Positions 1 to 64,000 of a stretch of DNA of 64,000 bases are shown here, in pieces. The notes under the pieces are model-generated. The model was not told where the DNA came from. It worked only from the letters and a program-made list of their open reading frames with translations, and did not search any database. Source of the stretch: Spirochaetales bacterium (GTDB taxonomy: Bacteria; Spirochaetota; Spirochaetia; Treponematales; Treponemataceae); assembly GCA_029098225.1 (NCBI GenBank), contig JAQXNX010000014.1, positions 140,790 to 204,789 of the forward strand. The letters are read 5' to 3'. Position 1 is the first letter of the stretch. The number at the start of each line of letters is the position of its first letter. A program made the position numbers and the translations under genes.

Positions 1-477
1 AATGTTGTACTTAAATATTTTACAATTATTCCTTCCGTGTTTATGTTTATTACATCAACGAATCCAAGTGAATTTGCCGCAAGTTTAAATAGAATAAAGT
101 TGCCGTATACAGCAAGTTATTCAGTTGCAATTGCCTTGCGATATGTTCCGGATGTTCAGACAGATTTTAATAGAATTAAAAATGCGCAGGAAGCACGCGG
201 AATAGAAATGTCTTCCAAGGCAAATATTTTTTCCAGAATAAAAAATATGAGTGCAATTTTATTTCCGCTTGTTTTTACGAGTATGGAAAAAATCGATTCT
301 GTTACAAATGCAATGGAGCTTCGGGGATTTGGAAAACATAAAGCACGAACCTGGTATTCTGCCCGCAGATTAAAGAAATCTGATTATATAATTATTTTTC
401 TTACAGTAGTTTTTTCTGCTGTGGCATTAATTATAACTTTTTGGAAGGGAAGCCGATTCTGGAATCCGTTTGTTTAA
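1..477 (+). CDS. ecfT: ECF transporter transmembrane subunit EcfT (5' end outside window)
   Basis: This is the C-terminal part of the membrane subunit that couples the ATPases of an energy-coupling-factor vitamin/metal importer to its substrate-binding S component. The frame is open to the left edge, so the gene starts outside the window. Two coupling-helix motifs of the CbiQ/EcfT family are visible: AQEARG and, about 40 residues later, AMELRGFG. They are followed by a basic stretch and a final membrane helix (YIIIFLTVVFSAVALIITF). The substrate cannot be told, because the ATPase and S-component genes would lie upstream. The family call is firm; the coupling role is family knowledge. Confidence 0.9.
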   Translation, partial: NVVLKYFTIIPSVFMFITSTNPSEFAASLNRIKLPYTASYSVAIALRYVPDVQTDFNRIKNAQEARGIEMSSKANIFSRIKNMSAILFPLVFTSMEKIDSVTNAMELRGFGKHKARTWYSARRLKKSDYIIIFLTVVFSAVALIITFWKGSRFWNPFV

Positions 478-521
478 GGAAGCTTTAGAAAAACGGAAAT
501 GGAAATTCGGGAAACAGGACA

Positions 522-1154
522 ATGAAGCTTTTAAGTCAAAAAGAAATGCACGAAGTATTTTCACGATGGAAGTCGGCTAATCCAAAGCCGGCTTCGGAAC
601 TGAATTATGTCAATGCATTTACGCTTTTAGTTGCAGTTGTGCTCAGTGCTCAGACAACAGATAAAGGAGTGAACAAGGCAACCGGTCCGCTTTTTAAAAT
701 TGCCGATTCTCCTCAAAAAATGCTCGCACTTGGGGAAGAAGGACTGATTTCTTATATAAAGACAATCGGGCTTTACAGAAACAAAGCAAAACATGTTATT
801 GGACTCTCACAAAAATTGATAGATGATTTTCATGGAGAAGTTCCCTGCGACAGAGATTCACTGATGACTCTTCCTGGAGTTGGAAGAAAAACTGCAAATG
901 TTGTTTTGAATGTAGTTTTTCACCAGCCGACAATGCCGGTAGATACTCATTTACTACGTATTTCGCCTAAGATAGGCTTAGCAGAAGGAACAACTCCGGA
1001 GACTGTAGAAGAGAGTCTTTTAAAACGAATTCCTCCGGAATTTTTAGCAGATGCGCATCACTGGATTTTACTGCATGGTCGTTATGTTTGTACCGCACGT
1101 GCTCCTAAATGCGAAGAATGTTTAATAGCAGATTTATGTAAGCATAATTCTTGA
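522..1154 (+). CDS. nth: Endonuclease III, base-excision repair glycosylase
   Basis: This is a DNA glycosylase/AP lyase for oxidised pyrimidines. The helix-hairpin-helix LPGVGRKTANVV lies at residues 117-128 with the catalytic lysine at K123. The catalytic aspartate is D141 in PVDTH. Four cysteines (C190, C197, C200, C206) have the C-x6-C-x2-C-x5-C spacing of the [4Fe-4S] cluster. At 210 aa it is the usual full length. It starts 44 bp after ecfT, and ttcA follows 27 bp downstream, so the three could be co-transcribed. Nothing is missing from the active site. Confidence 0.96.
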   Translation: MKLLSQKEMHEVFSRWKSANPKPASELNYVNAFTLLVAVVLSAQTTDKGVNKATGPLFKIADSPQKMLALGEEGLISYIKTIGLYRNKAKHVIGLSQKLIDDFHGEVPCDRDSLMTLPGVGRKTANVVLNVVFHQPTMPVDTHLLRISPKIGLAEGTTPETVEESLLKRIPPEFLADAHHWILLHGRYVCTARAPKCEECLIADLCKHNS

Positions 1155-1181
1155 ACTGTGTTATAATCTATTAATAAAAAA

Positions 1182-1916
1182 ATGAAAAAATCAACAAAAC
1201 TTTCAAGCCTTATAGATAAGGCTTGTTTTGATTATAATCTCATAGAAAAAGGCGATCGTATTTTGATTGGAGCCAGTGGTGGAAAAGATTCTACTGCGCT
1301 TATAAGTTATTTTGCACAGCGGGCAAAACGACGTTCGAAGTTATGTAGAATGGATGAAGCGCCTGATTTTGAATACAAAGCACTTTTTATAAAAAATGAT
1401 TTTGCTCCTGATTTTCCTTTAGAAATTGCTGAATTATTTAAGGCATGGCAGGTTCCTTTTGAAAAGCTTGATGTAAATGTTCTGGAACGTGTAAAAAAAG
1501 GGCAGAAGATGAGCTGCTGGTGGTGTTCTACCCAGCGCAGAACTGAACTGTTAAATTACGCAATTGCGAATGGTTATAATAAAATTGCGCTTGGTCATCA
1601 CATGGATGATCTGTTAGAAACTCTTTTAATGAATATGCTCAATAAAGGGGAACTTGCAAGTATGCCGCCGCGCCTCAAGTATGAAAAATTTCCTGTTACA
1701 ATTATTCGTCCGCTTTGCTATGTGAGCGAAGCCCGGCTGATTGAAGAAGCTGAGCGCGGCGGCTATGCGGGTTATACCTGCACATGTAATTTTCAGGATA
1801 ATTCAGGAAGAAAAGAGGCCAGGCGTTTGCTGGAACAATTAACAGAAGGTTCTCAGGCAAAAAAGGAAAGATTGTTTGCTTCTTTAAAAAATATTCAGGC
1901 GCTTTATCTTCCGTAG
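1182..1916 (+). CDS. ttcA: TtcA-family tRNA 2-thiocytidine synthetase (PP-loop ATPase)
   Basis: The protein belongs to the TtcA/TilS group of PP-loop enzymes that activate a tRNA base with ATP. The PP-loop SGGKDS is at residues 32-37. The C-W-W-C pair (C112, C115) followed by STQRR matches the Fe-S-binding CxxC of the TtcA branch rather than TilS. A late CTCNF motif adds more cysteines. At 244 aa it is shorter than proteobacterial TtcA and lacks much of the C-terminal extension. A TATAAT-like box at 1162-1167 may give it its own promoter. The exact modified base is inferred from the family. Confidence 0.8.
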   Translation: MKKSTKLSSLIDKACFDYNLIEKGDRILIGASGGKDSTALISYFAQRAKRRSKLCRMDEAPDFEYKALFIKNDFAPDFPLEIAELFKAWQVPFEKLDVNVLERVKKGQKMSCWWCSTQRRTELLNYAIANGYNKIALGHHMDDLLETLLMNMLNKGELASMPPRLKYEKFPVTIIRPLCYVSEARLIEEAERGGYAGYTCTCNFQDNSGRKEARRLLEQLTEGSQAKKERLFASLKNIQALYLP

Positions 1917-1931
1917 GTTATATGATGTACT

Positions 1932-2010
1932 CTCGGGAACTGCATGGGAATGTCCGCTAATGTCATCCATTAAACTTAATGACTAATATAATTCTCATGC
2001 CTGTCCCGAG
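1932..2010. terminator. Imperfect inverted repeat between convergent ttcA and chemotaxis receptor
   Basis: Arms at 1932-1951 and 1991-2010 (CTCGGGA..GCATG against CATGC..TCCCGAG) match at 16 of 20 positions around a 39-nt loop. The location between two convergent stop codons fits a bidirectional terminator, but neither side has a strong T run, so the role is only inferred. Confidence 0.45.
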
Positions 2011-2016
2011 AATTTC

Positions 2017-4122
2017 TTACACTTTGAACAAATCAATTTCAGTACCAATCTGCTTGATGTTTTCTGCGACCTGCCCAGAAATTGTTGAAAGAGCGGCTCC
2101 TGTCTGATTAATGCGCTCTGCACCAATATGCATTTCTTCAATGCTGTCCTTCATGGTATCTGTCGCATTCTGAAGCTTCTGTATTTCAGTAAGAATATGC
2201 TTATTTCCTTCTGTCATCTCGTTAGAAGCAGAACGTACCTCAGAGGTAGAGTTATTCATAGATTGCAGGGCATCAATAATCTGCTTAGAACCGATCTGCT
2301 GTTCTTCCATAGCTCCCTTGATCTGCTCAACAATCTGGCTTGTTTCCGCAATACTCTGTTCAATTGCAGTAAAGGCTGTGTTTGTTTCGTTTGAAACTTC
2401 TACAACCTCCTGAATTGTCTGCTGAATCGTTTGAAGTTCAGAACTAATCCTCTTAGACTGATCTGTAGAAGTTTCTGAAAGCTTACGGATTTCATCTGCA
2501 ACTACCGCAAAGCCCTTTCCTGCTTCGCCGGCATGTGCAGCTTCAATTGCAGCGTTCATGGCAAGAAGGTTGGTCTGCTCTGCAATGCTTGCAATGGCAG
2601 TATTGGCATCCTGCAGCATTTTTGACTGCTCTTCAATGCGCATGATTTTTTCATTTGCATTACTCTGAGTGTTGTAACCTTCGTGTGAATGATTCTGAAG
2701 GGTATTGAAGGATTCTATCATCTTTCCAACAGAAGCATTTACAGAATTTATATTTCCTATCATCTCTTCTACCGAAGCAGAGGCTTCTGTAACGCTGGCA
2801 GCCTGAGATTCAATCATACGCTCAAGAGATTCAATATTTGAACTGATTTGATTAACCGCGCCAGCAGTTTCCTGAACAGAATTAGCCTGATTTATAATCT
2901 GATTGTTTACGCTTTTAATATTGGCAATGATTTCTGTAATTGATGTTGAGGTATCCTGAGTAGTCTCTTGAAGTCCTTTATCAACAGCAATAAGATTTGA
3001 TTTTGAAGACTTAAGGTTTGATACAATTCCCTGAAGCTTTTCAACAAAGGCATTAAAGCCGTTTACAACATCACCAATTTCATCATTTGTAGCCTCTGGA
3101 ATACGCTGTGTAAGGTCTGCATTTCCGCTGGCAATTGTAGTAACAGACTCTCTTACAGTTTTAAGAGGCTTAACAAGAAGTCTGATAAGGAAAGAGATAA
3201 TGCCAATTGCAACTGCCATTGTAGCAAGCATTACAAAGAAAACTGAATTCCGCAGGGTTCTGAGGGCTCCAAAATAAATATCATAAGGAGCAACGGCAAA
3301 AACTGTCCAGGTTGTATCAGGAACCTTTTTATAGGAAGCAATAAGATGTGCGTGAATGTTAGGATCCACAAAATCTTCAATTCCTTCTTTTCCTTCAAAA
3401 ATATTAGTCAGGACAAGACCAAGCCCCTGTGTGTTATCAAGAGCAGCGCCACCCTCTTCTTCACTGGTTTCTGTATTCTCATTTGCATTTGCAACAGTTG
3501 TAGAAGTAGCCCAGTTGATTACAGAAGGATGCATTCCACCGCCCATATCAATTTTTTCAATTGTATCAAGAACTGAGTTACCGCTGATAACCATTACGAT
3601 TGCACCAATCGGTCTGTTACTGCTGTTATAAACAGGTACGCCATAATGCTGCAAAACTGTGTCTGTTACTGTACTGAAGGCCGGGTCAGAAACAAAATCC
3701 TTTCCTGCAAAGGCTTCCTTAAAATACGGACGGGCAGCAAAGTTCATTACGCGGCCGTCACCAACAATGGCGTTTCCTTCGGCATCATAAAAGGCAACAT
3801 TTTCGCAATTAGCACCAATGCTTGCCGCAACAGAGGTAAGAAGAGCCTGTTTTTCTGCGAGACTTGCATTATCATCCTTTATTATAGAAAGCTCCGCTAT
3901 TGCATGCAGAGACTGAAAGTGTTTTTTATTGATTGAATCAATCTGGTTCACAACATCAGTTGAAACCGCATCTATATGGCTGTACACACTTTTTGTCATA
4001 CCAGTTGTAGCAACCTTGAAGGAAACCATTCCAACTACTGCACTTACAATAAAAATAACCACTAAAAACATTACGAGCAGCTTTACCGGCAGCGTAACGC
4101 GCAACTTTTGTTTCTTTGCCAT
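2017..4122 (-). CDS. Methyl-accepting chemotaxis protein with periplasmic Cache sensor
   Basis: This transmembrane receptor feeds the CheA/CheW phosphorelay. Order of parts: a short basic N-terminus; a first membrane helix at about residues 12-35; a periplasmic Cache-type sensor of roughly 250 residues ([17 protein letters not shown]); a second helix near 290-315; a HAMP domain; and a long signalling coiled coil. The hairpin tip [19 protein letters not shown] lies near residue 515 and is close to invariant in the family. The ligand is unknown. The gene stands alone, with no che genes nearby. The 701-aa length is normal for a Cache-containing receptor. Confidence 0.95.
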
Positions 4123-4481
4123 ATATAAACCTTCCTGTTTTAGTTGATTTTTCTGATTATTAAATAAATAATAACTTGGTGATTAGCCTGTTGAATAGTT
4201 ATTATGGAAATTTATAACTTAACGTTATAATTAATCGTTTTACTATTATATCATGAACTAAAAAAAAATGTAATTTTTTTTACTTTCAAAAGGGGTTTAA
4301 AGGGGAAATTCAAAATGAATCTGCTGATATGGAGACCAGAAGCATAGTACTTGACTGGCTTGAAAAAGAGATTCAGATTGTAAACGGTGATTTGCGGAAA
4401 GTTACGGAGCTTTTTGAGTGTGGCAGGGTGTATGAGTGCATCATACACCCTCAATCTATAGGTTCAGCACAGCTTCATCAA
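4123..4481. other. Intergenic region upstream of the chemotaxis receptor
   Basis: 359 bp between the receptor start and the aspS stop codon (aspS reads towards it). The right half contains a short plus-strand frame (4329-4544) that runs into aspS antisense. It includes IIHPQSI, which resembles a DXP reductoisomerase motif, but nothing else supports a gene. The left half is very AT-rich and should hold the receptor promoter. No clear RNA or repeat is visible. Confidence 0.5.
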
Positions 4482-6314
4482 TTATTCCTCAGCATCATAA
4501 ATATTTATATGAAGGTCCTTAAGCTGCTGTTCGTCTACTGGTGACGGACATTCATCCATAGGAGATGCTGCGAGGTTGTTCTTAGGGAAGGCGATTACCT
4601 CGTGGATTGACTCTTCGTGGCACATGAGCATGATGAGGCGGTCGAGACCAGGGGCGATTCCTCCGTGTGGTGGAGCACCAAACTTGAAGGCCTGTACGAG
4701 GAAGCCGAAGGCCTTCTGGGCACGCTCTTCGCTGTAACCAACAATCTTGAAAATGCGCTGCTGGAGAGCAGGATCATTAATACGCATAGATCCCGATGCA
4801 AGCTCGTAACCGTTGAGTACGAGGTCGTAAAGGTCACCCTTTACTGCGCCAGGATCTGATTCAAGTGTATCCCAATACTGCTTCTGTGGAAGTGTGAACA
4901 TGTGGTGTTCTGTTTCCCACTTATTTTCTTCTTCATTCCATGCAAAGTATGGGAAGTCGATAATCCATGCAAAGTGGAATTCATCCTTTGGATTATAGAG
5001 GTTGAGGTCTTTACCAAGCTGCTTGCGGACTGCACCAAGTGCTGTACATGCCAGCTGCCAGTTTTCGTCGCTTACGAACAAAATCAAGTCATTCTTTTCT
5101 GCTCCAAGCTTGCTGCAGATTTCTGCTTCTTTTCCGGCATAGAACTTTGAGATTCCGCCTTCGAAGGCACCTTCTGCATTAACCTTCATCCAAGCGAGGC
5201 CCTTTGCCTTGTAAGTTTTTGCAACTTCTTCAAGGGCTTCAATATTTTTGCGTGAATATTTGTCTGCAACATTCTTTACAACGAGGGCCTTGAGACCAGA
5301 GCGTTTGTGGCGCTGGATATCGCGGCCTGCGTTTGCGGCACCAGCCTTAAATGCGTTGAAATCAGCAAGGTCTGCCATGAAAGCAGCATCCTGCATCTTC
5401 ATATCGAAACGAAGGTCCGGCTTATCGCTTCCGTACCAGTCAAAAGCATCTTCCCAGGCAATGCGGTCAAACTTAGCTGGCAAATCATAATTCAAAGTCT
5501 TTTTGAAGATGTAGCCCATCATGCCTTCTGTTGTGCTCAAAACCTCTTCACGGTTTGTAAAAGACATTTCCATATCAATCTGAGTGAACTCAGGCTGGCG
5601 GTCTCCACGAGCATCTTCATCGCGGTAGCAGCGGGCAATCTGGAAGTATTTATCAAAACCAGAAACCATCAGAAGCTGCTTATAAAGCTGAGGGCTCTGT
5701 GGAAGGGAATAGAATTTTCCAGGGTGAACACGTGAAGGAACGAGATAGTCGCGGGCTCCTTCCGGTGTAGATTTAATAAAGGTTGGAGTTTCAATCTCGA
5801 GGAAGCCTTTTGATGTAAGGTACTCACGGGTAGCAAAAGCAACCTGGCTTCTCAAAATGATATTGTGCTGCATAGGGTCGCGGCGGAGGTCCAGGTAGCG
5901 GTACTTAAGACGAAGGTCTTCGTTAGCAACTACGAGAGTTCCGTCCTTCTGGCGAACCTCTTCGATAGAGAAAGGAAGCTCTTGAGAAGTTGTGAAAATC
6001 TCAATATCAGTTGCTTCAACTTCAATTTCACCGGTTGCCATATCGGCATTAATATCTTTATCAGCGCGGGCATTAACCACGCCTTCAACTGCGATACAAT
6101 ATTCACTCTTGAGGCTGGCAGCAATTTTCTTTACATCATCGCTAGCCTTATCGCCAACCATTACCTGAGTAATTCCATAGCGGTCGCGAAGACGAATAAA
6201 CAAAAGACCGCCCAAGTCACGGGTGCGGCTTACCCAACCATTCAAAACAACTTTCTTACCAACATCACTCTTGCGAAGCTCGCCGCAGGTGACTGTACGC
6301 TTACTATTCTGCAT
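4482..6314 (-). CDS. aspS: Aspartyl-tRNA synthetase, bacterial type
   Basis: This class II synthetase charges tRNA-Asp. The N-terminal OB-fold anticodon-binding region is at residues 1-110 (GWVSRTRDLGGLLFIRLRD). Motif 2 is near residue 245 (FTQIDMEMSF), and motif 3 is near 555 (GLDRLIMLM, preceded by PPHGGIAPG). The 610-aa length includes the inserted GAD domain typical of bacterial rather than archaeal AspRS. The coding sequence uses frequent codons, as expected of a highly expressed gene. Its upstream leader contains tandem perfect hairpins followed by a T run on the coding strand. Whether it is discriminating or non-discriminating was not assessed. Confidence 0.97.
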   Translation of the reverse strand: MQNSKRTVTCGELRKSDVGKKVVLNGWVSRTRDLGGLLFIRLRDRYGITQVMVGDKASDDVKKIAASLKSEYCIAVEGVVNARADKDINADMATGEIEVEATDIEIFTTSQELPFSIEEVRQKDGTLVVANEDLRLKYRYLDLRRDPMQHNIILRSQVAFATREYLTSKGFLEIETPTFIKSTPEGARDYLVPSRVHPGKFYSLPQSPQLYKQLLMVSGFDKYFQIARCYRDEDARGDRQPEFTQIDMEMSFTNREEVLSTTEGMMGYIFKKTLNYDLPAKFDRIAWEDAFDWYGSDKPDLRFDMKMQDAAFMADLADFNAFKAGAANAGRDIQRHKRSGLKALVVKNVADKYSRKNIEALEEVAKTYKAKGLAWMKVNAEGAFEGGISKFYAGKEAEICSKLGAEKNDLILFVSDENWQLACTALGAVRKQLGKDLNLYNPKDEFHFAWIIDFPYFAWNEEENKWETEHHMFTLPQKQYWDTLESDPGAVKGDLYDLVLNGYELASGSMRINDPALQQRIFKIVGYSEERAQKAFGFLVQAFKFGAPPHGGIAPGLDRLIMLMCHEESIHEVIAFPKNNLAASPMDECPSPVDEQQLKDLHINIYDAEE

Positions 6315-6330
6315 AATTTTGCCTTATCGA

Positions 6331-6424
6331 GCGGCACGGATGCCGCATTTTGAGATTAAAAAAAATTTGCAAGAAAACTTGTTTTCTTGCGATTAGAAAA
6401 TTACATGGAGGTAATTTTCTAATC
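6331..6424 (-). promoter_or_regulatory. Hairpin-rich aspS leader, possible attenuator
   Basis: On the aspS strand the order is: a perfect 14-bp stem (6424-6411 with 6404-6391), a perfect 10-bp stem (6390-6381 with 6378-6369), a T8 run (6365-6358), then a GCGGCA/TGCCGC hairpin (6346-6331), ending 16 nt before the aspS start codon. The second stem plus T run looks like an intrinsic terminator inside the leader. It could be an attenuator, or a palindromic repeat that happens to sit here. Function is inferred from structure only. Confidence 0.5.
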
Positions 6425-6469
6425 ATTTTAGCGTTATGAAAGAAGTTTTACAATAATATGTAGTTCTCA

Positions 6470-6498
6470 TTGTAACTTCCTGTGTGAAATCTTATAAT
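6470..6498 (+). promoter_or_regulatory. Sigma-70-type promoter of a 44-codon small gene
   Basis: TTGTAA (6470-6475), a 17-bp spacer and TATAAT (6493-6498). The predicted start of transcription is at or next to the ATG at 6507, so the message would be leaderless. Confidence 0.65.
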
Positions 6499-6506
6499 AT
6501 AAAATC

Positions 6507-6641
6507 ATGCATAAGAATAATGTTGAAAGATTCTTTGAATTGGCTGGAGAAAAACAGGAATATACTCTTTCAATTACCAGTGAAGGTTTTGTTGTAGAAG
6601 AAAATAATGACTTTTCTTTAATAACTGAAGTAAAATATTAA
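6507..6641 (+). CDS. Small hypothetical protein, 44 aa
   Basis: This frame begins MHKNNVERFF and ends ITEVKY. It is acidic and soluble-looking, with no signal or membrane segment. Support comes from position: a near-consensus promoter ends 8 bp before the ATG, no Shine-Dalgarno sequence is present, and the frame fills most of the gap before the acyltransferase gene, 30 bp downstream. I do not recognise the family. It could instead be the edge of a decayed gene. Confidence 0.45.
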   Translation: MHKNNVERFFELAGEKQEYTLSITSEGFVVEENNDFSLITEVKY

Positions 6642-6671
6642 AAAATAATTGATAAAAAAAAGGATTTAAAA

Positions 6672-7781
6672 ATGGAAAGAAAGTATTTTATCGACAATCT
6701 CAGGATTCTTTGTATTCTGCTGCTTTTCCCATTTCATGCGGGAATGTTTTACAATGATTTCGGCGAACGATTTTATGTTCATATTGCAGACTGTATTCCA
6801 GCTTCATTATTGAATATCAGCACATACCCCTGGTGGATGCCACTTTTATTTGTCCTAGCCGGAGCTTCAACCTTTTATGCTTTTGGAAAGCGAACAGCAA
6901 AGCAGTACATTATTGAACGAGTACTAAAGCTTTATATTCCTTTTACCGCAGCTCTTATTTTTGTAATTCCTGTTCAGCCTTATCTGGCAGATATTTATTT
7001 CAATAATTATTCGGGCAACTACTTTGAACACTTTAAAGAATTTCTTGTTTTTACAGATTTTACCGGTTATGATGGCCACTTTACTCCCGCTCATACCTGG
7101 TTTATTCTGTATCTTTTCCTGATTTCTCTTATTACCTTGCCACTATTAAAATTGGCCTATAATAAAAATTTTGATTTAAAGCTTTCCCGATTTCTTATTC
7201 TCAAACTCCTTTTAATAGCGGTAATAACTTATTTTATTAAACCAATTGCTAATCTGGGTGGAAAAAGCATTGCAGAATTTATGGCCTGGTTTTTAATTGG
7301 TTTCTTTATTTTCTCAAATGAAACTTTCCAGGAAAAAGCTGCTGCCTGGTCTATAGTAACATTCCCAATCTTTGCAATTCTTTTAATTACCCGATGTATA
7401 ATGTATAAAATGCAGGTTTTTCCACCTTATTGGGATGTATTAACCTATATTTTTACCTGGAGTGGAATACTTTCATTATTTGGCCTTGGAAAAAAGTTTT
7501 TAAACTTTAACAGCGCTTTTACAAAGTATTTTTCACAGGCGTCATATCCCCTTTATATTCTTCATCAATCAGTAATAGTAATTTTAGGATTCTTTGCTGC
7601 AAAATATGTTATGATTCCTTATGTTCTTCAGTACATATTAATAGTTTTGATTTCCTTTGTGATTACTCTTGGACTTTATGAGCTTTTCCGAAGAAACAGG
7701 GTAACATGCTTTCTTTTGGGAATCAAAAGGATGAAAAATAGACAGGCAGGGGCAAGCCCGCAGCGTTACAATAAGTTGTGA
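6672..7781 (+). CDS. Membrane acyltransferase, acyltransferase-3 / OpgC-like
   Basis: This integral membrane protein has about ten hydrophobic helices. The N-terminus (KYFIDNLRILCILLLFPFH) carries the arginine and histidine expected of the acyltransferase-3 family, and the segment AHTWFILYLFLI resembles the OpgC/MdoC group. Such proteins move acyl groups onto surface glycans or lipids; the substrate here is unknown. The 369-aa length is normal. The last residues run into a GC-rich repeat, so the native C-terminus may have been altered. Start codon chosen for the AAAAGG sequence just upstream. Confidence 0.8.
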   Translation: MERKYFIDNLRILCILLLFPFHAGMFYNDFGERFYVHIADCIPASLLNISTYPWWMPLLFVLAGASTFYAFGKRTAKQYIIERVLKLYIPFTAALIFVIPVQPYLADIYFNNYSGNYFEHFKEFLVFTDFTGYDGHFTPAHTWFILYLFLISLITLPLLKLAYNKNFDLKLSRFLILKLLLIAVITYFIKPIANLGGKSIAEFMAWFLIGFFIFSNETFQEKAAAWSIVTFPIFAILLITRCIMYKMQVFPPYWDVLTYIFTWSGILSLFGLGKKFLNFNSAFTKYFSQASYPLYILHQSVIVILGFFAAKYVMIPYVLQYILIVLISFVITLGLYELFRRNRVTCFLLGIKRMKNRQAGASPQRYNKL

Positions 7782-7812
7782 GGTGGACGCCCGCACTGGG
7801 GCGCGAGGTTAA
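7741..7812 (+). repeat. GC-rich intergenic sequence, possible divergent copy of repeat family B
   Basis: A sharply GC-rich patch in AT-rich surroundings, with a GGGC-AA-GCCC mini-hairpin and a GCGCGAGG end. The layout is like the repeats at 14589, 17363 and 30023, but sequence agreement is weak. It covers the last codons of the acyltransferase gene and ends just before the next ATG. Confidence 0.35.
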
Positions 7813-7815
7813 ATA

Positions 7816-9339
7816 ATGAAAAAAAGTATTTCATTTTTTTGTTTCTTTTTATTATTGCTTATATCCTGCAAAACGACTTTTAATTTGCAGGATGCAAAAA
7901 ATGCCGATGAGCAGATTATTGAATATCTGAAATCAAAAAAAATTGTATTTATAGGCGAAAATCACTCAACTGTTTTTCCAATTTTGTACATGACACAAAA
8001 TATGGAAAATTTTTATAACACTGGTGTACGATATCTTTTTTTAGAAGAAGAAGGCGACGGCTTTTTCCCTGCCGGAAACTATGATGATTACAGACTGCAA
8101 ATTGTTCCTCCATGGTGCACATTTGGCTGGAAATATGAATATCATCTGATGGAACTTGAAGTAGCTCGAATAAATCAGCTGCACCCGGATGACCCTATAA
8201 ATGTAATTTTTCCTGAAAAAGGCATTATTTGGCCGGAAGATATGAATGATGCAACAAAGGTTTTAAATGCCCGTGATGCTCAGGCCCAAAAAACAATCAT
8301 TCGGATTATGGACAATTCAAAGCTTGAAGATAAGGCAATTATTTTTTACGGCAGCGGACATGGAATGAAAAATCCAGGCCATTTTTATAGTGATGAAGCT
8401 TTATGGTATTCTAGCGGTTATCACTTGAATAACCACTATGGAGACCAGTATGCTTCTTTTAATATTTATGAACTTATAAATAATGATTATACAAAAGTTA
8501 ATTACGGCAAAGATTCAGATTTTAAAATCTTAAATGAGAAATATCTAAGGAAGGAACTTTCCGAAGACGAAATTTCAAATTATGACTTTTATTGCGCAAC
8601 AAACCAGCGAATCTATGGAATTGCTATTCCTTATATTACTACAGATTATAACTTACAGGCGCTTTATAATAACGTTGCCGGTTTTGATATAAACGAACAA
8701 TCTCCGAACAGAGCTCGTGAGCTTTCATATTTTGCATTAGCAATTTCCTATTTAAAATATTGTTTTGGAGATTATTTTCCTTTTAGTTTTGAAGAGAACA
8801 ATCTGGAAGAAGCTCTTGATTTATTAAAAAAATCTGTTTTTCAAAGTGGAAAAGCCCCCTCTTCTTTCTGTAAAAATCTTCCATCCTATACAATTGAAGA
8901 ATGGGAAAAATATGCAGAATACCTTTTTTCTTATGAATGGCTTGAAGATTATATCTATGGCTATATAGATTATGAAAAAATGGGTAAAAAAGCCTGCGGC
9001 TATATAATTTACAATATGAAACAGGCAATTAAAATGAATCCTCAAGATCCGTGGCCGCAGTACTGGCTTGCATATTTTATGAATGAAAAAGCATATTATA
9101 GCGGAAAAAAAGCAGACTATGAAAAGGCAATAGTTGAATGGGAAAACTTTTTGAATTACGATGCCGCTTCTGCCTGCCCGGGTTTACTTATAGCTTATGA
9201 CAGTCTTTCAATTAATTATTCAGAAATCGGAAACGAAGAAAAATCTCATTTCTATATTAATAAAAAAGAAACCGTAGAAAAAAACTTTCCATGGAAAGAT
9301 ACTGAAATGTATTTTTTTGGCTATTATAATGAAAACTGA
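7816..9339 (+). CDS. Lipoprotein with ChaN/EreA/TIKI-like domain
   Basis: A signal peptide ends in the lipobox LISC, with the lipidated cysteine at C18, so the protein is probably anchored on the outer side of a membrane. Two GxxH motifs, GENH (47-50) and GSGH (179-182), are the paired signature of the TraB/TIKI/ChaN/erythromycin-esterase superfamily of metal- or haem-dependent proteins. The segment after residue 380 looks like TPR-type helices (NPQDPWPQYWLAYFMNEKAYY). At 507 aa it is longer than ChaN. The enzymatic reaction cannot be given; placement in the superfamily rests on the motif pair and spacing. Confidence 0.6.
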   Translation: MKKSISFFCFFLLLLISCKTTFNLQDAKNADEQIIEYLKSKKIVFIGENHSTVFPILYMTQNMENFYNTGVRYLFLEEEGDGFFPAGNYDDYRLQIVPPWCTFGWKYEYHLMELEVARINQLHPDDPINVIFPEKGIIWPEDMNDATKVLNARDAQAQKTIIRIMDNSKLEDKAIIFYGSGHGMKNPGHFYSDEALWYSSGYHLNNHYGDQYASFNIYELINNDYTKVNYGKDSDFKILNEKYLRKELSEDEISNYDFYCATNQRIYGIAIPYITTDYNLQALYNNVAGFDINEQSPNRARELSYFALAISYLKYCFGDYFPFSFEENNLEEALDLLKKSVFQSGKAPSSFCKNLPSYTIEEWEKYAEYLFSYEWLEDYIYGYIDYEKMGKKACGYIIYNMKQAIKMNPQDPWPQYWLAYFMNEKAYYSGKKADYEKAIVEWENFLNYDAASACPGLLIAYDSLSINYSEIGNEEKSHFYINKKETVEKNFPWKDTEMYFFGYYNEN

Positions 9340-9411
9340 TTTATAAAAATGACCAGCAGAAAATAGTTGTTATGACTATATGTCACTGGCGTATTTTTAA
9401 AGGAAGAGAAT

Positions 9412-10251
9412 ATGAATAAATTTTCAAAAATTACAGGATTGATTGCTTTTTGGACAAGAGTGGCAGCATTTTTATGTACAATATTTGTTATTGTATTTCA
9501 AAAACAAATTGTTAAACTCTTTAGTGAGTCTACACTAAATGTTACCGTTTTTCTGTATGAAGAAATTCTTATTAGATTTGTTTTATTAGTAATAGTAGGT
9601 TTGTTTTGTTATAAAAAAAAGACAAACAATAGAAATCGTGCAATAATAGCCTTATATTTTTTCCTATTTATAACATTATTATTTTCAAATCCATTCGTTT
9701 CGACAATTTCAGCAATGCTGTCAGGAATGAAAGGCTCAGAATATCTTGCTGCAAAAGCAATTCTTTCTTCTGCTTTACAATCTATAACATATATTTTTAC
9801 ATTGATAAGTACTGTATGCTTCTATTTATCAACAGGAACTTTAATTGTCTTAAATGATAATGAAACTAAAGAATTAGAAATTGAAGCCTCAGAAAAAAGC
9901 AGGACAAAATTAATTCTGTTTTCAGGATTTTTAGGAATATTCGGAATAGACAGATTCTATGCAAAAAATATAGCTATTGGAATTATTAAATTAGTACTTG
10001 GTTTGCCTATAGTAGTAAAGATTTTTCGTACCTTATTTAATCTAATTTTATATGGTTTTTCAAATTTTCTGGAATCTTTTCTTATAAATTCATATACTTT
10101 TAATCTAAATCAATCGAAATCTCTTTTTCTTTCAATCATTCTGGCAGTAATTCCGTATTTACCTATAACAATTTTTTCTATTAGGGATTTTGTTCTTTGT
10201 GTTTTAGGAAAAATAAAGGATTCCGAACATAAATTTATAATAAAGTGGTAA
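9412..10251 (+). CDS. Multi-pass membrane protein with TM2 domain
   Basis: Residues 1-155 hold four hydrophobic helices of no recognised family. Residues 166-198 match a TM2 domain: two short helices around GFLGIFGIDRFY followed by GIIKLVLG. TM2 proteins are small membrane proteins of mostly unknown function. The Shine-Dalgarno-like AAGGAAGAG lies 3 bp before the ATG. The following gene starts 2 bp after the stop codon, which implies translational coupling. No signal of transfer other than the strongly AT-rich composition of the cluster. Confidence 0.6.
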   Translation: MNKFSKITGLIAFWTRVAAFLCTIFVIVFQKQIVKLFSESTLNVTVFLYEEILIRFVLLVIVGLFCYKKKTNNRNRAIIALYFFLFITLLFSNPFVSTISAMLSGMKGSEYLAAKAILSSALQSITYIFTLISTVCFYLSTGTLIVLNDNETKELEIEASEKSRTKLILFSGFLGIFGIDRFYAKNIAIGIIKLVLGLPIVVKIFRTLFNLILYGFSNFLESFLINSYTFNLNQSKSLFLSIILAVIPYLPITIFSIRDFVLCVLGKIKDSEHKFIIKW

Positions 10252-10253
10252 AA

Positions 10254-10889
10254 ATGAATCAATTGGAAGAAGCTTTAACTATAGCAATTATTGGAGGAGC
10301 TGATGGACCCACTTCAATTTATATTTCAAAACAAAGCCTGTGGTTGATAATAATTGAAATTCTAATTTTTCTATTTATATTTGCTTTTGCAATATATGGA
10401 TTCGTTAAAAATATAAAAAAACGAAAAATTATAAAATCAATTATTTATGGAATAATTCTTCTGCTTGTAATTTTGCCCGTTACTATATTTGGAGTAAAAA
10501 GATACAAAATTATTAAAGAATATCAAAAATTTTATGATAATCTGTTTTTTTCAGAAAATACCGCAGAGCTTGGAATTTATACTGAAGCGGAAGATTTTGA
10601 ATATTTTAGAAAAAGTAATAAGCTTATAAATGTTAATATTGGTTCTGCAGGAATGGGATTTTTAATCGGTAAAAAACTGGGAGAAAATGAATTTAAAGTA
10701 GTAAAAGAAATATATGGAAGTGGAGTTCCTGTTGTAGCAGAAGAAACAGAAATTGCTTTATTAAATAATAATATTTTAAAAATATCTGAAGATGAATATT
10801 TTATTCTTGAAAATCATGTGTTAAAATATTTTAATAATGAAAAAGAATATTTAATTTACAGTATTGAAGACGATTGGATTTCCCAATGA
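10254..10889 (+). CDS. Membrane protein with an OadB-like GGADGPT motif
   Basis: The extreme N-terminus carries IIGGADGPTSIY (residues 12-23). This is the signature of the beta subunit of sodium-pumping decarboxylases (OadB/GcdB/MmdB), where its aspartate sits in the ion path. The rest of the 211-aa protein is unlike OadB: two membrane helices at about 27-50 and 60-82, then a hydrophilic domain of about 120 residues. It is therefore not a decarboxylase subunit in the ordinary sense. The ATG at 10254 was preferred to 10245, because the latter overlaps the upstream stop codon. The gene is tightly coupled to the TM2 gene. Function unknown. Confidence 0.55.
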   Translation: MNQLEEALTIAIIGGADGPTSIYISKQSLWLIIIEILIFLFIFAFAIYGFVKNIKKRKIIKSIIYGIILLLVILPVTIFGVKRYKIIKEYQKFYDNLFFSENTAELGIYTEAEDFEYFRKSNKLINVNIGSAGMGFLIGKKLGENEFKVVKEIYGSGVPVVAEETEIALLNNNILKISEDEYFILENHVLKYFNNEKEYLIYSIEDDWISQ

Positions 10890-10911
10890 AATGTATTTTT
10901 GGAGAAGAAAA

Positions 10912-11778
10912 ATGAAAAAAATTAATTTTGTAATTTTATTAGTATTTATTTTATCAATGAATGTCTTTGGATTTGATAAACAGAATCAGGTAATCAGCGG
11001 GCTTCAGAGCGGAAAATATGAGGACGTGAAAATACTTCTTCAAGAATGGGAAAAAGAAAATCCAAAAGATCCGGATTTAATGACCGGCTGGTTTAATTAT
11101 TATATAAATCGAAAGGCTGAAGAAAAAAGCATGTTCGGTTATATGAAAAACGGACAGTATGGAATGTATTCAAAAATAGTTTATGATGAAAATGATTTGA
11201 AAACAGCCATTTCATATCTTGATAAAGCCTTAAAAACTAATCCATACAGAATGGATATATATTTTGGTAAAATTAATTCACTTCTGTCTGCTGAAAAATA
11301 TTCAGATGGCTCAAAAGCAATTATTGATTTTCTTAAAGCTTATGAAAAAAACAAAACGGACTGGTATTGGTCATATAATCAAAAATTTAGTGATAACAAT
11401 TGGAATGTTGAAAATATTGTATTAGGTACATTACAAGATTACTGTCAGTTATTTGATTTTTATGTTGACCGCGATTCTGTAAAAAGTGCACTCGACCAGA
11501 TCTTAAAGGTATTCCCTAAAAATGTAGTATTTTTAAATTATCTGTCTTATTATTATTCCTCAGCAAAAGAATATGAAAAATCAATTGAAGTATTACTATC
11601 AGCTTATAAAATAGATCCTGATGATTATATTATTATAGGAAACCTTGCTTCCGATTATGAAAAAATGGAAAATTATAAAGAAGCTGAAAAATGGTATACT
11701 ATTATGTCAAAAATAAACTCAGATAATGCAAAAGCTTATGCTTCTGAAGGCTTAGAAAGAGTTAGAAATAAAAAATAA
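10912..11778 (+). CDS. Exported TPR-repeat protein
   Basis: A signal peptide (KKINFVILLVFILSMNVFGF) is followed by helical repeats. Residues 95-125 (AISYLDKALKTNPYRMDIYF) and about 190-285 (EKSIEVLLSAYKIDPDDY, YKEAEKWYTIM) have the spacing of tetratricopeptide repeats. These serve as protein-protein scaffolds, so no reaction is expected. The start is the ATG at 10912, preceded by GGAGAAGAA; upstream in-frame codons lack a signal peptide. It slightly overlaps the end of the upstream gene's region and probably belongs to the same transcript. A terminator follows. Confidence 0.65.
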   Translation: MKKINFVILLVFILSMNVFGFDKQNQVISGLQSGKYEDVKILLQEWEKENPKDPDLMTGWFNYYINRKAEEKSMFGYMKNGQYGMYSKIVYDENDLKTAISYLDKALKTNPYRMDIYFGKINSLLSAEKYSDGSKAIIDFLKAYEKNKTDWYWSYNQKFSDNNWNVENIVLGTLQDYCQLFDFYVDRDSVKSALDQILKVFPKNVVFLNYLSYYYSSAKEYEKSIEVLLSAYKIDPDDYIIIGNLASDYEKMENYKEAEKWYTIMSKINSDNAKAYASEGLERVRNKK

Positions 11779-11819
11779 CATAAAAAACTCCAAAACCGAC
11801 TGCGGAACAATCAATTGCG

Positions 11820-11850
11820 CGGGAAAAATTCCCGGGTTTTGATTTTTTTT
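11820..11850 (+). terminator. Intrinsic terminator after the TPR gene
   Basis: Stem CGGGAA/TTCCCG (11820-11834) followed by GGTTTTGATTTTTTTT. Confidence 0.7.
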
Positions 11851-11929
11851 ATTTTATAATTTAAGCCGGTTTTTCTGCTTTTCATATACAGCTTTTATCT
11901 TTATTATATCTGTATTGAGGAAAATAAAA

Positions 11930-13171
11930 ATGAAAAAAGTATCTAAAATCATCTGTATTGTATTAACTTCTATTCTGGCTTTGATTTTGCTTGCCATTGC
12001 AGTAATCACTTTTATCTTTAGGAATGAAATTTCATCAATTTCTTCTATTAAATTGCTAAAACCCCGCGTGGAAAATTCCCTGCAGTGTGGAATCTACGAA
12101 ATGACCTTTAATGGCGATTATTATTTTGAAGATTATCTGGCTCAGGGTGGCGCTAAAAACGACCGCGAGCTTCTGGACTTCATAATGAATAAAATGACTA
12201 AGGGGCTTTTGAAGATTAAAATCAATACTTCAAAAATCGGCTGTTCTTCTTTTACTGCTCACAAAGAAAACGGCGAACATCTCTTTGCACGAAACTACGA
12301 CCTGTATGCGACAAACACCTGCATTGTCCGCGTCAAAGGAAATAAAAAACGCCATGCTTCAATTTCTACTGTGGACACTTCTTTTATAAATATTCCGGCC
12401 CGGGCTGATATGAATAATCTTATTTCCAAAGCTTATGCCCTTGCCGCTCCTTATGCACCTCTCGATGGGCTTAATGATGCGGGAATCAGCTGCGGAATTT
12501 ATATGACCTATCAGGGTGTGGGAAAAAATGTTATTGCGACAGATCAGAATACAGACCTTCCCGACATTTCTCCAACTGCCCTTATTCGATTGATTCTTGA
12601 TTATGCTGATTCCCTTGATGAAGCTGTGGACTTTGCCAGAAGCTATGATATGCACGATTCTGCAGGAACTTCATTTCATATAATGGTTGCAGAGCCTTCC
12701 GGAAGAAGTGCAATTCTTGAATGGGTTAATGACACTGATGAAAGTGATAACTACGGAAGCCTGCGTAAGTTAGTAGTAACTTACAATGACCAGGATTCAA
12801 ATATCGGCAAGCGCGAAGGTGAATCTGATTTTCAGTGGGTTACAAATTTTATAATTCAGCCGGGATATTATAAGGTTTATAATAATGACCTGACCGGCTG
12901 GGACCGCTACAATATTATTTACGATGAGCTTTCAAAAAGCGATGGCCTTGTAGCTGATGAAATGGATGCCATGGATATTCTTCATAAGGTTTCGCAGAGA
13001 ACTGTAAGACCTGACCGCAAGGCAGATGATTTTATTCTGACTATTCACAGCGTAATTTATAATCTTGATAATCTGACTACCCTCTGGTGCGGCAATGAAC
13101 AGTATGCTGACACTGAAGGAATGTTTAAATATGAATTAAATAAAAAGAAGCGGATTTTTATGAAAAAATAA
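11930..13171 (+). CDS. Choloylglycine-hydrolase-like linear amide hydrolase, membrane anchored
   Basis: This is an Ntn-type hydrolase of the linear C-N amide / penicillin-V-acylase-like group. A hydrophobic helix at residues 8-30 anchors or exports it. The probable nucleophile is C105 in IGCSSFTA, followed about 15 residues later by LFARNYD, whose arginine is a conserved active-site residue. Further family features are PLDGLNDAGISCGIY and AILEW. Classical members expose the cysteine by processing; here it lies deep behind an N-terminal segment, so a propeptide must be cleaved or the mechanism differs. A paralogue lies 2.4 kb away on the other strand. The start at 11930 fits GAGGA 8 bp upstream. 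Substrate unknown: bile-salt-like amides, acylated amino acids and peptides are all possible. Confidence 0.75.
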   Translation: MKKVSKIICIVLTSILALILLAIAVITFIFRNEISSISSIKLLKPRVENSLQCGIYEMTFNGDYYFEDYLAQGGAKNDRELLDFIMNKMTKGLLKIKINTSKIGCSSFTAHKENGEHLFARNYDLYATNTCIVRVKGNKKRHASISTVDTSFINIPARADMNNLISKAYALAAPYAPLDGLNDAGISCGIYMTYQGVGKNVIATDQNTDLPDISPTALIRLILDYADSLDEAVDFARSYDMHDSAGTSFHIMVAEPSGRSAILEWVNDTDESDNYGSLRKLVVTYNDQDSNIGKREGESDFQWVTNFIIQPGYYKVYNNDLTGWDRYNIIYDELSKSDGLVADEMDAMDILHKVSQRTVRPDRKADDFILTIHSVIYNLDNLTTLWCGNEQYADTEGMFKYELNKKKRIFMKK

Positions 13172-13186
13172 CTGAAAGCGATAATT

Positions 13187-14155
13187 TCAGTTAAGACTTA
13201 CATAAGAGCTTTCTTCAACGATTCGTTGTCCGTCGGCGCTAAGAATAAAAGAAATTACTTTTTGAATGTCTGCCCGTTCTGAATCAGAAGCCCTGTAAAT
13301 TGCATAAAAGTTTGAAACAATCGGATATGTATGATTTCTGATGTTTTCTTTTGTTGGAGCAACTCCATTTAAGGCAAGCAGCTTAATATTCTGTGAGGCA
13401 ACAATTCCTTCAACATAGTATCGGAAGGAATAGCCCAAAGTACGACCGGCATAAATTGAATTTGCCGGCTTTATTTTCTGGCCATTCATAAAAGAAAGCA
13501 TGGCTGTCTGGCTTCCGCTTCCATCTGGTCTTGTAATTGCAGATATTTTTGAATTATCTCCGCCAACTTCTGACCAGCTGCGGAGCTTTCCAGAATAAAT
13601 AGCGCGTATCTGGTCAATTGTCAGAGAATCAACTGGATTATTTTTATTTACAAGAAAAACAAAAGCTTCAAAGCCTATAGGAATCTGAACAAGTTCAACA
13701 TTGTTTTGCGCTGCATATTCAAGCTGCTTTTCCGAAGGCTCTGCACAAAAAATAATATCAGCTGTGCCATTTACAATTGCTTTATAAGCGCCGCCTGTAT
13801 TACGTTTTTGCAGGAGACTTTTTTCCGTAAAATCAGTTCCATTAAAAAAACAGGTTCCTTCTGGATACATTGCATTAAAGAATGCAGAATAAACTGGATA
13901 AAGAGCAGTTGCGCCATCAAGAACAGGCATTTTTTCGTCAGGCTTAAAACAATATTCGTCAGAAGCCTTTAGTTTTACAATTTTTGATTTATCTTCAAAG
14001 GGGAGATAGTCTTCCAGCACAATTGATTTAGCCTGCATTTCTTTTCCGAATGGATTCTGTAAACGTTTGATAAAATGTGTATATAGGAAAACATCAAAAA
14101 GAATAAAAGGAAGTGCGCAATAAATACATATAATTATACAAACAGAACGCTTCAT
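13187..14155 (-). CDS. PstS-like substrate-binding protein, membrane anchored
   Basis: An N-terminal hydrophobic helix (residues 4-24) precedes a type-2 periplasmic binding fold. Motifs shared with phosphate-binding PstS proteins are VLDGATALYP, DIIFCAEPS, IDQIRAIYSGKLRSW and the serine-rich loop DGSGSQTAM. There are no PstA/B/C genes nearby, so it is not part of a standard phosphate importer. It is the last gene of a three-gene cluster: two tiny membrane-protein genes end 3 bp and 147 bp before its ATG. A sensing role is possible. Ligand identity is inferred only from the fold. Confidence 0.7.
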   Translation of the reverse strand: MKRSVCIIICIYCALPFILFDVFLYTHFIKRLQNPFGKEMQAKSIVLEDYLPFEDKSKIVKLKASDEYCFKPDEKMPVLDGATALYPVYSAFFNAMYPEGTCFFNGTDFTEKSLLQKRNTGGAYKAIVNGTADIIFCAEPSEKQLEYAAQNNVELVQIPIGFEAFVFLVNKNNPVDSLTIDQIRAIYSGKLRSWSEVGGDNSKISAITRPDGSGSQTAMLSFMNGQKIKPANSIYAGRTLGYSFRYYVEGIVASQNIKLLALNGVAPTKENIRNHTYPIVSNFYAIYRASDSERADIQKVISFILSADGQRIVEESSYVSLN

Positions 14156-14158
14156 AAA

Positions 14159-14299
14159 TTACCTGATTTTTTCATTTGAAATAAAAGCTGTAAGTGAACT
14201 GTTTTTCAGAAGATACCAGGTGTAGCCAGCCAGACAGCAGGAAGATAAAATGCCTAAACTTAATGTAATTATAATTGCCGGAATAAATTTATTTTTCAT
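14159..14299 (-). CDS. Small membrane protein, 46 aa
   Basis: This short frame starts MKNKFIPAIIITLSLG and has one hydrophobic segment (about residues 5-25, with two adjacent cysteines in LSSCCLAGY), then a short polar tail. Its ATG lies 3 bp after the stop of the 74-codon gene, and its stop lies 3 bp before the ATG of the PstS-like gene, so it is translationally coupled on both sides. That packing is the main reason to accept it. A lipobox-like reading (LSSC) is possible. Family unknown. Confidence 0.6.
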   Translation of the reverse strand: MKNKFIPAIIITLSLGILSSCCLAGYTWYLLKNSSLTAFISNEKIR

Positions 14300-14302
14300 T
14301 TT

Positions 14303-14527
14303 TTACATACCATGCACAGCCAGATTATAGATAATAATCATAACAAAAATAAAAGCAGCAATAATGGTTAATGAAATAATACTGCAAATTATAATAGCAA
14401 ATATCCAGATGCTTCGTTTTGTTTTTTCTTCTTTTGGAAGAGTTCTAAGCTTTATAATTCCTAGGACAACAATATAGATATTAATTATTCCAAAAGCTAT
14501 TATTAAAATTGTAAATAATAATTCCAT
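14303..14527 (-). CDS. Small two-helix membrane protein, 74 aa
   Basis: Two strongly hydrophobic helices (about residues 3-27 and 41-70) are separated by a charged loop (RTLPKEEKTKRS). It is the first gene of the cluster leading into the 46-codon gene and the PstS-like gene. I do not recognise the family. It may be a membrane partner of the binding protein, which is suggested only by the tight operon. Confidence 0.55.
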   Translation of the reverse strand: MELLFTILIIAFGIINIYIVVLGIIKLRTLPKEEKTKRSIWIFAIIICSIISLTIIAAFIFVMIIIYNLAVHGM

Positions 14528-14588
14528 AAATTAAATATAAATTGAATTCATAAGATTTTCTAGTTTAAAATATTTACCGGTAAACAAG

Positions 14589-14660
14589 GAAGGGTAGCGG
14601 ACAAGACCGGAGCGCTTTTGCGCGAGGACTTGGGAGCGAGGTAGGGGCTCCTCCCTCCTA
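14589..14660 (+). repeat. GC-rich intergenic repeat, family B
   Basis: This patch contains AAGGGTAGCGGA, a GCGC-TTTT-GCGC hairpin, GGGAGCGAGG and a CTCCTCCCTCCT end. The same blocks occur in the same order at 30043-30105 (GGGGTAGCGGA, GAAGCGAGGGG, CCCCTCCTTCT). It lies between the stop codon of the DUF3021-like gene and the promoter region of the 74-codon gene. Confidence 0.6.
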
Positions 14661-14664
14661 TATT

Positions 14665-15090
14665 TTATTTATTTCTATTGTGTAATTTTTTATTCAATTC
14701 GTTTGCGGTGTTGGAATCTACCTTGTACGAAATAAAAAGTACGAATGCATACACTGCAACTATTACACCTTCGAACGCAATGAACGATGCAATTTGTGTA
14801 AAGCAGAACCAGCCGGAAAAATTTCCGATTACAAGTACGATTGTGTTTATAATTAAAAAATAAACAATTTCCATAATCAGCATTTTTGTTTTGGAAATTG
14901 ATTTGTCTACAAGAAATGGAATGTAGAATACCGCAGAAAGAAATCCGATTAACAGAATAAAAAGAATATCGAAAATATCAAAGCTTGCAGAAAATCCTAC
15001 GAATGCAACCAGATAAATTGAAGTAAAAATAAAGATTGAAGTTACAACTCTTGTAAATATAGAAATTAAAGCATTAATTAATTCTTTCAT
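14665..15090 (-). CDS. Four-helix membrane protein, DUF3021-like LytTR partner
   Basis: The 141-aa protein has four hydrophobic helices (about 12-32, 40-60, 70-90, 100-122) and a short charged tail. Size, topology and position just after a LytTR regulator match DUF3021-type proteins. In characterised LytTR regulatory systems a small membrane protein of this kind holds its cognate regulator inactive. GGGGA lies 6 nt before the ATG, and the gene starts 27 bp after the regulator stop. The inhibitory role is inferred from that family context. Confidence 0.65.
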   Translation of the reverse strand: MKELINALISIFTRVVTSIFIFTSIYLVAFVGFSASFDIFDILFILLIGFLSAVFYIPFLVDKSISKTKMLIMEIVYFLIINTIVLVIGNFSGWFCFTQIASFIAFEGVIVAVYAFVLFISYKVDSNTANELNKKLHNRNK

Positions 15091-15117
15091 ATAAATCCCC
15101 GTTCTATTTTCTGCAGA

Positions 15118-15555
15118 TTAAAACTCAAGAAGTTCTTTTAGTTTTGGAACATAGTTTCTGGAAATAATAACCTTGTATCCGTTTTTTAAAACTGCTTCAA
15201 AACGCCCGCTGAATGCAGGCGAAAGGCTTTCGATTTTATCAATATTCACAATTACAGCTTTATTGGCACGGAAGAAAATTCTTTCAGGCAGAATTTCTTC
15301 CAGCTCATAAAGCTTCAGTTTTGTTTCAAAAACTTCTTTTTGCGTGTAGGCAAAAACCTTGTCGTCTACAGATTCAAAATATAAAACTTCATTTTTTTCA
15401 ACCAGATGAATCTGATTGTTTTTGTAAAAGTTGATTTTTGAATTTCCGTTTTTCAGCTGATTCAAAAGCTTTGTAATTCCTTCATCCAGAAATTCGCACT
15501 TTACAATAATTTCGTCTTCTTCATCCGGTTTTTTGTCTAAAATAGTAATCTTCAT
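15118..15555 (-). CDS. Stand-alone LytTR-family DNA-binding regulator
   Basis: The LytTR DNA-binding domain fills residues 45-145. Visible motifs are INFYKNNQIHLVEKNEVLYFE, shortened here to its HLVEKNEVLYFE core, then IFFRANKAVIVNIDKIESL and GYKVIISRNYVPKLKELL. There is no receiver domain, so it is not a classical response regulator. The N-terminal 40 residues form a small ferredoxin-like start. Its ATG directly abuts the stop codon of the upstream amidase gene, and the four-helix membrane protein follows. This is the layout of a LytTR regulator paired with a membrane inhibitor. Targets probably include its own operon. Confidence 0.88.
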   Translation of the reverse strand: MKITILDKKPDEEDEIIVKCEFLDEGITKLLNQLKNGNSKINFYKNNQIHLVEKNEVLYFESVDDKVFAYTQKEVFETKLKLYELEEILPERIFFRANKAVIVNIDKIESLSPAFSGRFEAVLKNGYKVIISRNYVPKLKELLEF

Positions 15556-16647
15556 CTAAAATTCCACTATAATAGGTTTATCATAATTTTCCCTAAAATA
15601 ATAGACTACTTTTCGTTTATTTGGTTCAAAAACAGCACTCCATGCAGTTAATTCTTCGCCACTTTTACTATACTGGCTTGCATGAACAGATTTTAAAGCA
15701 TCGCGAACATCGCTTGTATTCAATTTGTACTGTAAAGCTTCGCAGGTGTCCTTTAATATTCCAAAACGAAGTCTTGAATTACCAGCCTGTTCATTAATTC
15801 CGTCATCTTTTTTTGGAGAGTCGGCAGTATAGTGATTTGTAAGAACAGGAGTTTCTGTTACATACATTTCGTTATTTGCCCATTCAACTACAACACTTTT
15901 TCCGTTGTTATCTGCAATTGCAAAGTGGTGAGCAGCTCCAATAACAGAGTGCATGTCGTGATTTTCAAGAATTTCAATTGCTTCATCAACAGTTGCGGCT
16001 CTATCCAGAATAAGACGGATTGCGTCGGTTGTTGTAACACTTATTTTTCCGCGTTCCTGAGCAGTTGTTTCTCTGTCTCCTGCCATTAAATCTGCAATGT
16101 ATAAACCTTTTTCATTCATTCCATCCATTGGCACATAAATAATTCCAAGCGCAACGGCATCGGCAGGAAACTTGTAGCTTGGTTCCCAGTCACGGTTAAT
16201 TCCAAGATGAGAAAGACAGCAGGTAGAAATTGATTCGTAACCGTTATCTGGTTTTGTGTGAACAATCATAACTGCACAGTCATTCCAGTCGTAGTTTCTT
16301 CCAAAAATCATTCCGCCGCAGGAATCTGCATTTTTAGCAGAAAGAGATGCACAACCAAAATCACCAAAAGAAATCTTTACTTCTGATTCAGATTTATTTC
16401 TTGGTGAAGACCAGGTTCCTTTTTTAAGAGACTTAGTAATGAAGTTAATTAAATCTCCAACAGATTTTCCACCACCGTTAGAAAGATATTCATCCAGACC
16501 ATAATCTCCTTCAAACTCTAAATAAAAAACACCATCATCAATCTGCTTCATTGATTTTATGGCTTCCATTTCATCGCGGTATGCACAGGATGAAAACAAA
16601 AATCCTAAAACCAGAAAAAACACAAAAATAAACTTACTCTTTTTCAT
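15556..16647 (-). CDS. Choloylglycine-hydrolase-like lipoprotein
   Basis: Paralogue of the hydrolase at 11930-13171. A signal peptide ends at LFSSC (lipidated C21), so this copy is a lipoprotein rather than helix-anchored. The probable nucleophile C99 sits in FGCASLSA, with IFGRNYDW about 15 residues later and VPMDGMNEKGLYIAD further on. The ATG at 16647 has AGGAG 6 nt upstream; longer readings lack a signal peptide. It is the first gene of an operon with the LytTR regulator (no gap) and the four-helix protein, which suggests the enzyme and the regulator act in one circuit. Substrate unknown. Confidence 0.78.
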   Translation of the reverse strand: MKKSKFIFVFFLVLGFLFSSCAYRDEMEAIKSMKQIDDGVFYLEFEGDYGLDEYLSNGGGKSVGDLINFITKSLKKGTWSSPRNKSESEVKISFGDFGCASLSAKNADSCGGMIFGRNYDWNDCAVMIVHTKPDNGYESISTCCLSHLGINRDWEPSYKFPADAVALGIIYVPMDGMNEKGLYIADLMAGDRETTAQERGKISVTTTDAIRLILDRAATVDEAIEILENHDMHSVIGAAHHFAIADNNGKSVVVEWANNEMYVTETPVLTNHYTADSPKKDDGINEQAGNSRLRFGILKDTCEALQYKLNTSDVRDALKSVHASQYSKSGEELTAWSAVFEPNKRKVVYYFRENYDKPIIVEF

Positions 16648-16856
16648 AAAAAACTCCTGAAATATTTGTACCATCTGCGAAAAACTATTTTTTCTGCAGC
16701 TGTAATTTTGTGCCGTTGTCCATGGATAGTTTCCGTGGCTTCGGCGTTGTATGAGTTGAGTATAAGTTTGAACTGAAAATCCTACAATCAGCAAAAAGGT
16801 AAGATGCATTTTTGCATGGGTAAGATTCAAAATTTGAAGTATGAAAAAATGAAAGA

Positions 16857-16887
16857 CAGCCATAATTTGCGGAAAAAGTTATGGCTG
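16857..16887 (-). terminator. Terminator downstream of the thioesterase gene
   Basis: Stem CAGCCATAA/TTATGGCTG around a 13-nt loop, followed on the minus strand by TCTTTCATTTTTTC. Confidence 0.6.
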
Positions 16888-16917
16888 TTTAAGAAAAATG
16901 ACTTTTGCAGGGAAAAA

Positions 16918-17325
16918 TTATTTTTGTAATTTCATTCCATTGATGGTTACGTAAGCAATTTTTGTTCCAAGCTCGTCTGTAACGTTAATTACATAAAGAC
17001 AGGTTGATCTTCCGTCTTTTATTAAAGTAGATTCAGCAATCAGTTTTTTGCCCTTTGCCATTCCTAAGAATGTAATCTGACTCGTTGTAGAAACAGTCTG
17101 CGGCTGATTAAAATTCGAAGAAACCGCAAAAGTGTAATCGGCAAGAGTAAAAATTGCGCCGCCCATTACGCCGCCATAAGCGTTTTTATGATGTTCCTGA
17201 ATTTCAAAAGAGCATTTTGCATAATGCTCACCAATTTCTTCTATTATAATACCTGTAGCTTTTGTGGCATACAAGTCGCCGCCAAAAAATTCACGGGCTT
17301 TTTCTAAATCTGCTGTATTTTCCAT
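16918..17325 (-). CDS. PaaI-family hotdog-fold acyl-CoA thioesterase
   Basis: This small cytoplasmic thioesterase hydrolyses acyl- or aryl-CoA thioesters. The family core lies at about residues 44-66: HHKNAYGGVMGGAIFTLAD, where the asparagine and the paired glycines line the active site and the aspartate ends the hot-dog helix. The 135-aa length is standard. It has no obvious operon partner, and the substrate is not predictable. A terminator lies just after the gene. Confidence 0.88.
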   Translation of the reverse strand: MENTADLEKAREFFGGDLYATKATGIIIEEIGEHYAKCSFEIQEHHKNAYGGVMGGAIFTLADYTFAVSSNFNQPQTVSTTSQITFLGMAKGKKLIAESTLIKDGRSTCLYVINVTDELGTKIAYVTINGMKLQK

Positions 17326-17362
17326 AAGGGAAAGTATAACATAAAAGATTTATAAAAAAAAA

Positions 17363-17435
17363 GAGGGGAAAAGCCTTTCCCCTAATTCGCACTTCGTTGC
17401 TCATTACCCCTTTCGCCTAAGGGGCTCCGCCCCTT
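17363..17435 (-). repeat. GC-rich intergenic repeat, family B
   Basis: Read on the minus strand this has AAGGGGCGGAGCCCCTT (17435-17419), then AAAGGGGTAATGAGC, then AGGGGAAAGGCTTTTCCCCT, then a T run. The copy at 30023-30105 has the same sequence of parts: a GGGGGC-GAG-GCCCCC-type hairpin, AAGGGGTAGCGG, and a GGGGAAG..CCCC hairpin. The last hairpin plus T8 could work as a terminator. Confidence 0.6.
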
Positions 17436-17526
17436 AAAAACCCCTTAAAAATCTTCATAATAAGTTTTAGATTTATCAATTAAAGAGAAAGAAACAAAAA
17501 AACTTTGTTGTCTTCACTATCAAACA

Positions 17527-17712
17527 CTAATATGATACAAAGAGACCTTCTTCAGCTTCTACTATACCATCATCATTCATATCAAAGTTTATGAACTTTT
17601 TTTTGTATTCTTTATCAGGTTCTATTTCAAGATAGTACTGATTATGAAAAACGTCTCCGTCATAATCATCTAGAATACCATCATTATTTTCATCATTGGA
17701 GTAATTATTCAA
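17527..17712 (-). CDS. Small EF-hand-like calcium-binding protein or gene fragment
   Basis: Sixty-one residues with two acidic loops, NDENNDGILDDYDGD near the N-terminus and DMNDDGIVEAEE near the C-terminus. Both follow the DxNxDG pattern of EF-hand/dockerin-type calcium sites. No signal peptide precedes them, although proteins with such loops are usually secreted, so this may be the surviving end of a larger gene. Its neighbour on the other strand is also decayed. Confidence 0.4.
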   Translation of the reverse strand: MNNYSNDENNDGILDDYDGDVFHNQYYLEIEPDKEYKKKFINFDMNDDGIVEAEEGLFVSY

Positions 17713-17868
17713 GAGATTACTAAAAAAGAAATATTAGGTAATATATTTTTTTATATTAGCAATGATACTCGGTTCAATAGTATATTTTATTTTTGAAAAA
17801 AGTATGATGAAGGAACAGAAGAACCTGATAAAATAGATAATTTATTTTCATGAACAAAAATTATAAAT

Positions 17869-18148
17869 ATGTATAAAAAAAAAGTATCCAAAATTTGAAG
17901 ACTACGATTTCTCAGTCTGCCGCGAAATTACCGGCGGCGGAAGAATTCAAGCAGAACAAAATGAAACTTCTCCGGAAGGCGATTCTTCAAACAACTCTGA
18001 CAGCTATACAGTTCAGAGTGGAGATACACTCTCCCAAATAGTTTACGATTACAATCAGGTAAATGGAACTCATCTGACAGTTGATGAAGTTGCAGCTTTA
18101 AGCGGCTCTATCAACAAACATAAGAAGATTGTTACAAAAAAGAAATAA
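17869..18148 (+). pseudogene. LysM-domain gene with a frameshift in an A9 run
   Basis: From 17882 an open frame encodes KYPKFEDYDF and ends with a clear LysM domain (SYTVQSGDTLSQIVYDYN..) for peptidoglycan binding. It has no start codon in frame, and a stop lies at 17864. An ATG at 17869 (ATG TAT) is out of frame by one base because of nine A residues at 17875-17883; eight would join it to the LysM frame. So it is a frameshifted remnant, a slippage-controlled gene, or a sequencing error. There is no signal peptide in either reading. Confidence 0.6.
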
Positions 18149-18160
18149 GCATACTAAATG

Positions 18161-18200
18161 AACAAGCCGATGGTTTGAAGTTTCAATCCATCGGCTTGTT
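18161..18200 (+). terminator. Terminator-like hairpin after the LysM frame
   Basis: A perfect 13-bp stem, AACAAGCCGATGG/CCATCGGCTTGTT, with a 14-nt loop. The AGCCGATGG core recurs in the repeats at 42.5-42.8 kb. Confidence 0.6.
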
Positions 18201-18235
18201 ATATGTAATAATTCGGCAGGTATAAAAATCTGCGC

Positions 18236-18287
18236 TGCACGTTAATGCGTGCTTACCGAGTTTTCGCTATGCGAAAACTCGCTTGTG

Positions 18288-18288
<1 letters not shown>
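18236..18288 (-). repeat. Two-hairpin palindromic element, family A (after groL)
   Basis: Directly after the groL stop codon, on the minus strand: CAAG, a stem CGAGTTTTCGC/GCGAAAACTCG with a 3-nt loop, GTAAG, then a second hairpin GCACG..CGTGC. The ACTCGGTAAG linkage and the order of the two hairpins match the elements after asnS and inside the GH115 gene. It may also terminate or protect the groL message. Confidence 0.7.
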
Positions 18289-19997
<1,709 letters not shown>

Positions 19998-20038
19998 TTA
20001 TCTTTTCGTAAATAGAATTCTGTGATATTATATTTGTT

Positions 20039-21292
20039 ATGAGAAAGGTCTTGATTGCAGACTGCAACCCGATGTTACGAGATTATCTGAAGGAAAAACT
20101 TTCTGAAGATCAGATAGATGTAATTCTTGCTCAGGAAGGAAACCTCGATTTGCAGGCAAAACTCATTTCTAATCTTCCTAATCTTGTTATTCTTGATATG
20201 GAAGATGATGATTCTGTAGAAATGGAATTCTTAGAAATGAAGTTCAAAGATACAAACGCTGTTAATATTCCTGTAATTATTATGGGCCCTGCAAAATCAC
20301 GTGCAAATATTGCTGCTTTGGCAAAATACGGTGTTATCAAATATTTTGAAAAACCTATTCAATTCGATATGTTCTTTTCTGCAATCGGTTCTGTTGTTCA
20401 CGTTCCGCTTTCCATGGATACAACTCCATGCGTTCTTGATATTCACCGAAACAACGATATTATATTTGTAGAACTTGCTTTAGGCTTAAACAGAGAAAAG
20501 CTTGTATTATTAAAGTTTAAACTTGCGGAGCTTATAGAACGTGAGCAGATTGATAATCCAAAAGTTATTATTATGCTTACAAGCCTGGAATTATCATTTA
20601 TTGATGGTTACAACCTTGAATACTTAATAGATAATGTTCTTGCCTGTCCAAAGGTTCATAATAAAAATGTAAAGGTGCTTTCTTTAAGTCCTTTTGTAAA
20701 GGAATTAATAAATGGGCACGAAAATTATGCAGGAATTGATTGTTCTAACAGTCTTCCTCAGATAATGAAAGAAATTGTTCAGATTCCTGCAAGTCAGAGT
20801 ATTTCTGAGTTGATTACAAATCAGGTTCTGGTTTCTTCCGGACCGGCTTCTCAGAATGTTGAAACTCTTGATACAAGATTTTCTTCAGACTCTCTTGATT
20901 TTGGAAACAGTAAAAAAACTGGAACTGTTCTTACTCTTGCTATTATTGATAGTGATGAAATCAGTACAGAAATTATAAAGGCAAGCTTTGAATCAGCAGG
21001 TGCAGTTTGCGAATGTTATACTCAGGGCCAGAAATTTTCTGATTCTTACGAAGACGGAAAATATGATTTAATTATTCTGGACGTGCTTATTCAGGATAAA
21101 ACAGGACTTTCGTTACTAAAATATCTTCAGAGCAGACCAATGTGTCCTCCAATTATTGTTTATTCTGCAACAACTCAAAAGGATATTATAGTTACTGTTT
21201 TGAGTGCCGGAGCAAAAAGTTATATTGTAAAACCTCAAAAACCAAATGTTCTTGTTCAAAAAGCGCTTGCAATTTTAAAAGAGCAGGAATAA
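20039..21292 (+). CDS. Response-regulator-like protein with two receiver domains
   Basis: An N-terminal receiver domain (VLIADCNPMLRDYL; acceptor D53 in LVILDMEDDD, lysine in YFEKP) is followed by a middle domain resembling STAS (about 130-240) and a second receiver domain (LAIIDSDEIS; acceptor D348 in LIILDVL, lysine in IVKPQ). There is no DNA-binding or enzymatic output. Such proteins relay or titrate phosphate between kinases, or act by protein contact. A TGATATTAT box ends 7 nt before the ATG with no Shine-Dalgarno, so the mRNA is probably leaderless. No kinase gene is adjacent. Confidence 0.75.
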   Translation: MRKVLIADCNPMLRDYLKEKLSEDQIDVILAQEGNLDLQAKLISNLPNLVILDMEDDDSVEMEFLEMKFKDTNAVNIPVIIMGPAKSRANIAALAKYGVIKYFEKPIQFDMFFSAIGSVVHVPLSMDTTPCVLDIHRNNDIIFVELALGLNREKLVLLKFKLAELIEREQIDNPKVIIMLTSLELSFIDGYNLEYLIDNVLACPKVHNKNVKVLSLSPFVKELINGHENYAGIDCSNSLPQIMKEIVQIPASQSISELITNQVLVSSGPASQNVETLDTRFSSDSLDFGNSKKTGTVLTLAIIDSDEISTEIIKASFESAGAVCECYTQGQKFSDSYEDGKYDLIILDVLIQDKTGLSLLKYLQSRPMCPPIIVYSATTQKDIIVTVLSAGAKSYIVKPQKPNVLVQKALAILKEQE

Positions 21293-21316
21293 TCGTAAAA
21301 TTCATTAGAGGAATTT

Positions 21317-22249
21317 ATGAAAGCCAATTTTCATACTCATACAACATTCTGTGATGGAAAGAATTCAGCAGAAGAAATGGTTTTAGCTGCAATTCAAAAA
21401 GGTTTTAATGCGCTTGGTTTTTCATCTCATTGTTTTCATCCCTTAAATCCTGATTTTTATAAGCCTTTTGATTCTCTCTGGCATATTCCTTCGGAAAATA
21501 TAAACAATTACACGAATGAAATTTCCTGTCTCAAAAAAAAATATGCCGGGCAGATAGATATTTATCTTGGTTTTGAAGCTGATTATTTTGAGTGTGATGA
21601 TAATAATGTTTTGAATGTTATAAACTCGAAAAAAAATTCTTTTGAAAAAAAATATTCCATCCTTAAAGCTTATCCAGATAAGAAATCATATTCACAATAT
21701 TCCCCGGATTTTTTAATTGGAGCAGTTCATTTTGTAAATACTTCAAAGGGCTTTTACTCAGTAGACCATAAAACAAATATTGTAAAAGAAAATCTGCTGA
21801 AGCTTTATTCAACTAAAAATGGAAAAATAGACGGAAAGGCTGCAGTATGTGATTATTTTGAAGCTGAGCGAAAAATGCTTAAAAACGGAAAATTTGACAT
21901 AATAGCTCATCCAGATTTAGTTCGTAAAAGAAATGGTGAATTAAAATTCTTTTCGGAAAAAGAAAGCTGGTATAAAGAAGAAATTCGCGAAACAGCAAAA
22001 GCAATTGCAAAGGCCGGTGTAATTGCAGAAATAAATACAGGTGCAATTGCTCGTGGTGCAATGGATGATGTTTATCCTTCAGCTGAATTTTTACAAATGC
22101 TTTATGACAGGCATGTTCCTGTGTGCATCTCTTCTGATGCCCATACAACCGATGGCCTTGACTGTGCTTTTGACCGTGCTGAAAAAATTGCAAAAAAAAC
22201 AGGATATACCGAGCTGGTATATCCTGGGAATATTATTGTAAAAATATAA
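21317..22249 (+). CDS. PHP-family histidinol-phosphatase-like protein
   Basis: A metal-dependent phosphoesterase of the PHP superfamily. The N-terminal motif NFHTHTTFCDGK supplies the first metal ligands; GFSSHC, FEADYFE, IIAHPDLVRK and the C-terminal SSDAHTTD provide the rest. The arrangement and 310-aa length fit the HisK/HisJ type of histidinol-phosphate phosphatase, the penultimate reaction of histidine synthesis. No other his genes are near, so another phosphomonoester substrate is possible. It starts 24 bp after the receiver protein with GAGGAA as ribosome-binding site, so the two are probably co-transcribed. Confidence 0.75.
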   Translation: MKANFHTHTTFCDGKNSAEEMVLAAIQKGFNALGFSSHCFHPLNPDFYKPFDSLWHIPSENINNYTNEISCLKKKYAGQIDIYLGFEADYFECDDNNVLNVINSKKNSFEKKYSILKAYPDKKSYSQYSPDFLIGAVHFVNTSKGFYSVDHKTNIVKENLLKLYSTKNGKIDGKAAVCDYFEAERKMLKNGKFDIIAHPDLVRKRNGELKFFSEKESWYKEEIRETAKAIAKAGVIAEINTGAIARGAMDDVYPSAEFLQMLYDRHVPVCISSDAHTTDGLDCAFDRAEKIAKKTGYTELVYPGNIIVKI

Positions 22250-22289
22250 ATAGCTGAATACCGGCAGAATCAGACAGCCGGTTTATAGC

Positions 22290-22646
22290 TTATCTGTTCT
22301 TTCTTTCTTCCTGACTTGCGCAGGTAATGCACATTAAAGCATAAGGCAAAACTTTAAGTCTTTCCTGAGGAATCTCGTTTCCGCATTTTACGCATTTTCC
22401 ATATTTTCCCTGACGGATTCTGTCTAATGCGTTATCTATCTGCTGCAATCTTTTTGAATCCTGAGTTCCAAGTGCAGTAAGCAAATTTCTGTCTATTACA
22501 TCTGCAGCAACATCTGCTTCGTCTCCGGAATCAACGGTTTTAATTAAACCCTTCATATCTTCACTCTGGCTTGCAAGCGATTCAAGAATTGTGTTTCTCT
22601 GCTCCATGAGTGTTTTTTTCATTTCATCTAAGAAAGACTGTTCCAT
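22290..22646 (-). CDS. DksA/TraR-family zinc-finger protein
   Basis: The family binds RNA polymerase in the secondary channel and tunes transcription with ppGpp. Residues 1-80 form a helical coiled coil. A four-cysteine zinc finger follows: C85 and C88, then C106 and C109. At 118 aa it is shorter than DksA of E. coli and nearer to the YteA/TraR type, so the regulatory effect should not be assumed to be identical. A GGAGG-like sequence lies before the ATG. The gene converges on the phosphatase gene. Confidence 0.85.
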   Translation of the reverse strand: MEQSFLDEMKKTLMEQRNTILESLASQSEDMKGLIKTVDSGDEADVAADVIDRNLLTALGTQDSKRLQQIDNALDRIRQGKYGKCVKCGNEIPQERLKVLPYALMCITCASQEERKNR

Positions 22647-22808
22647 ATTGCCATCCTCCCAAAAATGGAATTAAACAGTGCTAATATTTTTTTTTAACTG
22701 TGTTGTCAATATTCACTGTTTTTTATATAATTGTATTATAATAATATAAATGCAAATTATAAATTTGACAAACATTTTTTGCATAAAAAGTGAAAAAAAA
22801 GGATAATT

Positions 22809-23027
22809 ATGGCAAAAGAAGAAGCTATTGAAGTACAGGGCATAGTAAAAGAAGCCCTCCCGAACACAACCTTCCGCGTAGAACTCGAAGGCGGACACGT
22901 TATTCTCGCTCATCTTTCTGGAAAAATGAGAAAGCATTACATCAGAATCGTTCCTGGTGACAGTGTAAAAGTTGAACTTTCACCATATGATTTGAACAAG
23001 GGCCGCATCGTATTCCGCGAACGCTAA
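22809..23027 (+). CDS. infA: Translation initiation factor IF-1
   Basis: This 72-aa OB-fold protein binds the ribosomal A site during initiation. It matches IF-1 end to end: [22 protein letters not shown], quoted here by its [18 protein letters not shown] core, then [30 protein letters not shown] and the final GRIVFR. A very AT-rich region upstream holds its promoter. A 33-codon frame follows at 23051 within the same apparent transcript, ahead of a terminator. Confidence 0.97.
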
Positions 23028-23050
23028 TTTTTTTTAGGAAGAAAATAATT

Positions 23051-23152
23051 ATGAAACACACAGTCCGTTGGGCACAGAAAATCAATTCCTCTACGTTGGC
23101 TTACCTTTATTATAGCTTAGATTCTCTCTGTCCTTACGGAAAACGCAAGTAG
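23051..23152 (+). CDS. Small basic protein downstream of infA, 33 aa
   Basis: The frame MKHTVRWAQKINSSTL..YGKRK is basic and contains aromatic-rich LAYLYYSLDSLC in the middle. AGGAAG lies 8-14 nt before the ATG, and a strong terminator sits 29 bp after the stop, so the frame is framed by translation and transcription signals. No family is recognised. It could be a small ribosome-linked or membrane-associated peptide, but that is speculation. Confidence 0.5.
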   Translation: MKHTVRWAQKINSSTLAYLYYSLDSLCPYGKRK

Positions 23153-23181
23153 TTTGCGCTGTGTTACTAAATGGTAATTAC

Positions 23182-23212
23182 AAGGCTTTCCGTAAAAGGA
23201 AAGCCTTTTTTT
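23182..23212 (+). terminator. Intrinsic terminator of the infA transcript
   Basis: Perfect 10-bp stem AAGGCTTTCC/GGAAAGCCTT with a 6-nt loop, followed by a T7 run. Confidence 0.85.
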
Positions 23213-23257
23213 ATTGCAGGTTGAAAATATAAAATTGATATATAGGAGAAAAACAAC

Positions 23258-24490
23258 ATGACACTCTTTGAAGACTTAAAATGGCGCGGGCTTATTAAAG
23301 ACGTTGCCGGCGAAGAAGCTGACTTACAGAAAGTACTGGACGGAGCTCCATTCGCCTTTTACTGGGGAACAGATCCTACAGCAGATTCTCTTCATCTTGG
23401 CCACTACTCTTCTTTGTGTATGGCAAAACGTCTTGCTAATGCAGGACATCATCCTGTTCTTTTGTGTGGTGGTGCAACAGGCCGTATTGGAGATCCTCGC
23501 CCAACAGCAGAGCGTGAAATTATTTCAGAAGAAGCTGTAAATGCAAATATTGGTGGAATCCGTGAGCAGATTAAACGCCTTGTTCCAAGTGCAGAACTCG
23601 TAGATAACTACGACTGGTGGAAAGACCGCTCATTCCTCGACACACTCCGCGACATTGGTAAATATATCAGCTTGAACTACATGCTGGACAAGGATATTAT
23701 CCGCCGTCGTCTTGAAACAGGTATTACTTTTGCAGAATTCTCTTACATGCTTCTCCAGGGCTTTGACTTTGTTCACCTCTTCCAGGACAAAAAGTGTATC
23801 ATGCAGGTAGCAGGTTCAGACCAGTGGGGAAATATCACAACTGGTGTAGACCTTATCCGCAAAATGCTCGACGGACAGGCATATGCATTCACAATGCCTT
23901 TGATTCTCGATGCAACAGGAAAGAAGTTCGGTAAATCAGAAGGTAACGCTCTCTGGCTGGAAAAATCAAAAACTTCTCCATACGCAATCTACCAGTACCT
24001 CATCAATGCAGATGATAACCTGGTTCTTGACTACCTCAAGGTATTCACCTTCCTTACAAAAGAGCAGATTGAAGATGTTTACGCTCAGCAGCAGGCCGCT
24101 CCGGAAACACGTATTGCACAGAAAACTCTTGCATGGGAAGTTGTTAAAGACCTCCACGGAAAAGAAGAAGCAGACAATGCCGTTATGGTTTCTGAAAAAC
24201 TCTTTAAGGGAGACTTCAAAGGCCTTTCTGTAAATGACATTATGATGGGCTTAAAGGGTGTTCCAAATTTTGATTTTAAGGAAGAGCTTCCTTTGGTTGA
24301 TGTGCTTGTAAACAATGGCATGGCTAGTTCAAAACGAGAGGCCCGCGAGTTCATTAAGAATAATGCAATTTCGATTAACGGCGAAACTGTAAATGATGAA
24401 ACAAAAGTTATTACAAAAGATATGGCTCTTGAAGGAAAAATCCTGATTTTCCGTCGTGGAAAAAAGAAGTATTTTATTGGAAACATTTAA
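23258..24490 (+). CDS. tyrS: Tyrosyl-tRNA synthetase
   Basis: This class I synthetase charges tRNA-Tyr. The HIGH-type motif appears as LHLGH near residue 46. Tyrosine-binding YMLLQGFDF and QVAGSDQWGN follow, and the KMSKS-type loop is KFGKSEGN near residue 228. Residues 340-405 form an S4 RNA-binding domain (MASSKREAREFIKNNAI). At 410 aa it has full bacterial TyrS length. TAGGAGAAA precedes the ATG. It has its own terminator downstream. Confidence 0.97.
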   Translation: MTLFEDLKWRGLIKDVAGEEADLQKVLDGAPFAFYWGTDPTADSLHLGHYSSLCMAKRLANAGHHPVLLCGGATGRIGDPRPTAEREIISEEAVNANIGGIREQIKRLVPSAELVDNYDWWKDRSFLDTLRDIGKYISLNYMLDKDIIRRRLETGITFAEFSYMLLQGFDFVHLFQDKKCIMQVAGSDQWGNITTGVDLIRKMLDGQAYAFTMPLILDATGKKFGKSEGNALWLEKSKTSPYAIYQYLINADDNLVLDYLKVFTFLTKEQIEDVYAQQQAAPETRIAQKTLAWEVVKDLHGKEEADNAVMVSEKLFKGDFKGLSVNDIMMGLKGVPNFDFKEELPLVDVLVNNGMASSKREAREFIKNNAISINGETVNDETKVITKDMALEGKILIFRRGKKKYFIGNI

Positions 24491-24511
24491 TTCAATTTTT
24501 TAAATAAAAAG

Positions 24512-24552
24512 AAAGCCCGCGATTTTGATGAAAATTCTTTCGCGGGCTTTTT
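24512..24552. terminator. Bidirectional terminator between tyrS and the J-domain gene
   Basis: Perfect 10-bp stem AAAGCCCGCG/CGCGGGCTTT with T runs on both outward strands. Confidence 0.85.
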
Positions 24553-24579
24553 TATGCTTACTAAAATATAATTCACTTA

Positions 24580-25155
24580 TCAGCTTTCTTTGGATTTTTG
24601 GCTTCTGAATAATCCTTTAATTGACTGAACAACGCCTGTAATTCCGTTCACAAATAAAGCTATACATATAATCGGTCCAAATGGAAAAAACATCCACGAA
24701 TATCTGAAGAATACAAAGCTTATAAATGCCTGCAATCCTTTTAATATAAACATTGAAAAATAATTACGGTTTGTTCGTTTTGGCTGATTATCTTTATTGT
24801 AGTAATAATAGCTTCTTCTTGAGTTAGACTGTTTTTCATCAAACCAGTCCCAGAAATTATCATCACCAAAAGGATTTCTGTAAGTATATTGATACTGACT
24901 TTGCTGATATTGCTGATACTGGCTTGAATTACTGTATGCGTTTTCTGAATATCCGCTTAAATCGTAATTTTTTCGCTTAGATTCGTCTCCAAGTACATCG
25001 TATGCGGCAGTTATCTGTTTAAATTTTTCTTCTGCAGCGGCATTTCCAGGATTTCTGTCCGGATGATATTTAAAGGCAAGAGTTCTGTAGGCCTTTTTAA
25101 TTTCATCTGCAGTTGCTGTTTTTGATACGCCAAGTATCTCGTAGTAGTTACTCAT
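24580..25155 (-). CDS. DnaJ-domain membrane protein
   Basis: Residues 4-70 are a complete J domain with the HPD motif at 31-33, so it should stimulate DnaK ATPase. A Q/Y-rich linker ([15 protein letters not shown]) follows, then a C-terminal hydrophobic region of about 45 residues with one or two membrane helices. The Gly/Phe and zinc domains of true DnaJ are absent, so this is a membrane-tethered co-chaperone rather than DnaJ itself. The promoter TTGTAA-N17-TATTTT ends 6 nt before the ATG, with no Shine-Dalgarno, so the message is probably leaderless. Confidence 0.85.
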
Positions 25156-25161
25156 ATTTAT

Positions 25162-25190
25162 AAAATAATGAATTTACCGCAGGGTTACAA
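25162..25190 (-). promoter_or_regulatory. Promoter of the J-domain gene
   Basis: On the minus strand: TTGTAA (25190-25185), 17-bp spacer, TATTTT (25167-25162). The predicted transcript begins at the start codon. Confidence 0.6.
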
Positions 25191-25278
25191 GAAAAAAAAG
25201 TTATTGAGAATCGCAAAGCAGTTAAGCAAAACAAATGATCAAGGCATGCTTTGCTTAAAGCCCTGACTCATTCGTTTT

Positions 25279-25306
25279 GAGGCTTGAAATTGCATTATCA
25301 AGCCTC
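25279..25306. terminator. Hairpin after the GH115 gene
   Basis: Perfect 9-bp stem GAGGCTTGA/TCAAGCCTC with a 10-nt loop, just after the GH115 stop codon. No strong T run follows, so termination is uncertain. Confidence 0.5.
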
Positions 25307-25314
25307 AATCAACT

Positions 25315-28236
25315 CTATTTGATTCTGTAAGTTTCCGGTGCTCCCAGATAAGACTTTGGCATAGGCTTGTTTGCTTCGTGAATCACGATTTTTTCAAGCA
25401 CTATATTTGGAGTTACCGGGCTCAGTTTTACAGAGTTCAAGCCTGCATGGCAGTCTGCATAAACAGTTGCAATGCGGATATTATTCGGAATATCTTCTCC
25501 CCAAGGGAACTGATTATCACCAACTGCAAACTTTTCAGGATCAACTGCATCCTTCAAAAGTCTCTGACCGTTTATTTCTGCTATAAACTGAAGTTTATTA
25601 TCTTTATAAGCCGGATTTGAAGGATTGATGTAGAAATCAAAAGCCATAACTCCGCCGGTCTTTTCTACAAAATCTTCAGACAAAGCAAATGCATACTCAA
25701 CAAAAGGAGCGTCCTTAGCATCAGGAGCAAAAGTTCTGATTGTATCAGAAGCCTTTACAGCACCCAGAGTTTTTCCATATCCTTCAAGCAAATCAAAACC
25801 GCTCGAACGCACAAAATGAGGAGCTTCCATACTGATATAGTTTGTTGTCTGAACAAAGGTTCCGGCCGGGAAGTTAGTATCTACAGAAGCAGCATCCACA
25901 TGAACCTTAACGAGAATGCGGGCTCCGTGACCATCGTTGCCTTCAATTGTGATTATATCACTTTTGTCACTTTCTTTTGCAAGCTTTTCACGGTCAATTG
26001 TAAGAAGAATTGTGTCAATATTAGCAAGCTTATCACCAAGGCCTTCTTCATCCTTTATGATTTTGCCGTTAAGCCAGCGCTTTGAATCATCCTTGTCATA
26101 CTTTCCAAGAGTTACTGTATATTCACAGCCAGGTTCATTGCAGTTTGCAAGCTTTATGCGGGCTTCATTGCAATCAGGATTTTTGAAAGCGTCAAGATAA
26201 AGGTCGCGTATAGTCCAGTCCTGACCGGTGGTTGTAAAGTCTGCACCATCAATCCAGAAAACATTACGCTTTTTGCGGGTAGGTTCAACATAAGCATAAA
26301 CCGGATATGAGTTAGCAGCTTCACACCAGTTATTAAAGCCAAAGTGCTCAGACCAGGCCATTCCAAAGAAGCGGCCACCACCTACCTTATCACATTCATC
26401 AACAAGCTCTTTATCCGCCTTTACACACTCGCGAACCTTGTCCGCATACACATTAGCGACAAGGGCGTTGTGACTTGCAAACCAGCGGTTCTTTCCACTG
26501 TACAGCTGCATAAGTTCAACATTCATTGTTCCCACAACAGGAAGATAAACCTGGCTGAAGAAGCCAGCCTCCTGCTCTGCCGGAACAAGCGCACGAAGAG
26601 CCTTTGTGCGCTCAATCAAAGCCTTTGCATGGCTGATAATATAATCAGCTTCACCAAAGTTTACCGGATGGAAGGTGTCCGGCTTAAGGGCTTCTGTTCG
26701 GCACATACTTGTGATTTTATTTGATTCATAGACAATATCAGAAAGCTCTTTTACCTGCTCAGCAGTAAAATATGGGAAAGCAGATGCAAACCACTGGTCA
26801 CAATAAGCCTTAGTATCAGAATTATATTTTTCATAATCGTAAGCAAGATTAAGGAAGTAAGAAAGCGGGAACTCGTTTGTAAGAATATCTCCGACATTTA
26901 CAATCCAGAGGTCGCGGATTCCAAACTCGTAGGCAGCAGACATCTGTTCACGGGCCTTTGGAAGATAATTGGTATTGAGCCACTCGTAGCTGTAAGGCCA
27001 TCCGTGGTAATCAAAATGGTAATACATACCGTAGCCGCCCTTGTGAGAGCGCATGTGTTCAGTTGGAACAGTACGAAGGTTTCCGTGGTTATCGTCACAG
27101 AGCATGAGGGTTACGCCCTCAAGCTCAGGATCATCCATAAGACCCTTTGTATGCTTATCGCCGTAGAAGTATGGCTCAACCTCTTTGTATAGGGCAAGCA
27201 TACGAGGAACTTTATCGAGATCCTGATTTACATTTTCACGGATAAGACGGTTCTGAGTTTTAAGAACGTCGCGCAAAAGGTTTATGTTGTCGGCCAGAGT
27301 AGCGTTCTGCATGATGGCTGTATCAGCTTCGCCGCGCATACCAACAGTGATTACATTTTCAAACTTGCCGTTACGTTTTAAGCCGTCTTCCCAGAACTTT
27401 GTAATTCCCTCGCGGTTTTTCCAGAAGTTCCAGGCATCACCGTAAATAGAACCAGGGCCGCGCACATAGCGGTATTCCTCTCCGTTACGGCAACATGGCT
27501 CATGGTGGCTGGCTCCCATAACTACGCCAAGCTCGTCAGCAAGTTCTGCATTTGCAAGGCCAGGGCCGTCCAGACTGAACTGAGCAGACCACATTGCAGG
27601 CCAGAGATAGTTTCCCTTGAGGCGGAGAAGGAGCTCAAAAACGTGCTCGTACATTTTAGCATTAAAGCCGCCAAAATTGTGGGTAGTAAAGTTGCCGTAA
27701 GCAGGCCATTCATCGTTGATAAAGAAACCACGGAAACGTACAGAAGGCTCTTTAGTTACTGTTACGCCTTCTTCGAGTTCTACAGTGTCGCGCTTTGCCG
27801 GCAAAACTCCGCACCAGTCAACGAGAGGAGAAACTCCCATAAGTTCAGAAAGATGGAAAAGACCGTAAATTGTACCGCGCTTGTCGCTTCCGATTATGAT
27901 GATTTTGTCTGAGCGGACAGCAAAAATATAGCACTCGCGTTTACCCCTGATTTTAGAAACATCTGCTGTCAGACCATTATCTGAAGCAAGCTTTTCTGCA
28001 AGAGGCGCCTGAGATATAGTGGCAAAGTAGACGGTGTTTTGTGGCGAGTTTGCGCCAGCAAACTCGGTAAGGTCGCTCTGCGACCGACTTTCGACAGGCT
28101 CAACCACCGCACTCATAGCAGGTTTCTTACCAGTCACCCGCTCCACATCAAGACATACTTTATCTGCAATTTTCTTTACACCAGAAAACTCAGCTTCATC
28201 ACAAAAAAATTCATTTTTCCCATCAATTTTGAACAT
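25315..28236 (-). CDS. GH115 family xylan alpha-1,2-glucuronidase
   Basis: This large glycoside hydrolase removes (4-O-methyl-)glucuronic acid side chains from xylan. Family-typical stretches are RGTIYGLFHLSELMGVSP, FRGFFINDEWPAYGN, LRLKGNYLWPAMWSAQF and VVMGASHHEPCCRN, all in the N-terminal half. No signal peptide is present, so it acts in the cytoplasm on imported oligosaccharides, or is exported another way. The start at 28236 (MFKIDGK) is preferred because AAGGAAAA lies upstream. Residues of about 50-68 (VESRSQSDLTEFAGANSP) are encoded by an inserted palindromic element. No neighbouring xylan genes are seen. Confidence 0.88.
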   Translation of the reverse strand: MFKIDGKNEFFCDEAEFSGVKKIADKVCLDVERVTGKKPAMSAVVEPVESRSQSDLTEFAGANSPQNTVYFATISQAPLAEKLASDNGLTADVSKIRGKRECYIFAVRSDKIIIIGSDKRGTIYGLFHLSELMGVSPLVDWCGVLPAKRDTVELEEGVTVTKEPSVRFRGFFINDEWPAYGNFTTHNFGGFNAKMYEHVFELLLRLKGNYLWPAMWSAQFSLDGPGLANAELADELGVVMGASHHEPCCRNGEEYRYVRGPGSIYGDAWNFWKNREGITKFWEDGLKRNGKFENVITVGMRGEADTAIMQNATLADNINLLRDVLKTQNRLIRENVNQDLDKVPRMLALYKEVEPYFYGDKHTKGLMDDPELEGVTLMLCDDNHGNLRTVPTEHMRSHKGGYGMYYHFDYHGWPYSYEWLNTNYLPKAREQMSAAYEFGIRDLWIVNVGDILTNEFPLSYFLNLAYDYEKYNSDTKAYCDQWFASAFPYFTAEQVKELSDIVYESNKITSMCRTEALKPDTFHPVNFGEADYIISHAKALIERTKALRALVPAEQEAGFFSQVYLPVVGTMNVELMQLYSGKNRWFASHNALVANVYADKVRECVKADKELVDECDKVGGGRFFGMAWSEHFGFNNWCEAANSYPVYAYVEPTRKKRNVFWIDGADFTTTGQDWTIRDLYLDAFKNPDCNEARIKLANCNEPGCEYTVTLGKYDKDDSKRWLNGKIIKDEEGLGDKLANIDTILLTIDREKLAKESDKSDIITIEGNDGHGARILVKVHVDAASVDTNFPAGTFVQTTNYISMEAPHFVRSSGFDLLEGYGKTLGAVKASDTIRTFAPDAKDAPFVEYAFALSEDFVEKTGGVMAFDFYINPSNPAYKDNKLQFIAEINGQRLLKDAVDPEKFAVGDNQFPWGEDIPNNIRIATVYADCHAGLNSVKLSPVTPNIVLEKIVIHEANKPMPKSYLGAPETYRIK
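28041..28112 (+). repeat. Two-hairpin palindromic element, family A, in frame inside GH115
   Basis: Stem CGAGTTTGC/GCAAACTCG (28045-28066), linker GTAA, then stem GGTCGC/GCGACC (28071-28085). It is followed by a TTTCGACAGGCTCAACCACC sequence of the kind found in dispersed palindromic repeats of several bacteria. The arrangement matches the family A copies after groL and asnS. It keeps the reading frame of the glucuronidase. Confidence 0.75.
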
Positions 28237-28459
28237 AAGATTTTTCCTTACTATTGGTCTCGCATTAATGCGCAAATTTAATTTAACATGTATTCTACCA
28301 TACTATTTCAATTCTGTTTATAAGAAAAATCACTAATTCTATGATTTTTATTTTCTACTTCACGCATTACGTAAAAAGTGATAATATAGGTCAACATTTA
28401 CATTATGTCTTCCGGTCGCGGGCGCGGTCGGTTCAGACGGATTATTGAAGGAGGGTACT

Positions 28460-29920
28460 ATGGTACCAGTATTAATTAAAGATTTACTGTCTTCTAAGCC
28501 AGATGGGCAGAAGGTTACAGTATGTGGTTGGGTGCGCACTGTCCGCGACTCAAAGGGTCTTGTTTTTATTCAGGTGAACGATGGAAGCTGCTTTGCAAAT
28601 ATCCAGCTCACCTTTGACCGCAATAATCCTTCTAATAATGCAAATGTAAATGAAATCGAAGCTGAACTCAAAAAGCTCAACACTGGAGCAAGTCTCCGCG
28701 CTGAAGGTCTTCTTATTGAATCTCCTGCAAGCGGTCAGGCTGTAGAAGTAACTCTCGAAAGCCTCAAGTGTCTTGGCGAATCAAATCCGGATGAATATCC
28801 TTTGCAGAAAAACAAGATGTCTATGGAATATCTGCGCGACGTTGCACACCTTCGTGCCCGCACTAACACTTTTGGTGCAGTTTACCGTGTTCGTAACCAG
28901 ATGGCTTTTGCAGTACACAGCTTCTTCCAGGAGCGTGGCTTCCAGTATATTAATGCGCCGGAAATCACCTGCAGCGACTGTGAAGGTGCCGGCGAGATGT
29001 TCCAGGTAACAACCCTCAGCATGGAAAAGATTGCTGAGATGGCTGTAAAAGCCGGAAACGGCGGTATGAAGCCGGAAGACGCTTACAAGATTGTAGACTA
29101 TAAAAAGGACTTCTTTGGAAAGAAGGCCAGCCTCACCGTTAGTGGTCAGCTGGAAGCAGAAACTCTCGCTACAGCCTTGAGCCGTGTTTACACCTTCGGC
29201 CCTACTTTCCGTGCAGAAAACTCTAACACTCCACGCCACCTCGCTGAGTTCTGGATGATTGAACCTGAAATGGCTTTCTTCGACCTGGACGACGATATGG
29301 ACATTCAGGAAGACTTTGTAAAATATCTTTTGAACTGGGCTTTAACAAAGTGCCGCAGTGACCTCGAGTTCTTTGACAAGAGAATCCAGCCAGGACTTAT
29401 CGAAAGTCTTGAAAAGGTTGCAAAGGCTAAGTTCACAAGAATCAGCTATACTCAGGCAATTGAAGACCTTGAAAAGGCAGCTGCAAACGGCGCTAAGTTT
29501 GAATTCAAGCCTTACTGGGGCTGCGACATTGCAACTGAGCACGAGCGCTATCTTACAGAAAAGATTTACAACGGTCCGGTTATGGTTTACAACTATCCAA
29601 AGGAAATCAAGTCTTTCTATATGAAGCAGAATGACGACGGCAAGACTGTAAAGGCCGTAGACGTTCTTGTTCCTGGAATCGGCGAGCTTATCGGCGGTTC
29701 TGAACGCGAAGAAAACTACGACAAGCTTCTTGCTGCCTGCAAAGAGCGCAACATGGATATGTCAAACTACGAATGGTATCTCGACCTTCGCCGCTTTGGT
29801 ACAGTTCCACACTCAGGCTTCGGCTTAGGCTTTGAACGCCTCATGCGCTACGTAACAGGTATGGACAATATAAGGGATGTTATTCCTTATCCTAGAGCTC
29901 CTAAGCTGGCGGATTTTTAA
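28460..29920 (+). CDS. asnS: Asparaginyl-tRNA synthetase
   Basis: This class IIb synthetase charges tRNA-Asn. The OB fold is at residues 15-110 (VCGWVRTVRDSKGLVFIQV). Class II motifs include FGPTFRAENSNTPRHLAEFW (motif 2) and GFGLGFERLMRYV (motif 3). AAGGAGG precedes the ATG at 28460. The body uses highly expressed codons (CGC, TTC, GAC). The last dozen codons change to ATA, AGG, AGA and CCT. A second, synonymous version of those codons in the usual style lies 50 bp downstream, so the 3' end seems to have been replaced. Confidence 0.96.
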   Translation: MVPVLIKDLLSSKPDGQKVTVCGWVRTVRDSKGLVFIQVNDGSCFANIQLTFDRNNPSNNANVNEIEAELKKLNTGASLRAEGLLIESPASGQAVEVTLESLKCLGESNPDEYPLQKNKMSMEYLRDVAHLRARTNTFGAVYRVRNQMAFAVHSFFQERGFQYINAPEITCSDCEGAGEMFQVTTLSMEKIAEMAVKAGNGGMKPEDAYKIVDYKKDFFGKKASLTVSGQLEAETLATALSRVYTFGPTFRAENSNTPRHLAEFWMIEPEMAFFDLDDDMDIQEDFVKYLLNWALTKCRSDLEFFDKRIQPGLIESLEKVAKAKFTRISYTQAIEDLEKAAANGAKFEFKPYWGCDIATEHERYLTEKIYNGPVMVYNYPKEIKSFYMKQNDDGKTVKAVDVLVPGIGELIGGSEREENYDKLLAACKERNMDMSNYEWYLDLRRFGTVPHSGFGLGFERLMRYVTGMDNIRDVIPYPRAPKLADF

Positions 29921-29969
29921 TATGCAAGTTTCCGATAGGAAACTTGGTAAGCACGCTTGCGTGCGACTT
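29921..29969 (+). repeat. Two-hairpin palindromic element, family A (after asnS)
   Basis: Immediately after the asnS stop codon: AAGTTTCC-GATA-GGAAACTT, then GGTAAGCACGC-TT-GCGTGC. It shares the ACTTGGTAAGCACGC junction with the groL copy (ACTCGGTAAGCACGC). Confidence 0.75.
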
Positions 29970-30008
29970 ATCCCTTACCCACGCGCTCCAAAACTGGCAG
30001 ACTTCTAA
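29970..30008 (+). pseudogene. Duplicated 3' end of asnS
   Basis: Thirteen codons read IPYPRAPKLADF-stop, identical in protein to the end of asnS but with nine synonymous codon differences (for example ATC, TAC, CGC, GAC, TTC against ATT, TAT, AGA, GAT, TTT). A one-base gap upstream (GCGACTTATC against an expected CGACGTTATC) suggests the match once extended further. The codon choice fits the body of asnS better than the current gene end does. Confidence 0.8.
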
Positions 30009-30022
30009 GCTGCAGGGGCGTT

Positions 30023-30105
30023 ACGGGGGCGAGCCCCCGTTAGAAGGGGTAGCGGAAAACGCCGCAGGCGGTTGAAGCGAGGGGAAGACTTGCCCCTCCT
30101 TCTAT
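30023..30105 (+). repeat. GC-rich intergenic repeat, family B
   Basis: ACGGGGGC-GAG-CCCCCGT hairpin (30023-30040), AAGGGGTAGCGGA, GGCGGTTGAAGCGAGG and GGGGAAGACTTGCCCC. It lies directly behind the duplicated asnS tail, and its blocks match those at 14589 and, in reverse, at 17363. Confidence 0.6.
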
Positions 30106-30161
30106 AATAAATAAAGCCGGATTTCAATTATGAAATCCGGCTTTATTATTTTGAGCACTTA

Positions 30162-31658
30162 TTATTCTTCGTCTTTATCTGTTTTCTTTTTTGGTTTTTC
30201 AGTTCTGTTTTCTATGAACTTTCCAAGAACAGATTTAAGATCTATACCAAGAGTTTCTCCAAGACTTTCCGATACCTGAGTTACATTTGTCATAATATCT
30301 TTTGTAAGCTTTGAAGAATCTCCTCCATACATATAAATCTTATCGACATTCTGATATGCATTTCCTGCGGCCTCTGCAATTTTTGGAAGCTGTTCAAAAT
30401 AAACCTTCAGGGCATCGAGCTGCATCTGCTGTTTTGCGGCATCTCCATATTCCTTAAGAGCTTCGGCTTTTTCGCGCATACCGTCTGCCTCTGCAACAAG
30501 CTTTGCTTTAACGGCAGCAGCTTCTGCTTCTCCCTGTGCCTGAATTGCTTCTGCAAGTGCTTTTTTACCGGCAGCTTCATTTTCCATGGCAATCTTTTCT
30601 GCTTCGGCTTTTTTCTGTCTGGTAAATGCTTCAGCTTCTGCCTGTCGCTGAATTTCAAATGCTTCAGCTTCAGCATTTTTCTGGCGAGTGTAAAGTTCTG
30701 CATCGGCTTGCTGCTGTGCTGCGAATTTTTCAGCTTCAGCAGTCTTCTTTACTTCTGCATCAAGAGCTTTTTCCTTAATGGAAACTGCCTTTTCCTGAAT
30801 TTCAATCTGTTTTTCCTGTTTTGCAATGTTTGCATCGGCTGCTTTAATTTCCAGAACCTTTCGCTGATTTTCAGTTTCAATTCCTTTTGCAGCTTCTGCC
30901 TTTGCGGCTTCTGTATCTGCCTGGAGCTGGAGCGATGCTTTTTTAATTGCGAGATCAGTCTGTTTTTGTGCAATTTCAAGTTCAGCTGCCACGCGAGCAT
31001 CATTAGCATCTTTATCTGCCTGAGCCTGAGCAATCTTTACTTCTGCTTCGGCTGCTGCCTTTGCTTTTGCTGCGTCTTTAGAAATTGCAACTGTGTTTTC
31101 AATACCAAGATTATTGATTACACCATTGTCATCTTTAAAGTTCTGAATATTAAAAGTAGTAAGTTCAAGTCCAAGATCAAAAAGGTTAGGCTTAACATTC
31201 TCTACAACCTTTTCTGAAAGAACTTTTTTATCTCCCTGAATTAAATCCTTTAATTTAATCTGAGAAATAATTTCACGGATATTACCTTCCAGAACAGGAG
31301 TTACAACCTGAGCTATATCACTTGTTGAATAGCCGATAAATTTTGCAGCAGCGCGTTTCATAGTTTCCGGATCTTGTGATACGGCAATGTTTGCAACAGC
31401 ATCTACTTTAATATTAATTGCATCCTGCGTTGGAATTGAATCTTTAGAGACAAAATCAACCTGAATATTTTCAAGAGTCATATAATCGATTCTCTGTAAA
31501 AAAGGAATTACAAAGATTGCTTTTCCTGTTACAGTTTTTGAACCAAACGGACCAACTCTAATACCGATTCTGTTTTTTGGAACTTTCTTGTAAGAAATAA
31601 AGAAAAACAAAAACAGTACAACAACAAGGGAAATAATTAGAATAGATAAAGTAGTCAT
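30162..31658 (-). CDS. Flotillin-like SPFH-domain membrane protein
   Basis: An N-terminal membrane helix (residues 4-25) anchors the protein. The SPFH/band-7 domain occupies about 30-200 (IGIRVGPFGSKTV, VDAVANIAVS), followed by a long Ala/Glu/Lys-rich coiled coil (about 200-430) typical of flotillins. The 498-aa length is normal. Flotillins form membrane microdomain scaffolds. The short NfeD-type partner often found beside them is not present. The gene stands alone, with AGGAGG before the ATG. Confidence 0.9.
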   Translation of the reverse strand: MTTLSILIISLVVVLFLFFFISYKKVPKNRIGIRVGPFGSKTVTGKAIFVIPFLQRIDYMTLENIQVDFVSKDSIPTQDAINIKVDAVANIAVSQDPETMKRAAAKFIGYSTSDIAQVVTPVLEGNIREIISQIKLKDLIQGDKKVLSEKVVENVKPNLFDLGLELTTFNIQNFKDDNGVINNLGIENTVAISKDAAKAKAAAEAEVKIAQAQADKDANDARVAAELEIAQKQTDLAIKKASLQLQADTEAAKAEAAKGIETENQRKVLEIKAADANIAKQEKQIEIQEKAVSIKEKALDAEVKKTAEAEKFAAQQQADAELYTRQKNAEAEAFEIQRQAEAEAFTRQKKAEAEKIAMENEAAGKKALAEAIQAQGEAEAAAVKAKLVAEADGMREKAEALKEYGDAAKQQMQLDALKVYFEQLPKIAEAAGNAYQNVDKIYMYGGDSSKLTKDIMTNVTQVSESLGETLGIDLKSVLGKFIENRTEKPKKKTDKDEE

Positions 31659-31788
31659 GCGGGTTGACCTCCTTTAATAATACTTTTTTCTGCATGCTGC
31701 AGTCTATTAAAGTATAAAAATTTTTTTTGTAAAGGGCAAGAAAAAAAAACTATTTCCAAAAAAACTTTTAGGGACTATTATTATATAT

Positions 31789-33078
31789 ATGTTTTCTACG
31801 GCGTATTTTAAAAAGAAGTTTTCGCGTTTTGGGCAGATGTTTTATCTTACTCTTTCGAATTTTACAAAAAACGCGCTTTGGGAAAGTGCTTCGGCTTGTG
31901 CTTTTGGTTTCATTTTTTCATTTATTCCACTTTCATTAATTATCTATGCAATTTTAATCGGAATCCTTCGCGTTTATCCAAATATTTATAATTTTATAAT
32001 TACTTTTGCACATGAGTTTGAAACCTTTGTAAATATTCAGCCAGTTCTTGATAAAATGATGGAAACAAAATCTCTTAATGGTTTTAATATTTTTCTTGCA
32101 GTCTGGGTAATATGGATGGCGAGAAAACTTTTTAATTCCATTATAAGTTCCATGAATAAAATTTTCCGTTCTGCTTCAAAACGAAAATCCTGGTTTAATC
32201 AACTGCTGATTTTTATTTCTGAATTTGCCATGACTCTTGTAATAATTGCAATTGTAATTATGGCGTTTATTTTCAGCAGAATTTTGGCTTTACCTTTTTT
32301 TCAGACAATTTTTTCTAAGTTCCCGATTCTGTTTTCCCAGAGTTCACATGGTTTTGCTACTCTTATGATATATTTTATTATATTTATCGCAGGTACTATT
32401 GCCTATCGTGTAATTCCAGGAACAAAGCCTATGCGCCGGCGATGCTTATTTTATTCAGCACTTAATGCAATCAGCTTTTTTATAGTTTCTTTCTTTTTAA
32501 ATAAATTTATGAATGTTGCAAATTACAATACAGTTTATGGAACAATCAGTTCTATTGTTCTTTTAATGATGAAAGTTTATTTATTCTTTATCTTATTTTT
32601 GTTTTATGCACAGATGCTTTATGTTTCTCAATTTTTTGAAACTTTGCTTCGTTCCGAAATTTATCTTCTTCCTAGTTTTCAGACTGTCGGTGGAAGTCCT
32701 GCAGGAATTAAAGATTATTTAAGAAGATTTCTTTTTATTAATCCTTCTCAAATTCAAACTCCGCAGAATACTATTTTTGTAACTAAAGATCAGGTTTTGT
32801 ATGAAAAGGAAGATAAAGCAAAAAATGTTTATTTTATAAAATCCGGATTTATAATTGAAGAGAACTCAGAGGGTAGAAAAGAAATTTCCAAGGGCGCATT
32901 TCTTGGTGATGTTCAATGTATTTTAAATGAAGCTTATGGTTCAAAGGCCACTGCATCTACGGATTGCGAATTAATCAGATTTAATGATGAAGAATTTAAA
33001 AAAATTATAGAAAAGAATCATCATGCTGCAAAAAAAGCAATTGGAAAAATCTTGATATATAAAGATAAAAGTATATAA
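31789..33078 (+). CDS. YihY/BrkB-family membrane protein fused to a cyclic-nucleotide-binding domain
   Basis: Residues 1-300 contain the six helices of the YihY/BrkB family (FIFSFIPLSLIIYAIL, YRVIPGTKPMRRR). From about 325 a cNMP-binding-like beta barrel follows (DKAKNVYFIKSGFIIEE, GAFLGDVQCIL, KATASTDCELIRF). Family function is unsettled; despite old names it is not an RNase. The fusion would allow control by a nucleotide or simply serve as a sensor. The arginine that binds the phosphate in true cAMP sites is not obvious. A TATTAT box lies 7 nt before the ATG, so the mRNA is probably leaderless. rpoN follows closely. Confidence 0.8.
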   Translation: MFSTAYFKKKFSRFGQMFYLTLSNFTKNALWESASACAFGFIFSFIPLSLIIYAILIGILRVYPNIYNFIITFAHEFETFVNIQPVLDKMMETKSLNGFNIFLAVWVIWMARKLFNSIISSMNKIFRSASKRKSWFNQLLIFISEFAMTLVIIAIVIMAFIFSRILALPFFQTIFSKFPILFSQSSHGFATLMIYFIIFIAGTIAYRVIPGTKPMRRRCLFYSALNAISFFIVSFFLNKFMNVANYNTVYGTISSIVLLMMKVYLFFILFLFYAQMLYVSQFFETLLRSEIYLLPSFQTVGGSPAGIKDYLRRFLFINPSQIQTPQNTIFVTKDQVLYEKEDKAKNVYFIKSGFIIEENSEGRKEISKGAFLGDVQCILNEAYGSKATASTDCELIRFNDEEFKKIIEKNHHAAKKAIGKILIYKDKSI

Positions 33079-33079
33079 T
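33052..33079 (+). promoter_or_regulatory. Promoter of rpoN, inside the end of the YihY gene
   Basis: TTGATA (33052-33057), 16-bp spacer, TATAAT (33074-33079). Transcription would begin at or near the rpoN ATG at 33086, and no ribosome-binding site is present. Confidence 0.6.
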
Positions 33080-33085
33080 TTTTTT

Positions 33086-34507
33086 ATGGCTCAGTTTGCA
33101 AAACAGATTCAAACTCAAAAGCAAATTCAAAAAATTTCTCAAAGACAAATTTATGCATTATCTTTGCTTTCTATGAGCAGTTCAGATTTGAGCCAGGAGA
33201 TTTACCGTGCTGCTGCAGAAAATCCGGCACTGGAAATTATTTATGACCCGCATCAGAATTCTGAAGCTTATACAGCGAAATATGGAAGCAGCGAAGATTC
33301 TGAGAATTATTTTAAGGCTCTGGAAAATATAAGCGACAAAAATGAAACTTTACAGGCTCATCTTTTGCATCAGTTAAATTCCATGAATCTTTCGCAGGAT
33401 GAAATGGAGCTTTCTAAAAAACTTATATATAATCTGGACAAAAATGGTTTTTACGGGTCTTCAATTTCTCCGGAAACATTTTTAGATAAAACTCGTCCGG
33501 CGCAGAATTCAAAAATGCTTGAGCAGTGTATTAAGCGTATTCAGCAGATGGATCCTGTTGGTACCTGCTGTAAGTCTCCGGAAGAAAGTCTTTTTGTTCA
33601 GGCTCAAATTTCTAAAAAAGCAACACCACTTTCTCTTTTTATTCTTGATGGTCATATAGATTTTATAAATCCACCCGAGATATTAAAGATTCAGAAAAAA
33701 CTGATTGCTTATAAGGAAGAATGGGCAAAAAAAAGTTTTGCAAAAAAAATAGTTTTAAGCGAGCTGGAGCTTACAGAAAAAGAAATAAAAGAAGCTTTGG
33801 ATTTTATTCTTTCGTTAAATCCTCATCCTGCAATGGGCTATCAGAGTGATGAAAATTATTCCATAGAAACTCCTGATGTTGTTCTTACTATAGAAAAAAA
33901 ATCCGGAAGTATAATAAATGATGATTTTTCTTCGGGACTTGTTGCCGGAGATGAAAAATATCATTTTCAGGTAAAATATGCTTCGGGTGAATTACCTCAG
34001 CTAAAAATTTCTGAAAGCTTTAAAATAGATAAAGAAAATGTTATTCGGGCGCAGAATTTTATAAAATGTCTTTTATTCAGGGAATCTACAATTGTTCTGC
34101 AGGGCTGCGCAATTGTAAAGGAGCAGAAAGCTTTTTTCTTAAAAGGTCCCGAACACATAAAAGCTTTAACAAGGCGAAAAATAGCTGCTTTAATTGGAGT
34201 AAGCGAATCTACTGTTTCCAGAACAGCTGCACGAAAAAACAGTAAATATTTTCAGACAGAATTCGGGCTTTTTCCTGCAAGTTATTTTTTCCCATCGGGT
34301 ATAAAATCAGTTAATGGAAATCATAAAATTTCTTCGGAAAAAGTAAAAATTAAGATGAAGAAAATTCTTGAAGAACCGGGAAATGAAAATTTATCAGATT
34401 TAAAGCTTTGCGAATTATTGAATAAAAAAGGAGCAAAAATTTCGCGAAGAACAGTTTCAAAATATAGGAATCAGCTTGGAATTAAAAATTCATATAAAAG
34501 GCAATAG
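33086..34507 (+). CDS. rpoN: RNA polymerase sigma-54 factor
   Basis: The alternative sigma factor needs AAA+ activators to open promoters. Region I at the N-terminus is glutamine-rich (QTQKQIQKISQRQIYALSLLSMSS). A core-binding region follows, with a helix-turn-helix at about 360-385 (ALIGVSESTVSRTAARK) and the RpoN box ISRRTVSKYRNQLGI near the C-terminus. The 473-aa length is normal. The gene lies 4 kb from hprK/ptsH, with hpf in between on the other strand. That recalls the rpoN-hpf-pts clusters of proteobacteria. Confidence 0.95.
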   Translation: MAQFAKQIQTQKQIQKISQRQIYALSLLSMSSSDLSQEIYRAAAENPALEIIYDPHQNSEAYTAKYGSSEDSENYFKALENISDKNETLQAHLLHQLNSMNLSQDEMELSKKLIYNLDKNGFYGSSISPETFLDKTRPAQNSKMLEQCIKRIQQMDPVGTCCKSPEESLFVQAQISKKATPLSLFILDGHIDFINPPEILKIQKKLIAYKEEWAKKSFAKKIVLSELELTEKEIKEALDFILSLNPHPAMGYQSDENYSIETPDVVLTIEKKSGSIINDDFSSGLVAGDEKYHFQVKYASGELPQLKISESFKIDKENVIRAQNFIKCLLFRESTIVLQGCAIVKEQKAFFLKGPEHIKALTRRKIAALIGVSESTVSRTAARKNSKYFQTEFGLFPASYFFPSGIKSVNGNHKISSEKVKIKMKKILEEPGNENLSDLKLCELLNKKGAKISRRTVSKYRNQLGIKNSYKRQ

Positions 34508-34599
34508 ATTTTTTTGCACGGAAAGGCATTTTTTTGTGGCAGAATATGTCTTTTGCGTGCGTAAATGCCTTTATTAACTGCACACGCCTGTAAAAAAAT

Positions 34600-34624
34600 A
34601 AGCGGCCTGAAAATCAGACCGCTT
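34600..34624. terminator. Hairpin between convergent rpoN and hpf
   Basis: AAGCGG.CTGA/TCAG.CCGCTT stem with a short AAA-type loop, followed by TTAAAATTTAGTTTTATTT. Convergent position supports a terminator role. Confidence 0.6.
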
Positions 34625-34697
34625 AAAATTTAGTTTTATTTGCATTTTTTTGATAAAAATGCGTAAATCAAATAATTCCATTTAAGAAATTATTTAA

Positions 34698-34985
34698 TTA
34701 TTTTCCCTGTACCTTATCCTTTTCTTTTTTGATTTTATTATCAAGAACGTCCATCATTTTGTTGAGGGCTGCTCCAAAATCAAAATCCTGGCCTGTAACA
34801 TGAGCCTGTGTTCCCCACTTAAAATTTACGGTAGTATCAAAAGCATATTCTTTTTCATGCTTAATTTTTATAAGTAAATCAACAATTAAATCATCAGCAT
34901 AACTGATTCTTTTTAATTTTGATTCTATCATCTCTGATTGTTTTTTTTCGAGTGTAAACCCTACTGCATTAATTGATGGTGTCAT
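34698..34985 (-). CDS. hpf: Ribosome hibernation promoting factor (short HPF/RaiA)
   Basis: This small protein binds the 30S decoding region and stalls ribosomes in stationary phase. Matching features are NAVGFTLEKKQSEMIESKL, then DLLIKIKHEKEYAFDTTVNF and the C-terminal helix DFGAALNKMMDVLDNKIKKEK. The start at 34985 (MTPSINAVG) is chosen because GGGAGAAAA precedes it. At 95 aa it is the short form without a dimerisation tail. Its position between rpoN and hprK is commonly conserved. Confidence 0.85.
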   Translation of the reverse strand: MTPSINAVGFTLEKKQSEMIESKLKRISYADDLIVDLLIKIKHEKEYAFDTTVNFKWGTQAHVTGQDFDFGAALNKMMDVLDNKIKKEKDKVQGK

Positions 34986-35196
34986 AGTTTTCTCCCTGGA
35001 GTTCAAGTTTTAGCCTGCATACGCAGACTTTCAGCCGAATGACAATAGATTATCATATCAACTGATTAATATATTAACATTGAATCTTTGAAAAAACAAA
35101 TACATAATTGAAAAATTATTTTTTTTCACTAAAAAAAATGATTATCGGCGTTAAACAGAGGATTTTTTCTGCATTTTAGGCCATTTCGTTTTTCTA

Positions 35197-35225
35197 TTGA
35201 TAAAACTGATACTAATGTGTATAGT
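35197..35225 (+). promoter_or_regulatory. Promoter of hprK
   Basis: TTGATA (35197-35202), 17-bp spacer, TATAGT (35220-35225). The predicted first transcribed base is at the ATG at 35232. Confidence 0.65.
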
Positions 35226-35231
35226 ATACTT

Positions 35232-36221
35232 ATGGCTGAAAAGAAATTTACAGTTCTGGATTTACTTGAACTTGAACTTTCAGGTCACGATGCTCTGGAT
35301 TTAAAATGTATTGCAGGACGACGTGGCTTGCCTAGAGCAATAACTGTTCCAGAGATTAATAGACCTGGACTTGCTCTTTTTGGGTTTTATGAATCTTTTT
35401 CCAGTAATCGTGTTCAGCTTTTTGGACGCGGAGAAACGGCCTATCTTCAAAAATTAAAAAAAGAACATAATATTGAATTAATTCAGAATTTTTTTACACC
35501 GCAAATGCCTTGCTGTGTTTTTACCTACAATCTTGAACCCACCGAAGCTTTTAGAAAACTTGCTGAAGAAAATTGCTGCCCGCTTTTGCAGACTTCTCTA
35601 ACTTCAACAGAATTTTCAAACAGATTAACCCGCGCTTTTTCTAATATTTTTGCGCCGCGTCAGACTTTACACGGTGTTCTGGTAGAGGTTTATGGTATTG
35701 GAATTTTATTAAACGGACATTCCGGCGTTGGAAAAAGCGAAACTGCTCTTGAGCTTGTTGAACGCGGGCATCGACTCGTTGCAGATGATATAGTAGAAAT
35801 TCGCTGTGTAAACGGAAATGTTCTTCTTGGACGTGGTGCAAATACAGTTGTAAGCCATCATATGGAAATTCGTGGTCTTGGAATTATTAATATTTCGCAG
35901 CTATATGGAGTTGGTGCAATCCGCGAACAAAAAGAAGTTCAGTTAATTGTTCAGCTTGAAGACTGGAATTCTAATAAAGCATATGACCGCCTTGGAACCG
36001 ATCAGAAATATCAGACATTACTCGGTGTTAATGTTCCTGTTATTGAAATTCCTGTAAGACCTGGACGAAATCTTCCAATTATTATAGAAGCTGCAGCTAT
36101 GAATGAAAGGCTTAAAAATATGGGATATAATTCTGCAAAGGAATTTAACCAGAATATTCTTAGATGGATTGAAAATGGTGATACACAAAAAGTTTTTAAT
36201 GGTAATGATGATTCATATTGA
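35232..36221 (+). CDS. hprK: HPr kinase/phosphorylase
   Basis: This enzyme phosphorylates and dephosphorylates HPr on Ser46 according to metabolic state. The Walker A motif GHSGVGKSE is near residues 161-169. The HPrK signature EIRGLGIINISQLYGVGAI is near 213-231. The N-terminal domain (residues 1-125) is present, giving a full-length 329 aa. The ATG at 35232 is preferred to a GTG five codons earlier, because the promoter overlaps that region. ptsH follows 69 bp downstream. Enzyme II genes are not in the window, as in spirochaetes with incomplete PTS. Confidence 0.94.
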   Translation: MAEKKFTVLDLLELELSGHDALDLKCIAGRRGLPRAITVPEINRPGLALFGFYESFSSNRVQLFGRGETAYLQKLKKEHNIELIQNFFTPQMPCCVFTYNLEPTEAFRKLAEENCCPLLQTSLTSTEFSNRLTRAFSNIFAPRQTLHGVLVEVYGIGILLNGHSGVGKSETALELVERGHRLVADDIVEIRCVNGNVLLGRGANTVVSHHMEIRGLGIINISQLYGVGAIREQKEVQLIVQLEDWNSNKAYDRLGTDQKYQTLLGVNVPVIEIPVRPGRNLPIIIEAAAMNERLKNMGYNSAKEFNQNILRWIENGDTQKVFNGNDDSY

Positions 36222-36290
36222 CGGACTTTCTAAAAACTTTTAGATTGTTCGAAGTTAAACTGAGGCGTAAAACGCAAGGAAATTATTTTT

Positions 36291-36557
36291 ATGGTAGAAA
36301 AAATTTTGACAGTACAGAATCGTGCAGGAATTCATGCAAGACCCGCTGCAATAATTGCTCAGACAGCAAATAAATTCGAAAGCGAAATTACACTTACACG
36401 AGATGATGCTACTGTAAATGCTAAATCTATTATGGGAGTAATTGCAATGGGAGCAGGCTATAATACTCAGCTTACATTGCGTGCCGAAGGTTCTGACGAA
36501 TCGGAGGCAGCTTCTGTTCTGGAACAGCTCTTTAACAGCCGTTTTGAAGAAGAATAA
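36291..36557 (+). CDS. ptsH: Phosphocarrier protein HPr
   Basis: The 88-aa protein carries the active histidine H15 in GIHARPA and the regulatory serine S46 in NAKSIMGV, which is the site used by the HprK encoded just upstream. Both residues being intact argues that phosphotransfer and regulation are both still possible. It is probably co-transcribed with hprK, and lexA starts 26 bp later. Confidence 0.96.
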   Translation: MVEKILTVQNRAGIHARPAAIIAQTANKFESEITLTRDDATVNAKSIMGVIAMGAGYNTQLTLRAEGSDESEAASVLEQLFNSRFEEE

Positions 36558-36583
36558 TAAAAAAAATAATTCGGGAGGTTATT

Positions 36584-37195
36584 ATGAAAGAAATAACTGA
36601 AAGGCAGAAAGAGGTTTTAAGTTATATTTCTGAATACACAGAAGAACATTCATTTCCTCCTACTGTTCGAGAAATAAGTGATTATTTTGGAATTACAATC
36701 CGTGCAATTCAAGATCACATTATGGCTCTTCAGAAAAAAGGCTATTTATCACCGACTCAGAAAAGAGCTCGTTCTCTCAAAGTTATTTCTGAATGGAAGG
36801 ATAAAGAAGATTCCCTTTATGTAGGGCAAGTTCCTCTTTTAGGCTCCGTTGCTGCCGGAAAACCTCTTTTAAGCGAAGAAAATCTTGATGGTTATGTGAA
36901 TCTGACAGAACCTTTTGTTCGTCCTGGTAAAAGTTATTTTGCACTTCGTGTTCGTGGTGAAAGTATGATAAATGCAGGAATCCTTGATGGCGACCTTGCC
37001 GTTGTAGAACAGGCTTCTGTTGCAACAGACGGTCAGATAATTGTTGCAGTAATTGATGATGCAATAACATTAAAAAGATATTACAGAGAATCAGAGAGAA
37101 TCAGATTACAACCTGAAAATCCTGCATTCCAGCCGATTTACTGTACAGATGTACGAATCGTCGGAATTCTTTCAAATATCGTAAGAACATATTAA
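36584..37195 (+). CDS. lexA: LexA-family SOS repressor
   Basis: A winged helix-turn-helix (residues 1-65, REISDYFGITIRAIQDHI) binds DNA. The C-terminal self-cleaving domain has the A91-G92 scissile bond in GSVAAGKP, serine S127 in RGESM and lysine K164 in ITLKRY. All are correctly placed, so RecA-stimulated autocleavage is expected. GGGAGG lies 6 nt before the ATG. It sits between ptsH and holA in one apparent operon. I did not see an obvious operator nearby. Confidence 0.93.
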   Translation: MKEITERQKEVLSYISEYTEEHSFPPTVREISDYFGITIRAIQDHIMALQKKGYLSPTQKRARSLKVISEWKDKEDSLYVGQVPLLGSVAAGKPLLSEENLDGYVNLTEPFVRPGKSYFALRVRGESMINAGILDGDLAVVEQASVATDGQIIVAVIDDAITLKRYYRESERIRLQPENPAFQPIYCTDVRIVGILSNIVRTY

Positions 37196-37198
37196 AAA

Positions 37199-38185
37199 AT
37201 GGCAAAGAAACTTCCAATTTATCTGTATACTGGTCCCGAATTTGGTCTTAGAAATGAAGCCGTAGATGAATTAAAGGCTGATTTTATTAAAAAAACAGGA
37301 ACTGTAGACGAACATTCTTTTTTTCTTATAGAAACTCCTTTGAACGAAGTAATGTCTATTCTTCAGAATGGAACATTATTTTCTGATGGAGTTTTTATAG
37401 TTTGTAAAAATGCGGAGTTAATTAAGAAAAAAGATGAAATTCAAATGATTTCTGACTGGCTTAAAAATCCGGAGGAAACAACCGAATTAGTTTTTATTTC
37501 TGATGAAATTTCTGTAGATTCAAAATTAGAAAAATTAGTTCCTCCAGAAAACCGTAAAAAATTCTGGGAAATGTATGAAGATAAAAAAGTTCCGTGGCTT
37601 GTAAATTTTTTCAAAAAAAATGAATATTTTATTCAGACTGGCGCTGCAGAACTTATTCTGGAAATGGTAGAAAACAATACTCAGGAATTAAAAGCTGAAT
37701 GTTCAAGATTTTTTTACTGTTTTCCAAAAGGCACAGTTATTGATGAAGAAAAGGTAGAAGCTGTTTTAACTCATAATCGTGAAGAAAATGCATTTACACT
37801 TTTTGCTCAGCTTGCCGATTCTTCCGAAGAAGCTTCTGTAAGGCTGGAAAAATCTCTTCAAATCCTTCAAAAAATAAGGCTTTCAAAAGAAAATTCTTCT
37901 GTAATGATTATAGCAGGTCTTGCTTCCTGTTTCAGAAAACTTTCTTTGTGGCATAATTTTGGTGAAACTGCAATTACAAAAGCACTTATGCAAAAACAGT
38001 ATAGAAGTGCGGCAAAAATCTGGACCGTTGGTCAAACAGCAGCAATTCTTGCAGTGCTTGCAAAAACCGATATGGAAATTCGTTCGCCAGGTGGAGCACA
38101 GATAGAAGATCTCCTGCTTCAGAAAATGCTTTATGAGATTACTATAAAAAAAGGTGCGTCTATTGCATCTGCAGAATTTGATTAA
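37199..38185 (+). CDS. holA: DNA polymerase III delta subunit
   Basis: The clamp-loader subunit opens the beta clamp. The N-terminal PIYLYTGPEFGLRNEAVDEL is the degenerate P-loop-like start, followed by HSFFLIETPLNEVMSIL and the three-domain clamp-loader layout ending in the collar helices. At 328 aa it is full length. The start codon lies 3 bp after the lexA stop, so translation is coupled. The last 4 bp overlap the convergent YdbC-like gene. Confidence 0.85.
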   Translation: MAKKLPIYLYTGPEFGLRNEAVDELKADFIKKTGTVDEHSFFLIETPLNEVMSILQNGTLFSDGVFIVCKNAELIKKKDEIQMISDWLKNPEETTELVFISDEISVDSKLEKLVPPENRKKFWEMYEDKKVPWLVNFFKKNEYFIQTGAAELILEMVENNTQELKAECSRFFYCFPKGTVIDEEKVEAVLTHNREENAFTLFAQLADSSEEASVRLEKSLQILQKIRLSKENSSVMIIAGLASCFRKLSLWHNFGETAITKALMQKQYRSAAKIWTVGQTAAILAVLAKTDMEIRSPGGAQIEDLLLQKMLYEITIKKGASIASAEFD

Positions 38186-38406
38186 AATTCCAGTTTATTA
38201 AGTAAATCTTTTAACGCTTTTATTTCTTCTTCAGAAAAAGTTGAACCTTTTCCCATTTTCTGATGATCCGGTGACCAGCTTCTTAAATCGTATTTTGCAG
38301 GTCTTCCTCCCCAGGAAACCATATTCAATTCAAGATTCCATCCGCCTTTACCTTCAGAAACTACGCCCAAACTTTTTTCAATACTAAAAGTAAATTCGTC
38401 AGCCAT
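38182..38406 (-). CDS. YdbC-family PC4-like single-strand DNA-binding protein
   Basis: A 74-residue protein of the YdbC family, which has the fold of eukaryotic PC4 and binds single-stranded nucleic acid. The conserved core is LGVVSEGKGGWNLELNMVSW, GRPAKYDLRSWSPDH and MGKGSTFSEEE. The gene converges on holA and overlaps its end by 4 bp. Cellular role is not established for the family. Confidence 0.8.
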   Translation of the reverse strand: MADEFTFSIEKSLGVVSEGKGGWNLELNMVSWGGRPAKYDLRSWSPDHQKMGKGSTFSEEEIKALKDLLNKLEF

Positions 38407-38511
38407 AAAGCCTCCAAAAAGTATAAAATCTACTATAATTATCGTTGTGTGATTACCGAAAATATAGTAAAATATAAGAAGAAAATTGATTTTTCAAAAT
38501 GTGAGGTGAAC

Positions 38512-39546
38512 ATGAAGAAAGTTTTTATAATCCTTCTTTCTATTTCCACAGTTTTGTTTTTTATTTCCTGCGGTTCAAAGCCTCAGGAGGAGGAAACAAC
38601 TCCAACATCCCCAATTGTTGAAGATACTACAGAAGATACAGTTGATTCGGGAGATGAGTCTACGGAATCTGATGCAGATGCGTATGAAAAAATGCTCTCT
38701 CAGATTGATGATGCACGTCGTCTTGCTTTAGAAGCAGGTGCAGATAAAAATGCTGCTGATGAACTTTCAAAGGTTGATGATTATTATAACAGTTTGAAAG
38801 ATGATGAAGATGCATTGAAGCTTAATGGAGCTTCTATCATAGAAAGATATAATCTTCTTACTGCATTTGCAAAAGCAAAAGAAGCTAAAAAAGAAATTGA
38901 TGATAATGATTTTGCTTCATACGATCAGAAAGATTATGACGCTGGTGTAAAATCATTGGAAAAAGCTCAGGCTGCATTTGATGATCTTGAAAATTGGGAT
39001 CCATCAGCAATTGCTTCAGCAACAGATGCAAACGGAAAATTCCAGAATGTTCTGATTGTTGCTTATAAAAAACTTGCAAAAGCTGAACGAGAACTTGCTT
39101 ATGAAGCAAAGAAAAATGCTGACAGCGTAAAAGCAGGTGTTGCACAAAAAGAACGCTATCAGGCAGCTACTGAATCGTTCAAAAATGGCGATATACTTTA
39201 CGCAATGCAGAGTCCTAAAAAATCATTAGAAAATTATCAGTCTGCTAAAGAAGAATTTACATTCCTTTATGAAGATGTAGCAGAAAAAAGAGCTGCTGCT
39301 CAGGCTGCAATTGATGAAGCAAAACGCAAGGTTGAAGAATCTGAACGTTATGCATTGGAAGCAGATAGAAGAAATCCTATTACTGAAGAAATTGACGGCA
39401 TAGAAGATGAAGATGCAGTTCTTTTGGAAGAAGATGAATATGAAGATCCGGAAGATGCAGAATCTGACATTGCGCCAACAATTGAAGAAGAAATTGCAAA
39501 TCAGGCTTTGGATTTTGCTACTGACATGCTTGGAGAGGAGGACTAA
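38512..39546 (+). CDS. Acidic lipoprotein with helical repeats
   Basis: The signal peptide ends FFISC with lipidated C20, and an acidic, low-complexity linker follows. Residues of about 70-300 are Ala/Glu/Lys-rich helices of coiled-coil type. The C-terminus is strongly acidic (EDEDAVLLEEDEYEDPEDAE). The next gene begins 2 bp later and encodes a LysM protein. Together they look like a treponemal cell-envelope pair of unknown role. The start at 38512 has GAGGTGAAC before it; upstream codons lack a signal. Confidence 0.7.
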   Translation: MKKVFIILLSISTVLFFISCGSKPQEEETTPTSPIVEDTTEDTVDSGDESTESDADAYEKMLSQIDDARRLALEAGADKNAADELSKVDDYYNSLKDDEDALKLNGASIIERYNLLTAFAKAKEAKKEIDDNDFASYDQKDYDAGVKSLEKAQAAFDDLENWDPSAIASATDANGKFQNVLIVAYKKLAKAERELAYEAKKNADSVKAGVAQKERYQAATESFKNGDILYAMQSPKKSLENYQSAKEEFTFLYEDVAEKRAAAQAAIDEAKRKVEESERYALEADRRNPITEEIDGIEDEDAVLLEEDEYEDPEDAESDIAPTIEEEIANQALDFATDMLGEED

Positions 39547-39548
39547 TC

Positions 39549-40238
39549 ATGAAAAAGTTTTTTAGTGTTTTATTCGTAATTACATTTACAGCCTCTATCT
39601 TTGCTGTTAGTTATAAAAACAATACATATCAAAAGCTTGCAGATGAATATGCAAAGAAGGCAGAAAAAGCTATGGATGCCGGCGAGTATGCAGATTCAAT
39701 TGAATATGCACGCCTTGCAGAAGAAAATGCAGAACTTTCCCGACAGTTTATTCAGGCAATGATGGCTAGAACAGATGCAGAAGATGCAATTAAGCTTGCA
39801 AAAAATCAGCTTGCATGGGCAGAAAAAATTGATGCCCCAAATATTTATCCAATGGCTTATACTTCAGCAAAGGATAATTTAGAGAATGCAGAAACAGCTT
39901 TTGATGATGAAGACTGGGCTAAAGCAACAGAATATGCAAAAGCTTCTCTTGCTGCTCTTGATGGAGTAAAAGAAGTTACTCCTCTTCCTGAGTTTTATAT
40001 TGTAAGACCATGGGCAGAAACAAAGGATTGTTACTGGAATATTTCTGGTCGTCCTTATGTTTATAATAATCCTCTTCTTTGGGAAAACCTTTATCAGGCA
40101 AATAAGAGTGAAATGCCAAAACCAGAAGATCCAAACCTTATTCATCCAGGTATGAAGATGAAGATTCCAAGCCTTACAGGAGAATATCGTTCTGGAACAT
40201 ATGATCCTAAAAAATCTTATGAAACTTATGGTGAATAA
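39549..40238 (+). CDS. Exported helical protein with C-terminal LysM domain
   Basis: A signal peptide (FFSVLFVITFTASIFAVS) is followed by Ala/Glu-rich helices (about 25-140) and a LysM-type domain: FYIVRPWAETKDCYWNIS, LWENLYQANK, then NLIHPGMKMKIP. LysM binds peptidoglycan, so the protein is probably periplasmic. GGAGAGGAGG overlaps the previous stop codon, so it is coupled to the lipoprotein gene. The mature protein could tie the lipoprotein to the cell wall, which is inference. Confidence 0.8.
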   Translation: MKKFFSVLFVITFTASIFAVSYKNNTYQKLADEYAKKAEKAMDAGEYADSIEYARLAEENAELSRQFIQAMMARTDAEDAIKLAKNQLAWAEKIDAPNIYPMAYTSAKDNLENAETAFDDEDWAKATEYAKASLAALDGVKEVTPLPEFYIVRPWAETKDCYWNISGRPYVYNNPLLWENLYQANKSEMPKPEDPNLIHPGMKMKIPSLTGEYRSGTYDPKKSYETYGE

Positions 40239-40270
40239 GAATAAATAAGAAAATGGATTGAATAAAAAAA

Positions 40271-40310
40271 ACGAATTTTATGTTCATAGCATAAAATTCG
40301 TTTTTTTTTT
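40271..40310. terminator. Bidirectional terminator
   Basis: Perfect 12-bp stem ACGAATTTTATG/CATAAAATTCGT with a 7-nt loop, flanked by A8 and T10. Confidence 0.9.
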
Positions 40311-40319
40311 AACGCAAAG

Positions 40320-40886
40320 CTAAATTTGCTTTGTATGTCTTAAATAAAAAAGAAAAGCAGTAGACATCATTGCATGAGGAAACTGTTTTGTTCCCAAGCC
40401 TTCAATAACTTCTTTTTTAGAAAGCTTTAAGCATTCAATAAATTCATCAGAATCTAAGTGTTGCTTTCCAGTTTCGATTAAATTTGTGGCATAAAAAAGA
40501 TGAACTGTATTATTAAATAGTGCCGGATTTGGATTTAATTCGCCCATTTTTTCAAGTCTTCCAGCTTTACAGCCGGTTTCTTCTTCAAGCTCCCGTTTTG
40601 CAGCTTCTTCCGGCGATTCACCCTTATCAATTACTCCACCTGGAAATTCAATGCTTAAACATTGAGAACTGTGACGCCATTGTTTTACCATAAGAAAATT
40701 TTCATCAGCTTCTGGAATAACAATAACCCAGTCTGGTGCTTCCATTGTAATATAGTCGCCTTCAACACCCTGTGAAGAAATATTGTGTCGCGAAGTAATA
40801 TTACATACTACGGTAGAGAGAAGTGTTTTAGATTCTCCTGTAGTCCATTTTAGTTTTTCATCTTCTTTAGAGAAATAATTTTTCAT
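40320..40886 (-). CDS. NUDIX hydrolase, ADP-ribose pyrophosphatase-like
   Basis: The NUDIX box is intact: GGVIDKGESPEEAAKRELEE followed by ETG. The upstream VIVIPEADENFLMVKQWRH and the SIEFPGG before the box resemble ADP-sugar pyrophosphatases, which break down ADP-ribose. At 188 aa it is a standard length. It is monocistronic, ending at the shared terminator. Exact substrate is inferred only from the subgroup. Confidence 0.85.
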   Translation of the reverse strand: MKNYFSKEDEKLKWTTGESKTLLSTVVCNITSRHNISSQGVEGDYITMEAPDWVIVIPEADENFLMVKQWRHSSQCLSIEFPGGVIDKGESPEEAAKRELEEETGCKAGRLEKMGELNPNPALFNNTVHLFYATNLIETGKQHLDSDEFIECLKLSKKEVIEGLGTKQFPHAMMSTAFLFYLRHTKQI

Positions 40887-40995
40887 ATTTTTTCCCGCAA
40901 ATATTTTTTGACATATTTATTATCTCGTTTTATTATTATTTTAGCAAGAATTTCAACGACAGATTTTGTCTTTGGCACAAAAGAGGAGGAACATT

Positions 40996-41817
40996 ATGGC
41001 TATTATTACAATTTCACGACAGGTTGCAGCTCACGGCGATGAGGTTGCTTCTGAACTTGCAAAAATCCTTAATTATAAATTTATTACTCGAAAAGAAATT
41101 GAGCAGCGCATTGTTGATTTAGGCTTTTCCAGGGATAAAATGGAAAAATATGATGAGCGGAAACCAGGATTTTTTGCTTCATTAACAAAAGATAGAGATG
41201 AATATTTTAATTATGCCCAATATGCTATTTTAGAAGCTGCAGAGCAGAAGAATGCAATTATAATAGGGCGCGGTGCTTTTGGAGTTTTACAGAATGTGCC
41301 GAATAATATTTCTGTACGACTTGTTGCCGACGAGAAAACGAGAATTGAACGCCTTAAAAAAGAGTTCAACTGGGATGAAAAACAGGCAAAACAGCGTATT
41401 CAGGAAAGTGATGTAAACCGTTCCGGCTTTCACAGCAGTTTTTATAATTTAAATGTTGATGACAGTTCTCTTTTTCATATGGTTTTAAATACAGGAATGA
41501 TGACTGTAGATATGGCTGCAAAAATTATTGCCGATTTTGTTGAACGTAAAGTCACCGTAAAGGAAGAAGAAGAAGGTAACAAAATTATTGAAGAATTATT
41601 AAAAGCACAGACAGTTGTTAATAAATTGTCGCATGAATACCATCTTAATATAGATTTTATGCATGTAACAATTGAAGATAACTGTGTAATTCTTCATGGA
41701 GTTTGCGATTCTCCGGCGTTAATTGAACAGGCATTAAAAATAATTAAGCAGGAATTACCTGAATATGAGCCAAAAGCAAATGTAAGCATAATTCATGATT
41801 TTAAACAGTTTCAATAA
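40996..41817 (+). CDS. Cytidylate-kinase-like family protein
   Basis: The protein begins MAIITISRQVAAHGDEVASE, characteristic of the cytidylate-kinase-like family (PF13189), with an AIIIGRGAFGVL core and a R-x2-RLKKEF segment. This family keeps the fold but has a modified nucleotide loop compared with Cmk. The last 60 residues are an extra domain (HVTIEDNCVILHGVCDSPALIEQALKI) resembling a BON-like beta-alpha unit. The ATG at 40996 is chosen for GGAGGAAC upstream. Activity as a CMP kinase is plausible but not shown. Confidence 0.75.
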   Translation: MAIITISRQVAAHGDEVASELAKILNYKFITRKEIEQRIVDLGFSRDKMEKYDERKPGFFASLTKDRDEYFNYAQYAILEAAEQKNAIIIGRGAFGVLQNVPNNISVRLVADEKTRIERLKKEFNWDEKQAKQRIQESDVNRSGFHSSFYNLNVDDSSLFHMVLNTGMMTVDMAAKIIADFVERKVTVKEEEEGNKIIEELLKAQTVVNKLSHEYHLNIDFMHVTIEDNCVILHGVCDSPALIEQALKIIKQELPEYEPKANVSIIHDFKQFQ

Positions 41818-41819
41818 AC

Positions 41820-41848
41820 TTGACTTTTCTTCTTATAAATTGGATACT
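41820..41848 (+). promoter_or_regulatory. Promoter of the PgsA-like gene
   Basis: TTGACT (41820-41825), 17-bp spacer, GATACT (41843-41848), ending 8 nt before the ATG at 41857. No Shine-Dalgarno sequence is present. Confidence 0.55.
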
Positions 41849-41856
41849 AATAAATC

Positions 41857-42453
41857 ATGCAATTATCGAATAAGTTTACATTTACCAGAATAGTTTTTGC
41901 TCCAATTTTCTTTTTGCTTTACTTTTTGCCTGTCTGGACAGGAAAATTTGCATTTGCTTCAATTTGTATAATTATTCCTTGTCTGATTTTTGCCGAATTT
42001 ACAGATTATTTAGATGGCCATTATGCACGAAAACATAACGAAGTAAGCGATTTTGGAAAATTATTCGATCCTTTTGCAGATGTTATCCTTCATTTAACAA
42101 CTTTTGTCTGTTTTATAAAATCTTATAATCCGGAAATTTCTTATACTCCGATTGCAGTTTTACTTTTTATAATGCTCCGTGAATTTTCTCAAAACTTTTT
42201 GAGAATGGTCGCAGCAAAAAAAGGCGTAGCTATAGCTGCCCGCAAAGGCGGAAAATTCAAAACAGTAATGTACATAGTAAGCGAATTTTACGCACTTTTG
42301 CTTGAAACTTTCATCCGTACAGATAATATTCCAGCCTGCTTTAATACATTAAAAATTATTTCAGTAGTACTCTTTATTATCTGCGTAATCTGCAGTTATG
42401 CATCATTTATTGATTATTTAGTACACTTCGGAAAAGTACTAAAAGATAACTAA
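41857..42453 (+). CDS. CDP-alcohol phosphatidyltransferase, PgsA-like
   Basis: An integral membrane enzyme that joins CDP-diacylglycerol to a small alcohol. The full signature DGHYAR..G..D..D is present as DGHYARKHNEVSDFGKLFD followed by PFAD. Five or six membrane helices surround it. Glycerol-3-phosphate as acceptor is the commonest case for this size (198 aa), but inositol- or serine-type enzymes share the motif. The promoter abuts the start codon, implying a leaderless message. Confidence 0.85.
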   Translation: MQLSNKFTFTRIVFAPIFFLLYFLPVWTGKFAFASICIIIPCLIFAEFTDYLDGHYARKHNEVSDFGKLFDPFADVILHLTTFVCFIKSYNPEISYTPIAVLLFIMLREFSQNFLRMVAAKKGVAIAARKGGKFKTVMYIVSEFYALLLETFIRTDNIPACFNTLKIISVVLFIICVICSYASFIDYLVHFGKVLKDN

Positions 42454-42460
42454 AAATGTA

Positions 42461-42781
42461 GAAAATAAAATTGAAGCATAGTAAAGAACAAATTTCAACA
42501 GCCGATGGACAAAAAAAAGAGTCTCCTTATTTACAGACTGATTCATTTCCTTAATTATTCAGAAAATATAATTTAAGCATATAAAAAAAATAAAATAAAA
42601 TAAAAGAAGAAGGGTTTTAAGAGTGATTCATCTTCGTTTCATGCTTAGAAAATAAAATTGAAACATAGTAAAGAAAAAATTTTACAGCCGATGGACAAAA
42701 AAAAGAGTCTCCTTATTTACAGACTGATTCATTTTCGTTTATCAGGCTGTAAATAAGGAGACGTTTAAGTCCATCGGCTGT
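42461..42781. repeat. Direct repeat pair forming a very long hairpin
   Basis: An 88-bp unit at 42461-42548 recurs at 42648-42735 with a few changes. The second copy is answered by an inverted copy: ACAGCCGATGGAC (42684) pairs with GTCCATCGGCTGT (42769-42781), and GTCTCCTTATTTACAG (42707-42722) pairs perfectly with CTGTAAATAAGGAGAC (42747-42762). This gives a composite stem of 29 bp. The rest of the 339-bp gap between convergent genes is A/T-rich and featureless. It probably terminates both genes, and may be a decayed mobile element. Confidence 0.8.
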
Positions 42782-42792
42782 ATAAAGCATTT

Positions 42793-43215
42793 TTAGCATG
42801 CTTCAATTGCGATTTTCTTTGGCTTTGCCACAGGCTTTTTCTTCAAATCAATTGTCAAAACTCCATTTTTAAAGTTTGCACTGATTGATTCTTCATCAAC
42901 ATCAGAAGGAAGTGTAAATCTTCTGCTAAAGCCGGAACTTCTTCTTTCTTTTAAAAGATATTTTTTAGATTTTCCTTCTTTCTTTTCAGATTTATTTTCC
43001 TCTGATTCTTCAATCTTAGATGCAATGGTCAAATTGTCATGGTCAAGTTCAATGCTTACATCTTTTTCTGTGCGTCCAGGAAGTTCCATTTCCAATTTGT
43101 ACTCACTGTCATCTTCTGTAACATCAACACGAGGTGCAACAGTATATACACCAGGTCTTGCCTCACAACCAAAAACATCATTAAAAAGTGAATTAAAAAT
43201 TGAAAGTTCGTTCAT
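42793..43215 (-). CDS. Small heat-shock protein, Hsp20/alpha-crystallin family
   Basis: This ATP-independent holdase binds unfolding proteins. The alpha-crystallin domain lies at about residues 27-125 (VDVTEDDSEYKLEMELPG, NLTIASKIEES, RRFTLPSDVDEESI) with the conserved FKNGVLTIDL near its end. The C-terminal I-x-I-type anchor is KKIAIEAC. At 140 aa the length is normal. AAGAGGTAT precedes the ATG. No heat-shock operator was recognised upstream. Confidence 0.92.
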   Translation of the reverse strand: MNELSIFNSLFNDVFGCEARPGVYTVAPRVDVTEDDSEYKLEMELPGRTEKDVSIELDHDNLTIASKIEESEENKSEKKEGKSKKYLLKERRSSGFSRRFTLPSDVDEESISANFKNGVLTIDLKKKPVAKPKKIAIEAC

Positions 43216-43547
43216 ATAGATACCTCTTGCTTTTGAAATATTTATAAGTCATACGACTTACATATATTATACAGCAATTTTCGTGCCAAGTGGTTTACGA
43301 ATTAAAAAAACAATAAAAATGGGGGAAATTTTCTATAATTAACGGCCTTCCGTGGCTCACTAACGCTCGGTCTTCGCTTTGCGAAGACTTAAAACCACTT
43401 CACGCCTTGCCCGGTGTATTTTCAGGTGAGTAAATTTAACTGAGAAAAAAAGGTATATTTTAGAAAATTTGTGTCAAAAAGTACCAATTTATTCTGTCAA
43501 AATGAAACAGTTTGATAAAATTTGCTCATTTTTCGCCTATAATTAAT
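43216..43547. other. Intergenic region with a palindrome
   Basis: 332 bp between the hsp20 start and the radA stop. The palindrome GTCTTCGC-TTT-GCGAAGAC (43371-43389) lies in a GC-richer patch (about 43340-43430) that contains GGCCTTCCGTGGCTCACTAA. It may be a distant relative of the family A elements, but the GGTAAG linker is absent. The remainder is AT-rich, with no gene seen. Confidence 0.5.
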
Positions 43548-44903
43548 TTATTTTTTAAAAATTCCGGAAACTAAATCCTTTATGTTTTCAATTTTATTGG
43601 AATCATCTTCCGGAGAAAATACTCTTTTAAAACCGGAATTCAAGGCAGCTTTAGTTCTTTGCTTTGGTTTTGTTACAGGTCTTATTTCTCCAGCAAGGCT
43701 TAATTCTCCAAAAATTGCTGAGTTTCCTTCAATCGGAATGTCTGTTCTTGCAGAATAAAGTGCAGCAGCAATCGCCGCATCAATAGAACTTTCTGTCAGC
43801 CTTATTCCACCGGCAACATTTACATAAATATCCTGATCAGAAAAAACTAAGCCGCAGCGTTTTTCAATTACAGCTGCAATGCGGGCGACTCTCCCAGAAT
43901 CAATTTTTTCACTGTAAATTCGGGAAATTCCTGCTTTCGCAGGAACCGTTAACGCCTGAATTTCTACTAAAAAAACACGACTGCCTTCAAAAACCGGAGT
44001 GCAGGCAACACCTGCGGGCTGAATTCCGCTTCTTTTTGTTAAAAATAAGCTTGAAGGATCGGTAACAGGAATTAAACCTTTATCTGTCATAGAAAAAATA
44101 CCAATTTCATCAATTGAACCGAATCTGTTTTTTTGTGCATGCAGGAATCTGATATCATCATTATTTCTTTCAAAAGAAATTACTGTATCTACCATATGTT
44201 CCATAGATTTTGGACCGGATATGGTACCTTCCTTTGTAACATGAGCAGTCATAATTAAAACAGAATCTCGTTCTTTAACCCAGGAAATAAATTCATTTGC
44301 GCAGAATTTTAATTGATTCACTGTTCCTGGAATCATTCCTGCCTGAGCAGAATAAATTGTCTGAATAGAATCTATAATTACAAATACAGGATTTAACGAA
44401 TCCATGGCGTCAAGACAATCTTCCAGACGAGAAGTGCATAAACATTGAACTTTATCTATTTTAAGCTCAAGACGGTCAGCCCTTTCTTTTATCTGTGCAG
44501 CCGACTCTTCTCCGCTTATATAAAGGACATTCTGTCCGCTGCTTAAATTTTCAGAAATACAGGAAATTGTCTGTAAAAGCAGCGTAGATTTTCCTATTCC
44601 GGGTTCTCCTCCCAGTAAAATTGCTGAACGTTTAGTTGCTCCGCCCCCTAAAACTCTGTCAAATTCTTCAATTCCCGTGTTTAACCTGGATTTTTCCTGT
44701 GCCTTAACAGTATTTAGAGAAACCGGCTTTTGAACCTGAACTTCCTCTGATCCGCGTCCTGCAGGAGTAATGTTGTTTCTGTCAATTATAATTTCTTCTA
44801 AAGAATTCCATTCTCCACATTCAGGACATCTTCCAAGCCATCTTGGCTGAGAATATCCGCAGAAAGAGCATTTGTAAATTATTGAACCATTTTTTTTTGC
44901 CAT
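43548..44903 (-). CDS. radA: DNA repair ATPase RadA
   Basis: This RecA-related helicase supports recombination branch migration. A zinc finger lies at C12-x2-C15 and C26-x2-C29. Walker A is GGEPGIGKST near residue 100, and the family-specific KNRFGS motif is near 250. The C-terminal Lon-like domain is also complete (YVNVAGGIRLTESSIDAAIA). The start at 44903 (MAKKNG) fits the zinc finger; an upstream in-frame ATG overlaps the promoter. Full length. Confidence 0.94.
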   Translation of the reverse strand: MAKKNGSIIYKCSFCGYSQPRWLGRCPECGEWNSLEEIIIDRNNITPAGRGSEEVQVQKPVSLNTVKAQEKSRLNTGIEEFDRVLGGGATKRSAILLGGEPGIGKSTLLLQTISCISENLSSGQNVLYISGEESAAQIKERADRLELKIDKVQCLCTSRLEDCLDAMDSLNPVFVIIDSIQTIYSAQAGMIPGTVNQLKFCANEFISWVKERDSVLIMTAHVTKEGTISGPKSMEHMVDTVISFERNNDDIRFLHAQKNRFGSIDEIGIFSMTDKGLIPVTDPSSLFLTKRSGIQPAGVACTPVFEGSRVFLVEIQALTVPAKAGISRIYSEKIDSGRVARIAAVIEKRCGLVFSDQDIYVNVAGGIRLTESSIDAAIAAALYSARTDIPIEGNSAIFGELSLAGEIRPVTKPKQRTKAALNSGFKRVFSPEDDSNKIENIKDLVSGIFKK

Positions 44904-44979
44904 AATAAAATCTCTATTATAATATATGCACAAGTTTTCATTTTTTTCACAAATAAATAAAAAAAAATGAATTTATTTA

Positions 44980-45008
44980 TTGACAAATATTATAGTTGGT
45001 TATATATT
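44980..45008 (+). promoter_or_regulatory. Strong promoter of an unannotated RNA
   Basis: TTGACA (44980-44985), exactly 17 bp, TATATT (45003-45008). The -35 box is a perfect consensus. No plus-strand gene follows for over 1 kb; a structured sequence and a terminator do. Confidence 0.75.
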
Positions 45009-45014
45009 GTAATT

Positions 45015-45112
45015 AGCTTGTAAATAAGCTGATAAACTCTCTCCGATGTCCAGCAACGCTGGACGGCAGGCTTCCTTTTTAGTGTTACTGGTTAGGAAGC
45101 CTGTTTTATTTT
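45015..45112 (+). ncRNA. Candidate small RNA, about 98 nt
   Basis: After the promoter come three hairpins in order: AGCTT/AAGCT (45015-45030), GTCCAGC-AAC-GCTGGAC (45048-45064), and a 10-bp terminator stem CAGGCTTCCT/AGGAAGCCTG (45067-45103) followed by TTTTATTTT. No open frame of note lies within. It is not a recognisable SRP RNA (no GGAAGCAG-type loop), tmRNA or riboswitch. It lies between radA and the serine acetyltransferase gene, both on the other strand, so it is an independent unit. Function unknown. Confidence 0.7.
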
Positions 45113-45224
45113 AACTCAATAAATTTTATTGCCTTTTTTCAGCACTTTCTGCGATGCAAAAATGCGCAAATCAAACAACAAAAAAGTGCGCAAATTAAAA
45201 AATATCGTTCACGATATTTTTTAA

Positions 45225-46088
45225 TTATCCCTGTGTAATTACTGAGCCGGCAGGAACAGATTCTGTAACCCAGGTGTTACCACCAATTGTAGAACCTCTT
45301 CCTATAACAGTTTCGCCGCCTAAAATTGTTGCGTTTGCGTAAATTGTTACATCGTCTTCAATAGTAGGATGTCTTTTTTTATTTTGAAGTGTTTTTTTAA
45401 CGCTTAATGCTCCCAGTGTAACTCCCTGATAGATTTTTACATTATTTCCAATAACACAGGTTTCTCCAATAACTACACCAGTTCCGTGATCAATAAAAAA
45501 AGATTCGCCTATACTTGCACCAGGATGAATATCTATTCCGGTTTTTCCGTGAACATGTTCTGTCATAATTCGAGGGATAATTGGAACTCCGCTTTTATAA
45601 AGGAAGTGTGCAATTCTGTATACAAGAATAGCCTCAAGTCCAGGATAAGAAAGAATTATTTCTTCATTGCTTTTTGCTGCCGGGTCTCCGCCATAGGTTG
45701 CAAGTGTATCCAGCTGAATTTTTCTTCTTATTTCCGGAATTTCTTCTATCAAAGCAACTGCAGTTTGTTCTGCAAGTTTAAAGCAATGCGATTCCTGAAT
45801 ATTTTCTACTTCGCCTGTTTCCTGCGCTTTTGTGTAAATTAATGCTTTTTGAATTTCGCGGGTAAGATGAGCAATTATGCTGTTTACTCTTTGGCCGGTA
45901 ATATATCGCAGGTTTATAGGATCAATATCTTCTGCAACTCGAAAACCAGGAAAAACCAGAGTCTGTAAATCCGACAGAACGTTAACAACATTCTGTCGGT
46001 TTGGAAATGCCTGAGTATCACTGCGGTTTACAAGACCATAACGATCATAGGAATCTAAGATTCCGTCAATTAACATATCAATATTCAT
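45225..46088 (-). CDS. Serine O-acetyltransferase
   Basis: It makes O-acetylserine, the precursor of cysteine. The N-terminal helical region (residues 1-150) is followed by the left-handed beta-helix of hexapeptide repeats (FIDHGTGVVIGETCVIGNN, HPTIEDDVTIYANATILGG). The 287-aa length suits the longer SAT type. The start is placed at 46088 because TATTAT ends 6 nt before it, giving a leaderless message; a longer frame would overlap the promoter. No cysK is near. Confidence 0.88.
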   Translation of the reverse strand: MNIDMLIDGILDSYDRYGLVNRSDTQAFPNRQNVVNVLSDLQTLVFPGFRVAEDIDPINLRYITGQRVNSIIAHLTREIQKALIYTKAQETGEVENIQESHCFKLAEQTAVALIEEIPEIRRKIQLDTLATYGGDPAAKSNEEIILSYPGLEAILVYRIAHFLYKSGVPIIPRIMTEHVHGKTGIDIHPGASIGESFFIDHGTGVVIGETCVIGNNVKIYQGVTLGALSVKKTLQNKKRHPTIEDDVTIYANATILGGETVIGRGSTIGGNTWVTESVPAGSVITQG

Positions 46089-46173
46089 AGTTGTATAATA
46101 GCATAGTGCAATTATAAAGAAAATGATAAAATGCAAAATATTATATTTTTTTTTAAAACTAAAGGATTTTTTA

Positions 46174-46202
46174 TTGACATAATTATTTTATTTAATTATA
46201 TT
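46174..46202 (+). promoter_or_regulatory. Promoter of the tRNA-Thr-rpmG-tRNA-Trp-secE-nusG operon
   Basis: TTGACA (46174-46179), exactly 17 bp, TATATT (46197-46202): both boxes and the spacer are the same as for the candidate RNA at 45 kb. Confidence 0.75.
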
Positions 46203-46245
46203 CATAGGACGCACATTTTCTATAGCACAGTGCAGGTGCGAATTT

Positions 46246-46318
46246 GCCCCTTTAGCTCAGTTGGTAGAGCACCACATCGGTAATGTGGAGGTCTGCAGTT
46301 CGATTCTGCAAATGGGCT
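46246..46318 (+). tRNA. tRNA-Thr (anticodon GGT)
   Basis: The cloverleaf includes TAGCTCAGTTGGTAGAGCA (D arm), CCACA-TCGGTAA-TGTGG (anticodon arm, anticodon GGT) and GTTCGATTC (T loop). The acceptor GCCCCTT pairs with AATGGGC except for a C-T opposition at position 5:68. CCA is not encoded. Confidence 0.93.
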
Positions 46319-46348
46319 TTTGAAAATATATATACAGGAGTTAATATT

Positions 46349-46525
46349 ATGGCTAGCAAGAAAAAGGGTGCCGTAGAAATTATTGCTTTACAGTGTACAG
46401 AGTGTAAGAGAAAAAATTACACAACTTATAAGAATCGTAAGAATATTACTGGAAAGCTCGAAAAGAATAAGTATTGCCCGTTCTGCAAGAAGAGTATTCT
46501 TCATAAAGAAACAAAGGCAAAATAA
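46349..46525 (+). CDS. rpmG: Ribosomal protein L33
   Basis: A 58-aa large-subunit protein. Cysteine pairs CTECKRKNY and CPFCKK show it is the zinc-binding (C+) paralogue. The start at 46349 has AGGAG 8 nt upstream; longer readings would overlap the tRNA. It sits between two tRNA genes, as in many bacteria. Confidence 0.93.
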
Positions 46526-46563
46526 TTTTGGTATTTAGCCGGCTTAGGTCGGTTTAGATATAT

Positions 46564-46636
46564 AGGGCAGTAGTTCAGCTGGTAGAGCAGCGGTCTCCAA
46601 AACCGCCTGTCGTGGGTTCAAATCCTGCCTGCCCTG
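46564..46636 (+). tRNA. tRNA-Trp (anticodon CCA)
   Basis: The acceptor AGGGCAG pairs fully with CTGCCCT. The anticodon loop CTCCAAA gives CCA. T loop GTTCAAATC. Discriminator G; CCA end not encoded. Confidence 0.95.
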
Positions 46637-46665
46637 TTTTTTTTATTTTTTTAAAGGAAAAGGTT

Positions 46666-46848
46666 ATGGCTAAAGTATTTCAATTTTTTAAGGAAAGTGG
46701 TGCAGAATTAAAGAAGGTTGATTGGCCTACAAAAGAAGATGTATTCTCATCTATAAAGGTTGTTATTCTTTCTACTCTTATTGTAGCTGTAATTCTTGGA
46801 CTGCTTGATTTAGGCTTCACACAGTTGTTCCGCTTGATAGTAAAATAG
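46666..46848 (+). CDS. secE: Preprotein translocase subunit SecE
   Basis: A 60-aa single-helix form of SecE, the small partner of SecY. A conserved amphipathic segment (AELKKVDWPTKEDVFSS) is followed by one membrane helix (VVILSTLIVAVILGLLDLGF). The start at 46666 has AAAGGAAA upstream; longer readings overlap tRNA-Trp. nusG follows in 9 bp, the usual order. Confidence 0.94.
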   Translation: MAKVFQFFKESGAELKKVDWPTKEDVFSSIKVVILSTLIVAVILGLLDLGFTQLFRLIVK

Positions 46849-46857
46849 GACGGAAAG

Positions 46858-47418
46858 ATGTCTAAAAGTTGGTATATACTTCATACATACACAGGTTACG
46901 AAAACAAGATTGAAAAGACTATCCGCTCATTACTTGAAAAGAGTGAAATAGATCCAAATGTAATTTCTGATGTTAGAGTTCCTGTAGAAGAGCTTGTAGA
47001 AATCAAAGATGGTAAGAAAAGAACTCGTATGAACAAATTCCTTCCGGGATATATAATGCTGGAAATGGATTTGCCTGAGCTTGGCTGGAAAGATACTTGT
47101 TCAAAGCTTTATCGTATTCAGGGTGTTACAGGTTTTGTAGGAAATGTAGATCGCAATAAGAGACCTTTCCCTATTACTGCAGATGAAGCAAAAAATCTTT
47201 TACAGAAGTCTGGTGTAATTAAAGGTGAAAAACAGGTTCGTGTTCGTCAGTCATTCAATGTTGGCGACGTTATTAAAATTAATGACGGACCATTTGCATC
47301 ATTTACTGGTACAATTAAAGAAATTAATCTGGAAAGAGAAAAGCTGTCTGTAGAAGTTCAGATTTTTGGACGACCTACTCCGGTAGAAGTAAATTTCCTT
47401 CAGGCAGAAAAAGCCTAA
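46858..47418 (+). CDS. nusG: Transcription termination/antitermination protein NusG
   Basis: It binds RNA polymerase and Rho or ribosomal protein S10. The N-terminal NGN domain starts WYILHTYTGYENKIEKTI, with FLPGYIMLEMDL. The C-terminal KOW domain is VGDVIKINDGPFASFTGTI. At 186 aa it is complete, with no extra insertion domain. Confidence 0.96.
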   Translation: MSKSWYILHTYTGYENKIEKTIRSLLEKSEIDPNVISDVRVPVEELVEIKDGKKRTRMNKFLPGYIMLEMDLPELGWKDTCSKLYRIQGVTGFVGNVDRNKRPFPITADEAKNLLQKSGVIKGEKQVRVRQSFNVGDVIKINDGPFASFTGTIKEINLEREKLSVEVQIFGRPTPVEVNFLQAEKA

Positions 47419-47426
47419 GTTCTTAA

Positions 47427-47566
47427 ACATGCAAAATCAGGGATTTGCATCCCAAATGCAAATCATTTAATCCTGTTTTTGGGAGAGATACAAGTCCGTT
47501 GGACATAGGTATTTCGTTAGAAAGATATCTATATGATACTTTCATACCAATATTGGGAGAAAAAAA
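47427..47566 (+). promoter_or_regulatory. Structured leader of rplK-rplA
   Basis: 140 nt between nusG and rplK contain a hairpin GATTTGCAT/ATGCAAATC and a short hairpin GTCC-GTT-GGAC (47494-47504). In many bacteria L1 represses its own operon by binding the message in this position. The second hairpin shares its TCC-GTT-GGA tip with one in the tuf leader. Regulation is inferred. Confidence 0.5.
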
Positions 47567-47998
47567 ATGGCTACAAAAAAAGTAACTGCCGTGATTAAAT
47601 TGCAGTGTCCTGCAGGAGCAGCAACTCCAGCTCCTCCAATTGGACCAGCTCTTGGACCTCACGGTGTTTCTGCTCCAAAGTTCGTTCAGGAATTCAATGA
47701 TCGAACTAAGTCAATGGAAAAAGGTCTTGTAATTCCTGTTGTAATTACAGTTTACCAGGACAAATCTTACACATTCATCCTTAAAACTCCTCCAGCTGCT
47801 GTTCTTATTAAGAAAGCAATTGGTAAAGACAAGGGTTCAGGAAATCCTCTTCGTGATAAGATTGCAACTCTTTCTAAGAAAGATTTGGAAGAAATCGCAA
47901 AGACAAAGATGCCAGATATCAATGCAAACGATATCGAGGCAGCAAAGAAAATTATTGCCGGTACTGCACGCAGTATGGGTGTAGAGGTGGAGCAGTAA
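47567..47998 (+). CDS. rplK: Ribosomal protein L11
   Basis: This protein of the GTPase-associated centre matches the family throughout: [20 protein letters not shown] at the N-terminus and the RNA-binding C-terminus with [11 protein letters not shown]. It is 143 aa. GGGAGAAAAAA precedes the ATG, and rplA starts 1 bp after its stop. Confidence 0.97.
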
Positions 47999-47999
47999 T

Positions 48000-48677
48000 A
48001 TGAAACATGGAAAGAAATATAACGCAGCTGCTGCAAAATATGATCTTTCAAAGAAATATGATGTAGCTTCAGCTTGTAAAATGGTTCAGGATATGAAGTT
48101 TGCTAAATTCGATGAGACTGTAGAAGCTCACGTTTCACTTCGTCTTGAAAAAAATGCTACTGTTCGTGATACATTGGTATTCCCAAATCAGTTCCGTGGC
48201 GAAAAGAAAGTTTTGGTATTCTGTAAAGGTGAAAAAGTAAAAGAAGCTTTAGATGCTGGTGCTGCTTTCGCTGGTGAAGAATATGTAGACAAAGTAAAAG
48301 ACGGCTGGTTAGATTTTGATATTGCAGTTGCTACTCCAGATATGATGAAGGATGTAGGTCGTCTTGGTATGGTTCTCGGACGCAAAGGTTTGATGCCTAA
48401 CCCTAAGACAGGAACTGTAACTCCTAACGTAGCACAGGCTGTTGCTGAACTTAAAAAAGGTCGTACAGAATTCCGTGCTGATAAAGCTGGAACAGTTCAC
48501 ATTGCAGTTGGAAAATGCTCAATGGATGCAGAAAAAATTGCAGAAAACGTACAGACACTTCTTTCTGAAATAAGCCGTAAAAAGCCTGCAGGTGCTGCAG
48601 CTGGTTTTGTTCAGACAGTTTCTTTAAGTTCTTCTATGGGCCCTGGTGTTTGGGTTGACTATAAGGAGGGCGAATAA
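48000..48677 (+). CDS. rplA: Ribosomal protein L1
   Basis: The L1-stalk protein is 225 aa. Conserved stretches are LVFPNQFRGEKKVLVF and GRKGLMPNPKTGTVTPNVA. It also probably represses its own operon by binding the leader RNA. The stop codon overlaps the rplJ start by one base (TAATG). Confidence 0.97.
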   Translation: MKHGKKYNAAAAKYDLSKKYDVASACKMVQDMKFAKFDETVEAHVSLRLEKNATVRDTLVFPNQFRGEKKVLVFCKGEKVKEALDAGAAFAGEEYVDKVKDGWLDFDIAVATPDMMKDVGRLGMVLGRKGLMPNPKTGTVTPNVAQAVAELKKGRTEFRADKAGTVHIAVGKCSMDAEKIAENVQTLLSEISRKKPAGAAAGFVQTVSLSSSMGPGVWVDYKEGE

Positions 48678-49192
48678 TGGCTATTAAAGCAAAGAAACTT
48701 CAGCCTGCTAAGACTGAAGCAATTGAAAGCACAAAAAAGGCTTTCTCTGAATACAATGACTTCATTTTTGCAGATTATCGTGGACTTACTGTAGAACAGA
48801 TTACAACATTGCGCGATAAGCTCCGTGAAAAGAATGCTGCTCTTAAAGTTGTAAAGAACAACTTTGCACGCATTGCTTTCGAAGAAATGAAAGTAGAGAA
48901 TGTTGCAGATTATCTTAAGGGACCAACTGTTGTTGCTATGTCAAAAGAAGATTCTAATGAAGTAGCAAAAGTTCTTTTTGATTTTGCAAAAGATGCTCCT
49001 GCACTTACAGTAAAGGGTGCAAGTATTGAAAATGAAGTTTTCGATGCTGCAAAAATCGAAGCATTCTCAAAAGTTCCTGGAAAGAAACAGCTCATTGCTA
49101 TGCTTATGTCTGCAATGAACGGTCCTGTTCAGAAGCTTGCTGCTACATTAAAGGCTTATGCCGACAAAAAAGCAGCAGAAGGCGGAAACTAA
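48677..49192 (+). CDS. rplJ: Ribosomal protein L10
   Basis: The L7/L12-anchoring stalk protein is 171 aa. It matches with FIFADYRGLTVEQITTLRDK and the KNNFARIAF segment. The C-terminal helix that binds L12 dimers (LAATLKAYADKKA) is present. Translation is coupled to rplA by a one-base overlap and AAGGAGGGCG. Confidence 0.96.
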   Translation: MAIKAKKLQPAKTEAIESTKKAFSEYNDFIFADYRGLTVEQITTLRDKLREKNAALKVVKNNFARIAFEEMKVENVADYLKGPTVVAMSKEDSNEVAKVLFDFAKDAPALTVKGASIENEVFDAAKIEAFSKVPGKKQLIAMLMSAMNGPVQKLAATLKAYADKKAAEGGN

Positions 49193-49261
49193 TACTTCGC
49201 AATAGCGGACAATCTGCTTTCAAAAAACAACAAATAAAGTACCGTCAGGCTTCATAGCTGT

Positions 49262-49320
49262 CGACTGTCGGTGCTAAATGCAGAACGGTTCAGTTGAACT
49301 AAATCTGCTGCCACCAGTCG
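49262..49320 (+). ncRNA. Nested hairpin between rplJ and rplL
   Basis: Three nested stems: CGACTG/CAGTCG (49262-49267 with 49315-49320), GCAGA/TCTGC (49280-49284 with 49304-49308) and GTTCA/TGAAC (49288-49299). It lies in an unusually long 177-bp gap within an otherwise tight operon. It may be a processing site or control element that sets L12 made in excess over L10. Function inferred. Confidence 0.5.
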
Positions 49321-49369
49321 GATGTGCGAAAGGTGGAAAATATAACTAATTTATAGTGGAGAAGACAAT

Positions 49370-49753
49370 ATGGCAGCTCTCACAAATGATCAGATTCTTG
49401 ATGCAATCGCATCTATGTCAGTTCTTGAAGTTTCAGAACTCGTAAAAGCAATGGAAGAAAAATTCGGTGTTACAGCAGCAGTAGCAGTAGCAGCAGGTCC
49501 TGCAGCAGCAGGTGGAGCAGCAGCTGGTGGTGAAGAGCAGACTGAATTCACAGTAACTCTCGAATCATTCGATGCAGCTAAAAAGATTCCAGTTATCAAG
49601 GCTGTTCGTGAAATCACAGGTCTTGGACTTGGTGAAGCAAAAGCTCTTGTTGAAGGTGCACCAAAGGCTCTTAAGGAAGGCGTAAGCAAGGCTGATGCTG
49701 ACGAAATGATCAAGAAGATTGAAGAAGCTGGTGGTAAAGCTAGCAAGAAATAA
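49370..49753 (+). CDS. rplL: Ribosomal protein L7/L12
   Basis: A 127-aa stalk protein. The N-terminal dimerisation domain ([20 protein letters not shown]) is followed by an alanine-rich hinge (about 40-60) and the C-terminal factor-binding domain ([20 protein letters not shown]). It has its own good ribosome-binding site (GTGGAGAAG), consistent with the multiple L12 copies per ribosome. Confidence 0.97.
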
Positions 49754-49798
49754 GTTTGTTTTAAGCGGTTATAAAGCCGTATAAAACAGAATTTTTAT

Positions 49799-49840
49799 AG
49801 GGGATATCCGGAAAATTTCATTATTTTTCGAGTATCCCCT
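49799..49840 (+). terminator. Hairpin between rplL and rpoB (partial terminator)
   Basis: Stem AGGGGATA/TATCCCCT with inner pairing GGAAAA/TTTTTC, followed by a short T run. It is placed where other bacteria attenuate read-through from ribosomal genes into rpoBC. Confidence 0.55.
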
Positions 49841-49968
49841 TTAGTCGTATTTAGTGCAAAAAAAAGTCCGTTATAAAAAACGGTATTTATATCAGATTTT
49901 TCTGTGCTGTGCGGAGTTTCCAGCATGTAGCAGAAAGTTATCTGAACTTAAACTAACAGGGGGACGTG

Positions 49969-52900
49969 ATGTTCGCAAAGACCCGAACAATCAACCGTCA
50001 GTACATTGGAAAAGACATCCAGAGTTCTATGGATGTTCCAAATCTAATTTCAATCCAGACATCATCTTATGAAAGTTTTCTTCAGTCAGAAAGATTGAAG
50101 AAAGGGCAGCCTCTTTTAGAGCAGGGCCTTCAGGATGTATTTACATCTACTTTCCCAATCGAAAGTCCAAACGGCGATATGTCGCTTGAATATGAGTTTT
50201 ATGAACTAGACTGGGAAAATATGAAGTTTTCAGAAATTGAATGTAAAGACAAAGGTGTTACATATTCAGTTCCTTTGAAAGCCAGAATTAATTTGAATTT
50301 CCTTCAGACTGGAGCAATCCTCCAGAAAGATATTTATATGGGTGATATTCCGCTCATGACAGATCGCGGAACCTTCATCATTAACGGTGCTGAGCGCGTA
50401 GTTGTTTCTCAGATTCACCGTTCGCCTGGTGTAATTTTCTGCCATGATAAGGGCGTATATTCAAGCCGTATCATTCCGTACCGTGGATCTTGGCTTGAAT
50501 TTGAAATTGACCAGAAAAAAGAACTGATTTTTGCAAAGATTGATCGCAAAAAGAAAATTCTTGGAACAATTTTCCTTCGTGCAATTGGTTATTCAACCCG
50601 CGAAGAAATTATCCGCTGCTTCTACGATGTTGAAGATATTAAAGTAGAAAAAGGCGATGCTTTAGTAGATAAAGTTCTTGCTTCTGCTGTATTCATCAAA
50701 GATGAAAATGGAGAGGAAAAGAGACTCTTTAATGCAGGAACGAGATTGCATCCTCATGATATTGATGATCTTATTGCTAATAAGATTGAAAATATCTGCG
50801 TAATTCGTTTTGACACAAGAGATAATCCACAGAATAAGAACGAAGTAAATCAGTCTCTTGATTCTCAGATGATTATTAACTGTTTTGAACGCGAGGAAGT
50901 AAAGTTTGTAAAAGAAGGTTCTATAGATAATGAACCAACTAAAGAAGATTGTCTTGCTGCTGTTTATGCAATTTTACAACCTGGCGAACCAATGACAGTA
51001 GATCAGGCAGAAAAAGATTTGAATTCTCTGTTCTTCTCTGAACGCCGCTATGATTTGGGACGTGTTGGTCGCTATAAGCTCAATAAGAAATTCGACTATA
51101 AGGATGATGTAAAAGATTTTACTCTTATCAAAGAAGATATCATCAATACAATGAAATTCCTCATCAAGGTTTATATTGGTGACGAACAGACTGATGATAT
51201 TGATCATCTTGGAAACCGTCGTATACGTTCTGTTGGCGAATTAATGACTAATAACCTTAAGACTGCTTTTGCCCGCATGGAGCGCATTGCAAAAGAAAGA
51301 ATGAGTCTTAAAGAAACAGATACAATGAAGCCACAGGATTTAATTTCTATTAAACCTATTGTTGCTAACATAAAAGAATTTTTTGGTTCTTCTCAGCTTT
51401 CTCAGTTCATGGATCAGATTAACCCATTGGCTGAACTTACACATAAGCGTCGTTTGAACGCTCTCGGACCAGGTGGTCTTTCTCGTGACCGTGCCGGATT
51501 TGAAGTTCGAGACGTACATTATTCACACTATGGACGTATGTGTCCTATTGAAACTCCTGAAGGTCCAAACATTGGTCTTATTGTATCTCTTGCTATGTAC
51601 ACACGCATCAATGACTATGGATTCCTTGAAGCTCCATATCGCAAGGTTGTAGACGGAAAGGCAACAAAAGAAGTTGAGTATCTTTCTGCTATGGATGAAG
51701 ATAAATACTACATTGGTCAGATTGTAGAAGGTATGAAAGAAGATGGTTCTTTCCCAACAGAAACAATTTCTTGTCGTAACCGTGGAAACTATACTCAGCG
51801 TGCTCCAAAGGATGTTCAGTATATTGATGTTTCTCCTCGTCAGGTAATTTCTGTTTCTGCTTCTATGATTCCTTTCCTTGAGCATGACGATGCTAACCGT
51901 GCGCTCATGGGTTGTAACATGCAGCGTCAGGCTGTTCCTCTTCTTTTCCCGGAGCCACCACATGTTGGAACTGGTATGGAAAAGCGTTGTGCTTATGATT
52001 CTGGTGTTCTTGTAAAATCTAAGCATGACGGTGTTGTAACTTATGTTTCAAGTGAATATATCAGAGTTAAGGTAAAGGGTTCTGATGTAGAAGATGAGTA
52101 TAAACTTCTTAAATACAAGAGAACAAACAACGATACCTGTAACCATCAGCGACCTACAGTAGAAGTTGGTCAGAAAGTAAAAGCAGGTGATATTCTTGCA
52201 GATGGACCAGCAACATTCAACGGAGAACTTGCTCTTGGACGTAACATTCTTGTAGGATTCGTTCCTTGGAATGGTTACAACTATGAGGATGCTGTACTTA
52301 TTTCTCAGCGTGTTGTACGCGAAGATATGTATACTTCTATCCATATTAAAGAGTTCCAGATTGAAGTTCGTGAAACAAAGCTCGGACCAGAGCGTATTAC
52401 ACGTGATATTCCAAATACTGCAGAAAAAGCTGTAGCAAACCTTACAAACGAAGGTATTATCAAAATAGGTTCAAAGGTTCGTTCAGGAGATATTCTGGTT
52501 GGTAAGGTAACTCCAAAATCAGAAACAGAAACAACTCCAGAATTCAAGCTTTTGAACTCAATCTTCGGTGAAAAGGCAAAAGAAGTTCGCGATTCTTCAC
52601 TCCGCGTTCCACATGGAATTGAAGGTGTTGTAATTGATATTCAGGAAATGAGCCGTGCAAATGGTGATGATTTACTTCCTGGTGTAGAAAAGGTTGTAAA
52701 GGTTCTTATTGCTAACAAGCGTAAACTCCGCGAGGGTGATAAGATGGCCGGACGTCATGGAAACAAAGGTGTTGTTTCAAGAATTCTTCCTGTAGAAGAT
52801 ATGCCATATCTTGAAGATGGTACTCCACTTGATGTTTGTTTGAACCCTCTTGGTGTACCTTCACGAATGAATATTGGTCAGATTCTTGAATCAGAGCTTG

Positions 52901-53502
52901 GTATTGCAGGTAAATATTTGAATCAGTTCTTTGAAGCTCCTGTATTCCAGTCTCCTTCACAGCAGCAGATTGCTGATAAACTTGAAGAAGCTGGCTTGCC
53001 AAGAAGCTGTAAACAGATTGTTCATTCAGGACAGACTGGTGAACCATTTGTAAACCCTATTTTTGTTGGTGTTATCTATTATATGAAGCTTCATCACCTT
53101 GTTGATGATAAGATGCATGCTCGTTCAACAGGACCTTATTCTCTTGTTACACAGCAGCCTCTTGGTGGTAAGGCACAGTTTGGTGGTCAGCGTCTTGGAG
53201 AAATGGAAGTTTGGGCTCTCGAAGCTTACGGTGCTGCAAACTGTCTTCAGGAAATGATGACAATTAAGTCTGATGATATGAACGGTCGTTCAAAGATTTA
53301 TGAATCTATTGTAAAAGGCGATCCTTCATCTCCAATTGGAATTCCAGAATCATTCAATGTATTGGTTCAGGAACTTCGCGGACTTGCACTCGACTTTACA
53401 ATTTATGATGCTAAGGGTAAGCAGATTGCTCTTACAGAACGTGATCAGGAATTAATTGATAAAGCAGCTTCCGGATTTGATAAGGAGGACACAAATGCGT
53501 GA
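49969..53502 (+). CDS. rpoB: RNA polymerase beta subunit
   Basis: It forms half of the catalytic cleft. The rifampicin-region sequence [33 protein letters not shown] is present (core [20 protein letters not shown]), as are [19 protein letters not shown]-like [13 protein letters not shown] and the C-terminal [19 protein letters not shown]. In the beta rif region, S at [10 protein letters not shown] replaces the usual T, a change within natural variation. The ATG at 49969 is preferred to a GTG one codon earlier, because AGGGGG lies 7 nt upstream of it. Length 1177 aa. Confidence 0.97.
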
Positions 53503-56500
53503 TGTTCAGGATTTTGACAGTCTTAAAATAAAATTGGCTTCTCCAGAAACTATTTTGTCTTGGTCTTATGGTGAAGTAAAAAAGCCAGAAACAATTAACT
53601 ATAGAACACTCCGTCCGGAGAAAGAAGGTCTTTTCTGTGAAAAAATCTTTGGTACAACAAAGGAATGGGAATGTTACTGTGGAAAGTTCAAGTCTATCCG
53701 CTATAAGGGTGTAATTTGTGACCGTTGTGGTGTAGAAGTTACACACTTTAAAGTACGTCGTGAAAGAACTGGACATATTGCGCTTAAGGCTCCTGTAAGC
53801 CATATCTGGTATTATCGTTCAGTTCCAAGCCGTATGGGACTTTTGCTTGATCTTCAGGTAGCAGCTCTTCGTTCGGTTTTGTACTATGAAAAGTATATTG
53901 TAATTGATCCGGGTGATACTGATCTTAAAAAAGGTGATCTTCTTACAGAAGAAGAATATGCAGAAGCTCTTGAGCACTATTCAGGTTCTGGCTTTACTGC
54001 AGACATGGGTGCAGAAGCTATTAAAACAATGCTTGAACATCTTGATCTTGATGCTCTTGCTGCAGAACTTCGTGCAAAAATGATTGAAAAGGGTGCAAAA
54101 TCAGATAAGAGATTGCTCCGCCGTATTGAAATTGTAGAAAATTTCCGTGCATCAGGAAATAAAGTTTCATGGATGATTCTGGATGTAATTCCGGTTATTC
54201 CTCCAGAGCTTCGTCCAATGGTACAGCTTGATGGTGGACGTTTTGCAACTTCAGACTTGAACGATTTGTATCGTAGAGTAATTAATAGAAACAATCGTCT
54301 AGACAGACTTCAGCAGCTTTCTGCTCCAGATATTATTATTCGTAACGAAAAGCGTATGCTTCAGGAAGCAGTTGATGCTTTGTTTGATAATACAAAGAGA
54401 AAACGTGCAGTTAAGGGTGCTTCAAACCGCCCGCTCAAGTCAATTTCTGACTTACTTAAAGGTAAGCAGGGACGTTTCCGCTTGAATCTTCTTGGTAAGC
54501 GTGTTGACTACTCTGGACGTTCGGTAATCGTTGTTGGACCAGAACTTAAGCTCTGGCAGTGTGGTCTTCCAACAAAAATGGCTTTGGAATTGTTCAAGCC
54601 ATTCCTTATGAAAAAGCTTGTTGATAAAGATGTAGTATTCAATATCAAAAAAGCAAAGATGCTCGTAGAAAGCGAGTCTCCAGAAGTATATGCAATTCTT
54701 GATGAAGTTGTAAAAGAGCATCCTGTTATGTTGAACCGTGCTCCTACACTTCACCGACTTGGTATTCAGGCATTCGAGCCTGTTCTTGTAGAAGGAAAAG
54801 CACTTAAGCTTCATCCTCTTGCATGTAAAGCTTTCAACGCCGACTTCGATGGTGACCAGATGGCTATTCACGTACCTCTTACACAGGCTGCACAGATGGA
54901 ATGCTGGACTTTGATGCTTTCTGCAAGAAACCTTCTTGACCCTGCTAATGGTAATACAATTGTTGCTCCTTCTCAGGACATGGTACTTGGTATTTACTAC
55001 ATGACAGCAATTAAGCCTGAAGCAAAGGGAACAGGAAAACGCTTTAGCAACCCAGATGAAGTTCGTCTTGCCGCTGAACTTGGAAATATTGAATGGCAGG
55101 CTCTTATTAAAGTTCCAGCTCCAAAAGATTCATTCAATAGTGCCGCACTTAAGGTTAAGGGAGATGAAGGATTCGTTCAGGGAACTCAGGATTTTAAAGC
55201 AGGAGATTTAATTGAAACTTCTGCCGGCCGTCTTGCATTCAACGAAGCTATGCCAGAAGGTGTAGATTATGTAAACCGCCAGATGTTCGATAAGTCTCTT
55301 AAGAAGATGATTGAACATGTATATCATACAAAGGGTTCCTGGCTCACAATCCAGATGCACGATGCAATTAAGGATGTTGGTTACAAGAATGCTACCTTCT
55401 ATGGCGCTACACTTTGTATGGATGATATCCTTGTTCCAGAAGAAAAGAAAGAGATGGTTGAAAAAGCCAATAAGGAAGTTGAAGAAATTATTGGTCAGTA
55501 CAGCAAAGGTACAATTACAGCGGATGAACGTTATAACCGTGTTTGTAACATCTGGGCTAGAACAAATGATAACCTTACAAATCTCATGATGGATAATCTT
55601 GAGAAGGATAAGAACGGATTTAATACTATCTATATGATGGCTAAGTCTGGTGCCCGCGGTTCTCGTGGACAGATTTCTCAGCTTGCTGCTATGCGTGGAT
55701 TGATGACAAAGCCTAACGGAGCAATTATTGAACTTCCTGTAAAGGCAAACTTTAAGGAAGGTCTTTCCGTAATGGAATACTTCATTTCTACTAACGCTGC
55801 ACGTAAAGGTCTTTCGGATACAGCTCTTAAGACAGCCGATGCCGGATACATGACTCGCCGTCTTGTTGATGTTGCACAGGATGTTGTAATTAATGAAGAA
55901 GACTGTTGTACAATCAACGGTATAGATTATGCTGCAATTAAAGATGGAGATGATATTAAAGTACATCTTGCAGACAGAATTAAGGGACACTTTACAATTG
56001 AACGTGTTGTTCATCCAATTACTGGTGAATTGCTTTGTGATGTTAATCAGTATATTGATGATGATCTTGCATGGGAAATTGAAAATGCAGGTGTAGAAAA
56101 GGTAAAACTCCGCACAGTTCTTACATGTGAAGCTAAGCACGGTATTTGTGTTAAGTGTTATGGTAAGAACCTTGCACGCAATAAGATTGTAGAAATTGGT
56201 GAAGCAGTTGGTATTATAGCAGCTCAGTCAATCGGACAGCCTGGTACACAGTTGACACTTCGAACATTCCACTCGGGTGGTGCTGCCGAAATGTCTACAA
56301 GCGATAACAAGGTAATCCTTAAGTTTGATGCAATCTTTAAGGAAATGTCAGGAACACACGTTGAAACTAAAATCAAAGTTGATGGAAGAAACAAAGAAGC
56401 ATGGTTGTTCACTCGTAAGGGTAGCATGACTGTAATTCGTATTCTTGACAAAATGAAGATTGAAAAAGGCGATGAACTTTTAGTAGAAGATGGAAGTTCT

Positions 56501-57826
56501 TTAATGAGAGGAACTCCGGTTCTTAAACATAAAGGAAAGGAAGTTGCTGCTGCTGTAACTGGAAAAGTAATTGTAATGGATGGATACATCTACTTTACAA
56601 GTAAAGAACAGAAGATTGAAATCGTAAACGGTTCTACAATTTATGCTGTTCCTAATCAGATTGTAAAGAAGGGTGAACCAATCGGTGAATTTGATCCATA
56701 TTCAGAACCAATTATTGCTGAAAGTACAGGTTATATTCATTTTGAAGATATTGATCTTGGTTCAACTCTTGAAGAACGTGTTGACCTTGAAACAGGTGCT
56801 TCTGAAAAATATATTACAGAACTTCACCTGGATGTTAAACAGCCAAGAATTATTATTACAGATGAAGCAGGAAATATTCAGGGTAACTACTACCTGCCTC
56901 CAAAAGCTATGCTTCTTGTAAATGACAAGCAGTCTGTAAAAGCTGGTGTTACACTTGCAAAGATTCCTAAGGAAGCTGTTAAGACAAACGATATTACTGG
57001 TGGTATTCCTCGTGTTACAGAGCTTATTGAAGCTCGTAAACCAAAGAATCCTTGTGTACTTGCAAAGATTTCCGGAGTTGTTGAATTCAAGGATATCCGT
57101 AAGGGTAAACGTGTTGTTATCATTAAGGACGAATTCGGAAAATCATTTGAACATTTAGTTCCAATGACAAAACGTATGATCGTTCGTGATGGTGACCATG
57201 TTGAAGCTGGTGAGCAGTTATGCGCCGGATCTCCAATGCCACAGGAAATCCTTGAAATTCTTGGTGAAAACGCTTTACAGAATTATGTAATGGATGAAAT
57301 TCAGGCAGTTTACCGTGCACAGGGTGTAGACATTAATGATAAGCATATTGGAATTATCGTACGTCAGATGCTCCGTAAAGTTGAAATTGTTTCAGTTGGT
57401 GATACAAAGTTCATCTTCGGTCAGCAGGTTGATAAGTACAAGTTCCATGAAGAGAATAACCGAGTAATTTCTGAAGGTGGTCAGCCAGCAATTGGTCGTC
57501 CAATGTTCCAGGGAATTACAAAGGCTTCGCTTGGTGTTGATTCATTTATTTCTGCAGCTTCATTCCAGGAAACAACACGTGTTCTTACAAATGCAGCAAT
57601 TGCCGGTGCAACAGACGGATTGCATGGTATTAAAGAGAACGTTGCAATTGGTCATATGATTCCTGCCGGAACTGGTATTAAGAATTACAAAGATATCAAG
57701 CTTTTTGATGATAGTGATAGAGATCTTGAAGCTCAGATGAATGAAATTCTTGAACAGAGACGTCTCGAAAGAGAAATGGAATCTCAGTTAGATGAACCTG
57801 TTTTTGAATCAGAAGAAAATGACTAA
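53495..57826 (+). CDS. rpoC: RNA polymerase beta-prime subunit
   Basis: It carries the active-site magnesium loop NADFDGDQM. The N-terminal zinc finger ([20 protein letters not shown]) and the second zinc site ([13 protein letters not shown]) are intact, and [18 protein letters not shown] is conserved. The ATG at 53495 overlaps the rpoB end by 8 bp, and AAGGAGGAC precedes it. The 1443-aa length is normal for a spirochaete. Confidence 0.97.
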
Positions 57827-57844
57827 AATTATTTTTTAGTAAAG

Positions 57845-57882
57845 ATGGGGCTGTCTTTTTACAGACAGTTCCATTTTTTTTT
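57845..57882 (+). terminator. Terminator of rpoBC
   Basis: Stem ATGGGGCTGTC/GACAGTTCCAT (one G-T pair) with an 8-nt loop, followed by T9. Confidence 0.88.
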
Positions 57883-57901
57883 AAAAAAGTTAGAAATTCA
57901 G

Positions 57902-57930
57902 TTGAATTCATTTTTTGAATTCTTTATAAT
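57902..57930 (+). promoter_or_regulatory. Promoter of rpsL-rpsG
   Basis: TTGAAT (57902-57907), 17-bp spacer, TATAAT (57925-57930). A leader of about 125 nt follows, with a TTCCGG/CCGGAA hairpin near the ribosome-binding site. Confidence 0.65.
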
Positions 57931-58062
57931 TCTAAAACCTGTCTGTTCTATTTTAGGGTTTTGAACAGATTAAACGAATCTTAAGAATTTGGAGCGTTGC
58001 TCGTTCTTTTGATTTTTATATCTTCCGGAGTGCTGACCGGAAAATTATAGGAGACTTAGGCA

Positions 58063-58437
58063 ATGCCTACAATCAATCAATTAATTCGTCAGGGTCGTAA
58101 ATCTGCTGCAAACAGAACAAAGGCTCCAGCTTTGGAATCTTGCCCACAGAAACGTGGAGTTTGCACTCGTGTAATGACTCAGACACCAAAAAAGCCGAAC
58201 TCAGCTTTGCGTAAGATTGCGCGTGTTCGCTTGTCAAATGGTATTGAAGTAACTGCATATATTCCAGGAATTGGACATAACTTGCAGGAACACTCAGTTG
58301 TTTTGGTACGCGGTGGTCGTGTTAAGGACCTTCCTGGTGTACGCTATCATATTATTCGCGGTACAAAAGATACTCTTGGTGTTGAAGACCGCAAACGTGG
58401 CCGTTCTAAATACGGTGCTAAAAAACCAAAGGCATAA
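58063..58437 (+). CDS. rpsL: Ribosomal protein S12
   Basis: A 124-aa decoding-centre protein. The streptomycin-resistance region is [15 protein letters not shown], whose lysine at the usual position is unchanged, and [22 protein letters not shown] follows (quoted here to its [18 protein letters not shown] core). rpsG starts 12 bp downstream. Confidence 0.97.
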
Positions 58438-58449
58438 TGGGGGCTTAAG

Positions 58450-58920
58450 ATGGGAAGACATAAGAAATCAGTTGACCGTCCAATGCTGCCAGATGTTAAA
58501 TACAACAGCAAGGTCGTTTCTAAACTTGTTTGTCGTATGATGTTGGATGGAAAAAAGCAGACTTGTTTGAACATTGTTTATGATGCAATGGACAATCTTA
58601 AGTCAAAGACAGATAAAGATCCTTTAGAGGTTCTTCTTAAGGCTATTGATAATGTAAAACCTTTAGTAGAAGTAAAATCACGCCGTGTTGGTGGTGCTAC
58701 TTATCAGGTTCCAATGGAAATTCGTGAATCACGTCGCGAAGCTTTGGCTATGAGATGGATTATCGAAGCTGCAAGAAACCGCAGTGGACATGGAATGGCA
58801 GATACACTTTCTGCTGAACTTTTGGATGCATATAATAATACAGGTACAGCATTCAAAAAGCGTGAAGATGTTCACAAGATGGCAGAAGCTAACAAGGCTT
58901 TTGCTCACTACCGCTGGTAG
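58450..58920 (+). CDS. rpsG: Ribosomal protein S7
   Basis: A 156-aa primary 16S-binding protein of the 30S head. Matches include KTDKDPLEVLLKAIDNVKP, VGGATYQVPMEIRESRREAL and the final NKAFAHYRW. fusA, its usual next gene, is absent; a terminator and then an unrelated gene follow. Confidence 0.97.
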   Translation: MGRHKKSVDRPMLPDVKYNSKVVSKLVCRMMLDGKKQTCLNIVYDAMDNLKSKTDKDPLEVLLKAIDNVKPLVEVKSRRVGGATYQVPMEIRESRREALAMRWIIEAARNRSGHGMADTLSAELLDAYNNTGTAFKKREDVHKMAEANKAFAHYRW

Positions 58921-58936
58921 AAAACTTCTAAAAAAA

Positions 58937-58965
58937 GGCGTTCGAAAAACGAACGCCTTTTTTTT
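58937..58965 (+). terminator. Terminator after rpsG
   Basis: Perfect 8-bp stem GGCGTTCG/CGAACGCC with AAAAA loop and T8. Confidence 0.92.
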
Positions 58966-58990
58966 ACATTAAAAGCTGCAGGAAAAAAAC

Positions 58991-60091
58991 ATGGAAAATT
59001 TAATAGTTCGTAGCGTTGTTCCGGAAGATGCTGAAGCTATACTTAATATTTATTCTCCATATATTTTAAATACCGCCGTTTCCTTTGAATACGATGTTCC
59101 TTCTATAAATGAGTTTAGGGAAAGAATAAAATCTATTACAAAAAAATTCCCTTATCTTGTTTTATGTAAAGACAAAGAAATTCTCGGATACGCTTATGCT
59201 TCAACCTTTCACTGGAGGGAAGCATATAATTCCAGTGTTGAGCTTTCAATTTATTTAAAAGAAAGTTGTCATGGAAAAGGTTATGGAAAATTTCTTTATC
59301 TGCAGTTAGAAAACGAATTGCGCAACCGCGGATTTGCTGTTATGTATGCATGCATTGCCTGCTCTTCAAGAAATCCGGATGAATATCTTACAGACGCTAG
59401 TATTAAATTTCACGAAAAGCTTGGATTTACAAATGCAGGATATTTTCCAAATTGTGCACGAAAATTCAACCGATGGTACAGTATTGTTTACATGCAGAAA
59501 AATCTTTTAAATGAATATAAAGATGATTTGTGTAAAAAAGATTCTGCAGATGAAAAATCGGATAATAATACTTCTGTTCAGAATAACGAAGTAATAGATA
59601 TTTATGATAATCAAAAACGTATAACGGGAAAAACAATTTGCCGGACTGAGCTTTTTGAAAAAAATAATCTGCTTCGTTCTGTAATTCATGTGTGCATATT
59701 TAATTCTAAAAATGAACTTTTAATCCAACAAAGAGCAGAAAGCAAAAAATCAGGTGCGGGAATGTGGGATTTTTCTGCCAGTGGTCAGGTTCTTTCAGGC
59801 GAAGTCAGTCAGCAGGGGGCGATGAGAGAAGTAAAAGAAGAACTTGGAATTGATATAATTATTTCTGAAGCTCCGGTAATTACAAAAATATTTTTTAATA
59901 GTTACAATGATTATTATATAGTACGTAAAGATATAGATATTCAGGAATTAAAATTTCAAAAGAGCGAAGTTCAAAATGCAAGGTGGGCTTCGAGAAAAGA
60001 AGTAATTGAATTGTGGAATCAGAAAAAGTTTTTAAGTTATCCGCAATCTTTGATAGAACTTGTCTTTGATGTGGGTGAATTTAAGGATTAA
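58991..60091 (+). CDS. GNAT acetyltransferase-NUDIX hydrolase fusion
   Basis: Residues 1-170 form a GNAT N-acetyltransferase of the phosphinothricin-acetyltransferase type (EDAEAILNIYSPYILNTAV, acetyl-CoA loop SCHGKGYGKFLY). Residues 200-366 are a NUDIX hydrolase with an intact box at about 265-287 (GQVLSGEVSQQGAMREVKEE, then LGID), most like the IPP-isomerase-related YfcD subgroup (HVCIFNSKNELLIQQR, GMWDFSASG). A polar linker with many Asn and Asp joins them. Both active sites look complete. It interrupts the usual rpsG-fusA-tuf order. Substrates unknown. Confidence 0.85.
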   Translation: MENLIVRSVVPEDAEAILNIYSPYILNTAVSFEYDVPSINEFRERIKSITKKFPYLVLCKDKEILGYAYASTFHWREAYNSSVELSIYLKESCHGKGYGKFLYLQLENELRNRGFAVMYACIACSSRNPDEYLTDASIKFHEKLGFTNAGYFPNCARKFNRWYSIVYMQKNLLNEYKDDLCKKDSADEKSDNNTSVQNNEVIDIYDNQKRITGKTICRTELFEKNNLLRSVIHVCIFNSKNELLIQQRAESKKSGAGMWDFSASGQVLSGEVSQQGAMREVKEELGIDIIISEAPVITKIFFNSYNDYYIVRKDIDIQELKFQKSEVQNARWASRKEVIELWNQKKFLSYPQSLIELVFDVGEFKD

Positions 60092-60119
60092 AAAAAATAA
60101 AAAATCAGCCTTTTGCCTA

Positions 60120-60148
60120 TTGCCTAAAGTTTTAAAAAACTATATAAA
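60120..60148 (+). promoter_or_regulatory. Promoter of tuf-S10
   Basis: TTGCCT (60120-60125), 17-bp spacer, TATAAA (60143-60148); an alternative TATAAT lies at 60149. Confidence 0.5.
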
Positions 60149-60154
60149 TATAAT

Positions 60155-60598
60155 ACTGCACTCTAGGGGTGTAGTCTGCATTTTTGCAGAAAGGGTTCTT
60201 TGAGAGACAGGCGGACTTGTTCCGGTATGACCGTAAAAATAATTATGTAAATAATTATTAGGGAGTGCGGCCCTTAATTTCAGTTTTGCATCCGTTGGAT
60301 GTAAGGATATGCAATTGGTTTTGGGTTTCTGTCTGGCTGAAAAAGCTAAACTCGAAAATACCAGACCTGTTGTCAGAATGAATGATAGCGAATGGTGGTG
60401 CCGGGTTTGAGATATCCGAAATGATGGATATCGTTAAAAATCATATCCGTTTCAAATCTTTCGTTAAATTATTAAATAGTGTGTCTGCGAATATGACGGT
60501 CTTGGTAAAAGATGTCTGCATATTCTGGCTTAAAGTGCAGCACATAAAAAATATTAGTGCCGGACGTAAGGAATAATAAAGCCGGCAAGGAGAAAAAC
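60155..60598 (+). promoter_or_regulatory. Long structured leader of tuf
   Basis: About 440 nt precede tuf. GCACTC (60158) pairs with GAGTGC (60263), closing a domain that contains CTGCATTTTTGCAG. A hairpin TTGCATCC-GTT-GGATGTAA (60286-60304) follows, then GTCTGG/CCAGAC (60331 region) and GATATCC/GGATATC. No known riboswitch class was recognised and no credible gene is present. A short out-of-frame stretch upstream of tuf was not accepted as coding. Confidence 0.5.
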
Positions 60599-61783
60599 AT
60601 GGCTAAGGAGAAGTTCGAAAGAACCAAACCTCACATGAACGTTGGTACTATTGGTCACGTAGACCATGGTAAGACTACACTTTCAGCTGCAATCACTTCA
60701 TATTGTGCTAACAAATATGGTGATAAGGCCCTTAAGTATGACGAAATTGATAACGCTCCAGAAGAGAAAGAGCGTGGTATTACAATCAATACTCGTCACC
60801 TCGAATATCAGTCAGATAAGAGACACTATGCTCATATCGACTGCCCGGGACATGCTGACTACATTAAGAACATGATTACTGGTGCTGCTCAGATGGATGG
60901 TTCTATCCTCGTTGTATCTGCTCCAGACTCAGTTATGCCTCAGACACGTGAGCACTTGCTTCTTGCTCGTCAGGTAGGTGTACCAAAGATTATCGTATTC
61001 TTGAACAAGGTTGATCAGGTTGATGATCCTGATTTGCTTGAATTGGTAGTAGAAGAAGTTAAAGATGTACTTAAAGAGTATGGCTTCTCTGAAGACACAC
61101 CAATTATTAAGGGTTCTGCATTCAAGGCTTTGAACGAGCCAACTCCAGAAAATACAGCATGTATTGAAGAACTTCTTAAAGCTATGGATACATGGTTTGA
61201 TGATCCAGTTCGCGATTCAGATAAGCCATTCCTTATGCCAATCGAAGACATCTTTACAATCTCTGGTCGTGGTACTGTAGTAACAGGAAAGATCGAACGC
61301 GGTGTTGTAAATATGAACGATGCAGTAGAAATCGTTGGTATCCGCCCAACAGCTCAGTCAACAGTAACTGGTATTGAAATGTTCCAGAAGACTCTTGATC
61401 AGGGTATGGCTGGTGATAACGTTGGTATCCTCCTCCGTGGTGTTGAAAAGAAAGACGTTGTTCGTGGACAGGTATTGGCAAAGCCAGCATCTATCACACC
61501 TCATACAAAGTTCGAAGCTCAGCTCTATGTTCTTTCAAAGGAAGAAGGTGGACGTCACTCTCCATTCTTCACAGGATATCGCCCACAGTTCTACTTCAGA
61601 ACTACAGATATCACTGGTACTATCGAACTCGAAGCTGGTACAGACATGGTTAAACCAGGCGATAACGTAAAAGTTATTGGTGAACTTATTCACCCAATCG
61701 CTATGGACGAAGGTCTTAAGCTTGCTATCCGTGAAGGCGGTCACACAATCGCTTCTGGACAGGTTGTAAAAATTATTCAGTAG
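60599..61783 (+). CDS. tuf: Elongation factor Tu
   Basis: The GTPase that carries aminoacyl-tRNA to the ribosome, 394 aa. G1 [11 protein letters not shown]3 DCPGHADY and G4 NKVDQ are all intact. The start at 60599 ([10 protein letters not shown]) has AAGGAG upstream. It heads the S10 operon, with rpsJ starting 64 bp later. No second tuf is in the window. Confidence 0.97.
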
Positions 61784-61847
61784 TTAATTTTTTCAAACAA
61801 AAGGGCTGAAAAATTCAGTCCTTTTGTTGTGAAAAGGAGTAAATTAA

Positions 61848-62156
61848 ATGGCTAATGAAAAGATTCGAGTCAGACTTCGTGCATTTGATGTAGAACTGAT
61901 CGATCAGAGTGCTAAAGCCATCGTGCAGACTGTGCAGAAAGCAGGAGCAAAGGTTTCCGGACCTATTCCTCTTCCTACACGTATCAATAAGGTGACAGTT
62001 TTGCGTTCACCTCACGTAAATAAAAAATCACGTGAGCAGTTTGAGATGCGAACTCACAAGCGTCTTATTGACATCATGAATCCTTCACAGAACGTTATGG
62101 ATTCTTTGATGAAGCTTGAGTTGCCTGCCGGTGTTGATGTAGTAATTACACAGTAG
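61848..62156 (+). CDS. rpsJ: Ribosomal protein S10
   Basis: A 102-aa 30S head protein, also a partner of NusG in NusB/NusG complexes. Conserved core [20 protein letters not shown] and [28 protein letters not shown] precedes the ATG. Confidence 0.97.
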
Positions 62157-62291
62157 TTTATATAAGTAGTTATTACACGGAATTATTTGTAAATAAAGGT
62201 TCGGTCCCTTGTTGGATCTGGGATGGCGGCCTTAAAAAAATAAAATAGGAGTTCAGTTAGTTTTACTGAATCCTAATAGGAGAATATCAGA
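62157..62291 (+). promoter_or_regulatory. Intra-operon leader before rplC
   Basis: 135 nt with GGATCTGGGATGGCGGCC and a hairpin GGAGTTCAGT/ACTGAATCC just ahead of the ribosome-binding site. GGGA-TGGCGGCC-TTAA resembles GGGAGTGCGGCCCTTAA in the tuf leader. Likely a control or processing site in the S10 operon. Confidence 0.4.
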
Positions 62292-62912
62292 ATGAAAGGT
62301 CTGATTGCAAAGAAAATTGGCATGACACAGATATTCGATGAAAACGGTAATCTGACACCAGTAACCGTGATCCAAATCGAGCCTAATGTTGTTGTTGCCA
62401 AAAAAACAAAGGAAAATTGCGGTTATGATGCAGTTGTTCTTGGTTTAGATGATATGAAAGCATCTAGAGCAAACAAAGCATATACCGGTCAATTCCCAGA
62501 GAACATTGCTCCAAAACGTCATCTGAAGGAATTCAGAAATTTTGAAAAGGACGTAAATGTTGGAGATGAAGTTGGTCTTGAACTTTTTGAAGGCAGTCGC
62601 TTCTTGGATGTAACTGCTACATCAAAAGGTAAAGGTTTTCAGGGTGTTATGAAGCGTTGGGGATTCCATGGTGGACGTGCTACCCACGGTTCAAAATTCC
62701 ACAGAGAGCCAGGTGGAACTGGAGAATGTACAACTCCAGGTCATAGCTTTAAAAATATTAAATTGCCTGGTCGTATGGGATTTAAAAGAGTTACTATTCA
62801 GAACTTGAAAATCGTAAAGGTTGATCCGGAACTTAAAGTAATTATGGTTCGTGGTGCTGTTCCAGGCAACAAGGACTGTACTTTAATCGTAAAGTCCGCA
62901 GTAAAGAAATAG
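62292..62912 (+). CDS. rplC: Ribosomal protein L3
   Basis: A 206-aa 50S assembly protein. Matches are GLIAKKIGMTQIFDENGNL, the loop GFQGVMKRWGFHGGRATHGS and LPGRMGFKRVTIQNLKIV. AGGAGAATATC precedes the ATG. The S10-operon order is conserved. Confidence 0.97.
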   Translation: MKGLIAKKIGMTQIFDENGNLTPVTVIQIEPNVVVAKKTKENCGYDAVVLGLDDMKASRANKAYTGQFPENIAPKRHLKEFRNFEKDVNVGDEVGLELFEGSRFLDVTATSKGKGFQGVMKRWGFHGGRATHGSKFHREPGGTGECTTPGHSFKNIKLPGRMGFKRVTIQNLKIVKVDPELKVIMVRGAVPGNKDCTLIVKSAVKK

Positions 62913-62926
62913 TCAGGAGATAGGAT

Positions 62927-63565
62927 ATGGAAAAGACAGTATATTCAACTTCTGGAAAAGAGCTGCGTACAATTAATCTTGATGATAAAGTATTCGGTCT
63001 TCCAGTTAATGATGATGTAATTTATTACGCTATCACAAATGAATTGGCTAACAGACGTGTTGGTACAGCTTGTACAAAAACTCGTGCTGAAGTTCACGGT
63101 TCAAATGCAAAGCCTTTCAAACAGAAGGGTACAGGTAATGCTCGCCGTGGTGATAAGAAATCTCCACTTATGGTAGGTGGTGGTACAATTTTTGGACCAA
63201 AACCAAGAGATTTCAGTTATTCAATTCCTAAAAAAGAAAAAAGACTTGCTATGAAGTCAATTTTGAGTGCTCATGCACAGGGCAATAGACTTACAGTTGT
63301 AGAAGATTTTACTGTTGAAAGCGGTAAAACAAAGGATTTGGTTTCTATCCTTAATAATTTTGCTAAAGATGAAAGAACAGTTTTGATTCTTAAAGATGAT
63401 GACAAAATGATTAAGAGAGCAGGAAGAAATATTCCAAACCTTTCATTCCTTTCTTACAATCGTCTTGAAGCACATACTTTATACTACGGAAGAAAAATTA
63501 TTGTACTTGAAAGTGCAGTAAAAAATCTTTCTGAGTTTTATGCTGATGATAAGGAGGCAAAATAA
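62927..63565 (+). CDS. rplD: Ribosomal protein L4
   Basis: A 212-aa exit-tunnel protein that in E. coli also represses the S10 operon. The internal RNA-binding loop is KPFKQKGTGNARRGDKKSPL. It overlaps the rplW start by one base. Confidence 0.95.
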   Translation: MEKTVYSTSGKELRTINLDDKVFGLPVNDDVIYYAITNELANRRVGTACTKTRAEVHGSNAKPFKQKGTGNARRGDKKSPLMVGGGTIFGPKPRDFSYSIPKKEKRLAMKSILSAHAQGNRLTVVEDFTVESGKTKDLVSILNNFAKDERTVLILKDDDKMIKRAGRNIPNLSFLSYNRLEAHTLYYGRKIIVLESAVKNLSEFYADDKEAK

Positions 63566-63849
63566 TGATGTACGAAGATATTCTTATTAGGCCTGTAGTT
63601 TCAGAAAAGGCAAGTATGTTGCGTGAACAGAACAAATATGTATTTATTGTTCATCCTGATGCAACAAAAACTCAGATCAAAGAAGCTGTTTCTTCTTTGT
63701 TTAAGGTAAAGGTTGTAAACTGCACAACAATGAATGTGCTTGGTAAAGTTAAAAGACTTCGTGGTAAACCTGGTCGTACAGCATCTTACAAAAAAGCAAT
63801 TGTTCGTCTTGCAGATGGTGAGACAATCTCTGCTTTTGAAGGTGTCTAA
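63565..63849 (+). CDS. rplW: Ribosomal protein L23
   Basis: A 94-aa protein at the tunnel exit. It begins with two ATG codons at 63565 and 63568, MYEDILIRPVVSEKAS. GRTASYKKAIVRL near the end is conserved. AAGGAGG lies upstream. Confidence 0.95.
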   Translation: MMYEDILIRPVVSEKASMLREQNKYVFIVHPDATKTQIKEAVSSLFKVKVVNCTTMNVLGKVKRLRGKPGRTASYKKAIVRLADGETISAFEGV

Positions 63850-63876
63850 GACTAGTTAGAATTAAGGGGATATAAA

Positions 63877-64000
63877 ATGGCTCTTAAAGTATTTAAGCCA
63901 ATGACAGCAGGTACACGTGGACGTGTAGACTTGCGTCGTGACGAACTGACAACTGATAGACCCGAGAAAACTTTGGTGTCAGGTCGTAAGTCTCATGCAG
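63877..64000 (+). CDS. rplB: Ribosomal protein L2 (3' end outside window)
   Basis: The first 41 codons are present: MALKVFKPMTAGTRGRV..RPEKTLVSGRKSHA. This matches the L2 N-terminus and the S10 gene order. AAGGGGATA precedes the ATG. The rest lies beyond the window. Confidence 0.92.
   Translation, partial: MALKVFKPMTAGTRGRVDLRRDELTTDRPEKTLVSGRKSHA

Follow-up and report, generated by a model that had tools for sequence, protein, structure and literature searches.

A candidate class of two-hairpin elements that may carry and exchange the ends of conserved genes in Treponema

The genus Treponema may harbour a so far unrecognised class of non-coding mobile element, which could be termed a "gene-end swapper", and we judge the case for and against this proposal to be evenly balanced. 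Such an element would consist of about 45 nt forming two hairpins that move together with the end of a conserved gene, would be guided by homology to the same gene in another species, and would have its fixed GCGAC end joined after a G near the end of that gene. In this way, the ends of core genes (groEL, asnS, pta, flagellin, the start of pyrG, a tRNA) would be swapped without breakage of the gene. No description of an element of this kind, or of asnS as such a target, was found in the open-licence literature.

In the window, that is, the whole stretch of 64,000 nt that was analysed, one copy lies at the 3′ end of asnS, coding for asparagine--tRNA ligase. The relevant features are given below, where R1 is a covariance model of the element core built from 13 sequences and G numbers designate genomes, G000 being the window's own.

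28460..29920, plus strand: asnS, asparagine--tRNA ligase, including the in-gene tail (NCBIfam NF003037/TIGR00457, over cut-off)
29867..29879, plus strand: AATATAAGGGATG, upstream of the joining point, common to the element-bearing G130 and G186 and absent from element-free relatives
29879..29880, plus strand: joining point P on the in-gene asnS copy, after a G (between GATG and TTATT)
29880..29920, plus strand: in-gene asnS tail, 41 nt with stop, of AGA/CCT/GAT/TTT style, taken as the incoming copy
29921..29923, plus strand: TAT separating the asnS stop from the element
29924..29967, plus strand: two-hairpin element core, 44 nt (R1 69.4 bits; fold; family covariation)
29925..29946, 29947..29950, 29951..29964 and 29965..29967, plus strand: within the core, hairpin 1, GTAA, hairpin 2 and GAC, respectively, the right end reading GCGAC
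29968..30008, plus strand: displaced asnS tail TTATCCCTTACCCACGCGCTCCAAAACTGGCAGACTTCTAA, 41 nt with stop, outside the present gene, with a full match to the tail of T. bryantii NK4A124, which has no element
18234..18282, minus strand: second element copy, immediately following groEL (18288-19913, minus strand) (R1 38.3 bits)
28044..28088, plus strand: third copy, within the N-terminal coding part of an opposite-strand GH115 glycosidase ORF (R1 47.9 bits)

The 3′ end of asnS reads ATA AGG GAT GTT ATT CCT TAT CCT AGA GCT CCT AAG CTG GCG GAT TTT TAA. As the initial annotation had pointed out, the last 12 codons and the stop recur downstream: both tails encode the same 12 residues (IPYPRAPKLADF) and a stop, with nine codons changed synonymously, the downstream copy starting at 29968 rather than at 29970. 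The two-hairpin element recognised between the tails is equally borne out, as the single-stranded DNA of 29921-29967 forms two hairpins with a folding energy of −13.8 kcal/mol (z −5.6). The same applies to the contrast in codon style that sets the present gene end apart from the gene body and the downstream copy, the codon use of the asnS body favouring the displaced copy with a log-ratio of +3.24. As to the identity of the element, an intrinsic terminator was discarded, none being found within 29850-30200, and so was a known RNA family, the Rfam gathering search of the window returning two tRNAs only. A GC-rich palindromic repeat of about 90 bp at 30015-30111 belongs to a dispersed family of its own, which occupies 27 other places in the genome, and was not taken as part of the asnS insertion; a long reading frame crosses repeats of this type at the loci L004, L008, L011, L014, L024 and L026.

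The window is close to T. bryantii, its asnS being 93% identical to that of strain NK4A124. When 196 genomes of the genus were queried with the in-gene asnS tail, allowing at most 3 mismatches, nine genomes matched. Five of them (G000, G052, G100, G130 and G186) have the same arrangement, with a second tail 88 nt downstream and a joining point common to all five; in the remaining four (G004, G149, G189 and G227) the in-gene tail is present with neither element nor second copy. A more distant asnS version with a 99-nt period is present in G007 (L043), and two intact tails were seen in 3 of the 40 loci examined, L031-L070 (the window, G007 and G052). The displaced tails are unlike one another between element-bearing genomes. 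In particular, that of the window equals the tail of element-free NK4A124 over 41/41 nt, and that of G052 matches the tail of element-free G024 over 39/41 nt and has the same downstream flank. Matches of this kind at two empty sites favour the downstream asnS copy as the native one.

The claim that an inserted element displaced the native asnS tail is upheld in so far as the element lies between two codon styles and the downstream copy looks native. One result for the window weighs against it: the closest asnS relative by protein, an uncultured Treponema (L070, 99% over residues 69-486), has an in-gene style tail alone and no element. In the lineage of the window the in-gene tail may be older, or L070 may have lost the element by recombination between tails. 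Likewise, the expectation that relatives without the element should have the displaced-style tail fused to the gene agrees with NK4A124 but not with G004, G149, G189 and G227, which carry the present tail style. These four are element-free relatives with the present tail, yet none of them carries the downstream copy, a combination that would have spoken against an insertion.

Known tail-replacing elements yield the outline that would also be left by a larger integrative element that once occupied the 3′ end of asnS and lost its cargo. That the locus is a scar of this sort is hardly credible and was rejected, given that the arrangement has the same 88-bp size in five genomes. Moreover, no cargo-bearing version is present among the loci examined, the same core occurs at 13 genes, and the segment is unmatched in a plasmid collection, as is the exact 23-base core pattern in viral contigs. 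A plasmid or viral vehicle was dismissed on these last two results.

The element belongs to a large family. R1 matches are present in 174 of the 196 genus genomes, with at least 32 matches in a single genome. When R1 was run on 146 genomes drawn from the order, 42 matched: 25 belong to the genus, 9 to the rest of the family and 8 to families outside it, the best E being 7e-8 outside the genus but within the family and 4.9e-4 or worse in other families. In 97 distinct copies, whose alignment was fitted to R1 and is hence biased toward the structure, 99.6% of cells are paired and 132 both-side changes occur, versus 20.9 ± 3.6 in shuffled alignments, with 25-51% of cells paired in slid controls. 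Besides the two covarying hairpins, GTAAG and GAC are constant.

Copies are found in diverse surroundings. Behind groEL at 18234..18282, no displaced groEL tail was recognised by eye; the groEL of the window ends in DPSMMY, and the sampled genus groEL genes with an element end in DMGGMY. The copy at 28044-28088 is antisense in the GH115 ORF, leaves its frame unbroken and adjoins what appears to be another palindromic repeat. At L213, L214, L161, L185 and L216, elements lie between or inside other palindromic repeats (GTCATTGCGAG...GCAATC, AGATT...CAATGAC, TTGAGCTTGTCGAAACC), which are present on both sides. Finally, an hsdR gene is interrupted by the element at L265 (G196), and L266 (G158) looks alike.

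The search for the segment at other gene ends, proposed in the initial annotation, proved fruitful. It was carried out on 136 element copies from 69 genomes, a non-random sample drawn from among the best-E-value R1 matches listed plus a few loci of the asnS search, with near-identical repeats and contig-end rows left out. Seventy of the 136 copies are no more than 45 nt from the stop of an open frame with 70 or more codons, and in 35 of these 70 the element is immediately followed by a repeat of the C-terminal tail of that gene, with 0/1347 in mismatched gene/element pairs. This control, together with the recurrence of the element at an 88-bp spacing at asnS in four other genomes, excludes a chance origin of the asnS tail repeat. 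At the DNA level, a tail score of at least 13 was reached by 45 of the 135 scored copies versus 1.5% of mismatched pairs. The automatic test detected no tail repeat in 35 of the 70 gene-end copies, among them L187, L192 and L250, which clearly have none; further repeats were recognised by eye at L217, L234, L254, L293 and L305.

The 35 cases are non-independent and correspond to 23 distinct sites in 13 genes: asnS, groEL, pta, ppdK, gpmI, purH-like, flagellin, carB, tkt, pflB, asnB, ilvD and fba, named by an NCBIfam search of one representative each and otherwise by the tail. In the genome of the window the element also occurs at pta, a gene named by its tail (L339). Gene starts are involved as well. 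Specifically, at the 5′ end of pyrG, coding for CTP synthase (L341, G000:C4:34200-36200), it is the N-terminus and not the C-terminus that is doubled: the gene starts with MSKFIFVTGG, a displaced second start, MAKYIFVTGG, lies across the element, and the orientation of the element is reversed accordingly. Two tandem elements precede the 5′ end of a tRNA-Pro gene identified with ARAGORN (L335, G000:C33:219600-221600), the first 20-odd bases of which recur after each element. Longer arrays exist too, with a flagellin tail, again named by the tail, present four times with three elements in between in G042 (L336), and an fba tail present three times with two elements in G222 (L343). The occurrence of cases in G042 and G114 (L235), assemblies of just four and two contigs, respectively, makes an assembly artefact unlikely.

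The two members of a tail pair are alike in protein (91.8% identity) and less so in DNA (77.8%), their codon differences being synonymous in 145 instances and non-synonymous in 25. Gene-body codon use fits the displaced copy better in 26 of 32 cases, the other 6 favouring the in-gene copy; this scoring excluded three of the 35, two having no differences and one too short a body. These data bear on the idea that a staggered cut generates a long target duplication of 14-60 nt and that the in-gene copy diverges later, as the conserved gene recombines with that of other species. The copies are direct repeats that vary in length and contain the stop, as such a process would produce; one identical pair does exist, between two copies of a tandem array (L259), and at L206 visual comparison shows agreement of the 16 nt that follow each stop. 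However, the identical pair is the only one in 35, the excess of synonymous differences is unlike that of a drifting remnant, and the nucleotides from the stop to the element are no copy of those after the displaced stop (0.291 alike, with 0.273 ± 0.029 for shuffled sequences). Plain target duplication was rejected on the synonymous bias and the divergence of the tail pairs, and we consider the variant with later divergence improbable.

Rules emerge at the junctions. The right end of the element is GCGAC in 118 of the 136 copies and ACGAC in 14. On the in-gene copy, the joining point is preceded by G in 31 of 35 cases and, when each distinct site is counted once, at 19 of 23 (p 2e-9 against a background of 0.229); the preceding base is another one in 4/35 and C in none of the 35. 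Positions −2 and −3 agree with the element end in just 6/35 and 1/35 cases and the last base of the element, C, never precedes the joint, so that no microhomology is seen at the element-end joint. By eye, the G rule also fits elements located in other dispersed repeats, where the G is followed by TCATTGCGAG, CAACGCCCC or TTGAGC. The distance of the joining point varies within a gene: 60, 50, 44 and 15 nt in gpmI, 34 and 14 in tkt, 32 and 25 in ppdK, 32 and 20 in pta. The sole clear pair with the same unit at different points is found in tkt, where L291 (14 nt) and L299 (34 nt) have an identical element and a spacer alike in 13 of 14 nt, with in-gene tails only 0.71 alike over the last 14 nt. 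Together with the fixed right end and the G rule, an identical element and near-identical spacer at two points suggest that one end is site-defined and the other is set by homology.

In the two genes in which it was mapped (asnS and the purH-like gene), the exchanged tract itself appears to extend upstream past the joining point, with homology setting where it starts. In the 19 nt that precede the asnS joining point, identity to the window is 1.000 in G130 and 0.947 in G186, versus 0.684-0.789 in eight aligned element-free sequences. Between G000 and G186, the asnS bins at least 60 nt before the stop differ by 10-16% in five of seven and by 44% and 24% in the other two, the next 15 nt by 7%; the tails are 0.976 alike and the element core is fully identical. 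On the right, the boundary is sharp at the element end. The purH-like genes of G108 and G025 (L269 and L285) give the converse picture, with bodies 95-100% identical at distances of more than 40 nt ahead of the joining point, the 40 nt next to it 0.70-0.80, the tail 0.77 and the element 0.98 alike, which places the start of the differing tail tract some 20-40 nt upstream of the joining point.

These observations lend no support to the view of the segment as an integrative element of some 100 bp that is site-specific and uses one fixed attachment site, as happens at tRNA genes. The points of joining vary, with tkt as the clear case of the same spacer and element at two of them, the shared asnS tract reaches 13 nt or more upstream of the joining point, and the targets comprise at least 13 genes with different tails, plus a gene 5′ end and a tRNA gene. 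They likewise weigh against a mini-cassette with two defined ends, in which tail and element would circularise and a recombinase acting in trans would insert this unit behind a G of the same gene, in the manner of integrons or tail-carrying integrative elements. The near-constant right end, the preference for G and the tandem arrays (L336, L343, L335) would all be expected of such a cassette; against it stand, besides the tkt pair and the upstream start of the asnS tract, the lack of R1 matches in four of five integron regions, the repeats beside the G042 integrase, which look by eye like classical attC sites, and a number of elements independent of the integron integrase (p 0.62). We therefore think a two-ended cassette unlikely. 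An integron cassette proper was rejected on the four unmatched regions, the different repeats at L315 and the same lack of association. The window's genome does encode a full-length integron integrase (G000:C11:14624-15559), as 34 of 118 genus genomes do over the curated cut-off, and attC-like repeats adjoin that of G042.

A further possibility is that nothing is active at present and that old insertions are handed from species to species through ordinary homologous recombination. Most of the named targets are conserved genes, in which cross-species recombination is easy, and the joining point is the same in all five asnS copies; several joining points each within gpmI, tkt, ppdK and pta, and a right asnS boundary at the element end instead of scattered downstream, are difficult to reconcile with passive spread alone, to which we accordingly assign a low probability.

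Among the explanations considered, the joining of a single defined end, with the other side resolved by homology, fits best, although we rate its probability as slightly short of even. The element would have come on DNA of another Treponema, its hairpin end being joined into asnS after a G and the gene part being recombined by homology, a reading of the locus that we hold tentatively and consider nearly as probable as not. A donor strand carrying the 3′ part of the gene, its stop, a few nucleotides and the two hairpins would pair with the recipient gene. The unpaired hairpin flap would end at GCGAC, either because an enzyme, or some protein, cuts there or because hairpin 2 shields that 3′ end. 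The recipient strand would then be joined to the GCGAC end at a point no more than about 60 nt before the homology runs out, and the left side would be resolved via ordinary homologous recombination. The outcome would be an intact gene with a new tail, the old tail being left as a remnant. Repeated events could give rise to tandem arrays, and later recombination between tails could delete the element, so that just a foreign-style tail would persist. The fixed end, the G rule, the tail pairs and the bias in codon use are observed, and the direction of transfer, the strand-level steps and the entry of foreign DNA are what we infer. Weighing against this one-ended joining are L070, the 4/9 tail-matched genomes that are element-free, the 35/70 gene-end copies for which the automatic test detected no tail repeat, the 6/32 cases in which the in-gene copy is body-like, the 4/35 joints after a base other than G, the single clear pair (tkt) for the same unit at different points, the non-independence of the 35 cases, and the hsdR gene interrupted at L265.

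Nor was an enzyme for the element found, and the search for the Y1 transposase domain PF01797 gave no match in G000 (assembly 95.8% complete). In the genus, a Y1 transposase was found in 28 of 118 sampled genomes and not in the other 90, and its association with element number is weak (p 0.03). Judged by co-occurrence, neither the Y1 transposase nor the integron integrase would be necessary.

If the proposal is true, it would describe a mode of mobility with one sequence-defined and one homology-defined end, in which a tiny element uses essential genes as safe harbours and carries gene ends between species. This would account for mosaic ends of conserved genes used in phylogeny, and synonymous anomalies at gene ends could be footprints of such events. 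In addition, it would offer a natural case of joining directed by a hairpin, open to dissection in vitro.

Several known systems share part of these properties. Integron cassettes carry attC boxes in the attC site and have a G at the crossover. They resemble the Treponema element in a folded single-strand site, in tandem units and in that G, but the element consensus is devoid of attC boxes, and the repeats beside a genus integron integrase (L315) are unlike the element, the number of which shows no correlation with the integrase. Integrative elements replacing gene 3′ ends, such as e14 and phage 21 in icd and SCC in rlmH, also supply an in-frame replacement tail and displace the native one. 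Their crossover site is fixed, whereas the joining point varies in gpmI, tkt, ppdK and pta; they bring an integrase and cargo, whereas the 88 bp between the asnS copies are too short for a gene; and the Treponema element is found at many genes, with a left end apparently set by homology. MITEs that form target site duplications produce short identical copies, in contrast to 1/35 identical pairs and lengths of 14-60 nt.

The REP/BIME palindromes mobilised by RAYT (Y1) transposases (PMC2817692) are comparable in being short dispersed non-coding hairpins, often clustered, with GTAA before the hairpin and a constant end after it. The foot-sequence feature is shared by the Treponema element, a short palindrome with two covarying hairpins and constant GTAAG and GAC; the latter differs in being flanked by duplicated host gene tails and in its relation to a cognate Y1 transposase. 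A RAYT-driven REP was rejected, given the Y1 distribution reported above for G000 and the genus and the weak association in counts. Rickettsia palindromic elements, which insert in frame inside genes (PMC10969869), are likewise small palindromic repeats tied to protein-coding genes, whereas at the Treponema element a gene end is duplicated and apparently swapped. Their closer analogue in the window is the repeat at 30015-30111, the type of which seems, on the evidence of the reading frames crossing it, to sit in frame inside proteins in much the same manner.

Homology-facilitated illegitimate recombination, in which one end of a linear DNA is homologous and the other is joined non-homologously, is reported to involve microhomology of 3-10 bp in most cases (PMC3240628). 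The pattern in asnS and the purH-like genes, the two in which it was mapped, is consistent with homology at one end only. The Treponema joint, in contrast, always uses the same element end, after a G, and the C that would be the first base of any microhomology precedes it in 0/35 cases. In outline the Treponema element is similar both to tail-replacing elements and to homology-facilitated illegitimate recombination, but defining features that were tested for each of the two fail here.
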